Source: a virus
DNA: 41,927 bases
IMG/VR virus record: IMGVR_UViG_3300042922_000851
Coordinates: 1-41,927 of that record
Reading direction: 5' to 3' (one strand)
The notes beneath the pieces are model-generated. The model ran no database searches. It was not told where the DNA came from and worked only from the letters and a program-made list of their open reading frames with translations. The position numbers and the translations under genes are program-made. Within the stretch, counting starts at the first letter, position 1; each line of letters begins with the position of its first letter. Shown here piece by piece: positions 1 to 41,927 of this stretch.

Positions 1-785
1 ATCGCCATAGACATATCAATACCCATGACGGATGCCATATCCGCAGCACGTTGCATTGCTTTTTTAGTGAGTTCCAGTGATTTTTGTTGTTCAATGCCAC
101 TACCTTGAAACAATGCCCCCATTTTGTTGGCTGTGGCGAGATATTGGCTTTGAGACACACCGAGGTTTTTATAAGCCTCCTCTCCAGACTTCTGAATGGA
201 GCTAGCATACTTTCCAAATACAGCTTCACTGCCACCGAGGTTTTGCTCTAGTTCGCCAAATTGTTGAACGACATCTTTACCCAGTTTAATTGCCACAGCA
301 CCTATGGCAACAGTAACAGCACCCATTGCCACACCGATGCCTTTAAGGACTCCACCCATCTTTTCAAACTTACCACCGGACTTCTCAGCTTCATCACCTG
401 TTGCTTTCAGTTCATCACCAAGCTCATCGATATTCTCAGTAGTCTCTGCAAGTTCACGCTCCATTCCGTTAAGTTCAGCCTGAGCCTTATTTAGCTGTAT
501 CTGCCAATTCTGTGTACGGCGGTCGTTTTCGCCAAAAGAGGAAGATGCATTGTCAAGTGCAGCCTTGAGGGTAGAGATTTTCTCCTTTTGTGCATCGATT
601 TCTTTATTTAGAACTGCATTACGGGCGGTGAGTGCAGTAATGGATTTATCGTTTTTATCAAACTGACTAGTCACGAGTGTCATCTCACTACCTAGTACCT
701 TAAAGGATTGGTTAATATCAGAGAGTGCCTTTTTAAACTCACGTTCCCCTTCAACACCAATTTTTAATCCAAAATTATCTGGCAT
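1..785 (-). CDS. Phage tail tape-measure protein, N-terminal part (cut by window edge)
   Basis: The frame read leftward from ATG at 785 stays open to base 1, so only about 261 N-terminal residues are present. The start follows a GGAGGTG ribosome-binding site. The sequence opens MPDNFGLKIGVEGEREFKKAL and continues as a long Lys/Glu/Gln-rich coiled-coil region, then a Gly/Val-rich hydrophobic stretch (GVLKGIGVAMGAVTVAIGAV) and text typical of the TP901-type tape-measure family. It sets tail length and helps DNA entry in siphoviruses. Its position after the tail tube and chaperone genes fits this role. The separate toroid gene at 906-1874 interrupts the usual adjacency of chaperone and tape measure. 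Confidence 0.9.
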   Translation of the reverse strand, partial: MPDNFGLKIGVEGEREFKKALSDINQSFKVLGSEMTLVTSQFDKNDKSITALTARNAVLNKEIDAQKEKISTLKAALDNASSSFGENDRRTQNWQIQLNKAQAELNGMERELAETTENIDELGDELKATGDEAEKSGGKFEKMGGVLKGIGVAMGAVTVAIGAVAIKLGKDVVQQFGELEQNLGGSEAVFGKYASSIQKSGEEAYKNLGVSQSQYLATANKMGALFQGSGIEQQKSLELTKKAMQRAADMASVMGIDMSMA

Positions 786-811
786 GCCGCCTCACCTCCA
801 AAAAAGGCATG

Positions 812-839
812 AAAAAGGAGCAACCTTTTTGATTGCTCC
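812..839 (-). terminator. Rho-independent terminator after the toroid cargo gene
   Basis: On the minus strand GGAGCAA (839-833) pairs with TTGCTCC (823-817) around a 9-base loop and is followed directly by TTTTT (816-812). It lies between the cargo gene ending at 906 and the tape-measure start at 785. It would end cargo transcription and also reduce read-through into the tape measure. Confidence 0.75.
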
Positions 840-905
840 AGATTAAACCTTATCTATTTTTTATACTACTTATTATGGTTACAATTGGAATTTGTAAGCG
901 TTCCA

Positions 906-1874
906 TTATGCTCTTAATTGTGTCTGTTCAAATATCCTTAAGCACAAATACGTAAGATAAGGTGAGGGTGTTTTCTTTTGTCCGAAATCTAAACCTTTAT
1001 ACTTTTGATATACCGCTTCTGGTGTAAAAAAACCATTTTCATCCTGTTTGTTTTGAATAAGTGAAAGCATTTCTTTGAAACGGGTGTCGTTTCTAACGCT
1101 TTCATATCTACTCAATACATCTGTCACACTTACAATGTCATACCATATGGCTGGTGCTTTCAATTTGCGGAAATCAGTTCCCATGTAAAACATATATGGA
1201 TGCTTGTCTAAACTGCTTTCCCATAGGGAAAGTAATGTACTGGCAATATTCTTGGCAATGTCGCTGCATTGATATTCAGGAATATGGGACAGTAATCTTG
1301 CCATTATTAGCGTTGCATATGGGCAACAGTCTTCTTTTTTTCCTGGGCCTCTAAATTTCCCAAGATCAGAGGATACTGTACAAGGAAATCCATTCACTTT
1401 ATAAAATGATACAAGATAATCAACACCAGCTTTAATATGTTTATCATAGTCAATACCAGCTTTTACAAGAGCTAGGAGCAATAATGGTGCATCGCATAAA
1501 CACCAACTAAATGTATCTTCTCCACTGCCTCCAAAGTGCTTTGGAATATTAATAAGCGACTGGTACACACCATTTTCATCTTGATGTTTCATAATTTCAT
1601 CCACTGCAATTTGGATCTCCGGAACAGTAGTGTCCAATCCAATATCCAATAGAAAATGAAGCTTGTGTATAGGCAAATCAGGATTTTTGTGATTAGTTAC
1701 TAGAGTGCTATGAAAATCAGTAATATCGCGTAAGTACGATTGTATCAGTTCACAATCTAATGTTCGAATTTTTTGCTCAATTAAATTGTCTTTATTTTCA
1801 TGTAAAAGATGAAGTTGGATGGCATACTTTAGCCAGTCATCACTCATGTCTAATAACTTCCTATATAGTAGCAT
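906..1874 (-). CDS. Terpenoid-cyclase/prenyltransferase-like alpha/alpha-toroid protein (cargo gene)
   Basis: A 322-residue soluble protein unrelated to phage structure. It carries repeated helical units with a QDENG signature: residues near 95 (HQDENGVYQSL) and near 285 (KQDENGFFTPEAV). These are characteristic of alpha/alpha-toroid folds (squalene-hopene cyclase, prenyltransferase and complement-like). No DxDD or DxxDD cyclase motif is obvious, so enzyme activity is not supported. The start follows CAGGGAGAATAGT. It sits between the frameshifted tail chaperone and the tape measure, in the same direction, and is followed by its own terminator. That makes it a moron-type cargo gene. Its function is unknown; a role in lysogen fitness or defence is only a guess. 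Confidence 0.7.
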   Translation of the reverse strand: MLLYRKLLDMSDDWLKYAIQLHLLHENKDNLIEQKIRTLDCELIQSYLRDITDFHSTLVTNHKNPDLPIHKLHFLLDIGLDTTVPEIQIAVDEIMKHQDENGVYQSLINIPKHFGGSGEDTFSWCLCDAPLLLLALVKAGIDYDKHIKAGVDYLVSFYKVNGFPCTVSSDLGKFRGPGKKEDCCPYATLIMARLLSHIPEYQCSDIAKNIASTLLSLWESSLDKHPYMFYMGTDFRKLKAPAIWYDIVSVTDVLSRYESVRNDTRFKEMLSLIQNKQDENGFFTPEAVYQKYKGLDFGQKKTPSPYLTYLCLRIFEQTQLRA

Positions 1875-1994
1875 ACTATTCTCCCTGTTATAAAAATTCG
1901 GATTTATTCATACACCACAGTTCAAAACTGCTTAATAAATTCTGATTTGTAATCCTATCTCCTAAAAATCAGCATATCACATTTTGTATTATTT

Positions 1995-2575
1995 TTAAAT
2001 GCCCAGCGGGATAATGTCATCAATCGTAATAATTTTCTTTGGCTTTTCCAACCTAAGGAACTGTTTATGGCATGCCCATAGGTCAAAAAACAAACCAATG
2101 GGTATAAGCCAGAATTCATCTGTGCTCATACCCATCTGCACTGTTCCATAATAATAAAGCCGGGTAAAGACTTCATTGTCCGTTACCCGACTTCCACGTT
2201 TTTTGTTGCAATGCCTTCTTCCTCACTTTCCACATTTCGCTTGGTACCTCGAAACATGGCTTCGGTAATCGCATTTTTATATGCTGCTAAATCAAGTGGA
2301 GAAGTCAGTAGTTCCACCTCTTCCTCAGTTAGCAAATCTTCTGGTGTATTCTTGTTTTTAAGGTTGTGGATTAGAATTGACTGATTAGCCAAAAGTGTCA
2401 AAAGCCACACAATCTCATCCAATGCCATTTCAAAATTCTCAGATTTCATTAGTTTTTCTCCGAGGTTCTCAAGACCTCCATATCGATTTGCTATAGCTTT
2501 TGTAGCACGCGTAGTTAATATCAGTTCAAACTCTTTATCACCAATCTTAATCGTGGCACTTCTATCATGATCCAT
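1995..2575 (-). CDS. Tail assembly chaperone gpGT-like fusion made by -1 frameshifting
   Basis: The 130-residue gpG-like reading (2575-2183) contains the heptamer A AAA AAC in the zero frame just before its stop. Slipping back one base there continues with Arg-Gly-Ser-Arg and gives about 67 further residues (…TRLYYYGTVQMGMSTDEFWL…), ending at TAA 1997-1995. The product is about 193 residues. In lambda, gpG and gpGT chaperone the tape measure during tail assembly and are made in a fixed ratio by such slippage. Position between tail tube and tape-measure genes matches. The extension has no start codon or ribosome-binding site of its own, which supports frameshifting. Known for the family; seen here from sequence only. 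Confidence 0.8.
2183..2575 (-). CDS. Tail assembly chaperone gpG-like (unshifted product)
   Basis: A 130-residue protein read in the zero frame, beginning MDHDRSATIKIGDKEFEL and helical in its second half, as in the gpG/TAC family of siphoviruses. ATG at 2575 follows a GGGAGG-type site upstream. It lies 15 bases after the major tail protein gene, in the normal order tail tube, chaperone, tape measure. It should be the abundant form; the shifted form described separately adds the T domain. The acidic C-terminus ending in NVEVG comes just after the slippery site. Confidence 0.85.
   Translation of the reverse strand: MDHDRSATIKIGDKEFELILTTRATKAIANRYGGLENLGEKLMKSENFEMALDEIVWLLTLLANQSILIHNLKNKNTPEDLLTEEEVELLTSPLDLAAYKNAITEAMFRGTKRNVESEEEGIATKNVEVG
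2198..2204 (-). other. Programmed -1 ribosomal frameshift site, A AAA AAC
   Basis: The heptamer fits X XXY YYZ in phase with the gpG frame (ACA AAA AAC) and lies four codons before the gpG stop. The -1 frame continues open for 67 codons. Both the phase and the spacing are as expected for tail-chaperone frameshifting. Confidence 0.85.
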
Positions 2576-2590
2576 TATTTTTTCCTCCCA

Positions 2591-3181
2591 TTATGGTGCT
2601 GGTGTATAGACTGGTTCATAAACCTGTGTATACCAACCGGTGATAACAAGAGCTGGAACACCTGCATCCCCTTCGGTAACTTCTGCTTTCCATGGGTGTT
2701 TCCCATTACCATCTAATTTATTTCTTCGCATCACCGTTCCCTCAATGGTAGGTGTAGAAAAGGTGATGGATTCACCCTTCGTCTGTAAATTGGTCGCAGG
2801 GAGACCAAATTTCACGCGATAAAGCCAAAAATAACGGTACTTCCCATTGGCTTTCTTAGCGCGAAAACCGACTGCGACTGGTGCTCCCGTACTTTCACTG
2901 GCAGAGATCAATACTCCGTTATCATCTGCTGTTGCTCCGGTTAAATCCGAAGCTACTGACGTGCCAATATCGTCAATACCAAGAGAAAGTGTCCCATTGT
3001 TAAAATCCTTTACTACTTCAGCAGCACCATCATCTGCATATAGAATTGCTTCTACTAGTTCCACCGATAACTCAGCACTTATTGCTTTGGCTAATACTTT
3101 GGGAGTGCCATAAGTTTCTTCTCCTAAGGTATCTTCTGTAATTGATGCATAGTATAATTTATCAAGACCAATTGTTGCCAT
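2591..3181 (-). CDS. Major tail (tube) protein, phi13/TP901-1-like family
   Basis: A 196-residue protein beginning MATIGLDKLYYASITEDTLG. It has the beta-rich, Gly/Thr-rich composition of the phi13-family major tail protein and the shared feature of a middle segment KKANGKYRYFWLYRVKFGLP followed by a TKGESITFSTPTIEGTV strand pair. It would form the stacked hexameric rings of the tail tube. ATG at 3181 is 4 bases from the preceding gene, so the two are translationally coupled. The following gene is the tail chaperone, the usual order. Confidence 0.88.
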   Translation of the reverse strand: MATIGLDKLYYASITEDTLGEETYGTPKVLAKAISAELSVELVEAILYADDGAAEVVKDFNNGTLSLGIDDIGTSVASDLTGATADDNGVLISASESTGAPVAVGFRAKKANGKYRYFWLYRVKFGLPATNLQTKGESITFSTPTIEGTVMRRNKLDGNGKHPWKAEVTEGDAGVPALVITGWYTQVYEPVYTPAP

Positions 3182-3184
3182 TTA

Positions 3185-3526
3185 CTATTCCTCCAATCCG
3201 TAATATTTTTCTACATCTATCGCAACATGGTGATACCCCGTATCATTTTCGTACCCAAGGTAACGACGATCTGTCAACGTAAAGTCTAATTCAATCAGAT
3301 CTCCCACAATTTGCGCAATGATTTGCTGATAGTTTCCTTTGGAAAACAAGGATATCCTTGCTTCCTGTACATCAAAATTGGGTTGGTTATCTGCAAAGTA
3401 TCCAAAGGTATTTGCAATTGGTGTAATTACAACGTAGACGTCCGGCGCTGTATCACTAAATACCCCCGTTTCCACGGGAATTGGTAGGTTATTAAAATAA
3501 CTGATAAGCTCTGTCAGAATACTCAT
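3185..3526 (-). CDS. Tail completion/terminator-type protein
   Basis: A 113-residue protein with a hydrophobic N-terminal helix (ILTELISYFNNLPIP) followed by beta strands, matching in size and place the small tail-completion proteins (gpU / DUF3168-like role) encoded just before the major tail protein. It would cap the tail tube and join it to the head connector. ATG overlaps the stop of the HK97 gp10-like gene by 4 bases (ATGA), so translation is coupled. The exact family is inferred mainly from position and length. Confidence 0.65.
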   Translation of the reverse strand: MSILTELISYFNNLPIPVETGVFSDTAPDVYVVITPIANTFGYFADNQPNFDVQEARISLFSKGNYQQIIAQIVGDLIELDFTLTDRRYLGYENDTGYHHVAIDVEKYYGLEE

Positions 3527-3954
3527 ATCTTCCCTATCTCCTCATCGAGTTTTGATACGATAGCTGCAACACAGGCACGCCGAGAAGCGGATTTTGCAGG
3601 TGCCAGGAATGGCTTTGCAGGCTGACCATGTTTCCCATACTCGATAATACTTGCTATTTTAGCATTGGAAACTCCATTGGAACGTGGCTCCGCAAAGCCT
3701 ACCTTCACGTTATGATTGCTGTTCTTATCAATCATTGCTTTCGATAGTCCAAGCGATCTCTGGAGCTCTCCCGTGGCTTTTGAAGGATATTTTGTGTCAC
3801 TACCAGTGACAGATCGAAGATTATCCTTAACCTTGTTTAGCACCACTTCTCCTCCCGCCTCTAGCGCTTTTGGAAGTATCTCATCCGTTTGATTTCCTAG
3901 TCTAGATACCTTTTGCAAAAAATCTTCTGGTAACTTTGCTTGCAACTTAGCCAT
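3523..3954 (-). CDS. HK97 gp10-like head-tail joining protein
   Basis: About 143 residues, starting MAKLQAKLPEDFLQKVSRLG. It has the family pattern of an amphipathic N-terminus, a central block with KVKDNLRSVTGSDTKYPSKATGELQRSLG, then a conserved IIEYGKHGQPAKPFLAPA segment near residue 110 that is characteristic of HK97 gp10 family proteins. ATG at 3954 is preferred over the GTG three codons upstream because it follows GAGGTG at good spacing. It overlaps its downstream neighbour by 4 bases and follows the head-closure gene directly. It forms part of the head-to-tail interface. Confidence 0.85.
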   Translation of the reverse strand: MAKLQAKLPEDFLQKVSRLGNQTDEILPKALEAGGEVVLNKVKDNLRSVTGSDTKYPSKATGELQRSLGLSKAMIDKNSNHNVKVGFAEPRSNGVSNAKIASIIEYGKHGQPAKPFLAPAKSASRRACVAAIVSKLDEEIGKI

Positions 3955-3959
3955 TCTTA

Positions 3960-4304
3960 TCACCTCACGGAAGGTTCCAACTTCTCTGCAAGAACCTCGA
4001 TATACATTTTTCTGCCACGAACATCTTCCGCACTTAGGATACGAAATCTCTCTCCCATGCAGACAATGGTCATTTTCGTGGTTACTATTAATCTGGGAAT
4101 CCTACGAAATCGAAAAAGAGCACTCGCATTTTGAAATACCGCTTGGTTTGCCCATCGCTCGCTACCATGACGCTCCTCTCGGTATGCCCGAACGGATGCC
4201 AATACCGTATCCGTCTGTGTTGCAAACCCCTCACTGTCTTTTTGGGTAACTGTGTGAACAATATCAATTGGTGTACTCATCTTTCCGAAGCTCATATCAA
4301 ACAC
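3960..4304 (-). CDS. Head closure / head-tail adaptor, SPP1 gp16-like
   Basis: A 114-residue protein with the family pattern: N-terminal MSTPIDIVHTVTQKDSEGFATQTDTVLASVRAYREER in pieces, and C-terminal RFRILSAEDVRGRKMYIEVLAEKLE, as in SPP1-family head-tail adaptors. It plugs the portal complex after DNA packaging. It overlaps the connector gene upstream by 8 bases and abuts the gp10-like gene. The true start may be one of the internal Met codons (MSFGKM or MSTPID), since the first Met has a weaker ribosome-binding site. Confidence 0.82.
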   Translation of the reverse strand: MFDMSFGKMSTPIDIVHTVTQKDSEGFATQTDTVLASVRAYREERHGSERWANQAVFQNASALFRFRRIPRLIVTTKMTIVCMGERFRILSAEDVRGRKMYIEVLAEKLEPSVR

Positions 4305-4617
4305 TCCATTCCCGATCCAGTCTCAAAAGCATATTAACTGTGTTCCATACCTGCTGACTCGCCTGCACGTTATCGGCAAAAAAGCCTGCTGTCGAGCCAT
4401 CTCTGCTTTCATAGAAATGGCCAGACAGCATAATAACCGCCTGCTCGGTGGTGGGTGGCATCATATGAGTTTCGTACCAACTAGCAACAATGTGCTGGTA
4501 GCTTTCCGCATAGTTAACAGCAGCCGTAATGTAGCTTATGAGAAGTTCATCATCCTGATCATGTGTCAGGATCAGATTTGCTTTGACCCTTGGTAAAAGG
4601 TTATCTGCTATTGCCAT
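4297..4617 (-). CDS. Head-tail connector protein, gp6/gp15-like
   Basis: A 106-residue, mostly helical protein (LLPRVKANLILTHDQDDELL, then ISYITAAVNYAESY). It shows the phage connector pattern in which helix 1 carries a DxxDDELL segment and a later helix carries QAVIMLSGHFYESR. It binds under the portal ring and recruits the head-closure protein. Order capsid, head fibre, connector, closure is typical. ATG at 4617 is preceded by GGAGGCAGACGAT. Confidence 0.85.
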   Translation of the reverse strand: MAIADNLLPRVKANLILTHDQDDELLISYITAAVNYAESYQHIVASWYETHMMPPTTEQAVIMLSGHFYESRDGSTAGFFADNVQASQQVWNTVNMLLRLDREWSV

Positions 4618-4643
4618 ATCGTCTGCCTCCTATTTGTTCACAT

Positions 4644-4856
4644 TTAGTCGGCTTCCATAAGCCCGGCAGCTTTTAACTTTGCAAGCAGTGCATTAAAATC
4701 AGAGACCAATCCCGCTACATCTGTAGCTACGCTGTTTGCCTGATTTTCAGCAACCGGGAGCCCGGTTACCGTTGCTCCCGGAAGTATTTCAAGTGTTCCT
4801 CCGATTACCCACTTCTCAGCACCTTGTTGCATATAATTCTTTGAGTTATAGCTCAT
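4644..4856 (-). CDS. Small head-fibre-like protein
   Basis: A 70-residue protein: a Tyr/Asn-rich start (MSYNSKNYMQQGAEKWVIGG), a beta-like segment (LEILPGATVTGLP) and a C-terminal helix (VATDVAGLVSDFNALLAKLKAAG). This layout is shared by short capsid decoration or head-fibre proteins that follow major capsid genes in Firmicutes phages. It lies 13 bases after the capsid gene, with an AGGAGG site. It likely decorates the capsid; the name is inferred by family resemblance. Confidence 0.7.
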   Translation of the reverse strand: MSYNSKNYMQQGAEKWVIGGTLEILPGATVTGLPVAENQANSVATDVAGLVSDFNALLAKLKAAGLMEAD

Positions 4857-4869
4857 AAATCAGACCTCC

Positions 4870-6066
4870 TTAAGCATGCTGCTGGAGAACCTTGATGGCT
4901 TCCGGCAGAATTAGCTTGCCGTCTACGCGCTGTGTGGCAAGGAAACCAACCTGACCTGTGGTTGCGTAAAGCTCGTTAAGCCGTTTGAACGCCCGGCCCT
5001 GTCTGTCGGCAACCCAATAATAGCTGAAATCACCAAAAACGATACTCTTGGCGGATGCAGCTAGAACAGGCATATACGCGGAAGTGCGTATCGGTCTATT
5101 TAGGATGGTATCGGGAGTTCCCGCCTGAAGGGAAGGCTGCCACAGATACTGTCCATTACCGTCCTTCAGTTTACGGATAGCTTTTATTGTGGCATCATTT
5201 AGTACAAAAACTGCCCTATTCCGGTAAGGAGCTTTCAGGGAATAGAAAAGATCAAGTACTTCATCAATCGTGACAGCTGCAGCAGCCGCTGCTGTAACTC
5301 CAACCTGCGCACCACCCGTGGCTGCTAGAATTCCGGTTGGCTTACCGGTACCATCACCCGTGAAAAATGCCTCTTCTTCCTTATTACCAATCCGGCGAGC
5401 AAATTCCCTGGTTATATAAGCTTCCAAGTTAAAAACTGAGTCATTTAACAGTTCTTCGGATACCTTTATCAAGGTAGCCAACTTATAGGCTCCAATGGAA
5501 ACCTGCCCAAAGCTGTCGTCACTCTCCGGAATGATGCCCTCTTCGTCAACCCAGCTTGCTGTACCCTTGGTAGCCACCACCGGTATCTTACGGTCTCCGG
5601 AAGATGTAATGATAACATTGGCCAGTGAACGGAAAATATTCTCATCCTCCAATGCTTCTACAAGAGTCCTCTCAAACTCATCCGGTACAAGGTATCCGCC
5701 TTCGGAGTCAGTACCAATCTGCAGGGCATCCAGTACCTCGTATTTAGGTTTCTGTGAACGCATTGCATTCCAGAATGCTTTCTTATAATCGTTGGAGGCT
5801 CTTCCAATCTTTTCTTCTGTACCCTTTGTCGGGTCATTTGTGATAGGCTTTCCGGTAACTTTATTCAGTTCCGCATCAATGGCTGCCTGACGTTCCAATC
5901 GCTCGATCTCATGGCCCAGTGCCACAACATCCCCTTCCATTTTGTCATAAGTGGCAGTATCTTCAGCAGACAAAAGTCCATCGTTCCCTCTTTTTGTATC
6001 GAGAAATGCCTTCGTTGCGTCCCATGCTTTTGCACGCTTTTCACGAAGTTTTAAAATTTCGCTCAT
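4870..6066 (-). CDS. HK97-fold major capsid protein
   Basis: A 398-residue protein with the standard layout: a charged N-terminal coiled coil of about 70 residues (the scaffolding delta domain, KLREKRAKAWDATKAFLDTK), a linker, then the mature capsid domain starting near DSEGGYLVPDEFERTLVEAL. Other family marks are VIITSSGDRKIPV, EEEAFFTGDGTGKPTGIL and the C-terminal FGDFSYYWVADRQG. It forms the icosahedral shell, and the protease encoded next to it should remove the delta domain. The start follows AAGGAGGATAACAACT. Confidence 0.95.
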   Translation of the reverse strand: MSEILKLREKRAKAWDATKAFLDTKRGNDGLLSAEDTATYDKMEGDVVALGHEIERLERQAAIDAELNKVTGKPITNDPTKGTEEKIGRASNDYKKAFWNAMRSQKPKYEVLDALQIGTDSEGGYLVPDEFERTLVEALEDENIFRSLANVIITSSGDRKIPVVATKGTASWVDEEGIIPESDDSFGQVSIGAYKLATLIKVSEELLNDSVFNLEAYITREFARRIGNKEEEAFFTGDGTGKPTGILAATGGAQVGVTAAAAAAVTIDEVLDLFYSLKAPYRNRAVFVLNDATIKAIRKLKDGNGQYLWQPSLQAGTPDTILNRPIRTSAYMPVLAASAKSIVFGDFSYYWVADRQGRAFKRLNELYATTGQVGFLATQRVDGKLILPEAIKVLQQHA

Positions 6067-6086
6067 AGTTGTTATCCTCCTTGAAT

Positions 6087-6794
6087 TTAGTGAGAAATTA
6101 AAGAGAGCCGCTGATAAAGCGACTCAATCGGGGTTCCAGTCTTCGGTTTTACTTTCTGTTGTTTAGGGATTTTCCCAAGTAGGGAGTTGGTAACGGCTGT
6201 ACGAGAAAAAATAAGCACCTGACCGGTATCAAGAGAGCTTCGTTCCCCCTCAGCACTAAACAGGATTTTATCAGCAAAACCAAGCTCAATGGCTTTGTTG
6301 GCATTCATCCACGTTTCAGCATCCATAAGGTGTGATAGCTTTGTGCGTGCAAGCCCGGACTTTAACTCGTAAGCATTGATAATGCTTTCCTTAACCTCAT
6401 CCAGGAGGGCTTTGGCACGAAGCATTTCCTCGCTGTCACCGATGGCTATTGTACTTGGATTGTGAATCATCAGCATCGATACCGGAGACATATACACATC
6501 TCCTCCCGCCATTGCGATAACACTTGCTGCAGAAGCTGCAAGCCCATCAATCTTGACTGTGACACGCCCTTTATAATCCATGAGCATGTTATAAATCTGA
6601 GCAGCTGCAAACACATCTCCTCCGGGGGAATTAATCCATACCGTAACATTTCCGCTGCCTGCCTCCAACTCATCCTTAAATATCTTTGGCGTAATTTCGT
6701 CACCCCACCAGGTTTCATCCGAAATGACCCCATTGAGATAAAGAGTACGTTCCTCACTGTCCTCATCACGCACCCAGTTCCAGAACTTTTTCAT
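6087..6794 (-). CDS. ClpP-like prohead maturation protease
   Basis: A 235-residue ClpP-fold serine protease. The oxyanion/loop segment INSPGGDVFAAAQIYNML, the nucleophile region DGLAASAASVIAMAG (Ser in ASAAS) and the catalytic His in MLMIHNPST are visible in order. It matures the capsid by removing scaffold peptides. Its ATG overlaps the portal stop by 4 bases, and it lies between portal and capsid as in HK97-type phages. The last 30 residues (basic, then LYQRLSLIS) may be its own cleavable tail. Confidence 0.93.
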   Translation of the reverse strand: MKKFWNWVRDEDSEERTLYLNGVISDETWWGDEITPKIFKDELEAGSGNVTVWINSPGGDVFAAAQIYNMLMDYKGRVTVKIDGLAASAASVIAMAGGDVYMSPVSMLMIHNPSTIAIGDSEEMLRAKALLDEVKESIINAYELKSGLARTKLSHLMDAETWMNANKAIELGFADKILFSAEGERSSLDTGQVLIFSRTAVTNSLLGKIPKQQKVKPKTGTPIESLYQRLSLISH

Positions 6795-8041
6795 TTAGTT
6801 TCCTCCTTTACTGTCTTACTTCCGAAAAGACCCGCATCGGCCAGTTTTGTCATGTTTCCGTTGATAAGATACAAATCACCGCCCTCCTCCACAGAAATAC
6901 GGTTCATGTTCTCAAGCTCTCTTATGTCATTGGCAGATAGCCAGCCGTTCTGTCGTCCTGTTGCATAACCTGTCATACGACTTTGATAGTCACCTCTGAG
7001 AAGACCATCAAGATTGAACTTGATAAACAAAGACGACTTCTCAGATGGCATGAGCAAAGATTGCTGCAAGGCTTGTTCCCATCGAACCACCCACGGGTCC
7101 AGGGTGTATTTTACGAACTCTAGAGACTGTTGCTCGATATTGCTGAAGCTGGACTTTTCTAAATCGCCAACCATATGTGGCGGAACTCTGAATATCCGCG
7201 CTATTTCATTGATTTGAAATTTCCTTGTTTCAAGAAACTGTGCCTGTTCAGGAGGGATTGACATCTGTTGGAACTTCAAACCCTCCTCAAGTACAGCCAC
7301 CTTGTGGGCGTTTACACCGGAAAACTGGGCTTGCCAACTCTCTCTTAAGCGGTCTGGGTCCTTTACCACGCCAGGATGTTCAAGGACACCGCCTGGATTT
7401 GCACCATTAGCAAAAAAGGAAGCTCCGTACTCCTCAGTAGCTAGAGACATACCAATAGCATTCTTAGCCATAGCAATGGGACTGTAACCAATAAGCCCAT
7501 CAAAACCCAAGCCAGGGATATGCAGAATTTCATCACTTCTGAGGGTAATATAACCTCCCTTGGGATTAATTCCGCTTTCATCTGCATCACGGTAATAGGT
7601 ATAAACCAGTGCACCACTCACACTACGACTCACTTCCATCTTGCTCGGCAATAAAGGGTAAAGTGCTATTGCCTGCCCACGCCCATTACGAAGTATTTGA
7701 GCATAAGCATTGCCCCAAATTAAAAGATGACCCATCAGTGTTTCTCGGAACACGAATGAGGTCATCTCAGGATTTGGTTCATCATGAAGAAGATAATACA
7801 ACGGGTGGGAAGGAATCTTTTCCTTTCCACCATCGGAACGGTACCGATACAAATGGAGTGGAAGTCCAGCAATAGCTTCTGAAAGTATCCTCACGCAGGC
7901 ATACACTGCAGTAGTCTGCATGGCAGTCCGTTCGTTGACACTCTTGCCACTGCTGGTACTGCCAAATAAAAAGGATGATCCGATTCCTAAGCGGTTCTTA
8001 GGCTTATCACGAGATTTAAATAGTCCTGAAAGTAAATTCAT
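6791..8041 (-). CDS. Portal protein, HK97 family
   Basis: A 416-residue portal with family marks: MQTTAVYACVRILSEAIAGL near residue 40, PNPEMTSFVFRETLMGHLLI, GNAYAQILRNGRG, and the conserved FRVPPHMVGDLEKSSFSNIEQQ near residue 285. It forms the dodecameric DNA-packaging channel at one capsid vertex and docks the terminase. ATG overlaps the large-terminase stop by 4 bases and the stop overlaps the protease start, so the three genes are tightly coupled. Confidence 0.95.
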   Translation of the reverse strand: MNLLSGLFKSRDKPKNRLGIGSSFLFGSTSSGKSVNERTAMQTTAVYACVRILSEAIAGLPLHLYRYRSDGGKEKIPSHPLYYLLHDEPNPEMTSFVFRETLMGHLLIWGNAYAQILRNGRGQAIALYPLLPSKMEVSRSVSGALVYTYYRDADESGINPKGGYITLRSDEILHIPGLGFDGLIGYSPIAMAKNAIGMSLATEEYGASFFANGANPGGVLEHPGVVKDPDRLRESWQAQFSGVNAHKVAVLEEGLKFQQMSIPPEQAQFLETRKFQINEIARIFRVPPHMVGDLEKSSFSNIEQQSLEFVKYTLDPWVVRWEQALQQSLLMPSEKSSLFIKFNLDGLLRGDYQSRMTGYATGRQNGWLSANDIRELENMNRISVEEGGDLYLINGNMTKLADAGLFGSKTVKEETK

Positions 8042-9639
8042 AATATTAATAACCCCCTATTGTCATATACAGATTCTCCACTACCTGAAACACATCGAAG
8101 AGCACGGTCAAGCGCCATGATGGTTGCAACCGCTCCATCTATCTTCTCAGTACTCTTTTCCTTATCCGGTTTGATATTACCGGCAGGATCGGTTCGAATA
8201 AAAATGTTATCCATCATCCACCGTAATACCGGATGACCGCCATGTGCAAGCTTTTCCTCAAGTGTCAGCTTCATCAGTTCCTTGGTTGGAGGACTCATGT
8301 CCTTAAACCCCTGCCCAAAGGGAACCACTGTGAAGCCTAAACCTTCTAGGTTCTGTACCATTTGCACTGCTCCCCATCGGTCAAATGCAATTTCACGAAT
8401 GTTAAATTTCACACCCAACTCCTCAATGAAGTGTTCGATAAAGCCGTAATGTACCACATTACCCTCCGTAGTCATGAGGTATCCCTGTCTTTCCCAGAGA
8501 TCATACTGTACATGATCACGGCGGACCCTTAAAACAATATTGTCCTCCGGCATCCAAAAGAACGGTAAGATTTCATACTTGGCGCTATCCGATAAGGGTG
8601 GAAACATCAGTACAAATGCTGTAATGTCAGTGGTAGAGGAAAGATCCAGTCCGCCGTAACAAACTCTGCCTTCAAGGTTTTGTGCATCAACGGGAAAGGC
8701 ACAGGCGTCCCATCTTGCCATAGGCATCCAACGCACCGCCTGCTTTACCCACTGATTGAGCCGAAGCTGTCGGAAGCTGTTCTCCTCTGCTGGGTTCTGC
8801 TTTGCAGACTCACAGGCTGCCTTAACTTTATCAATCCCGACTGTGATTCCAAGAGATGGATTGGCTTTCTTCCACACCTTAGGATCTGTCCAATCTTCAT
8901 CCTCTTTAGCTCCGTAAATCACAGGATAAAAGGTCATATCCTTTTTGCGGCCTTCCAAAATATCCAGTGCCTTCTGGTGAGTTTCATAGCAAATGCTTTG
9001 TGTGTCTGTTCCTGCTGTAGTAATTAGAAAATACAGCGGCTGCATTCTTGCATCCCCTGAACCTTTTGTCATGACATCAAACAGTTTTCTGTTAGGCTGA
9101 GTATGGAGTTCATCAAATACTACCCCGTGTATGTTAAAGCCATGCTTGGAATATGCTTCTGCAGAAAGCACCTGATAGAAGCTGTTGGTAGGAAGATATA
9201 CCAAGCGCTTAGTGGAAGCTAAAAGCTTTACCCTCCTTGAAAGAGCCGGACACATCCGTACCATATCAGCGGCTACCTCAAATACAATGGATGCCTGTTG
9301 GCGATCCGCAGCACAACCATACACCTCTGCCCGCTCCTCCCCATCTCCGCAAGTAAGAAGAAGGGCGATTGCAGCAGCAAGTTCACTCTTTCCCATCTTT
9401 TTAGGAATTTCCACATAAGCAGTATTGAACTGCCGATAACCGTTAGGTTTGAGTATTCCAAACAAATCTCTGACTATCTGCTCCTGCCAATCAATAAGTT
9501 CAAAAGGCTTCCCTGCCCAGGACCCCTTCGTATGGGATAGTGCTTCAATAAATGAAACCGCATAATCAGCAGCCTCCTTGTCATAATAAGAGTCTTTACA
9601 CATAAAGGCAGTCGGTTTGTACTTTTTCAATCTCCGCAA
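8038..9639 (-). CDS. Terminase large subunit (packaging ATPase/nuclease)
   Basis: A 533-residue Terminase_1-type protein. The ATPase carries a deviant Walker A (EIPKKMGKSELAAA, near residue 77) and Walker B (GVVFDELH, near 172). The C-terminal RNase H-like nuclease begins at YGGLDLSSTTDITAFVL and includes EIAFDRWGA. It pumps and cuts phage DNA. The start is TTG at 9639, supported by GGAG eight bases upstream; no better ATG lies nearby. A strong hairpin sits immediately upstream. Unusually, the small subunit is nearly 6 kb away. Confidence 0.95.
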   Translation of the reverse strand: MRRLKKYKPTAFMCKDSYYDKEAADYAVSFIEALSHTKGSWAGKPFELIDWQEQIVRDLFGILKPNGYRQFNTAYVEIPKKMGKSELAAAIALLLTCGDGEERAEVYGCAADRQQASIVFEVAADMVRMCPALSRRVKLLASTKRLVYLPTNSFYQVLSAEAYSKHGFNIHGVVFDELHTQPNRKLFDVMTKGSGDARMQPLYFLITTAGTDTQSICYETHQKALDILEGRKKDMTFYPVIYGAKEDEDWTDPKVWKKANPSLGITVGIDKVKAACESAKQNPAEENSFRQLRLNQWVKQAVRWMPMARWDACAFPVDAQNLEGRVCYGGLDLSSTTDITAFVLMFPPLSDSAKYEILPFFWMPEDNIVLRVRRDHVQYDLWERQGYLMTTEGNVVHYGFIEHFIEELGVKFNIREIAFDRWGAVQMVQNLEGLGFTVVPFGQGFKDMSPPTKELMKLTLEEKLAHGGHPVLRWMMDNIFIRTDPAGNIKPDKEKSTEKIDGAVATIMALDRALRCVSGSGESVYDNRGLLIL

Positions 9640-9660
9640 AACACCATCTCCTCTAATAAA

Positions 9661-9716
9661 ACGGGCAAAAGCAAAGAGCCTACACTGAAGCCCTTTGCTT
9701 TTACCCGTTTTTTTTT
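9661..9716. terminator. Strong bidirectional stem-loop terminator in front of terL
   Basis: Bases 9661-9676 pair with 9693-9708 in a 16-position stem with one mismatch. On the plus strand it is followed by nine Ts; on the minus strand by TTTTATT. It separates the accessory block from the large terminase start at 9639. Because the phage genes run leftward, the relevant reading is the minus strand. Confidence 0.7.
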
Positions 9717-9725
9717 GTTGATATT

Positions 9726-9911
9726 TTAAATTTCGTCTGCCTTTCCCGTTAAGATAAATCGGCTGTAATCGGCCTTGTGTTCTATAAGATACACTACGAG
9801 TTCATAATATCCTAGCTCATTTGCAATGTATTGCACTCTCGGGACATCAAACATATTTGTGATACCGCTCATTCGTATGGCCAAAATCTGTTCTCTTACC
9901 TTTTCATTCAT
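9726..9911 (-). CDS. DUF5049 family small phage protein
   Basis: About 61 residues: MNEKVREQILAIRMSGITNMFDVPRV in pieces, then a YELVVYLIEHKADYSRFI core with conserved spacing, matching DUF5049 proteins, found in Firmicutes prophages near the terminase. ATG at 9911 is preferred to the more upstream Met because it follows AGAGGA at good spacing; it overlaps the cyclotransferase stop by 8 bases. Function is unknown. The arrangement suggests it works with the cyclotransferase and amidoligase upstream. Confidence 0.75.
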   Translation of the reverse strand: MNEKVREQILAIRMSGITNMFDVPRVQYIANELGYYELVVYLIEHKADYSRFILTGKADEI

Positions 9912-10368
9912 ATGCAACATCCTCTGATTCAACGGAATCCTTTGCTGCCTGACGCAGGATATCTAAATCGAAACCAGCATCCTTATAGCCTTCCATTATT
10001 GTATTATAATAATAGCAGTTTGGCAGCCCCAGTGGTCTTCCATCATTCATAATATAAACAAAAGCCTTGATGGACTTTCCTTTCAGTTTCACCTGAACCG
10101 TTTCCTTTCTGTAAAGAAATGGCCACCCCTCATAACGATCAAGAGAAGCTTCATCGGCAGGTGTCGTCTCCCAGACTAATACCGGAACTCTTTCTCCTTT
10201 GAATGGTTCTACGGTTGCCACAGCTCCTGCGTGAGTGCCCCGAAACAGAAGCCTATAATCCTTCATTTCACTTGCCCCTACGACTCTTGCCGTGGGGCAT
10301 CGTTGTGCCATTTGCTTTAAATTTAAATTCGACCCGTAGGCAAGGTACAATCTTATATTCTTATCCAT
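9904..10368 (-). CDS. Gamma-glutamylcyclotransferase-like (AIG2/GGCT fold) protein
   Basis: A 154-residue protein with the fold's substrate loop YLAYGSNLNLKQMAQRCP at the N-terminus and the later acidic motif EASLDRYEGWPFLYRKE that carries the expected catalytic Glu. Family members release pyroglutamate from gamma-glutamyl amines or peptides. It lies next to an amidoligase that could make such bonds, a pairing already described for prophages by comparative genomics. Start follows GGAGGAGAACGAAA. Substrate unknown. Confidence 0.85.
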   Translation of the reverse strand: MDKNIRLYLAYGSNLNLKQMAQRCPTARVVGASEMKDYRLLFRGTHAGAVATVEPFKGERVPVLVWETTPADEASLDRYEGWPFLYRKETVQVKLKGKSIKAFVYIMNDGRPLGLPNCYYYNTIMEGYKDAGFDLDILRQAAKDSVESEDVAYE

Positions 10369-10399
10369 TTTCGTTCTCCTCCATCATTCTTTCGCTTTT

Positions 10400-11299
10400 T
10401 CAGGCTGCCCGAAATCGCCATGCTGCCGACCCATCTAAATGCGCTGTCAAGTGTTCACGGCAGTTGGCAAATTCGTCACCGATAAATCCGATGCGGTTTA
10501 AATAGGTCCGCATTGCAAATTTCTCATTCTCTGTCTGCGGTTTTCTTGCTGATGCACATTTCTGTGTCAAAGCCTGATTGTTTAGTGCAAGGGCAAGAAC
10601 AATGTAACTCCGAATCTTACCTGCATGAAGCTCCGAATTAAATCCCCTGAGTTCCACTGTGTGGTTTCCGGTAAAGAAGCTGTGGAGATTTAGGAAGTGG
10701 TATCGACTTTGATGGTAGTGTTGGCTACGTGTTTCACTGTATCCTTCATACCAAATTTCCTCAATCGCACGCATTGTCTTTGGTTTCTTTTGGTTCATCT
10801 TTTCTACTAAAAGGCTATCCATCTTTTTGCAATAACCCATTCTCGCAGGTGCTATTTGCAATGCCTTATAAAAAAGATCGTTCTTGCTTGCGATAATGTT
10901 TATAAAGTTACGAATGCTCCTTGGTGAATGGTTTGACCCATCGAGGTGTATGTGTATCCCGCAAGAGGAGTTTGCAAAAGCACCTACGTGTCTAAGCTGT
11001 CTTACCAGTTCCTGCAGGGTTTCAATGTCTTCTTTGTAGGTCAACACCGGGCTGACAAGCTCCACGCTGTATTCTTTATCTGCATTTGCTTTGGAACCGC
11101 CTTGTTTCTTCTGGCAAGCTATACTTCCGTCATACATGAGCTTCCATACCCTGCCGTCCGGAGCGGTTACCTTCTTTGTGTCATAGTAATCTCCCACCTC
11201 AGTTACTGTTCCGTTTAGAAACTCTGCGGTTACCCTTGCAGCTTCCTTTCTCGTAATTCCTGTGAATTCAATTTCAATCCCAAACCTGCTTGCAGACAT
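10400..11299 (-). CDS. Phage amidoligase (glutamine-synthetase-like fold)
   Basis: A 299-residue protein starting MSASRFGIEIEFTGITRKEA. The conserved amidoligase_2 pieces are visible: FGIEIEF (metal/ATP Glu residues), the YSVELVSPVL strand, SSCGIHIHLDGSN with paired His, and the RYHFLNLHSFF/TVELRGFNSELH block. Such enzymes are predicted to form amide bonds in an ATP-dependent way on peptides or small molecules. ATG at 11299 follows AAGGAGG and is better than upstream alternatives. The last 40 residues resemble the C-terminus of the gene at 11668-12435. It is followed by the cyclotransferase. Confidence 0.85.
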   Translation of the reverse strand: MSASRFGIEIEFTGITRKEAARVTAEFLNGTVTEVGDYYDTKKVTAPDGRVWKLMYDGSIACQKKQGGSKANADKEYSVELVSPVLTYKEDIETLQELVRQLRHVGAFANSSCGIHIHLDGSNHSPRSIRNFINIIASKNDLFYKALQIAPARMGYCKKMDSLLVEKMNQKKPKTMRAIEEIWYEGYSETRSQHYHQSRYHFLNLHSFFTGNHTVELRGFNSELHAGKIRSYIVLALALNNQALTQKCASARKPQTENEKFAMRTYLNRIGFIGDEFANCREHLTAHLDGSAAWRFRAA

Positions 11300-11354
11300 T
11301 GTCGTTTTCCTCCTTAAAGTGATGTGCTTTTGCGATACTGTTGTTCTTCGCATG

Positions 11355-11372
11355 TACATATATCACTCTAAA
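11355..11372 (-). repeat. 18-bp direct repeat, copy 1, upstream of amidoligase
   Basis: The plus strand reads TACATATATCACTCTAAA, identical to 12465-12482. On the minus strand it reads TTTAGAGTGATATATGTA and lies 56 bases before the amidoligase start. Shared regulatory element or promoter is inferred. Confidence 0.7.
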
Positions 11373-11450
11373 AGGGGATAATATCAAGAGATATAAAGGG
11401 AATAAAAGACACAAACATATTGCCATTTTGGACTTAAAATGTGTGTACTT

Positions 11451-11675
11451 TTAAAGCTTTCTTATGATATCCTCTCCATACACTACCCCAAGAGATGATC
11501 CACAGTCCCACTTGCAGAAGATAGTTCCGATATCATCAACTGTCCGTACTGTCCCCTGATCCCCTGCCTTAAGCTTGGAATAGGGATCCTCCATGTGTAC
11601 CAATTCAATACGGGTTCCTACAGGGTATTCTCTTCGGAGTTTTTCCACGATTTCCTTTGATGGGAACCTATTCAT
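11451..11675 (-). CDS. DUF4314 family protein
   Basis: A 74-residue protein with the DUF4314 pattern: VEKLRREYPVGTRIELVHM, then DPYSKLKAGDQGTVRTVDDIGT and a C-terminal strand SLGVVYGEDIIRKL. It looks like a small SH3-like beta barrel. Such genes are common in Firmicutes prophages and integrative elements, often near amidoligase genes. Its ATG overlaps the previous stop by 8 bases. No function is known. Confidence 0.8.
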   Translation of the reverse strand: MNRFPSKEIVEKLRREYPVGTRIELVHMEDPYSKLKAGDQGTVRTVDDIGTIFCKWDCGSSLGVVYGEDIIRKL

Positions 11676-12435
11676 CTACATTCACCTCCGTCTTTGGTTT
11701 TCCATTCTTAAAGGCACTGCTTCCAGTGAGATTTTTTAATAAAATCTTGCGAGCAACTTTATATTTGTCACCCACAAACCCTAGTCGAATAAGGAAAACA
11801 CGGAAGGCGAACTTCTCATTCTCTACAGTTTTCACCTTTGCTGTTACTCTGGAATGTTCTTTAGCCACTCTGCATAAGGCACTGACAAAGTGTGAATAAG
11901 CATCCAACTCATCTCCTATTGCTTCTGCCGAAAACCAAGGGAACTTGATTGTGGTATCCGTTTTTTCAATTGGAAGTTCATCCGTACCAATGGCTTTCTT
12001 GATAAGTTCAGACTTACTAGCAATCATCCGTTCCAGGTTTGATAAAGAATTTTCATTAAATCCCTCCAATGGCATTTCAATCGCGAGCATTTCTGGGGCA
12101 TCGTTAGGTGAAGGACCATCGTAATAATAATCGCAATCATAATTCCTCTGTGGTGCCAATTCCGGTATGTAAATCTCTACCGGCTCTTCCATAAGTTCTT
12201 CAAGAATAAATGCTCTACCACTTTCGGGATCAACAAATCCCCGCTCTGCCAGAGCATCTAGCAGATCCTGCGTAAGTTCCCCAGAAAGTTCTCCATACTT
12301 ACCAACGGTAAACTCTCCAACGGCATAATCAAAGGATGGAGCACCTTTGTATTCCAACGGTTTATTCATAATTTCACTGATCGCTATGGCTAGTTCTTTA
12401 CGGTTTGTGCTTCTTAAGTTGTATTGAGCTATCAT
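11668..12435 (-). CDS. Phage accessory protein sharing a C-terminal module with the amidoligase
   Basis: A 255-residue acidic protein of a family often labelled virulence protein in prophages. The N-terminal part (NRKELAIAISEIMNKPLEYKG) has no function I can assign. The C-terminal about 45 residues, ENEKFAFRVFLIRLGFVGDK and on to LTGSSAF, align with the amidoligase C-terminus (ENEKFAMRTYLNRIGFIGDE to LDGSAAW). Both genes share the same upstream 18-bp repeat, suggesting co-regulation and a joint job. The start ATG follows AGGTAGG. Confidence 0.6.
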   Translation of the reverse strand: MIAQYNLRSTNRKELAIAISEIMNKPLEYKGAPSFDYAVGEFTVGKYGELSGELTQDLLDALAERGFVDPESGRAFILEELMEEPVEIYIPELAPQRNYDCDYYYDGPSPNDAPEMLAIEMPLEGFNENSLSNLERMIASKSELIKKAIGTDELPIEKTDTTIKFPWFSAEAIGDELDAYSHFVSALCRVAKEHSRVTAKVKTVENEKFAFRVFLIRLGFVGDKYKVARKILLKNLTGSSAFKNGKPKTEVNVDE

Positions 12436-12464
12436 TTCAATTACCTACCTTTCAATTTGGTAGT

Positions 12465-12482
12465 TACATATATCACTCTAAA
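12465..12482 (-). repeat. 18-bp direct repeat, copy 2, upstream of the DUF4314 operon
   Basis: Identical to 11355-11372. Here it lies 30 bases before the start at 12435, between the gene and the end of the cytosine methyltransferase. Confidence 0.7.
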
Positions 12483-12525
12483 GCTGTTATAAAGCAAGTG
12501 TTTTATTTGATAAGAATGAAAGATT

Positions 12526-14211
12526 TTACATTCCTCTTTGTGCTGCCTCAACAACTCCACGCATAACAAAGCAGACGCAAGGAAAAGCAACTCCATTCCC
12601 CCACATTTTATATTCCGCTGAATCAGAACGGGGATTTTGAAGCCATTTTATAATCTGCTTTCTAGTCTTAGCTTTCGTAGAAGTACAGCAGATGCGGCGA
12701 TGAGTTTCAAACACTTCAGACCACCAACCAATATCCTCCTCCGTAGGCTCCGATGTTTCAAGACCTTCACACCACCAGTCAGGAAAACCCTGCAACCTTG
12801 CGCATTCAATGGGAGTGAGCCTTCTCACGATATACTTTGATTTCTCAGGCTTTACTACTGCACGATCAATGCCGTACGAAACCAGCGGAGCACTTTTATA
12901 ATCCCTGTTAAGCAATGTTGATGCTATGTTTTCACTGAATGTTGTGTGGAATGGAACATCTGGCATAGAATAAACCACAGCATGACGATCAGCTGTATTA
13001 AGTGTAAAAGAAATATCTTCATTGACTCCAAGTCCGTTACCACCACTTTTTTCCGAGCGGTCTATAATATTGCCTGCAATGCTCATCGGTTTCGGTACGA
13101 AAACTGACTGGTCATTGACTGTTGAAAGTGTCGCCGATTTATCTTCCTGCAACAGTGCACCCTTACCACCACCCTCGCATCCGGAACGAATTTTCAATGT
13201 CAACGGAACATTGTTGCCGCCTGTTCCCATCCGGGAAGTAAGGGACTGTACTTTACCACTTCTATTTAATTTCACCCTGCTGTCTGCCGGATGATTTTCT
13301 ACTACTACCGCCAGTTGATTATCACCCATACAGGCACGAAGTGTTCCCGCCATATTATCATCAACATGACCGCCAACCCTAGATGATGCACCCGGTTCAA
13401 ATACGATAGGCTGATGTCCATGTTCCTCTGCACGAAGCGTGGCAGTCATTCCTTCCGTAACTGTTATATAAGAACCGCCCTGATCGTTTAAGACACAGAC
13501 TGGCTCTCCAAGGCTTCCCTCAGAACCTGTGGCAGCTGTTTGCCCCGTGCCGAAGCACGGCGTAAAATTCCTTGACAAGCCTTGGGACTCAAAGAGAATC
13601 TCTCCGGCACGTTCGCTTCCAAAATCTGCGACAAGGTAGATTCTTTTGCGCCGTTGGGCAACTCCGAAATATTGCGCATCGACAGTTCGGTAAGCCAGAC
13701 TCCATCCGTTACCCACATAAATGTCAGCATATGGCCATCCGTTCTTACCAGGCGAAGGCACCTCGGCATCCGGTTCTGCAATCTGAATAATTGCATTGAG
13801 GACTGCCTTGAAGTCTTCTCCTTTGTTAGATGAGAACGCACCCGGCACATTTTCCCACAATATAAATCTTGGATAGTTGCCATCAGTAGCACACCTCATT
13901 TCATTTATTATTCTGATTGCTTCATAAAACAGTACTGATTGCTTTCCGTCCAACCCGGTTCGTTTTCCTGCTATGCTCATGTCGGTGCAGGGTGAACCAA
14001 AAGTTATAATATTTACCGGCTCAATCTTCGAACCATCGATTGTCGAAATGTCACCAAGATGACATACCCATGGAAACCGTTTAGTAGTTACCCTTATGGG
14101 AAAAGGTTCAATTTCTGAATTCCAGACGGGCTTGATACCATTTAGGACTCCACCCAGCTCAAACCCACCGCTTCCGGAAAAAAGTGACCCGAGGGTAAGC
14201 TGACTATTCAT
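12526..14211 (-). CDS. Phage DNA cytosine-5 methyltransferase with repeated recognition region
   Basis: A 561-residue C5 methyltransferase. Motif I is GSLFSGSGGFELGG, the catalytic loop GSPCTDMSIAG has Cys75, motif VI is WENVPGAF (near 119), motif VIII is QRRKRIYLV (near 186), and the C-terminal motif LTPIECARLQGFPDWW lies near 465. Between VIII and the end lies an extra-long recognition region (about 238-453) of five or six degenerate repeats of the form TL…D…AVV. ATG at 14211 overlaps the preceding gene and has GGAGG upstream. It likely protects phage DNA from host restriction. Confidence 0.9.
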   Translation of the reverse strand: MNSQLTLGSLFSGSGGFELGGVLNGIKPVWNSEIEPFPIRVTTKRFPWVCHLGDISTIDGSKIEPVNIITFGSPCTDMSIAGKRTGLDGKQSVLFYEAIRIINEMRCATDGNYPRFILWENVPGAFSSNKGEDFKAVLNAIIQIAEPDAEVPSPGKNGWPYADIYVGNGWSLAYRTVDAQYFGVAQRRKRIYLVADFGSERAGEILFESQGLSRNFTPCFGTGQTAATGSEGSLGEPVCVLNDQGGSYITVTEGMTATLRAEEHGHQPIVFEPGASSRVGGHVDDNMAGTLRACMGDNQLAVVVENHPADSRVKLNRSGKVQSLTSRMGTGGNNVPLTLKIRSGCEGGGKGALLQEDKSATLSTVNDQSVFVPKPMSIAGNIIDRSEKSGGNGLGVNEDISFTLNTADRHAVVYSMPDVPFHTTFSENIASTLLNRDYKSAPLVSYGIDRAVVKPEKSKYIVRRLTPIECARLQGFPDWWCEGLETSEPTEEDIGWWSEVFETHRRICCTSTKAKTRKQIIKWLQNPRSDSAEYKMWGNGVAFPCVCFVMRGVVEAAQRGM

Positions 14212-15445
14212 GGGCTGCCACCTCCACATCATCAAAATGTACTTTATTGCCACCCCGGATGAGATATACATTTTCTGTATTCCCTGCCTGTTCAATGTAC
14301 CGTCTTACAACCACGTCACAGAACTTCTCATCAAGCTCTGTCATGTAACAGCTCCTACCCGTCTGATCGCAGGCAATTAGTGTTGATCCGCTTCCTCCAA
14401 ATGGATCAAGAACAATGCATCCGGTCATACTCGAGTTTAGTATTGGATAAGCTAAAAGCGGTACCGGCTTCATGGTAGGATGGTCTGCGTTTTTCCTCGG
14501 TTTGTCAAACTCCCATATAGTTGATTGCTTGCGGTCGGAATACCAGGCGTGCTTTCCCGCCTTTTTCCAACCAAATAATACCGGCTCATGCTGCCACTGA
14601 TAAGGAGAACGTCCCAGAACCAGTGACTGCTTCTTCCAAATGCACGTTCCCGAGAGATAGAACCCTGCGTCCGCAAACGCTCTTCGGAAATTCAATCCCT
14701 CGGTATCTGCATGGAATACATAAATAGACGCGTCCTTTGCCATCAACTTTTCAGTGAGGGAGAACGCGTCTAATAGGAACTTATAAAATTTCTCATCAGC
14801 CATGTTGTCGTTTTTAATCTTGCCTGCTGTTCCTTCGTAGTTGACATTATACGGTGGATCCGTTACCACAAGGTTAGCCAGGTTTCCATCCATAAGCAAA
14901 TCGTAGGTTTCCTGCCTTGTGCTGTCACCACAGACAAGTCGATGTCTGCCCAAAAGCCATATGTCACCGGACTTTGTTACCGCAGGTTTTTGTAGCTCGC
15001 TATCAACATCAAAGTCATCATCCTTGACATCATCTACGGTACCCATCAGCTTATTTAATTCTGCATCGTCAAAGCCTAGGAGTGATACATCAAAGTCGGC
15101 AGCTTGTAAATCAGCAATCTCCACAGATAGCATTTGCTCATCCCATCCTGCATTCATAGCAAGGCGGTTATCGGCAAGTATGTAAGCTCTTTTCTGGGCT
15201 TCTGTCAGATGCTCAGCAAACACACAGGGTACTTCCGTTACTCCTTCTTCTTTTGCAGCAATAATTCGTCCATGGCCCGCGATAATGTTTAAGTCTTTAT
15301 CTACAATAACAGGATTTATAAAACCAAATTCACGCAGGGAAGATCGAAGTTGGAGTATCTGCTCCTTACTATGTGTACGTGCATTCCTTGCATAGGGCAC
15401 GAGTCGATCTATACTTACTTTTTCAAAGCGTTCTGTTGTGTTCAT
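14204..15445 (-). CDS. ParB-like domain fused to N6/N4 DNA methyltransferase
   Basis: A 413-residue fusion. Residues 1-100 are a ParB/sulfiredoxin-like domain (VDKDLNIIAGHGRIIAAKEEG). The C-terminal part is an amino-methyltransferase with VVTDPPYNVNYEG (motif IV) before DPFGGSGSTLIACDQ (motif I), the beta-class order. Such fusions are common in Firmicutes prophages beside terS. It methylates adenine or cytosine amino groups and probably gives anti-restriction cover together with the next gene. Its ATG overlaps the terS stop by 4 bases. Confidence 0.92.
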   Translation of the reverse strand: MNTTERFEKVSIDRLVPYARNARTHSKEQILQLRSSLREFGFINPVIVDKDLNIIAGHGRIIAAKEEGVTEVPCVFAEHLTEAQKRAYILADNRLAMNAGWDEQMLSVEIADLQAADFDVSLLGFDDAELNKLMGTVDDVKDDDFDVDSELQKPAVTKSGDIWLLGRHRLVCGDSTRQETYDLLMDGNLANLVVTDPPYNVNYEGTAGKIKNDNMADEKFYKFLLDAFSLTEKLMAKDASIYVFHADTEGLNFRRAFADAGFYLSGTCIWKKQSLVLGRSPYQWQHEPVLFGWKKAGKHAWYSDRKQSTIWEFDKPRKNADHPTMKPVPLLAYPILNSSMTGCIVLDPFGGSGSTLIACDQTGRSCYMTELDEKFCDVVVRRYIEQAGNTENVYLIRGGNKVHFDDVEVAAHE

Positions 15446-16029
15446 ACGTTATACCGTCCTTTCCTACCTGACAGCAGAGCCTCCATGATATCATCCTGAG
15501 GGTTGCCGGTAAAAGCTGTGGTACAATTTTGCTTTACTATGTCAAAAATCTCATACCAGATGAGATTTGCCTGTTTCTGAAATGATTGGCTCATCTGCAC
15601 GAAGGGGCTTGTAATGGCGCCACCCGTAGTTGGGTGTTTTCCTAAAAGCCCGTAAGTACTTATGGCTTCCTCACATTGAATATAACGGGTGAATGCTTGG
15701 GCATAGGCTTCAATCAGCCTGGGATTAACGAATTTCTCACACCCGCGATCCTTTAGCCACCTCCAAGTTTCTTTAAATAGCGCATCTGCACCAAGCGGTC
15801 TTCCATCCTTCTGCCTTGTGCTTAGGTATTCACTTGGTTCCGGCATATCCTCGCCATTCAAATCCGCTGCATCCTCCAAATCATCAGCCTCCAGCATTGA
15901 CTCGGGATGTAAGTCCGGAACCTCCAAAACCTTAGCTGCCTTTCCTAAAGGGATTTTATCTGCAAGAGCTTTCGGTTTATCACCGGCACGAACCCTACGG
16001 CCGCCTCTGTTAGTTCCATCTTTAGCCAT
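15442..16029 (-). CDS. Terminase small subunit, P27 family
   Basis: A 195-residue protein. A charged, disordered N-terminal 75 residues (TNRGGRRVRAGDKPKALADK) lead into the helical P27 core: ADALFKETWRWLKDRG, YAQAFTRYIQCEEAI, and the C-terminal SFQKQANLIWYEIFDIVKQN block. It recognises phage DNA and feeds it to the large subunit. It follows the HNH nuclease gene, the standard order in this phage group. The start has AGGAGAAGGTT upstream. Confidence 0.88.
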   Translation of the reverse strand: MAKDGTNRGGRRVRAGDKPKALADKIPLGKAAKVLEVPDLHPESMLEADDLEDAADLNGEDMPEPSEYLSTRQKDGRPLGADALFKETWRWLKDRGCEKFVNPRLIEAYAQAFTRYIQCEEAISTYGLLGKHPTTGGAITSPFVQMSQSFQKQANLIWYEIFDIVKQNCTTAFTGNPQDDIMEALLSGRKGRYNV

Positions 16030-16112
16030 AACCTTCTCCTCCCTGGGTCAATCCCCCGTTTGAACTGTAATTTTTTTGTGTGTGACCCCACGCCCGTTCC
16101 TCATTCGACAGG

Positions 16113-16490
16113 TCACAGAGATTTCGACCGCCCCTGGGGTCTCCATCTCCCACCATCTCTCGCAGTAATCTCAGAATGGCAGGGAGTACACAACGACATA
16201 AGGTTAGCAAAATCATTGCTTCCTCCCTGTGAGAGGGGTTTTATGTGGTGGACCTCCATTGCAGGTGTGATGCGTCCATTCCTTTCACACCGCTCGCATA
16301 ACGGGTGTGCTGCGATGTAGCGGTCACGAATACGCTTCCACGTCCTGTTGTAACGCTTCTTAACAGCCGGATCGCGGTCATACTTTTCATAACGTTTTGC
16401 TTCTTCTTTTTCATGTTGCTCACAGAAGCGACCATCCGTAAGGTTAGGACAGCCGGGGTAGGAACACGGTCTTTTAGGTCTGTAAGGCAT
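16113..16490 (-). CDS. HNH endonuclease
   Basis: A 125-residue HNH nuclease. Zinc cysteines appear in HPLCERCERNG and LMSLCTPCHSEI, and the HNH core is AMEVHHIKPLSQGGSNDFAN. The N-terminus also has a small Cys/His cluster (CSYPGCPNLTDGRFCEQH). In HK97-like phages such HNH proteins stimulate terminase cleavage at packaging sites. Location just before terS fits that role. ATG at 16490 follows AGGTGGATCCCCT. Confidence 0.92.
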   Translation of the reverse strand: MPYRPKRPCSYPGCPNLTDGRFCEQHEKEEAKRYEKYDRDPAVKKRYNRTWKRIRDRYIAAHPLCERCERNGRITPAMEVHHIKPLSQGGSNDFANLMSLCTPCHSEITARDGGRWRPQGRSKSL

Positions 16491-16610
16491 AGGGGATCCA
16501 CCTTTCTTTGGGTAAAGAAAAAGCCCTCACAGGACTGATCCCGGAAAGCTCTATAACTTTTACACTATTAATATAACACATCTTTAATCAAATACTCCGC
16601 CAACATTCCC

Positions 16611-17216
16611 TCATTTTTTACTTACAATAATATTACTTACAAAAGCTTCTACATTATCAGCAAATGTTCCAGGAATTTTTTCTCGCCAATAAGGGATTGA
16701 CTGTTTAAGTGATTGAATAGCATTCTGGTATTCATTATCTCCTAATTCAGTTTTGATTTTCATCATCAAATATTCCAAATCCTTTATCTTTAAATTTCTG
16801 GTATTGTATTCACCTTTAACAAGATTAGAAAGTATAGTTAAATAGATAAATGCGCTTCCACGATTCATGCCTGATTTTTCTGATACTTCATCACTTAAAT
16901 TACTGATTTCTCCTAATCCCTTATGATATTTCATAAAAGCTTGCCATACCTCTTCAACCATATTTCGCGTAATGCTATTATTATTACGCGTTGGTGTTAA
17001 GTGACCCTCATATAATGGTATAGCGTTTTCACTAGGATTAATAACCTCATTCTGATTGGCTGCTGGTGCAGTCATAGACATTGGTAATCCTTTTTCAATT
17101 GCAACTCTACGCAAAAATACATTTATAGCAATTTGAACATCCATCCCAATAGAATGAAGTGCATTTTCAGCTTCTTTTAGGATCTTATCTTCAATCTGAA
17201 CTTCTAAAGTAGCCAT
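16611..17216 (-). CDS. Ribbon-helix-helix (RelB/DinJ-like) protein with extra C-terminal domain
   Basis: A 201-residue protein. Residues 1-52 match the RelB/DinJ antitoxin DNA-binding arm (ATLEVQIEDKILKEAENALH, then FLRRVAIEKGLPM). Residues 80-200 form a helical domain I do not recognise (ITRNMVEEVWQAFMKYHKGLG…). No toxin gene follows; the next gene is HNH/terS. It has its own promoter and operator-like repeats. It could be a solitary antitoxin-like repressor, an orphan antitoxin against a host toxin, or a fused toxin-antitoxin. Much more AT-rich than its neighbours, consistent with recent acquisition. Confidence 0.7.
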   Translation of the reverse strand: MATLEVQIEDKILKEAENALHSIGMDVQIAINVFLRRVAIEKGLPMSMTAPAANQNEVINPSENAIPLYEGHLTPTRNNNSITRNMVEEVWQAFMKYHKGLGEISNLSDEVSEKSGMNRGSAFIYLTILSNLVKGEYNTRNLKIKDLEYLMMKIKTELGDNEYQNAIQSLKQSIPYWREKIPGTFADNVEAFVSNIIVSKK

Positions 17217-17260
17217 ATTAATTCCCTCCTATATAATCAACCAATAAATTTCTTACATTT

Positions 17261-17289
17261 ACTATATTGCTTTTTAAATTACTTGTCAA
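17261..17289 (-). promoter_or_regulatory. Promoter of the ribbon-helix-helix gene
   Basis: Minus strand TTGACA (17289-17284), 17-base spacer, TATAGT (17266-17261), about 45 bases upstream of the start codon. This is a near-consensus vegetative sigma promoter. Confidence 0.75.
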
Positions 17290-17345
17290 TAGTTAATGTA
17301 GTTTTTTATAGTTAATTTTCTATAGAGAATTACTATAATTACTAT
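17289..17345. repeat. Operator-like direct repeats upstream of the RHH promoter
   Basis: ATAGTTAAT occurs at 17289-17297 and 17308-17316, and AATTACTAT occurs in tandem at 17328-17336 and 17337-17345. All are immediately upstream of, or overlapping, the -35 box. Short direct repeats are the usual binding sites of ribbon-helix-helix repressors; autoregulation is inferred. Confidence 0.5.
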
Positions 17346-17355
17346 ACATATGTTT

Positions 17356-17808
17356 CTACCCATATAATATACTCCGCAGATGGTTCAATGAATTACTCCG
17401 AAGTCTTTCTATATGGCTTTCACTATAATTTAGCTCATTCATTAATCGATAAGTAGCACCTGACTTTTGGTTATTGTTCATGTAAAATTCCGAAAGTATA
17501 TGCCGCTCGGTACCAGTAAGGTTTAGCCAAGCCGGCTCAAACCATTCCATGTACTCAATTGCCTGGCTATAACGCTCACGTAGAATATCCAGCTTATCAA
17601 TCTGTGCTACCAACTTATCATTACCAGCTTGGAGATTTCTAGCTACTGGCATCTCTGTTAGCTTCTGACTTCTTGGTAATACCATTTTCTCATATACATC
17701 TTTTATTTCCTGCGGCGTGTTGCTAATAATAAAACACATATTATTGTAATCCTGGATAGCGGCAACAGCAGCCGCATTCTTGTTGATGTATTTCGAAGCA
17801 ATCATCAT
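17356..17808 (-). CDS. Sigma-like/ArpU-type phage transcription regulator
   Basis: A 150-residue helical protein. The N-terminal two thirds form coiled-coil helices (KLVAQIDKLDILRERYSQAI). The C-terminus has a sigma-region-4-like helix-turn-helix: LTGTERHILSEFYMNN, then ATYRLMNELNYSESHIERLRSNSLNHLRSIL. Proteins of this kind sit between replication and packaging genes in Firmicutes phages and activate late transcription. It overlaps the helicase stop by 4 bases. Late-gene control is inferred from position. Confidence 0.7.
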   Translation of the reverse strand: MMIASKYINKNAAAVAAIQDYNNMCFIISNTPQEIKDVYEKMVLPRSQKLTEMPVARNLQAGNDKLVAQIDKLDILRERYSQAIEYMEWFEPAWLNLTGTERHILSEFYMNNNQKSGATYRLMNELNYSESHIERLRSNSLNHLRSILYG

Positions 17809-19165
17809 AATACCGCCTCCTTAAGATTTGCTTTTACTGCATCTATTAGTGCAGTCTGAATTTTGTCCTTATGCCTTAATGCATTCATTACCTGCTCGTC
17901 AATCGTGCCTTTTGTAATGATGTGATGTATTACTACTGTATATCTCTGCCCCTGTCTCCACAGTCTTGCATTTGTCTGCTGATATAGCTCCAACGACCAT
18001 GTCAGTCCAAACCACACAAGGGTGGAACCTCCGGTCTGAAGATTAAGACCATGTCCGGCAGAAGCCGGGTGGATAACTGCAACAGGTATCTCTCCTTCAT
18101 TCCACCGCTTAATGCTATCTACCGAAATAAGCTGTTGTGCTGGAAATCGCTCTAAAATCCGTTCAAGATCATGCTTATACCAATAAGCAATAAGAACTGG
18201 TTTTCCGTTTGATGCTTCTATTATGTCCTCCAGTGCATCCAGTTTTCTGTCATGGATACGGACTACACTTCCATTCCCGTCATAGACTGCACCATTGGCC
18301 ATCTGGAGAAGTTTGTTGCTTAAAGCAGCAGCATTAGCAACATCAATCTCTTTATCTTTTAAGGAAACCACCATTTCCTTCTTTAAGTTTTCGTAATGTC
18401 CCATTTCTTCCCCAGATAGCTTTACTGAAATTTCATTCATAACAAGCTCCGGCAGTTTTAAGTAATCGGTATTCTTCATGCTGATGCTGATATCGGAAAT
18501 CAAGTGGTAGATTGCTTCTTCAGCTCCCTGTTTTGGTTTATAACTGAAGATGACCTGTTGGTTTCTTTTATCCGGCTCGAAAAAGTCATCTCTAAAGTGG
18601 GTGATATACCGTCCAAGTCTCTGACCCATATCCAAGATACCGATTTCTGCCCAAAGATCGATAAGACCGTTAGAAGCAGGTGTTCCGGTTAAACCTATCA
18701 TCCTTTTTATTCTTGGACGCACTTTCCGAAGTGCCCGAAAACGTTTTGAACCATAAGCCTTGAATGATGACAGTTCATCGATAACCACCATATCATAATC
18801 AAAAGGAATACCACTTTTTGTCACAAGCCAATCAACATTTTCCCTGTTGATGATGTAAATCTGTGCTCTCTTAAGTAATGCGACCTTCCGCTGATGTTCA
18901 CTTCCAATAGCGATGGCATAGTTTAATCCCTTTAAATCATCCCACTTTTCAACCTCTGCAGGCCATGTCATGGATGCTACACGTAGAGGTGCGATAACCA
19001 GCACTTTTCGGATTAGGAAAGAATCCAGTGTCAGATCAAAAATTGCGGTCAGGGTAATTGCGGTTTTACTCAACCCAAGCCCATATCAAGGAATATCGCT
19101 GCAATTGGCTTCTCAAGAAGATAATTAATTGCATATTGCTGATAAGCGTGTGGTATGAACTTCAT
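17805..19165 (-). pseudogene. SNF2-family DNA helicase, frameshifted within Walker A
   Basis: The gene starts at ATG 19165 (AGGAGGTGATGCCAA upstream) as MKFIPHAYQQYAINYLLEKP, runs to …FLDMGLG and hits TGA at 19072-19070. A second frame continues from TTG 19073 as LSKTAITLTAIFDL and covers the rest (422 residues): DEAH-like box VVIDELSS, LTGTPASNGLIDLW, and helicase C motif LWRQGQRYTVVIHHI. The expected Walker A would be DMGLSKT or DMGLGKT, so a net one-base loss or five-base gain split it. Stop and TTG overlap (TTGA), so reinitiation is conceivable, but the P-loop would be divided. The VRR-NUC stop overlaps its start. Confidence 0.8.
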
Positions 19166-19452
19166 TTGGCATCACCTCCTAAAATCTCCAAAAGCTTTAT
19201 CTTTATCTGCTCCTCATCATCAATGACAAACACTTTAAATCCAAGACACCGTAGCATTCCATGCCTTTGTAACTGTAATGGTCTGGGTTTCATCCCATGC
19301 TTTTTAACTTCAGCAAATACAGCTCTGCCACCTGGAAGTAATATTAATCTGTCCGGTACTCCGTCAAAGCCCGGAGAATTAAACTTTAGTGCAATACCAC
19401 CGTAACTCTTGACTTCTTTGACCAGTTTCTGCTCAATATATTTCTCTCTCAT
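19162..19452 (-). CDS. VRR-NUC domain nuclease
   Basis: A 96-residue stand-alone VRR-NUC (PD-(D/E)xK superfamily) nuclease. Core: MREKYIEQKLVKEVKSYGG, then FNSPGFDGVPDRLILLPGG with the catalytic Asp, and AVFAEVKKHGMKPRPLQLQ with the E-x-K pair. Such proteins probably act as junction- or flap-cleaving nucleases in phage replication, with the SNF2 helicase encoded next. ATG at 19452 follows GGAGGCAATC; the upstream Met is less likely. Overlaps the helicase start by 4 bases. Confidence 0.9.
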   Translation of the reverse strand: MREKYIEQKLVKEVKSYGGIALKFNSPGFDGVPDRLILLPGGRAVFAEVKKHGMKPRPLQLQRHGMLRCLGFKVFVIDDEEQIKIKLLEILGGDAK

Positions 19453-19489
19453 GATTGCCTCCATGTGTTCCCAAAATCCAAAATATCTC

Positions 19490-19520
19490 TATACGCGCGT
19501 ATATATGTGTATGCGTGCAC
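19490..19520. other. 31-base perfect alternating purine-pyrimidine tract
   Basis: Every step in this stretch alternates pyrimidine and purine (TATACGCGCG, then mixed TA/TG/CG steps, ending GTGCAC). It is prone to Z-DNA formation or easy melting. It lies in the noncoding gap between vapE and the VRR-NUC gene, next to a hairpin and a repeat array. Confidence 0.6.
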
Positions 19521-19536
19521 CCAATTGCTCTTTATC

Positions 19537-19560
19537 ATTACTATTATTTTTAATAGTAAT
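19537..19560. repeat. Perfect 10-bp inverted repeat beside the repeat array
   Basis: ATTACTATTA (19537-19546) and TAATAGTAAT (19551-19560) flank a TTTT loop. The stem is AT-only, so it is a weak terminator but a good unwinding or cruciform site. Confidence 0.55.
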
Positions 19561-19563
19561 AAT

Positions 19564-19728
19564 TGGAACAATGGAACACAGATTATTATGCACCGTACTA
19601 CATAAGGGCTGCCGCCCGTTCCATGTGATGTAACGAAATAAGGTTCTTGGTTCATTGGAACAGGCGGTAGTTGTTCCAATGATGATTTTTGTTCCATATG
19701 TTCCTAAACTACTCATGGCTTTGGAACA
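19564..19728. repeat. TGGAACA repeat array, candidate replication origin
   Basis: TGGAACA occurs at 19564-19570, 19572-19578, 19656-19662 and 19722-19728. Its complement TGTTCCA occurs at 19672-19678 and 19690-19696, with near copies at 19618-19623 and 19699-19705. Six exact heptamers in 165 bases of mostly noncoding DNA is far above chance. The array follows the primase-helicase gene. Iteron function is inferred. Confidence 0.55.
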
Positions 19729-22058
19729 TAGAGCCATTGAGGACCGTAAAGTGGGATTCGTTCCTTCCTGACAATACCACTCCAACCACTAATCCCCGCC
19801 ATAATCGCAGAAATCTCGTTACCGTCTATTCTCCGAAGATTGGCTCGGTCTTTACCGAAGCATTCACACCAGATCTCCATGTTGGATACAGACTCTCGTT
19901 TACGAACTCCGATACGGTGGCTTTCTCCAAATTCCGTACCACTTACAAACGCCCGGCGTTCGTATAAGTCCATACTTTCCCACTCTTCGGGCAGAAGCAT
20001 TTCGAGGAAGTCACGAACCAAACCTTCACGTTCATCAGACTCTATCGCTTCCCGCTGTTCTTCCTTTGCAAGCTTTTCAAGTCCCGAATCAAGGTATAGT
20101 TTTTCACCCGCTTTGACATAAATACGTGCTTCTGCCCATATCTGAAGGACTTCCTCCTTAGTAAGCTGCCATGACTGTTTCTTATTACTTCCGGGAGTTT
20201 TAACCGGCCAGAAACGTCGGTTACCAGTGGTATCACGCAGATACCCTTTCTCGGCATTGGTAGTTCCAAAGAACACGCATTGCCGCAGATGCGGTGTAGC
20301 ACGTCGGCCAAAACTGGCACGGTAGATATCGTTCTGCCTGGAAAGAAAGCTGCGCAGTGTCTCCAGTTCTGCTTTCTTAAGCCCTGCGAGCTCACCTATC
20401 TCCAATATCCAATAACCTTGTAACTTCTCGGCCGCTGTTTTATCCTTGGTGTCTGATAACGAAAGGCTGTCAGAAAACCATTCTCCTCCCAGCTTTGCAA
20501 TAAGAGTGCTTTTACCAACTCCCTGTGGTCCGTTAAGCACCAGCATGGAATCGAACTTAATGCCTGGAGTCAGGATACGCGCGATTGCTGCACATAGGGT
20601 TTTCCTTGTGACTGAGCGAACATAGGCATTATGCGTTGCACCAAGATAATCCACCAAAAGGGTATCCACTCGGGGTATTTTATCCCATTCCGGTAATGCT
20701 TCGATAAACTCCCTGATCGGATGGTAGGAACGGTCATCGGTTACCTTAGTCACAGCAATCTCATAATTCCTGGCAGAGAAGGAACCATAATGGACATCGA
20801 CATAGCTGATCAGTTGCGCATCATCTGCATCACGCCAGAACCTTGAGGGATGTGGCCATGGAACCTCGCCTTTTATCTCCATCCCGTCGGATAACTGGTT
20901 AAACACAATGCTCTCCAGTACTGGATCATTTTCCAGGATCATTGTAAGGTTACGAAGTGTATTTTTTACCATTCCTGTCTTGTCAAGGTCAAGATGTTTC
21001 TGCCAGTCCCCGTCGGAAAACTCCGATTCAGCCTGTACTTTGCGTTCTTCTGCAAATTGTTCCCTAACTCTCTCGTCCTTTACGGCAAGCTCATTCATTG
21101 CCTTGAAGGATGGAAGCTTCCCGGGCGGTGTATTATCAGAGACCTTATCATCAAGTTCCCTGAAACGGTGTATTCTAACAAGATCAAAGGCATTCAAAAG
21201 ACGACCGCAGGCAGGGTCGGTGGCATGGTGGCTGTAGGCAAACTTGCCATCATATATTACTAAGCCTGCAGACGAATCGGCAGGGATATAATCATAACGG
21301 CCATTCATAACGCTTGGTTCATATACATCCGAAAGAAAAGTTTCAATTGCTTCTTCTATGGAATACGACCTGCAGAATACTCCTATAATTCCTTCCTTCG
21401 TAAGTGGATCAGATTGCTTTATTATCTGCCTACGCACGACCTCTGACTGTCTGGAGGATACTGGCCACACGGAAGCATCACGCCAGTCGGCATATCTGGC
21501 AAGATATTCATCCGGATCAAGCAGCCCGCCATCCTTTTCCCTGAACACAAATTCGCCATCAGCCGGTGTGGATGGCCAATACATCAGCCGGGATGCTTCG
21601 TAAGTGGTATCATCGAAAAGATCGATACCGATCTCTTTTGCCACCATGCGACCCAGCGCAGGGTATTCATCCTCGACTACCTCACGCAAAAGCGGAATGA
21701 TGAGTCTTAATCGTGGAGCCTCCGGTGTATGTTTGTGTGTAGAATAAGCTAGGCAGCGCCATTCATGAAGTAAATCTATCTGCTCCCATATGCTCGGTTT
21801 TGCATAATCCATATCAAGAGTGAGCATGGAACGGCATAGGACATATCCATTCCTGCGTTTACCTTCACGCAGGGCTCCGCCAACAAATCCTCCTACATCT
21901 TTAATGGAATCCTGATGGGCACGGCTCATCTTACGAAATTCTGTAACGGTCTCTGTGGTACGCTTCGTTGTCCGTACGGTACTCTTGAAATCCTCCCATG
22001 AGATATCCCTGTTCTTCCATTTCTTATCCATGCGGCTGTTGCCTACTGCAATTTTCAT
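19713..22058 (-). CDS. VapE-type primase-helicase
   Basis: A 781-residue replication protein. The N-terminal third resembles an archaeo-eukaryotic primase fold: LTLDMDYAKP (DxD), YSTHKHTPEAPRLRLII (S-x-H) and SRLMYWPS. The C-terminal half is a virulence-associated E/superfamily 3-like helicase: P-loop GPQGVGKSTLIAK, Walker B-like GYWILEIGELAGLKK, GTTNAEKGYLRDTTGNRRFWPV with the arginine pair. It would prime and unwind at the phage origin. ATG at 22058 follows GAGGAGGTGCAAACTT and overlaps the preceding gene by 35 bases. Confidence 0.92.
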   Translation of the reverse strand: MKIAVGNSRMDKKWKNRDISWEDFKSTVRTTKRTTETVTEFRKMSRAHQDSIKDVGGFVGGALREGKRRNGYVLCRSMLTLDMDYAKPSIWEQIDLLHEWRCLAYSTHKHTPEAPRLRLIIPLLREVVEDEYPALGRMVAKEIGIDLFDDTTYEASRLMYWPSTPADGEFVFREKDGGLLDPDEYLARYADWRDASVWPVSSRQSEVVRRQIIKQSDPLTKEGIIGVFCRSYSIEEAIETFLSDVYEPSVMNGRYDYIPADSSAGLVIYDGKFAYSHHATDPACGRLLNAFDLVRIHRFRELDDKVSDNTPPGKLPSFKAMNELAVKDERVREQFAEERKVQAESEFSDGDWQKHLDLDKTGMVKNTLRNLTMILENDPVLESIVFNQLSDGMEIKGEVPWPHPSRFWRDADDAQLISYVDVHYGSFSARNYEIAVTKVTDDRSYHPIREFIEALPEWDKIPRVDTLLVDYLGATHNAYVRSVTRKTLCAAIARILTPGIKFDSMLVLNGPQGVGKSTLIAKLGGEWFSDSLSLSDTKDKTAAEKLQGYWILEIGELAGLKKAELETLRSFLSRQNDIYRASFGRRATPHLRQCVFFGTTNAEKGYLRDTTGNRRFWPVKTPGSNKKQSWQLTKEEVLQIWAEARIYVKAGEKLYLDSGLEKLAKEEQREAIESDEREGLVRDFLEMLLPEEWESMDLYERRAFVSGTEFGESHRIGVRKRESVSNMEIWCECFGKDRANLRRIDGNEISAIMAGISGWSGIVRKERIPLYGPQWLYVPKP

Positions 22059-22473
22059 AAGTTTGCACCTCCTCGCAGTTTTCCGTAAAATACCGTACTT
22101 GCATTCCGCGCCTTTTTGCTTTTTCTATTTCAGCCTTCATCCCTGCGGATATATCATCACCGAATGCCCAAAGCTCATCACACTTACAAAGCCACACCAT
22201 ACCGAAGAACAATCCAAGTTCTCGCTGAGTAGGGTCGTTATCATCCAGTACCGGAGGATAAAGCAGATGAGATGCAAAAGGGATAGCACCTTTATCTGCT
22301 GTGAATTTTAAGTACCGCCGGGCATTCTGCGTATTCCGGCTAATATCTCCGGAATAGGGAGAGCAGATAAACACGCAGGGTTTCCACTCCTTTATCTTTT
22401 CTTCCCGTCTTACGTTCGCCAAAGCTTCCGCTGCCGTTGGGTCTGGATAGCCTTCACTATTACGCAGATTCAT
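22024..22473 (-). CDS. DUF4406/DUF7768-like nucleoside-deoxyribosyltransferase-fold protein
   Basis: About 149 residues starting MNLRNSEGYPDPTAAEALANV in part. A CVFICSPYSGDISRNTQNARRYLKF segment, then PFASHLLYPPVLDD and CDELWAFGDDISAGMKAEIE, form the pattern of small Rossmann-like proteins related to nucleoside 2-deoxyribosyltransferases. ATG at 22473 overlaps the DUF932 stop by 4 bases and has GGGGGTG upstream, so the longer frame is not needed. Possible role in nucleotide metabolism; unproven. Confidence 0.75.
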   Translation of the reverse strand: MNLRNSEGYPDPTAAEALANVRREEKIKEWKPCVFICSPYSGDISRNTQNARRYLKFTADKGAIPFASHLLYPPVLDDNDPTQRELGLFFGMVWLCKCDELWAFGDDISAGMKAEIEKAKRRGMQVRYFTENCEEVQTYENCSRQQPHG

Positions 22474-23534
22474 GTTAACACCCCCGTATTGAGACTTTTC
22501 CAAATATCTCGAGGCATTGCAGCAATCTCCCATCCAGCACTTTCAAGTACTGTGGCGCGATCATAATCAAGAACGTCCTGTGAAGTACGAGTAACTGCAT
22601 TGGATAAACCATAAAGTGATAGGTCTCCTCCCTCGATTAAGTACTTAAGGATATCTGATTCCTCGCTACTGGTAAAGCCATACTGCTTTGAGGTTAGTTC
22701 CACTACATCCGGAACGCGGGCGGTAATCCTCGCTTCTGTTGCGTCACGCAGCTTATTAACCACTATGGAAAACTTAGCTTCATCTACGGCTGACCGAACG
22801 ATATCTTTCAGCTTTAACATGAATGCTTTATCATCAGCTTGTAGAGTTTCATCAGAGAAAAATTCCCATGTTTCTTCGTTTTCCCGCCCGATATGGTATT
22901 TCCGCTTACCCATGTCGTTTACAACCATGCCATTTAGACACACCAGACGGTAAACCAGCGGCATGACCTGCACACTTCCGAGTCCCACTTCACTGTTACT
23001 GATCACAATTCCTGCCTGAACTATATCACCCTTTCTTACTTCCATTTCAAGTCTGGTATTGACCACTTTGATATACATACGACTTTCTGTTACTTCACAG
23101 CTTTCCACGAACGCACCTTTCATTTCTCCAATAACGGGAAGTACTGACCTTATAATATCTGCATTATCAATACGGCGGTAACGGTCAGAAAGAAATGCAC
23201 GCGCCGTTCCATCCAGAGTCCTTATGGTGTGCTTAGAATGTTCTTTCCCCAACCATCCGTTAACATTCTGCATTAATAAGTCAGGGTAATCCTCCCACAT
23301 CTTGTCGTAGTATTTGGCAGGGATTCCAAGGCTTGCACCAAGCTGTCGGTGGAACAGCGCCGTCATCTTAAATTCAGATGACTCAGGATGACCGTCTTTG
23401 GTATTGGTAAGATGAAAAGAACTTCCCTCATCTGCCATAAACATGGAATGACTGCCTGCAACAAAGTCCCGCTTTGCTTTTGCCAGACGGTCAACTTCTG
23501 CCGCCAGTTCCTGCAATGTTTTTCCTGTTTTCAT
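22470..23534 (-). CDS. DUF932 family phage/plasmid protein
   Basis: A 354-residue protein with the DUF932 layout: SSFHLTNTKDGHPESSEFKMT, then HRQLGASLGIPAKYYDKMW, RAFLSDRYRRIDNADIIRSV, and a central VYRLVCLNGMVVND motif. It is widespread in phages and plasmids, usually in replication modules, and its function is unresolved. It is preceded by a long inverted repeat that separates it from the polymerase gene. Start has AGGAGGTTTCT upstream. Confidence 0.88.
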   Translation of the reverse strand: MKTGKTLQELAAEVDRLAKAKRDFVAGSHSMFMADEGSSFHLTNTKDGHPESSEFKMTALFHRQLGASLGIPAKYYDKMWEDYPDLLMQNVNGWLGKEHSKHTIRTLDGTARAFLSDRYRRIDNADIIRSVLPVIGEMKGAFVESCEVTESRMYIKVVNTRLEMEVRKGDIVQAGIVISNSEVGLGSVQVMPLVYRLVCLNGMVVNDMGKRKYHIGRENEETWEFFSDETLQADDKAFMLKLKDIVRSAVDEAKFSIVVNKLRDATEARITARVPDVVELTSKQYGFTSSEESDILKYLIEGGDLSLYGLSNAVTRTSQDVLDYDRATVLESAGWEIAAMPRDIWKSLNTGVLT

Positions 23535-23559
23535 AGAAACCTCCTGAAATTTATTTGAT

Positions 23560-23608
23560 GAATATCCTCACTGCATAGCCATGAAAAAGGCTGTTTGTGA
23601 GGATATTC
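23560..23608. repeat. Long inverted repeat between polymerase and DUF932 genes
   Basis: GAATATCCTCAC (23560-23571) pairs perfectly with GTGAGGATATTC (23597-23608), with a nested AGCC/GGCT pair in the loop. There is no T-run, so it is not a simple terminator. The arm recurs once at 27879-27890. Confidence 0.65.
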
Positions 23609-23617
23609 GTTAATTTG

Positions 23618-25591
23618 TTAATCCTTTTTATAAAACTTACATTCATAACCATCAGCTCGTAGTAAAAGACCATTTGCCCAAGACGGTGTATCACCCATAT
23701 AGCTACAGACCATTTCTGTTGAAACATCCTCAGATGCTTCGATAACCACCTCATCATGTACATGCATTACGATAGAAAGCCCGATACTATTAAGACGTCG
23801 CATGGCATAACAGAGGATATCACGGCTGATTGCCTGAACAATATTCTCTACGAACTTTGGACCATAGCTTTCTATCCATTCCCACTTCTTAGTGGCACCC
23901 ACACCTTCATAGGTTACCGTTTCGTTACCAAAACGGTTTATACCTATTTTGGGTTTCACATATGCAAGGCGCCTTCCGGATGGTAGCATGATGAAAAGAA
24001 AACCACTGCGATATTCAAACTGTATCCCATGTGTCTGAGTGGTGATTCTCTGCCTGACTGCAGCTGTTGCAGCATGATCCACATCCCACCACAACCGAAC
24101 AATATTCGGATTAGCTGTGCGCCATGACGTCACCAAAGGCTGTAGCTCCTCCTCGATGAGTCCCATCTCCAAGGCCCCCATTGCCTTCAATGCCCCGACA
24201 GATCCACCATATCCCAGAGCAAGTTCTGCAATTTTACCTTTCTGACGCAAAGGACTGCCCTTGGTAATCTCCTCGATTGGGATCCGGAACATCTGGCTTG
24301 CTGATGCTTCATAAATCTTGCCATGTGTGGCAAACACCTCATTTCGCCAGGTCTCTCCTGCAAGCCAAGCAATCACCCTTGCTTCAATTGCCGAGAAATC
24401 CGACACAATGAACTTAAAACCCGGCTTTGGCACAAATGCTGTTCTAATCAGTTCCGACAGAACAACCGAAACAGAATCGTATAACATTTCTATGGCAATA
24501 AAATTCCCTGCTTTCAAAAGTCTGCGTGCCTGTGACAAATCAGGCAGATGGTTCTGCGGAAGATTCTGTACCTGTACAAGCCGCCCTGCAAATCTACCGG
24601 TCCGGTTGGCTCCGTAGAATTGAAGCAGCCCTCTGACCCTTCCATCTTTGCATATAGCCTTTTCCATTGCCGTGTATTTCTTCACACTGCTCTTTGCCAG
24701 TGACTGCCTCATTGTCAATACTTCTACAAGCTCCTCCGGCGCTGTCTTCAGTAATTCCTTAACCGCCTCTTTACCAAGCGTATCAGTCTCCAGTCCATTT
24801 TCGCCAAGCCATGCCTTCATTTGAACGACCGAATTTGGATTTTCAAGATCGGTGATTTCTCTCATGGTTCTGGTGAGCTCCTCCTTTGACTGCTCATCAC
24901 ACCGGATTGCTTCCCTTACAAGGTCTATATCCAGCTGAATACCTCTGTCATTAATTTCTTGGTCAAGGAGATAGTATTTCCACTCATCCTCCGGAACCGG
25001 AAACTTAAAAAACTTACTTGCAATCGCCATCTCCGTTTCCACGTCCCTTGCATTATAAGCTTTAAAACACTCCCACTTATCCGGAGCATGGCTTGGTAGG
25101 TTTCTCGTACGTCCTCCGTTTGCTTTGGTTGGTTTGCAGGGCGAACAGAAATACCGAATGAGCTCTTTACCCTCAGAAAGCTTTTTCTTCTCTGCTCCCG
25201 TCACAATTGCAGCTTGTTCCAATGATAGTGGCAATCCCAAATAGGCAGACCATACCATGGTACACCGCCAAGATATCGGATTTAAAAACCTGCATTTTTT
25301 ATCCCATGAAGTAAATGTTATGCCCTGCTGCTCCAACCACCGTGACAGGCAAATCCGTTCAAACTGTGCATTATGTGCCCACTTAATAATATTTTCATTT
25401 ATTAATGCTTCCCGGATTTCCTTCGGAAGGACTTCACCGGAGGCGAGGTCAATGACACGTACCTCACCTCCGTCTATGCTGTAACCAAATAGGAGGATTT
25501 CAAAGTCTGGAGATTCCGAATAACGATACACACCGCATTTACTTAGGTCAGAACTCGAGTAGGTTTCCAAATCCAGATATAGTGCCCTCAT
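23618..25591 (-). CDS. Family A DNA polymerase (phage replicative)
   Basis: A 657-residue polymerase. The N-terminal 3'-5' exonuclease starts LYLDLETYSSSDLSKCG. The polymerase motifs are A: FIVSDFSAIEARVIAWLAGE; B: GKIAELALGYGGSVGALKAMG; C: VMHVHDEVVIEAS with the catalytic Asp. It replicates the prophage genome. Motif B has Lys…Tyr spacing typical of this phage clade. Its ATG overlaps the DUF2815 stop by 4 bases. Confidence 0.96.
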   Translation of the reverse strand: MRALYLDLETYSSSDLSKCGVYRYSESPDFEILLFGYSIDGGEVRVIDLASGEVLPKEIREALINENIIKWAHNAQFERICLSRWLEQQGITFTSWDKKCRFLNPISWRCTMVWSAYLGLPLSLEQAAIVTGAEKKKLSEGKELIRYFCSPCKPTKANGGRTRNLPSHAPDKWECFKAYNARDVETEMAIASKFFKFPVPEDEWKYYLLDQEINDRGIQLDIDLVREAIRCDEQSKEELTRTMREITDLENPNSVVQMKAWLGENGLETDTLGKEAVKELLKTAPEELVEVLTMRQSLAKSSVKKYTAMEKAICKDGRVRGLLQFYGANRTGRFAGRLVQVQNLPQNHLPDLSQARRLLKAGNFIAIEMLYDSVSVVLSELIRTAFVPKPGFKFIVSDFSAIEARVIAWLAGETWRNEVFATHGKIYEASASQMFRIPIEEITKGSPLRQKGKIAELALGYGGSVGALKAMGALEMGLIEEELQPLVTSWRTANPNIVRLWWDVDHAATAAVRQRITTQTHGIQFEYRSGFLFIMLPSGRRLAYVKPKIGINRFGNETVTYEGVGATKKWEWIESYGPKFVENIVQAISRDILCYAMRRLNSIGLSIVMHVHDEVVIEASEDVSTEMVCSYMGDTPSWANGLLLRADGYECKFYKKD

Positions 25592-26166
25592 GATAGGAAA
25601 TCATCATCCACATCAGTAGCAAAGTCATCCTCTGCGTTAGAACGACCACCTAACGGTTCTCCATCCTTTATCTTCTGAATGTTACCTAAACCGCAGGCAA
25701 TGCCTTTATTTCCGTTTGAGTTGAATGCATAAAAGTTAATTGATACCCTTGCATAAACACCGGAATAGACTTCCGAACGATCCAATATTGGTTGTACCTG
25801 TCGATCTACAATCTGTGGTGCTGTGTTGGAATTTGCATTCACAAAATAGCTGTCTGCATAAGCTTCATCATCGGGACGGTCAATGTCCCCATCACGGAGA
25901 GGGAGTTTCAATGCAGACCTGTTTGGAACCTTACCACCGAACTTACCTTTTCCTTCTTCGATAGCTGCATTTACTGCTGCATTAATAGCGGCAACCGTCT
26001 TTGTATCGCTTTTTGGGATGATCAGGCTGACACTGTATTTTTCTGCACTTCCGTTAATACTCTTTGGTTCCCACACATTTGCATAACTAAGACGAACTAC
26101 CCCTGTTACAACCTTTGTAGGGTTTTTGCTTTCATTATGATTTACACTGTTTGCTGTATTTGACAT
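25588..26166 (-). CDS. DUF2815 single-stranded DNA-binding-like protein
   Basis: A 192-residue protein with the DUF2815 pattern: VVTGVVRLSYANVWEPKSING, KYSVSLIIPKSDTKTV, GVYARVSINFYAFNSNGNKG and an acidic tail (AEDDFATDVDDDFLS). OB-fold-like strands plus an acidic C-terminus suggest an ssDNA-binding protein, as inferred for this family. It is encoded between DUF2800 and the polymerase, and works in replication or recombination. Confidence 0.9.
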   Translation of the reverse strand: MSNTANSVNHNESKNPTKVVTGVVRLSYANVWEPKSINGSAEKYSVSLIIPKSDTKTVAAINAAVNAAIEEGKGKFGGKVPNRSALKLPLRDGDIDRPDDEAYADSYFVNANSNTAPQIVDRQVQPILDRSEVYSGVYARVSINFYAFNSNGNKGIACGLGNIQKIKDGEPLGGRSNAEDDFATDVDDDFLS

Positions 26167-26167
26167 T

Positions 26168-27292
26168 TTATATTTCCTCCTTAAAATCCTGATTTGCCGA
26201 TAGGTTCATTGCCGGCCGCTTATCATTGACAGGCACAAGGGTCGGACGTCCTTGTGGTTTGATGATGTAATCTCCAAGGACTTCATTGAATTTCTTCTTT
26301 CCAAGCATCTTCTCTGCCTCGGTGATGGTGATAAGTATCTGCCGGTAAATATCACGGTACCCTGCTGCCTTCAGTGACGCTGCTACCGCTTCATCATCAG
26401 TATATCTACGGTTTGAACGTCCCTCCACCAGTTTGTAACCTGGCCATTCCTTTCCTTCAATTGCTGTTGCCAGGGCATAATCCTTTATTGTGTTAGCCCA
26501 TGAAACCAAATCATCCAGTTTTTCGAGAATTTCAGCAATCTCCTCATTTGAAAGTAGTGGGGGTAATTCGAATTCAAAAGCTGCAAGCTTTAGCTTCGCT
26601 TCCGCTCTTGCCCGGCATTTAACCTCCGCCCGACAGAACTGGCAGTGCTCACCTGGAACAAATTCGCCGCCACCTTCAAAGGCAATCTTGGCAGTGGGTA
26701 CCAGTACTTTTGATGCCCACAGATAAAGTGATTCCTTTGGCACCGTGTAAGTGCTGACATTTTCCCTCCTTGGTTGGAATATGGTCATAGATACATTATC
26801 GATGTCATAGATGTCATCGAAATACTCCAGTGCACCAAGAGCATACAGCTTCATCTGTGGGTTTTCTTCAGCTTCAACTAGAATTCCCTGCCCATACTTG
26901 AAATCGATAATGTGCATCGTACCATCTGCTATAATTAAGCAGTCCCCGGTACCAAAGCCATCGGGTACATAATTTGAGAAGTTCAGTTTCTGTTCAATAA
27001 GCACAAGTGGGTCTGGGCATTGTAGTTTAACCTGGGTAAGCTGCTCCAGAATAAAACTAACATAATCATCCGTTAGTACATCCATCTCATCACTGTCATA
27101 TTGGGACACTGGTTTCTTAGATCGCATCTTCAGGGCTTTCCTCAATTTGTGTTCCGCGAGGGCATGAGCAGCTGAGCCTTCTTCTGCAGCTTTGCTGGCC
27201 GTATCCTTAAACTCCTGTTCCAATCTGGCAGATGGTGTGCATACCATCCATCGATGGGCGGAGGATGCTGATAAAATCGCATGACTGCTCAT
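26168..27292 (-). CDS. DUF2800 family Cas4/RecB-like nuclease
   Basis: A 374-residue protein with the DUF2800 N-terminus SHAILSASSAHRWMVCTPSARLE. The nuclease core shows DGFGTGDCLIIADGTMHIIDFKYGQG (Asp then D-x-K), and the C-terminus has an iron-sulfur-like cysteine pair (CQFCRAEVKC). It belongs to the PD-(D/E)xK exonuclease superfamily and likely supplies single-stranded ends for recombination. Overlaps its neighbour by 4 bases; 1 base from DUF2815. Confidence 0.92.
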   Translation of the reverse strand: MSSHAILSASSAHRWMVCTPSARLEQEFKDTASKAAEEGSAAHALAEHKLRKALKMRSKKPVSQYDSDEMDVLTDDYVSFILEQLTQVKLQCPDPLVLIEQKLNFSNYVPDGFGTGDCLIIADGTMHIIDFKYGQGILVEAEENPQMKLYALGALEYFDDIYDIDNVSMTIFQPRRENVSTYTVPKESLYLWASKVLVPTAKIAFEGGGEFVPGEHCQFCRAEVKCRARAEAKLKLAAFEFELPPLLSNEEIAEILEKLDDLVSWANTIKDYALATAIEGKEWPGYKLVEGRSNRRYTDDEAVAASLKAAGYRDIYRQILITITEAEKMLGKKKFNEVLGDYIIKPQGRPTLVPVNDKRPAMNLSANQDFKEEI

Positions 27293-27612
27293 TTCAAATC
27301 CTCCGCATCCGCTAAAAGTGCAGCATAGTTTGCCTGATTAATCTTACTTAGCTTATCTGCACCATACTTTTCAAGCAGTGTTCTGATCTCCGCTGTGAAA
27401 CCGTCATGTGACTTTTCAGCCAATACCGCTCTGACCTGCTCAAGTGTAATTCTTTTCTCAGCAGGCTTTGTCTCTGGTACCTGTGCCAGTGTTTCTGTCT
27501 GTGCCACGTCCGCTGATACCTTGGTATCCAAAGTTTCTGCCAATGTCTGCAGGCTTCCGGCCAACTTTTTGAGGTCATTAACCACATCCAATAACAAACT
27601 AACTTTACTCAT
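27289..27612 (-). CDS. Small helical phage protein of unknown function
   Basis: About 107 residues, starting MSKVSLLLDVVNDLKKLAGS after GGAAGGAGG. A coiled-coil N-terminus and a C-terminal block LEQVRAVLAEKSHDGFTAEI and LLEKYGADKLSKINQANYAALL resemble rLTS/LysM-less phage proteins encoded before DUF2800. This C-terminal block is often shared by Firmicutes prophage proteins that accompany DUF2800. No function is assignable. Confidence 0.7.
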   Translation of the reverse strand: MSKVSLLLDVVNDLKKLAGSLQTLAETLDTKVSADVAQTETLAQVPETKPAEKRITLEQVRAVLAEKSHDGFTAEIRTLLEKYGADKLSKINQANYAALLADAEDLK

Positions 27613-27808
27613 GCTCTTTGCCTCCTTCCCCACCTACCTCATTGATGGATAGTGATTCCACGGTGTCACCTGGAACGATGACGGTTAATCGCTGCCTTTT
27701 CCCCAGAAGAAAGCGTAGGAGCTTTTCTCTGACTGTTACATGACGACAGCTGATAATCCCACCACCCGGCGTTTCTTTTGAAACACTGATCTGTAATGTG
27801 TGTCTCAT
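27605..27808 (-). CDS. Small conserved phage protein
   Basis: A 67-residue protein, MRHTLQISVSKETPGGGIIS, then CRHVTVREKLLRFLLGKRQR and LTVIVPGDTVESLSINEV. I recall this pattern from small proteins next to DUF2800 in Clostridia prophages, but no function is known. It has GGAAGGTACACAT upstream and overlaps the next gene by 8 bases, which supports a real gene. Confidence 0.65.
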   Translation of the reverse strand: MRHTLQISVSKETPGGGIISCRHVTVREKLLRFLLGKRQRLTVIVPGDTVESLSINEVGGEGGKEHE

Positions 27809-27889
27809 ATGTGTACCTTCCTTTCCAAAGGCTTCATTTCATATGTGCCTTCATTAAACAGCCACTGTCTGAAAAGGATGTGAGGATAT

Positions 27890-28333
27890 TTACAAAAGAT
27901 TTTTCAAAGTTTTATAAGCTGTATGTAATCGGTGAGATATGGCCGAGTGGTCCACTCCCTCCTGTTTTGCGTAGTCATTTACAGATACTCCGTTAAAATA
28001 AATTGCTGTGATAAGATCCCGCTGCTTCGGCTTTAGCCTGTCCACCGTATTTCGGATATACTGCCTTGTGTATTTGCTCTCTAAGTCAGCAGCAATCTCC
28101 GCACTTTCAGAGCAGATACTGTTTCTAAATTCAAAAGCATCACGAGATAAGTGAGGATTGGTATCTGCTTGTCCATCGATATAGTCATAACCGTCCATAG
28201 AAGTATGACGGCGGGTTTCTTTCCGGTTGACGTTATATTCCTTCCGGTCAAGTTCGAGGATGATTTCTCCCCACTCCTCTGAAACCTCAATTTCATGAGT
28301 TTGTCCTGTTACTGATGTGTACCTGATTTTCAT
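27890..28333 (-). CDS. Sigma-70-like early regulator with region-4 helix-turn-helix
   Basis: A 147-residue protein. The C-terminus is sigma-region-4-like: RLKPKQRDLITAIYFNGVSV, then NDYAKQEGVDHSAISHRLHT and AYKTLKNLL. The N-terminal half (MKIRYTSVTGQTHEIEVSEEWG) is common in mobile-element sigma-like proteins of Clostridia. ATG at 28333 is chosen because AGGAG lies 8 bases upstream; that site is paired in a 10-bp hairpin in the leader, see 28337-28383. It begins the replication operon and is a likely transcription activator. Confidence 0.8.
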   Translation of the reverse strand: MKIRYTSVTGQTHEIEVSEEWGEIILELDRKEYNVNRKETRRHTSMDGYDYIDGQADTNPHLSRDAFEFRNSICSESAEIAADLESKYTRQYIRNTVDRLKPKQRDLITAIYFNGVSVNDYAKQEGVDHSAISHRLHTAYKTLKNLL

Positions 28334-28336
28334 ACT

Positions 28337-28383
28337 GGTATCTCCTTTCTTTGCTGCCGGACAAGCCGGAAACAGGAGATACC
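28337..28383 (-). promoter_or_regulatory. Hairpin that would hide the ribosome-binding site of the sigma-like gene
   Basis: GGTATCTCCT (minus, 28383-28374) pairs perfectly with AGGAGATACC (28346-28337). The second arm contains the AGGAG ribosome-binding site of the gene starting at 28333. An inner CCGG/CCGG pair closes the loop. This would repress translation unless opened. Confidence 0.65.
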
Positions 28384-28396
28384 TGAAAAAAGGCGC

Positions 28397-28444
28397 AAAA
28401 AAATAAGACCTAGGCAACACTGTTTCCAGCGTTACCCCGGTCTT
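28397..28444 (-). terminator. Intrinsic terminator within the leader (possible attenuator)
   Basis: Minus strand: AAGACC (28444-28439) with GGTCTT (28410-28405) around an inner stem GGTAACGCTG (28436-28427) and CAGTGTTGCC (28422-28413) with a GAAA tetraloop, followed by ATTTTTTT. It lies between the structured RNA and the SD-hiding hairpin, so it could stop or regulate transcription of the replication operon. Confidence 0.75.
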
Positions 28445-28457
28445 GGGTGGTGGCTTC

Positions 28458-28525
28458 TATATCGCATATTCTACGGGAGAATCGTGAGCGGCGACCTTGC
28501 GTAGAATGTTGTACCAGGCGATATA
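28458..28525 (-). ncRNA. Structured leader RNA domain (two coaxial stems)
   Basis: Minus strand: TATATCGC (28525-28518) pairs with GCGATATA (28465-28458), and within it ATTCTACG (28507-28500) pairs with CGTAGAAT (28475-28468). The apical loop is 24 bases, and the internal loop is asymmetric (10 bases on one side, 2 on the other). The region is noncoding and GC-richer than its surroundings. It is followed by a terminator and a ribosome-binding-site hairpin, as in riboswitches. I cannot name the class; an uncharacterised phage RNA motif is possible. Confidence 0.55.
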
Positions 28526-28560
28526 TGCCCCTATTGACTCAGTCGGTAATTCTTGCTCTA

Positions 28561-28743
28561 TTATTTATTTTTGGAATTTGCTTTTGCTTTCACTGCCCTC
28601 TGGGTATTAAAATTAATATGATAAATCTTACCACATTCATGGCACCGACATGATACCTTAATGTCAGCCGGCTTATCTGCAAATGTCTTTCCTGTCCCAC
28701 ACCAGGGGCAGGTTATTACAATAGGAAACTTTATATCATGCAT
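28561..28743 (-). CDS. Small zinc-ribbon protein
   Basis: A 60-residue protein with two Cys pairs in a rubredoxin-like knuckle arrangement: VITCPWCGTGKTF and VSCRCHECGKIYHINF, then a basic tail (RAVKAKANSKNK). It would bind one zinc and probably nucleic acid or RNA polymerase. It follows AGGAGAGATTGTAA. It lies between the repressor and the structured leader. Function unknown. Confidence 0.7.
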   Translation of the reverse strand: MHDIKFPIVITCPWCGTGKTFADKPADIKVSCRCHECGKIYHINFNTQRAVKAKANSKNK

Positions 28744-28807
28744 TTACAATCTCTCCTTTTAGTAGTCCCTATGTAAGCAAGTTTGTTAACACCATGAGAA
28801 TAAAATA

Positions 28808-28827
28808 GCAGGACAATTTCATCCTGC
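28808..28827 (-). terminator. Terminator downstream of the repressor gene
   Basis: GCAGGA (minus, 28827-28822) pairs with TCCTGC (28813-28808), followed by TATTTTATT. It lies between the repressor stop (28888) and the zinc-ribbon gene (28743). The stem is short, so termination may be partial. Confidence 0.55.
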
Positions 28828-28887
28828 GTAATCTGCTTTTATATCTGTACAGTTATTATCATTTAGCTTTTGTCATTGGTTGGTGAT

Positions 28888-29298
28888 TCAATGGCATCCC
28901 TCCTCCTGCATTTTCTTCATACCACAAATCTGATCAATAAAATTCTGCCACTGCGTATTGGAAATATTCAAATCCCGTGCTTTTCGTAATGCCACACGAG
29001 CAATCTCCGTCTTACCTATATACTCTACCAAATCCGGATAAATATTATTTCTGCTTTTACCTGCAAGATCGTAGAAGTAATACGAATCGTCCCCTTCGAT
29101 ACACAATACCTCGGTCATTTTTCCGAGATATTTCTCCGGTGCATAACGGTTTCCCTTTTCAATATCGCTCAGATATGCCGGTGTCATATCCAGTTCCAAA
29201 GCAAGTCCACGAATCGACTTGCCGAGCGCCTCTCTACGTGCTTTTACATATTCTCCAAACGAATCATAACATTCGTCTGGCACTAATATATTCATCAT
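28888..29298 (-). CDS. XRE-family transcriptional regulator, likely prophage repressor
   Basis: About 136 residues; ATG at 29298 with AGGTGG upstream. The helix-turn-helix is in FGEYVKARREALGKSIRGLA and LELDMTPAYLSDIEKGNRYAPE, followed by a dimerisation-like region (YYFYDLAGKSRNNIYPDLV). It is read in the same direction as the early genes, unlike most CI-type switches. Its promoter has an operator-like palindrome just downstream, consistent with autorepression. It probably keeps the prophage silent. Confidence 0.82.
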   Translation of the reverse strand: MMNILVPDECYDSFGEYVKARREALGKSIRGLALELDMTPAYLSDIEKGNRYAPEKYLGKMTEVLCIEGDDSYYFYDLAGKSRNNIYPDLVEYIGKTEIARVALRKARDLNISNTQWQNFIDQICGMKKMQEEGCH

Positions 29299-29314
29299 GT
29301 ATTTAATCCACCTT

Positions 29315-29329
29315 TTACATAATATGTAA
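29315..29329. promoter_or_regulatory. Palindromic operator TTACATA-A-TATGTAA
   Basis: A perfect 7+7 inverted repeat with one central base, directly downstream of the repressor -10 box. The half-site TATGTAAG recurs at 28770-28777 in front of the early zinc-ribbon gene, and TTTTACATATTG at 29375-29386. This suggests a repressor binding site; inferred. Confidence 0.6.
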
Positions 29330-29343
29330 GCTTTTATGTTTAC

Positions 29344-29372
29344 ATTGTACCACTTGACCATATGCTTGTCAA
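29344..29372 (-). promoter_or_regulatory. Promoter of the repressor gene
   Basis: Minus strand TTGACA (29372-29367), 17-base spacer, TACAAT (29349-29344). Near-consensus vegetative promoter about 46 bases upstream of the repressor start; the palindrome lies within the initially transcribed region. Confidence 0.75.
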
Positions 29373-29430
29373 TATTTTACATATTGCCATTTGGTATTTC
29401 GTCCAATTGTTAGCAAACTTCAATGTGGTA

Positions 29431-29459
29431 TTTACAATTGTTCTATAAAAAATTATAAT
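29431..29459 (+). promoter_or_regulatory. Promoter of the metallo-hydrolase gene
   Basis: TTTACA (29431-29436), 17-base spacer, TATAAT (29454-29459), 31 bases upstream of the GTG start. It diverges from the repressor promoter, with about 60 bases between the two. Confidence 0.7.
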
Positions 29460-29490
29460 TGCAATAGATTATATTAAGGGGTAATTTATA

Positions 29491-30531
29491 GTGAAAATTC
29501 GAATAAAAATAATATTATGTTATCTTCTTTTAGTGTCAATTCTGATATCCTTATCCGGTGCTCAGCAGATAAATGCAGCAACAAAATATTACAAAATGTA
29601 TGTAAACTATATTGATGTTGGTGAATCTGATTGCGTCCTTATTCAATCCGATGGAAAATATATGTTAATCGATGCTGGAAATAATGGCGATGGTGATAAT
29701 ATAGTAGACTATTTAGAAAACAAGAAGATAAAGAAGCTTGATTACATTATCTGCACCCATCCCCATGCTGACCACATCGGTGGTATGGACGATGTCATTA
29801 AAACGTTTGACATAGGAAAAGTAATAGCACCAGCCATATCCAATACAACTGAAACTTATGAAGATTTATTAAAGGCAATCAAGAATAAAGGACTAAAAAT
29901 AACGAAACCGGTTGTTGGAACAAAATATGCAATTGGTAAGGCTAAATTCACAATTATCGCGCCGAACAGTTATGATTATGGAGATAATCTGAATAACTAT
30001 TCCATTGGAATAAAATTAACAAACGGAAAGAATTCATTTATATTCATCGGAGATAATGAGACTGAAGCAATTGGGGATATTCTAAAAAATAAGGTTGATC
30101 TAAAAGCAGATGTCTATATGTGCGGACATCACGGCTCTGATACGAGCACTACGGCAGACTTGCTCAAGGCTGTCAGTCCCAAATATGCAGTTATCTCTGT
30201 CGGTAAGAACAGCTATGGTCATCCTGGAAGAAATACCCTAAGCTTACTTGCAAACAATAATATCACTACATACCGGACTGATGAGAATGACACAATAGTT
30301 GCTACCAGTACAGGTACAAAGATTACATTTAATGCAACAGCTACAAAATTAGATAGTAGTAAAGATACATCATCAAGTAATAAGGATACAATTGTTTATG
30401 TTACAGAAACTGGAACCAAGTATCATAAATCCACATGTTCTATGCTGAAACAGAGTAAAATAAAAATATCCTTAAAAAAAGCAAAGGCAAAGGGCTATGA
30501 CCCATGCAAAAAGTGTCATCCCCCAGAATAG
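29491..30531 (+). CDS. Exported ComEC-like metallo-beta-lactamase-fold hydrolase
   Basis: A 346-residue protein. A signal peptide (MKIRIKIILCYLLLVSILIS) leads into a metallo-beta-lactamase domain: YIDVGESDCVLIQSDG, the metal motif THPHADHIGG (89-98), a later GDNETE and CGHHGSD. The C-terminal about 45 residues hold a Cys/His cluster (CSMLKQ… and CKKCH) found at the ends of several secreted Firmicutes nucleases. No membrane channel is present, so it is not ComEC itself but resembles its hydrolase domain. GTG start with AAGGGG. It is likely an extracellular DNA- or phosphoester-cleaving enzyme. Confidence 0.85.
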   Translation: MKIRIKIILCYLLLVSILISLSGAQQINAATKYYKMYVNYIDVGESDCVLIQSDGKYMLIDAGNNGDGDNIVDYLENKKIKKLDYIICTHPHADHIGGMDDVIKTFDIGKVIAPAISNTTETYEDLLKAIKNKGLKITKPVVGTKYAIGKAKFTIIAPNSYDYGDNLNNYSIGIKLTNGKNSFIFIGDNETEAIGDILKNKVDLKADVYMCGHHGSDTSTTADLLKAVSPKYAVISVGKNSYGHPGRNTLSLLANNNITTYRTDENDTIVATSTGTKITFNATATKLDSSKDTSSSNKDTIVYVTETGTKYHKSTCSMLKQSKIKISLKKAKAKGYDPCKKCHPPE

Positions 30532-30538
30532 GAGAATT

Positions 30539-30757
30539 ATGAAACGTTTGATTATAGATAGATTTGAAGGACTGTTTGCTGTCTGCGAGCAAAGCGACCG
30601 TACCATAATAAATATTGAAAGGAATTTGATTCCGGATAATGCGCAAGAGGGGGACTGCCTTGTAGTTGATGACTCTGGGAAGATTTATTTAGACCCTGAT
30701 GAAACCCATAATCGAAAAGAACAGATAAAGAAATTGATGTATGATTTATTTGAGTAA
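30539..30757 (+). CDS. DUF3006 family protein
   Basis: A 72-residue protein starting MKRLIIDRFEGLFAVCEQSD, with NIERNLIPDNAQEGDCLVV, which is the DUF3006 pattern of a small beta barrel. It lies 7 bases after the metallo-hydrolase and has GGAG upstream. The pair of exported ComEC-like hydrolase and DUF3006 is recurrent in Firmicutes. The role of DUF3006 is unknown. Confidence 0.85.
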   Translation: MKRLIIDRFEGLFAVCEQSDRTIINIERNLIPDNAQEGDCLVVDDSGKIYLDPDETHNRKEQIKKLMYDLFE

Positions 30758-30810
30758 TCGGTAAGAATCACATCCAGATATTGTAATTATCACATCTCCC
30801 TTCATTATTT

Positions 30811-30836
30811 AAGCCAGTAGAAAAACCTACTGGCTT
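30811..30836. terminator. Bidirectional terminator between DUF3006 and mcrC
   Basis: AAGCCAGTAG (30811-30820) and CTACTGGCTT (30827-30836) form a perfect 10-bp stem with A/T flanks (AAATTTT on the plus side, AAATAATG on the minus side). It sits between convergent genes. Confidence 0.75.
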
Positions 30837-30885
30837 AAATTTTGGAACCTGCAAAGACTCATTTGTATCATTCTAAAAACAATGC

Positions 30886-32124
30886 TTAGATAAATACATT
30901 TGGAAACTCTATTAAGAATTGCTTCCAGTTAAGACATTTCATCAAATCAATTGTCCTTATCTTCAATGGTCTTTGTTTTCCATTTGCATCAATAAAATGG
31001 TAGTCATCTACCATCTTGTCATTCTTAACAAATGGGTATAACAATATAATTTCTTTAATAGAATCAATACTTGTCGAATATGCATTCATCTGATACAAAT
31101 CAGATTCTTTTGCAAACTTTTGAGGTATTTTCCATTTGGTATCAACAATTGTAAATTCTCCATGTGTTTGTTTAATGGCAATATCCGGTCGTAGCGCAAT
31201 ATGTTTCTTCAAATCAGCATCCCTCTGTAACAAATAATTACCCCGCATTTGATAAGAAACCTTGTTTCTGTAAACAATATGTGCGACCTTATATATAAAT
31301 AATTCGTATAAATTATTCATGTCAAAAAGCATCATGCTTATTGACACATTGCCTGCACTGAGTGTACTAAATACATTATTAAGAAAAAGTTTTCCATATG
31401 TATACGACTCTTCTGCACTTTGATTAGTAGAATTAAAAATAATATCTTTTGCCAAAGCTTTTTCTTTACTTATGTCTAAAAAGTCTTCATACATTGGAAA
31501 TAAATATTTAATACGCCTTTTATTCTGCGAATCAGTACTAACTTTATACATGTGTTTCAAACACAATTTAAAGAATTGATTTATACTATTATCCGCAGTA
31601 AACTTCGAATACCTGCACCAGAACTTTGTTGGTTTTAGTATGTTTTGGGAAAACTGCTTATTAAAAAGTATTCTTCCCTTAACTCGATTCAAATTATTAT
31701 CTTCTTTCTTATAAGAATGCCTTAGACCTTCTTTTGTATATTTTTCAAGTGATGTAAGAAAAGTATCAATCAGCATTTCAATTAAAGAATTTTTACTTAC
31801 TTGTGTCATACCAGGCATTTCTCTAACTGAAGGTTTCTGGTGCGAGATTAAAAGCATTCGTGTAAGAACACTCCTTAGGTCATCCATAGAGACATATCCA
31901 TAAAGCTTTGGCAGTATCTCAATATTCAGATCCTTCAAAGTAATGGTTCCAACCCAATGCTGTGCAGTAAGTTTTTTATATCCCCATTTAAACACAGGTT
32001 CTTCATTCATGATGACACTTTGAAGTGCAAGAGCATCATCTTTTGTAATTGTATTATTGTTTATATCTCTCTTTTCTCTTATATGCAATTGATCATATTC
32101 TTTTAAAATAATAGTTTCCATCAT
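30886..32124 (-). CDS. McrC-like nuclease subunit of a McrBC-related restriction system
   Basis: A 412-residue McrC-family protein. The N-terminal half binds the McrB ring (GYKKLTAQHWVGTITLKDLN, then LNIEILPKLYGYVSMDDLRS). The C-terminal PD-(D/E)xK nuclease is LRPDIAIKQTHGEFTIVDTKWKIP in pieces, with Asp and D-x-K. It cuts DNA when driven by the McrB motor. Overlaps mcrB by 4 bases. The presence of two methyltransferases in the operon argues for a LlaJI-type rather than a methyl-dependent system. Confidence 0.9.
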   Translation of the reverse strand: MMETIILKEYDQLHIREKRDINNNTITKDDALALQSVIMNEEPVFKWGYKKLTAQHWVGTITLKDLNIEILPKLYGYVSMDDLRSVLTRMLLISHQKPSVREMPGMTQVSKNSLIEMLIDTFLTSLEKYTKEGLRHSYKKEDNNLNRVKGRILFNKQFSQNILKPTKFWCRYSKFTADNSINQFFKLCLKHMYKVSTDSQNKRRIKYLFPMYEDFLDISKEKALAKDIIFNSTNQSAEESYTYGKLFLNNVFSTLSAGNVSISMMLFDMNNLYELFIYKVAHIVYRNKVSYQMRGNYLLQRDADLKKHIALRPDIAIKQTHGEFTIVDTKWKIPQKFAKESDLYQMNAYSTSIDSIKEIILLYPFVKNDKMVDDYHFIDANGKQRPLKIRTIDLMKCLNWKQFLIEFPNVFI

Positions 32125-33383
32125 TGATATATTTGCTTTAACGAATCTATCGTTATTTTTGTTGCTACGTGGTAATGTTTTTTATCATCAATCATATAGT
32201 CTCCGGTATATGAAAAGAAATTGTCAGCCACTATATCCTCATGCTGATATATTGCATTAACACGTAAGTCTCCAGTATCATCTAAATCATTAAACACTAA
32301 CTGTATTTTTTGAATATCATCATAAAAGTACTCTTCCAATAGAGGAATTACCGAGTTCCTTATGACTCCAGCAATTGCATCTGCTGTCGTCGCTCCAAGA
32401 AACAATGCGTGTCCTAACAAATGTTGTGAATCAAGTAAAAGTTCTATCCTTGAATTAAGAGTGTTAAATATTTGTATAAGGTCTACCCCATCAATATTAT
32501 GAGAATCAAGTCCTTGTAATTCCATTTCATTTTTTATAATTTCAGAATTTGGAAGTATTGGACTAAATTTAAACCTTCTTCGAAGTGCAATATCAATCTG
32601 ATCAATTGATCTGTCTGCTGTGTTCATTGTACCATAAACATTTACATTTGGTGGTACTGTAAATGTTGTTTTTGAATAAGGAAGAACAGCTGACAAAGCT
32701 CCAGATTCCCCAGCTCTCTTATCAACTTCTATTAAGCTAATTAATTCACCAAATATCTCGGAAATATTACCACGATTAATCTCATCAATAAAGATAGCAT
32801 AATCTTTTTCAGGGTGCTTTGAAGCTTCATCACACAAAAATTTAAAAATACCAGGTTTTGGTGAGTAATCGATTGATTTTGTGGCAGCTATATACTCCGG
32901 CCTAATTCCCTCAATAAAATCCTCATATGCGTATGACTGATGGAATGTCACAAAATTATATCTTTTTGTCACAGTTGACTTACTTAGAAATTTAGCAAAA
33001 AAATCTGCACGTGCTTGTTGAACTCTTACTAAATCAACATACCATTCACTAGGTCCTATCGAAATAAAAATTCTTGGTTGCACTCTTGTAACTGCTGCAA
33101 TTGGAGCAGGAGAAAGATTATGCTTATCCAATTCAGCTCCAACATTAATATTAATTCCTAATGAAAGCGAATCAACTTTCTTTTGAATTTCTGTTGTTGC
33201 CATTTTTCCATGATTTTGTAGTAAAATCAATGTTATAAGAATCCATTCTTTTGATTCACTAATAAAAGCGTTTTTTATCTGGGAATCATCAATATCATAA
33301 TCAATATAGTCATTCATCAATGATTGTATAAGATATGTCTTTCCAGTTCCTGGAGGACCATAAAAAATAACATTCTTTGCCAT
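32121..33383 (-). CDS. McrB-like AAA+ GTPase with inserted domain
   Basis: About 420 residues; ATG at 33383 (MAKNVIFYGPPGTGKTYL) preferred over TTG two codons upstream. Walker A GPPGTGKT at 9-16, the family motif FHQSYAYEDFIEGIRP near 147-162, Walker B IFIDEINRGN near 197, and GTMNTADRSIDQIDIALRRRF. The P-loop starts the protein, so the usual N-terminal DNA-binding domain is missing. About 80-100 residues are inserted between Walker A and the FHQSYAYED motif, containing a possible winged helix (EWILITLILLQNHGKMATTE). It would be the translocating motor for McrC. Confidence 0.9.
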   Translation of the reverse strand: MAKNVIFYGPPGTGKTYLIQSLMNDYIDYDIDDSQIKNAFISESKEWILITLILLQNHGKMATTEIQKKVDSLSLGININVGAELDKHNLSPAPIAAVTRVQPRIFISIGPSEWYVDLVRVQQARADFFAKFLSKSTVTKRYNFVTFHQSYAYEDFIEGIRPEYIAATKSIDYSPKPGIFKFLCDEASKHPEKDYAIFIDEINRGNISEIFGELISLIEVDKRAGESGALSAVLPYSKTTFTVPPNVNVYGTMNTADRSIDQIDIALRRRFKFSPILPNSEIIKNEMELQGLDSHNIDGVDLIQIFNTLNSRIELLLDSQHLLGHALFLGATTADAIAGVIRNSVIPLLEEYFYDDIQKIQLVFNDLDDTGDLRVNAIYQHEDIVADNFFSYTGDYMIDDKKHYHVATKITIDSLKQIYQ

Positions 33384-33390
33384 AATCAAA

Positions 33391-34143
33391 TTACCTCGTC
33401 AAGTATTTTAATCCTGGAAGGAAGCCACTTCCATTAACAACATTTGCAACACCAAACTTCGCATTATATACTTTTTTCATATTTTCAAATTTAGCCGGAG
33501 AAATGTAACCCACATTTTTCATATAATCCTCAACGTTTTTAATTCTCAATTGAGGTTTTCTTGGATCACCTCCCGCTAATCGATCCCTTGCTGTATTGTA
33601 ATTACAATCAAAACCAAAATCCTCAAAAATCTCATTCAGAAAATCCCCAATATCATCATTTGGACAATCTAATGACAAATATCTTATTATAGCATTCGGA
33701 ATACTTATATCGGGTGTGCCACGTCCATCAATAACACCCAAAATAAACGCTTTTTTCACATCTCTTGCTGATGCCAACAATACAGGCTTTAATGCTGGAA
33801 TTTCATTACGCAAATCTGTCAATCCTGTTGACTCAAAAAAAGTACTGAATCCAGGAAGACGATTTTTACCAGAATCTAAGGATGTCCCTTTGATATTATC
33901 TTTCATAACTGTATATCCATTAACCTTAGAACTGATATTACTAACATAATCAAAATGCTCTGCTGTTTGTGCTCCTGAAGAATATGTAGGGTTATATCTT
34001 ACTGGAGCAGCCCAATAGAGTTTACCACTACTACTGACTTTCTCATCAGCAGCATAAATTCCCCCTAAAAAGTATGCCGTCTCTGTTGTTAAGTACTTTG
34101 TGCCCGTGTTAATACCCGCATTGTAAATTTGATAACTTACCAA
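33391..34143 (-). CDS. LAGLIDADG-like protein, putative recognition subunit of the RM system
   Basis: A 250-residue protein with two LAGLIDADG-like motifs about 107 residues apart: YFLGGIYAADE (24-34) and FILGVIDGRGTPD (133-145). The second is followed by the family's usual SLDCPNDDIGDFLNEIFED helix region. The second motif has Arg where the metal-binding Asp should be, so nuclease activity is doubtful. Its place between the methyltransferases and mcrB suggests DNA recognition for the McrB-C complex, which otherwise has no DNA-binding domain. TTG start with AAGGAAGG. A free homing endonuclease is the alternative. Confidence 0.65.
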   Translation of the reverse strand: MVSYQIYNAGINTGTKYLTTETAYFLGGIYAADEKVSSSGKLYWAAPVRYNPTYSSGAQTAEHFDYVSNISSKVNGYTVMKDNIKGTSLDSGKNRLPGFSTFFESTGLTDLRNEIPALKPVLLASARDVKKAFILGVIDGRGTPDISIPNAIIRYLSLDCPNDDIGDFLNEIFEDFGFDCNYNTARDRLAGGDPRKPQLRIKNVEDYMKNVGYISPAKFENMKKVYNAKFGVANVVNGSGFLPGLKYLTR

Positions 34144-34223
34144 TATGTTCCTTCCTTTCTATACCATCAACAGGCAGAGTCTAATCTCTGCCATAGTATG
34201 GTAATTCCTTAGTTAATAATAAG

Positions 34224-35288
34224 TTACTTATTCATATCTTTAATAATAGCTTCTGCTAAAGCCTTTGAAAGTAATGGTGGAACTGCATTACCGACTTGTT
34301 TCATCTGTGATGTCTTTGTTCCATAGAACCTAAATGTATCTGGAAACGACTGAATTCTCGCAGCTTCTCGAACTGTAATGGCTCTATTCAAATAAGGATG
34401 TGTAAATTTTCCCGATGAAGGAGTGTCAAATCTAGTCGTAATAGTTACTGATATATCATCAGCATCCATCCTCTCCCATGTTCCACTATAAATAGATTTC
34501 GTTAAATGCTCAGGTGGAAGATATTCTTTTCCACCTTTTGGTGGTATCATAGCTAATCTTTCCAGTGCAATTTTGGAGTGATTAGTTGCAATATGATTAT
34601 AAATCTTTTCACTCCCTGTTCTCATCATTTTTTGATATTCTGAATCCACAGATTTTATATACTCTGCTACCTCCGTTCCTTCTCCTGATTTCAAATATGC
34701 TAAATCACTTATAGCATCCCATATAGTTGTTCTCTTGCTGACCCTATTTGGCATTTCAACCGGTTTATCTGTATTCTTTTTTCCTATAATAAAGGCTCTG
34801 TGTCTATTTTGTGGGACTCCATAATCTGCAGCACATAACACTTGTGCATTTATTGTGTATCCAAGTTCTGTAAACATTATTGTTAATTCATTCTTAAAAA
34901 ATCCATTTTCAGCTGTTAATAAATTTGGTACATTTTCCATTATAAAATATTGTGGGGATACTTCCTTAACCACATCAATAAAATATCTAAACAGAAAATT
35001 TCTAGAATCATTTATCGTTTTTCTCTGTCCTTTTTGCGAATATCCTTGACATGGTGGTCCCCCAACACATAAATCAACTATTCCTTTATATTTTCCAAAT
35101 GTCTCATGAATTGGAAGTTCTGTAATATCCGCAACAATCATATTGGGATTATTGCGATTTTTGATATACGCTTGAGCTATTGACTTATCATATTCATTTG
35201 CTATAACCACCTCAAATCCCATCTGTTCAAATCCAAGAGAAAGGCCACCTACACCTGCAAATAGATCAATCATCTTATATGTGTTCAA
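34224..35288 (-). CDS. DNA cytosine-5 methyltransferase of the RM system
   Basis: A 354-residue C5 methyltransferase. Motif I is MIDLFAGVGGLSLGFE, the catalytic loop GGPPCQGYSQKGQR has Cys80, and later motifs are MENVPNLL, PQNRHRAFIIG and the C-terminal VGNAVPPLLSKALAE. It protects host DNA from the McrBC-like enzyme. TTG at 35288 is supported by AGGTG; a downstream ATG lacks a ribosome-binding site. It overlaps the preceding gene by 14 bases. It is unrelated in detail to the prophage C5 enzyme. Confidence 0.93.
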   Translation of the reverse strand: MNTYKMIDLFAGVGGLSLGFEQMGFEVVIANEYDKSIAQAYIKNRNNPNMIVADITELPIHETFGKYKGIVDLCVGGPPCQGYSQKGQRKTINDSRNFLFRYFIDVVKEVSPQYFIMENVPNLLTAENGFFKNELTIMFTELGYTINAQVLCAADYGVPQNRHRAFIIGKKNTDKPVEMPNRVSKRTTIWDAISDLAYLKSGEGTEVAEYIKSVDSEYQKMMRTGSEKIYNHIATNHSKIALERLAMIPPKGGKEYLPPEHLTKSIYSGTWERMDADDISVTITTRFDTPSSGKFTHPYLNRAITVREAARIQSFPDTFRFYGTKTSQMKQVGNAVPPLLSKALAEAIIKDMNK

Positions 35289-36015
35289 CTTTATTCACCT
35301 GTTCTATCCTATCTTTTGTAATTCGGCAGTACTCTTCATTTATTTCCACCCCTATGAATCTTCTTCCATGTAATAGTGCTGCGACACCCGAACTTCCACT
35401 TCCACAAAATGGGTCAAAGACCACATCATTTTCATTTGTTAATAAACTAACAAATTTCTCTAATAGCTGAACTGGTTTCTGTGTTGGATGCTTTCCATAT
35501 TTCTTTTCGCTAGATGGTGTTACAGAGGTTTCAAAAAAATCATGAATAGCTTTTCCATCATTATTAAATGTTCCAGTGTGTTTTTTATATGTAAAGTAAA
35601 TCCAGGCTTCTGTCGAGTTAATAAAATGTAAATTCATATTACGTGGCATAGGATTTTTTTTATGCCAAATCCCAGTTGTTTTATAATAGAAATTGTGTTT
35701 TTCTGCCAATCTAATAATTGTTTCAACCTTTATAATCGACATAAACATTATTACAGAACCACTTTCTTTAATTATTCTAGCTAATTCAGCAAAAAGCAGA
35801 TCCATATCTTTTTCCCATTCATTAAAGTCAAGGTCATCCCACCCGGCTGCTCCGAAGAAGTTTTCTCTCATTGCTTTTAAATTCGTTGCTCTATTTTGCA
35901 TAAACAAACCCAAGTTATATGGTGGATCAGTCAAAACCAAATCTATGGATTTATCCTCCATCTCTTTCATTGCTTCCATACAACTTTTGTTATGTAATAT
36001 ATAATTGTCGTTCAT
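35275..36015 (-). CDS. Amino-DNA-methyltransferase (N4-cytosine or N6-adenine), beta class
   Basis: A 246-residue methyltransferase with motif IV first (SIDLVLTDPPYNLGLF, Asp30) and motif I last (VFDPFCGSGSSGVAALLHG), the beta-class order. A PTQKPVQLLEKFVSLL segment precedes motif I. DPPY suggests N6-adenine, but N4-cytosine cannot be excluded. Together with the C5 enzyme it would protect each strand of an asymmetric site, as in LlaJI-like systems that need two methyltransferases. Start follows CTGGAGGAAAGT. Confidence 0.9.
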   Translation of the reverse strand: MNDNYILHNKSCMEAMKEMEDKSIDLVLTDPPYNLGLFMQNRATNLKAMRENFFGAAGWDDLDFNEWEKDMDLLFAELARIIKESGSVIMFMSIIKVETIIRLAEKHNFYYKTTGIWHKKNPMPRNMNLHFINSTEAWIYFTYKKHTGTFNNDGKAIHDFFETSVTPSSEKKYGKHPTQKPVQLLEKFVSLLTNENDVVFDPFCGSGSSGVAALLHGRRFIGVEINEEYCRITKDRIEQVNKVEHI

Positions 36016-36048
36016 ACTTTCCTCCAGTATAATATAAATGCCGAATAA

Positions 36049-36243
36049 TTACTCCTTTGCACTTTTCCCACTTTTTACCCACTCATCTAACTCCGAGCGT
36101 TTAAATTTCCATAACTTACCTATTTTTCTAGCAGGCAAATCTATATCTTTTTTTATCCAATTTCTTAATGTGACTACCTTAATGCCAAGATATTCTGCAG
36201 CTTCATCTATTCCAATATAATTATCATATTTTGCTTCAGTCAT
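36049..36243 (-). CDS. Excisionase/MerR-type helix-turn-helix protein, RM operon regulator
   Basis: A 64-residue protein: YIGIDEAAEYLGIKVVTLRN and WIKKDIDLPARKIGKLWKFKR form a winged helix typical of excisionase-type DNA-binding proteins (helix_turn_helix_17). It is the first gene of the RM operon, directly behind the promoter, and would act as a controller of methyltransferase and restriction expression. The alternative is an excisionase of a mobile element; no partner integrase is present. Confidence 0.8.
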   Translation of the reverse strand: MTEAKYDNYIGIDEAAEYLGIKVVTLRNWIKKDIDLPARKIGKLWKFKRSELDEWVKSGKSAKE

Positions 36244-36286
36244 TTTAGTGCCTCACATACTTTCGCAGTCTCTTAGTTTCTTCTTT

Positions 36287-36315
36287 AGTATACTTAACAA
36301 GCGTTTACAAATCAA
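36287..36315 (-). promoter_or_regulatory. Promoter of the RM operon
   Basis: Minus strand TTGATT (36315-36310), 17-base spacer, TATACT (36292-36287), about 44 bases before the HTH start. The promoter lies inside an AACAAG…CTTGTT inverted repeat that may be an operator for the HTH protein. Confidence 0.65.
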
Positions 36316-36370
36316 CTTGTTTTTTGTCATTTCATTATATTTGATTATATTTGTTATATAAAATTGTCCT

Positions 36371-36403
36371 AAAAAAAGAGTGTAGACTAATTGTCTAACA
36401 CTC
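36371..36403 (-). terminator. Terminator downstream of tRNA-Ser
   Basis: GAGTGT-TAGAC (minus, 36403-36393) pairs with GTCTA-CACTC (36387-36378), one bulged base, followed by seven Ts. It ends the tRNA transcript before the RM promoter. Bases 36404-36524 hold nothing else I can identify. Confidence 0.85.
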
Positions 36404-36524
36404 ATTAATTTACTGTCATTATTTTATTAGTATTGAACTCTGTTGTATTATCTAACTATCCTACTTATTACTGTATAGATGGAGACTACTAAAAAAATCA
36501 ATATTAACTTGAATTTTAATATAA

Positions 36525-36612
36525 CGGAGAAAGAGGGATTTGAACCCTCGCGCCGGTTGCCCGACCTACACCCTTAGCAGGGGCGCCTCTTCGGCCTCTT
36601 GAGTATTTCTCC
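36525..36612 (-). tRNA. tRNA-Ser (anticodon GCU)
   Basis: An 88-base cloverleaf on the minus strand. Acceptor stem GGAGAAA pairs with TTTCTCC, with discriminator G; no encoded CCA. The anticodon loop CTGCTAA reads GCU (AGC/AGU serine codons). A long variable arm (GTAGGTCGGGCAACCGGC) and TTCAAAT T-loop fit serine tRNA. A terminator follows. It appears intact and is probably chromosomal. Confidence 0.95.
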
Positions 36613-36782
36613 AGATACAGAACTTTATGCTTATATACAATTTTTCTTAATTATAAATATGCCTTTGCTTTATGACAAAGCCAAGTATATCAAATACACT
36701 ATCTATTGTCAACTGTCATCTTTTCTGTCTACTCAACCCTAGACATCTTTATGAGTGGATATGTTTCCACAAACAATAAAAT

Positions 36783-36850
36783 AAGGGTTCTCTGGCAACA
36801 AAATCTCTGCTTACATTTTGCCACAAAAACTCCAACGCCAGGATACCCTT
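36783..36850 (-). terminator. Large stem-loop after the methyltransferase gene remnant
   Basis: AAGGGT…TGGC (36783-36796) pairs with GCCA…ACCCTT (36837-36850), 12 of 14 positions including one G-T, with an inner CAAAAT/ATTTTG hairpin. On the minus strand it is followed by ATTTTATT. Most likely the native terminator of the RlmD-like gene. Bases 36613-36782 are AT-rich with no gene seen. Confidence 0.55.
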
Positions 36851-36876
36851 TGTTTTAAGCTTATTTAGCACTTTCT

Positions 36877-36942
36877 ATTTCTGAACCCGTGACATCAATA
36901 CTACTGTCTCGACGTGTTCTGTACATGAAAACATATCCTTAG
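36877..36942 (-). pseudogene. 3' remnant of an RlmD/TrmA-family RNA methyltransferase gene
   Basis: The minus strand encodes KDMFSCTEHVETVVLMSRVQ-K-stop. This matches the conserved C-terminus of 23S rRNA (uracil-5-) methyltransferases (DMFP-T-HVETVVLLS). A stop codon lies just upstream in the same frame, so only about 22 codons are present; no body of the gene is here. The last codons of this gene family are a known integration site of conjugative and related elements. I read it as the displaced chromosomal 3' end, with the right-hand element beginning at about 36940. Confidence 0.7.
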
Positions 36943-37063
36943 CTCACTAATACAAGATATAAAAAGTATATACTCATTCTTTTAAATCCTATAATACAAT
37001 TGATAATGCAACTTATTACATTACGGCTTTCTCATCACCTGTTTTTGGATTGGAGATAATAAA

Positions 37064-37432
37064 ATGCACGTAAACTATAAAACTATCGGCAAGCGTATAA
37101 AGGAAACCCGCATCCAGCAGCATCTTACACAGGCTGAACTTGCTGAGATAACGGATATGTCTGTTTCCTATATTTGTTGTATTGAAAATGCAAAAAAACA
37201 TGCAAGCCTAGAATCCTTGGTTCGAATCTCTAACGTACTTGGAGTTACCGTTGATGAATTACTAAATGGAAATCAGCTTCATAATCCTACTGAATACCAA
37301 ACTGACATAGATTTATTGATGTCTGACTGTTCCGGATCAGAAAAACGTTTTATATTTGAACATATCAGCGCCGCAAAATCCATATTGCGAAATAACGGCT
37401 GGATACTGACTGAAAAAAAGGACAATTATTAA
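37064..37432 (+). CDS. XRE-family regulator of the right-hand element
   Basis: A 122-residue protein. Helix-turn-helix: IGKRIKETRIQQHLTQAELA, then EITDMSVSYICCIENAKKHAS and LESLVRISNVLGVTVDELL. The rest is a short linker and helical tail (EKRFIFEHISAAKSILRNNG). It is the first gene of the element and probably controls the recombinase next to it. A TATAAT box lies at 36990-36995, without a clear -35. Ribosome-binding site GGAG. A terminator follows. Confidence 0.85.
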   Translation: MHVNYKTIGKRIKETRIQQHLTQAELAEITDMSVSYICCIENAKKHASLESLVRISNVLGVTVDELLNGNQLHNPTEYQTDIDLLMSDCSGSEKRFIFEHISAAKSILRNNGWILTEKKDNY

Positions 37433-37472
37433 CGATAGCAAACTTCTTATTATCAGATTTATATGCACTTGG

Positions 37473-37512
37473 AAATAGACCACAGGTTAAACACTTGACT
37501 CATGGTCTATTT
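37473..37512 (+). terminator. Terminator between XRE regulator and recombinase
   Basis: AAATAGACCA (37473-37482) pairs with TGGTCTATTT (37503-37512), then TCAATTCTT. Ten-base stem with a 20-base loop; it separates regulator and recombinase transcription. Confidence 0.6.
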
Positions 37513-37571
37513 TCAATTCTTATGAAAAAAATATAATAGAGCCATACTGCTTAAACAAGGGAAGGTTACTT

Positions 37572-39476
37572 ATGACTGAAAATGAGATAAAGCAAGAAAG
37601 CATTGCTATACAAAAATCAAAAATCCGGGAACGATATAAAGGCATAAATTCAGATGAACTAGATATTATTCCCGCTTTGCCACAAGAAGATTTTTATGAT
37701 AATCAAAGGGAAAAGCGTGTTGCTGTCTATGCCAGAGTATCAACCGATGATCCAAGACAAACATCGTCATATGAATTACAGAAATACCATTATCATGATG
37801 TTGTCAGCCGCCGTCCAGACTGGAAACTCATTGAAATATATGCCGATGAAGGCATTTCCGGCACCTCTCTCCAGCACAGGGATGCATTTGTAAAAATGAT
37901 TACTGACTGTAAGGCAGGGAAGATAGACTTAATTGTTACAAAGAGCGTTTCACGTTTTGCCCGAAATGTTGTTGACTGTATCGGATATGTTAGACAGCTC
38001 GCTGCTTTACAACCACCGGTCGGAGTATTTTTTGAAACCGAGAATATTTACACCTTGAACAGTACGAGCGAAATGAGTTTATCTTTCATTTCTACATTAG
38101 CCCAGGAAGAAAGCCATAATAAAAGTGAAATTATGAATGCTTCAATCGAAATGCGTTTCAGAAGAGGTATTTTTCTCACACCGCCACTTCTTGGCTATGA
38201 CCAGGATAATGATGGTAATCTTATCATAAATGAGGAGGAAGCTAAAATTGTACGATTGACATTTTTTATGTACCTATACGGCTACACTTGCCAGCAGATT
38301 GCCGACACGCTTACCAACCTTGGATGTCGTACTAAAAAGGATAATACAACCTGGTCGGTAAATTCTATTTTGCAAATTCTTCAGAATGAAAGGCACTGTG
38401 GAGATGTTCTTGCTCGGAAAACCTGGACCCCAAGTTACCTTGACCATAAATCAAAGAAGAACAAACAGGACAGAAACCAGTATCGTCAGCGTAATCATCA
38501 TGAGCCAATTATCTCAAGAGACGATTTCATTGCTGTTCAACACCTAATCAGCAACGCAAAATACGGAAATAAAGGACTCCTTCCGGAACTTCATGTCATT
38601 ACCGACGGTGTTTTAAAAGGATTTGTTCCTATCAATCCAAGATGGGCAGGATTCAAATCAAAAGATTATAAAGCAGCATCAGAAAGTGTTACTGAAGATG
38701 TCAACTCAATATCATCCTCCTGTATAACAGCTCAATCTGGAGATTTTGATCTTCGTGGTTTTGAAATAGCGCGAGCACAGTTTTTCGATACCGCTGATCG
38801 AATCAGTATGACATTTTCTATTAATGGAATCAAATTCAGTACAGAGGCTATTCGTAAGTTAAATGATATTGTCGGTATTGAAATGCTGGTGCATCCAACC
38901 AAACTCCTATTTGCTGTACGTCCTTGTACAAACGAAAACAGAAATTCCGTACAATGGGCCAGTCCTCAAAATGGTCGGATTAAGCCTCGCCTTGTCAGTG
39001 GTACTGCCTATTTATCCACTTTATATGATATATTCGGATGGAATCCAACCTGCAAATACCGCGTAATAGGAGTTCTTAAAAAAAATGAAAATACATCACT
39101 TATAATATTTAATTTACACGAAACGGAGATCTTAATTCCAAGTGATGTTCTTGATTCAGCCGATAAAAAAGAAAAAGAATCAAAAAAGCCATTGGAAGAT
39201 ATACTTCCATTTACTGAAGGTGCAAAGAAGAATGTCCTTGCTTATCCGGCAGATTGGGTAAATGGATTTGGTAACAACTATTATAGCCATTCGCAGGCTC
39301 GTGAACTTGCCGCTTTTTCAAATAATAAAGAATGGGGTGTTCACCTGGATGGAGTTCCATATAAAGAATCCGAACTGCAGATAACCGATTCAGATGATAT
39401 TTGTAAAAGCATCGACGAATTAATGAATGATATGAAACAGGAGGTTAACCATGAACGAAACAACCATGTTGAATGA
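37572..39476 (+). CDS. Large serine recombinase with an extra C-terminal domain
   Basis: A 634-residue serine recombinase. The catalytic domain is RVAVYARVSTDDPRQTSSYE (nucleophile Ser57), then DEGISGTSLQHRDAF and TKSVSRFARNVVD. The recombinase domain is MRFRRGIFLTPPLLGYD, then NSILQILQNERHCGDVLARK. Instead of the usual zinc ribbon and coiled coil, residues about 380-520 form a beta-rich domain (FEIARAQFFDTADRISMTFS…) also present in the next two genes. It should integrate and excise the element. Overlaps the next gene by 26 bases. Start has GGGAAGG. Confidence 0.9.
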   Translation: MTENEIKQESIAIQKSKIRERYKGINSDELDIIPALPQEDFYDNQREKRVAVYARVSTDDPRQTSSYELQKYHYHDVVSRRPDWKLIEIYADEGISGTSLQHRDAFVKMITDCKAGKIDLIVTKSVSRFARNVVDCIGYVRQLAALQPPVGVFFETENIYTLNSTSEMSLSFISTLAQEESHNKSEIMNASIEMRFRRGIFLTPPLLGYDQDNDGNLIINEEEAKIVRLTFFMYLYGYTCQQIADTLTNLGCRTKKDNTTWSVNSILQILQNERHCGDVLARKTWTPSYLDHKSKKNKQDRNQYRQRNHHEPIISRDDFIAVQHLISNAKYGNKGLLPELHVITDGVLKGFVPINPRWAGFKSKDYKAASESVTEDVNSISSSCITAQSGDFDLRGFEIARAQFFDTADRISMTFSINGIKFSTEAIRKLNDIVGIEMLVHPTKLLFAVRPCTNENRNSVQWASPQNGRIKPRLVSGTAYLSTLYDIFGWNPTCKYRVIGVLKKNENTSLIIFNLHETEILIPSDVLDSADKKEKESKKPLEDILPFTEGAKKNVLAYPADWVNGFGNNYYSHSQARELAAFSNNKEWGVHLDGVPYKESELQITDSDDICKSIDELMNDMKQEVNHERNNHVE

Positions 39477-40188
39477 TAATATTATTCAGAACACAAGTAA
39501 TGAAATTATGAATAATACCTACAACCCAAAACAGAAAACAACCTCAAGGGAGATTGAAATAATTGAAGAGGATGCTTTTAGTTATGATGGTTATCAGGTC
39601 GTTCGTGGAGAGTTTTTTGCACATACATATGAACCATCCTTCACTTTAAGTAACTGCAAGGTCTCCTTAAATACCGCTTGTATAAAAAAGCTGCCTGATG
39701 TTAATTTCGTACAAATTCTTGTAAATCCTGATGAAAAAAAATTGGCTGTCAGACCTTGCTCAGAAGATGAAAAGGATTCCTTTCGTTGGTGTTCTGCCAG
39801 TGAAAAGAAACGTTCTCCAAAGCAGATTACGTGTAGAATGTTTTTTGCAAAGGTTATCTCACTCATGGGTTGGAGCCCCAACTATCGATATAAGCTATTG
39901 GGAAAACTAATAAGTTCTGATAATGAACTTCTTTTTATTTTTGATCTTACAACACCTGAAATATATATGAGTACGGCCAAAGAGGGGGAAAAGCCAAAAA
40001 TGTCACGTACTCCCGCATACCCTGCTGAATGGAAGAATCAGTTCGGTTTACCTGTGGAGGAACATCAAAAATCCATTCAGGTAAATATTTTTGACGGTTA
40101 TGCAGTCTTTGGTATCCAGGAAAACAGGAGGAATTTTTCCTCTTCTGATATTGAAGCAACGGAAAGTGAGGTAAAACTAAATGATTAA
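39451..40188 (+). CDS. Stand-alone recombinase C-terminal-domain protein (paralog 1)
   Basis: A 245-residue protein aligning with the recombinase C-terminus: YQVVRGEFFAHTYEPSFTLS, ACIKKLPDVNFVQILVNPDE, KKLAVRPCSEDEKDSFRWCS, LMGWSPNYRYKLLGKLIS and a final PAYPAEWKNQFGL (recombinase: LAYPADWVNGFG). No catalytic domain. It could modulate recombinase assembly or act as a directionality factor. Good GGAGG start; overlaps the neighbours on both sides, so it is co-translated. Confidence 0.75.
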   Translation: MNETTMLNDNIIQNTSNEIMNNTYNPKQKTTSREIEIIEEDAFSYDGYQVVRGEFFAHTYEPSFTLSNCKVSLNTACIKKLPDVNFVQILVNPDEKKLAVRPCSEDEKDSFRWCSASEKKRSPKQITCRMFFAKVISLMGWSPNYRYKLLGKLISSDNELLFIFDLTTPEIYMSTAKEGEKPKMSRTPAYPAEWKNQFGLPVEEHQKSIQVNIFDGYAVFGIQENRRNFSSSDIEATESEVKLND

Positions 40189-40567
40189 TCAAACAACCTT
40201 ACAACCGATTCTATCTATCGATCTTAAGAAAAATCGTATAAGAATTCACAAATCAACACTACATATGTTGGGAGATCCGGAATATATCCAATTACTTGTA
40301 AATCCTTCTGCTCGAATCATTGCTTTAAGACGTAGTATTCGTGAAGATCATTTGGCCCATCATATTAAACCTCAAATGCTATCAACTAAAAATTGTTGTG
40401 AAATTTATAGTAGTGACCTTCTTCGAACTTTACGAAATGTAAATTGCGGATGGCAGAATAAACAGGCATACCGAATTTATGGTGATTTAATTCAGAAAGA
40501 AGGGATTGCACAGTTTTCAATGAATGACTTTGTTTTAATGAACGAAATACAAGATAATATTGAATAG
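40181..40567 (+). CDS. Stand-alone recombinase C-terminal-domain protein (paralog 2, shorter)
   Basis: A 128-residue protein with the same core at lower identity: LSIDLKKNRIRIHKSTLHML, EYIQLLVNPSARIIALR, LLRTLRNVNCGWQNKQAYRI, YGDLIQKEGIAQF. Compare IQLLVNP/AYRIYGDL with VQILVNP/RYKLLGKL in the preceding gene. It overlaps that gene by 8 bases. Function unknown; likely a partner of the recombinase. Confidence 0.65.
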   Translation: MINQTTLQPILSIDLKKNRIRIHKSTLHMLGDPEYIQLLVNPSARIIALRRSIREDHLAHHIKPQMLSTKNCCEIYSSDLLRTLRNVNCGWQNKQAYRIYGDLIQKEGIAQFSMNDFVLMNEIQDNIE

Positions 40568-40577
40568 AGGAAAAAGT

Positions 40578-41531
40578 ATGAACGACTATCGTATTCATAA
40601 CCTTAAAATAGATGAGGAATTCAAGAACCTAATACCACGGCTTTCTCAAAATGAGTATGAGGAGCTAAAACAAAATATAATAAATGGAGGCTGTCGCGAA
40701 GCCATAGTAATATGGAATGAAATAATAATTGACGGACACAATCGATACGAAATATGTCATCAATGTAATATTTCATTTGAAGTATTAGCAATGGACTTCA
40801 GTAAACGGGAAGATGTAATAGCATGGATATGTTCCAATCAATTATGTACGAAAAACATATCTGATGAAACAAAAAAATATTTAATTGGAAAACGATATGA
40901 TGCTGAAAAAACAATCGTTGCAAAATACCCCATTGGCAGTAATCCTTATTCAGAAAAAGAGTTTTCTACCATGTTGTTGAACGACGAAAACAACAGCAAC
41001 ACAACAGCCCTTCAGCTCGGAAAAGAGTATAACATCTCACAAAACACAATTTATAAATATGGTGTCTACGCAAGAACCATTGACATAATTTCTGAAAAAG
41101 ATACTGATATTGCAAGAAAGATACTCTCCGGTAAATTAAAAATATCGCATGAAAATCTTATAGAACTATCACGACTTCCAAAGGAGAATATCAAAAATTT
41201 GAACAGTTATCTTTCCAGTGAACAAATAGAACATATCAGCTACTCAGAAATGCGCCATGAACTGCAATGGAAAAGACTACCTTCCCCACCAATCAAACCA
41301 TCAGCTCATACGGACATTCAAATCAAGCAGATGCCAAAGTATGACCCGGATGCTGATATTTCTAGCCTTATGCTTACTATTCCATCCTGGGTTAGCTCCA
41401 TAAAACGTACCCGATTATCTGCTAATCTCAGGCATGTATCGGATGGTGCACGAAACAAATTACAAAACCAGTTAGTCGACCTTAAAAATACGATTGAAAG
41501 TATGCTAAATGCCCTTGAGGAGGAAAAATAA
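40578..41531 (+). CDS. ParB-like nuclease-domain protein
   Basis: About 317 residues; ATG at 40578 with AGAGG upstream. The N-terminal ParB-like fold includes FKNLIPRLSQNEYEELKQNI, AIVIWNEIIIDGHNRYEICH and DVIAWICSNQLCTKNISDET (C-N-Q-L spacing). A helical middle contains a helix-turn-helix (LQLGKEYNISQNTIYKYGVY). In elements of this type such proteins may act in maintenance or in conjugal transfer control. The stop overlaps the next start (TAATG). Confidence 0.8.
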   Translation: MNDYRIHNLKIDEEFKNLIPRLSQNEYEELKQNIINGGCREAIVIWNEIIIDGHNRYEICHQCNISFEVLAMDFSKREDVIAWICSNQLCTKNISDETKKYLIGKRYDAEKTIVAKYPIGSNPYSEKEFSTMLLNDENNSNTTALQLGKEYNISQNTIYKYGVYARTIDIISEKDTDIARKILSGKLKISHENLIELSRLPKENIKNLNSYLSSEQIEHISYSEMRHELQWKRLPSPPIKPSAHTDIQIKQMPKYDPDADISSLMLTIPSWVSSIKRTRLSANLRHVSDGARNKLQNQLVDLKNTIESMLNALEEEK

Positions 41532-41927
41532 TGGACGAATTACTTAAGTATGTACCGAATGTACATTTTGAACAGATACCAATAAAGAACCTTGTATCCA
41601 ACCAAGAATACCAACGAAACCTGTCAATTAATCATGTACAAAGGGCCGCTGACAACTTTGATCCGTATCAGGTCAATCCAGTAAAAGTCAGTCGCCGCAA
41701 TGGAATCAATTATGTTTTTAATGGCCAGCATACCATCGAAATCATTGCATTGGTATCCGGTTCTCGCGAAACACCAGTATGGTGCATGATATACGATGAC
41801 TTGGAATATTCGCATGAAGCAGATATCTTTGCTAACCAGATGAAGTATGTTAAACCGCTCTTGCCTTATGAAATCTTTATGGCCAATATTGAAGCCGGCA
41901 ATGATAAACAACTGATTATAAAAGATT
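41531..41927 (+). CDS. DUF6551-like ParB-fold protein, N-terminal part (cut by window edge)
   Basis: About 132 residues are visible: LLKYVPNVHFEQIPIKNLVS, NQEYQRNLSINHVQRAADNFD, VNPVKVSRRNGINYVFNGQHT (ParB-like G-x-H-T) and DIFANQMKYVKPLLPYEIF. It matches DUF6551 proteins, which have a ParB/sulfiredoxin fold and occur in phages and integrative elements. ATG has AGGAGG upstream. Second ParB-like protein in tandem in this operon. Confidence 0.75.
   Translation, partial: MDELLKYVPNVHFEQIPIKNLVSNQEYQRNLSINHVQRAADNFDPYQVNPVKVSRRNGINYVFNGQHTIEIIALVSGSRETPVWCMIYDDLEYSHEADIFANQMKYVKPLLPYEIFMANIEAGNDKQLIIKD

What the first reader, a model, noticed from the sequence alone, without database searches (positions are those of the whole stretch)
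30886..36315. Six-gene McrBC-related restriction-modification system with a LAGLIDADG-like subunit
HTH controller, beta-class methyltransferase, C5 methyltransferase, LAGLIDADG-like protein, McrB and McrC form one operon from one promoter. LlaJI and BsuMI combine McrB/McrC-like restriction with two methyltransferases, but I know of none with a LAGLIDADG-like specificity component. McrB here lacks its own DNA-binding domain, so the extra protein may supply sequence recognition.
Basis: partly seen in the sequence, partly recalled or inferred. Interest (0 to 1): 0.8.

Follow-up and report, generated by a model that had tools for sequence, protein, structure and literature searches.

The report
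McrBC restriction-modification operon with LAGLIDADG subunit
A prophage of a gut-type bacterium carries a DNA-cutting defence operon in which a homing-enzyme-like protein, apparently no longer able to cut, probably tells the cutting motor which DNA sequence to attack, and relatives of this protein are found attached to quite different cutters in other bacteria.

Summary
The operon encodes HTH, a beta-class m6A-type methyltransferase, a C5 methyltransferase, an unassigned 250-aa protein, McrB and McrC. The unassigned protein has no Pfam, NCBIfam or PADLOC assignment. Its AlphaFold model (pLDDT only 57, pTM 0.65) matches LAGLIDADG proteins in the PDB (I-DmoI E 8e-4, PI-SceI, WhiA). Three Lachnospiraceae genomes carry the same five-gene core in the same order, two of them with the HTH; LAGL dN/dS is 0.06-0.09. 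More distant relatives, all in R-M loci, sit between a methyltransferase and a short McrB (with LlaJI) or are fused to an HNH nuclease beside the same kind of methyltransferase pair. The second catalytic acid is Arg in all seven sequences, so it is probably not a nuclease. Phages and plasmids with the same methyltransferase pair carry McrB with an unrelated fused N-terminal domain, which this McrB lacks. Best reading: a catalytically dead LAGLIDADG fold serves as target-recognition subunit of a LlaJI/BsuMI-like Type II system. The split layout is precedented (LlaI, BsuMI); a LAGLIDADG recognition module was not found in the literature held. Recognition is inferred, not shown; a ~100-aa McrB insertion remains a rival.

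The parts
36049..36243 (-). HTH_17/excisionase-type small regulator (64 aa)
   Evidence: Pfam HTH_17 E 1.3e-15; present in L006, L007 and L016, absent in L008
35275..36015 (-). M1: beta-class DNA methyltransferase, DPPY motif, probably m6A
   Evidence: PF01555 E 7.8e-42; best solved relatives 5hek and 5hfj, M1.HpyAVI, E 1e-34
34224..35288 (-). M2: C5-cytosine DNA methyltransferase
   Evidence: PF00145 E 5.2e-80; PCQ and ENV motifs
34144..34203 (-). Stem-loop between modification and restriction genes, no T-run
   Evidence: z -3.3; 7-bp stem in four loci, all cells paired, 2 compensatory pairs
33391..34143 (-). LAGLIDADG-fold subunit (250 aa, TTG start), proposed target-recognition subunit; D33 at motif 1, R141 at the motif 2 catalytic position
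   Evidence: AF2 pLDDT 57, pTM 0.65; Foldseek I-DmoI, PI-SceI, WhiA; DGR invariant in 7 relatives
32121..33389 (-). McrB GTPase/AAA motor without N-terminal domain; ~100-aa insertion between Walker A and FHQSY
   Evidence: PRK11331 McrB E 5e-43; solved McrB 6ut3 and 6hz4; alignments
30886..32124 (-). McrC nuclease subunit, PD...DTK motif intact
   Evidence: PF10117 E 5.9e-58; 6ut5 chain G; motif in four loci

Best explanation
This is a prophage-borne Type II R-M system of the LlaJI/BsuMI kind. M1 (m6A) and M2 (m5C) methylate the two strands of one asymmetric site. The restriction complex is split in three: the LAGLIDADG-fold protein binds the unmethylated site, McrB (no N-domain) assembles on it as a GTP-driven ring, and McrC cuts. 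The LAGLIDADG protein does not cut itself. Shown: gene content, conserved order, fold, substitution of the catalytic acid, purifying selection, McrB without N-domain, module exchange in relatives. Inferred: DNA binding, contact with McrB, the site, restriction activity.
For: LAGLIDADG fold. Same M1-M2-LAGL-McrB-McrC order in three Lachnospiraceae genomes. All seven LAGL genes lie in methyltransferase R-M loci: the four above, L016 (C5 - PD-(D/E)XK-like ORF - M1-like - LAGL - short McrB - LlaJI), and L015 and L074, where the LAGL domain is fused to an HNH nuclease beside M1-M2-McrB-LlaJI. Phages phiD12, NatCom_11393 and IMGVR 15666929 with the same methyltransferases (M1 61-65%, M2 63-68% identical to this clade) have McrB with a fused ~290-aa N-domain that is not LAGL (hhalign 0.1%, control 97-99.5%). 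In LlaJI the McrB-like subunit R1 alone sets specificity, and its N-half was proposed to do so (PMC1459862). dN/dS of LAGL 0.06-0.09. The hairpin puts LAGL with the restriction half.
Against: No binding or restriction data. Low model confidence (pLDDT 57). McrB keeps a ~100-aa GTPase-domain insertion, and a census suspects such inserts of carrying specificity (PMC11090510); but NTD-bearing relatives L001 and L002 have sequence there too. LAGLIDADG proteins normally read long sites (general knowledge), whereas methyltransferases of this type mark short ones. L015 and L074 keep a fused McrB N-domain next to the LAGL-HNH protein, so the two readers can coexist.
Confidence: 0.65

Rival explanations
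1. The LAGLIDADG protein is needed for restriction but as adaptor or loader; the site is read by the McrB GTPase insertion or by McrC.
For: ~100-aa insertion between Walker A and FHQSY, longer than the spacing in E. coli McrB (from memory); a census finds specificity-like inserts in McrB GTPase domains (PMC11090510).
Against: Sequence is also present there in McrB proteins that have their own N-domains; the LAGL domain also occurs fused to an HNH nuclease, where reading DNA is its natural task.
Confidence: 0.15
2. The LAGLIDADG protein is itself a nuclease or nickase that cuts at the methyltransferase site, working beside McrBC.
For: D33 at the end of motif 1 is kept in the four McrBC-type loci.
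Against: The motif 2 acid position is Arg in all seven relatives and the motif 1 acid is lost in L074 and L016; relatives carry an added HNH domain.
Confidence: 0.08
3. A transcriptional regulator of the restriction genes, like WhiA, which has a LAGLIDADG domain without nuclease activity.
For: WhiA is among the fold matches; R-M operons often need delayed restriction; a hairpin lies just upstream.
Against: No HTH domain found; an HTH gene already heads most operons; HNH fusions do not fit.
Confidence: 0.07
4. A selfish homing endonuclease gene that happens to sit in the operon.
For: LAGLIDADG fold; such genes are common in phages (general knowledge).
Against: Fixed position in four loci and in L016 with other partners, 1-nt spacing to mcrB, catalytic Arg, purifying selection equal to McrB.
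Confidence: 0.03

Closest known systems
LlaJI (Lactococcus pNP40) and its relatives with PF09563 nuclease
   Same: Two methyltransferases for an asymmetric site followed by a McrB-like and a McrC-like restriction subunit in one operon (PMC1459862)
   Different: LlaJI has two C5 methyltransferases and an R1 with a fused N-terminal specificity half; here m6A-type plus m5C, no McrB N-domain, a separate LAGLIDADG protein and PF10117 McrC instead of PF09563
LlaI and BsuMI (three-ORF restriction cassettes)
   Same: Short McrB (337 and 343 aa) plus an extra ORF: the split layout is already known (PMC1459862)
   Different: LlaI.1, read on pUCCL629C (L066), has no match to the LAGL profile. The BsuMI extra protein could not be read here
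E. coli McrBC (Type IV)
   Same: McrB GTPase and McrC nuclease are homologous
   Different: Two cognate methyltransferases in the operon; no modified-cytosine-reading N-domain; extra subunit
LAGLIDADG homing endonucleases (I-DmoI, PI-SceI) and WhiA
   Same: Fold: two alpha-beta-beta-alpha-type halves with LAGLIDADG-like helices
   Different: Second catalytic acid is Arg; not inside an intron or intein; fixed operon position; like WhiA probably DNA binding without cutting

Membership tests
Type II R-M of the LlaJI/BsuMI (McrBC-like) kind | Cognate methyltransferases in the operon | tested here: met
   PF01555 and PF00145 with motifs, conserved in four loci
Type II R-M of the LlaJI/BsuMI (McrBC-like) kind | McrB-like GTPase plus PD-(D/E)XK partner | tested here: met
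   Walker A, DEINRGN, MNTADRS and PD...DTK invariant
Type II R-M of the LlaJI/BsuMI (McrBC-like) kind | Nuclease subunit of family PF09563 (RE_LlaJI) | tested here: not met
   McrC matches PF10117, not PF09563, so it works like LlaJI/BsuMI but its nuclease is of the McrC family; the distant LAGL loci L015, L016 and L074 do have the LlaJI type
Type II R-M of the LlaJI/BsuMI (McrBC-like) kind | Cleavage only of unmethylated cognate sites | not testable with these tools
   Needs restriction assays
McrBC Type IV | N-terminal domain reading modified cytosine | tested here: not met
   McrB starts at the P-loop; relatives L001 and L002 have N-terminal extensions
McrBC Type IV | No cognate methyltransferase | tested here: not met
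   Two methyltransferases in the operon in four loci
LAGLIDADG homing endonuclease | LAGLIDADG fold | tested here: met
   Foldseek top 22 matches are all LAGLIDADG proteins; E 8e-4, probability 1.0; modest TM 0.4-0.5
LAGLIDADG homing endonuclease | Acidic residue at the end of both LAGLIDADG helices | tested here: not met
   D33 and R141; Arg in all seven
LAGLIDADG homing endonuclease | Mobile: intron, intein or variable insertion site | tested here: not met
   Same slot in all operons

The most novel reading that the evidence does not exclude
The LAGLIDADG fold has been taken over as a portable, cutting-dead target-recognition module of restriction systems: free-standing for GTP-driven McrBC and LlaJI motors that lost their own N-domain, and fused to an HNH nuclease as a stand-alone restriction enzyme.
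Probability: 0.6. Interest if true: 0.72.

Novelty: new variant of a known kind. Interest (0 to 1): 0.62.

Why it matters
Type II restriction enzymes are sorted by PD-(D/E)XK, HNH, GIY-YIG, phospholipase D and half-pipe sites (PMC4081073); LAGLIDADG is not mentioned in that review (0 occurrences), nor in a census of McrBC systems. If right, this links homing endonucleases to restriction, shows that McrBC motors can take their target from a detachable subunit, and offers a natural case of a meganuclease fold reading what should be a short, methylatable site. It makes testable how the target is handed to the McrB ring.

Tried and rejected
No relatives of the LAGL protein in plasmids, phages or IMG/VR contigs. 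The matches in G055 (L014), G1043 (L075) and G394 (L078) are chance: surface protein, Na/Pi cotransporter-like protein, response regulator. The idea that the fused McrB N-domain of phiD12-type systems is a divergent LAGL was tested and rejected, as were LlaI.1 and the small ORFs of L054, L056 and L060. AF2 of McrB failed (pLDDT 37), so the insertion could not be folded. Profile searches of PDB sequences found no LAGLIDADG protein by sequence alone. A weak LAGL hit in the L016 HNH protein (E 0.0017 in a small set) is suggestive only. BsuMI itself could not be read (no locus returned for the B. subtilis control genome).

Full report
What is there. The window is a prophage record: terminase, portal, major head protein, helicase and DNA polymerase, with distant DNA matches to Lachnospiraceae and Streptococcus phages. 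The operon lies between the phage region and a tRNA-Ser, with a serine recombinase beyond it (37572-39476).

Is the fourth protein really LAGLIDADG? A structure predicted from four sequences (pLDDT 57, pTM 0.65) has two similar halves with the LAGLIDADG order of helices and strands. Foldseek against the PDB gives I-DmoI first (E 8e-4, probability 1.0) and then PI-SceI, other inteins and the WhiA LAGLIDADG domain; unrelated folds begin only at E around 1. Relatives give sub-threshold Pfam hits to Hom_end (E 8e-4 to 2e-3) and LAGLIDADG_3. The model is of low confidence, so the fold is well supported but its details are not.

Is it chance or a passenger? A scan of about 85,000 species genomes with the protein alone gave three relatives at about 70% identity. 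All three have M1-M2-LAGL-McrB-McrC in the same order; the HTH gene is missing in L008. dN/dS of LAGL is 0.06-0.09, like the other genes. In 397 family and 392 order genomes, profile searches gave three further true loci. L016 has HTH, C5 methyltransferase, a PD-(D/E)XK-like ORF, an M1-like methyltransferase, LAGL, a short McrB and LlaJI. L015 and L074 each have a LAGL domain fused to an HNH nuclease, divergent from M1, M2, McrB and LlaJI. A sample of 398 genomes across the phylum had none beyond the known one. So the family is rare, and all seven known members lie in R-M loci.

What does it do? The second LAGLIDADG motif reads DGR where an acid is needed; Arg is invariant in all seven, and the first acid is not kept in L074 and L016. 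Cutting by LAGL is therefore unlikely, and in L015 and L074 an HNH domain supplies it. McrB here begins at its P-loop, while relatives carry N-terminal extensions. Phages phiD12, NatCom_11393 and IMGVR 15666929 and an Acinetobacter plasmid carry the same methyltransferase pair (M1 53-65% identical) but a McrB with a fused N-domain and LlaJI. That N-domain (phiD12 type) is unrelated to LAGL by profile comparison. In LlaJI the McrB-like subunit is the sole specificity subunit (PMC1459862). The simplest reading is that LAGL stands in for the missing N-domain. M1 is closest, among solved structures, to M1.HpyAVI, an m6A enzyme of a two-methyltransferase system (PMC5173035), which fits an asymmetric site with m6A on one strand and m5C on the other; the site itself is unknown.

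Regulation. A stem-loop without a T-run sits between M2 and LAGL in all four close operons; the sequence differs, the 7-bp stem is kept in all cells, with two compensatory pairs (only four sequences, 28 of 500 shuffles as good). It divides modification from restriction genes and places LAGL with restriction. The claim of one promoter is not shown.

What is known. Short McrB plus an extra ORF is already known for LlaI and BsuMI. LlaI.1, read on pUCCL629C, is not LAGL by profile. Association of McrBC with methyltransferases was noted in a census (PMC11090510), which also suspects GTPase-domain insertions of carrying specificity; the window McrB has such an insertion, so the rival that it reads the site remains open. 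No paper in the held library links LAGLIDADG with McrBC or Type II recognition; papers outside that library were not seen.

Verdict. Real, conserved, and a new variant of a known kind of R-M system, with a recognition module of a fold not reported for restriction in the papers held. Function is inferred.

Noticed in passing
L015:7367-8686 and L074:7579-8805: LAGL-HNH fusion proteins, divergent from a Phd-like small gene and an M1-M2-McrB-LlaJI operon; possible stand-alone restriction enzymes.
   Followed up: partly
L016:5287-6624: HNH protein directly after LlaJI with a weak LAGL-domain hit; a further such fusion may lie in the same operon.
   Followed up: partly
L054:5830-6519, L056:9206-9826, L060:2952-3800: Other unassigned small ORFs (206-282 aa) directly before McrB in LlaJI operons; possibly further kinds of separate recognition subunits.
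   Followed up: partly
L006:10275-12185; L066:7420-8661: By eye, a similar protease-like protein (HECVHW motif) follows McrC in L006 and the LlaI genes in L066; a recurrent companion of these R-M systems.
   Followed up: no
window:29491-30531: ComEC/Rec2-like metallo-beta-lactamase protein with a signal-like N-terminus, convergent with the R-M operon.
   Followed up: no
window:12526-15445: The phage part carries its own C5 methyltransferase (589 aa, with a long insertion against the family) and a ParB-domain N6/N4 methyltransferase, overlapping by about 90 bases.
   Followed up: partly
window:36524-36613: tRNA-Ser (gct) between the R-M operon and the serine recombinase; possibly part of the attachment region.
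   Followed up: no
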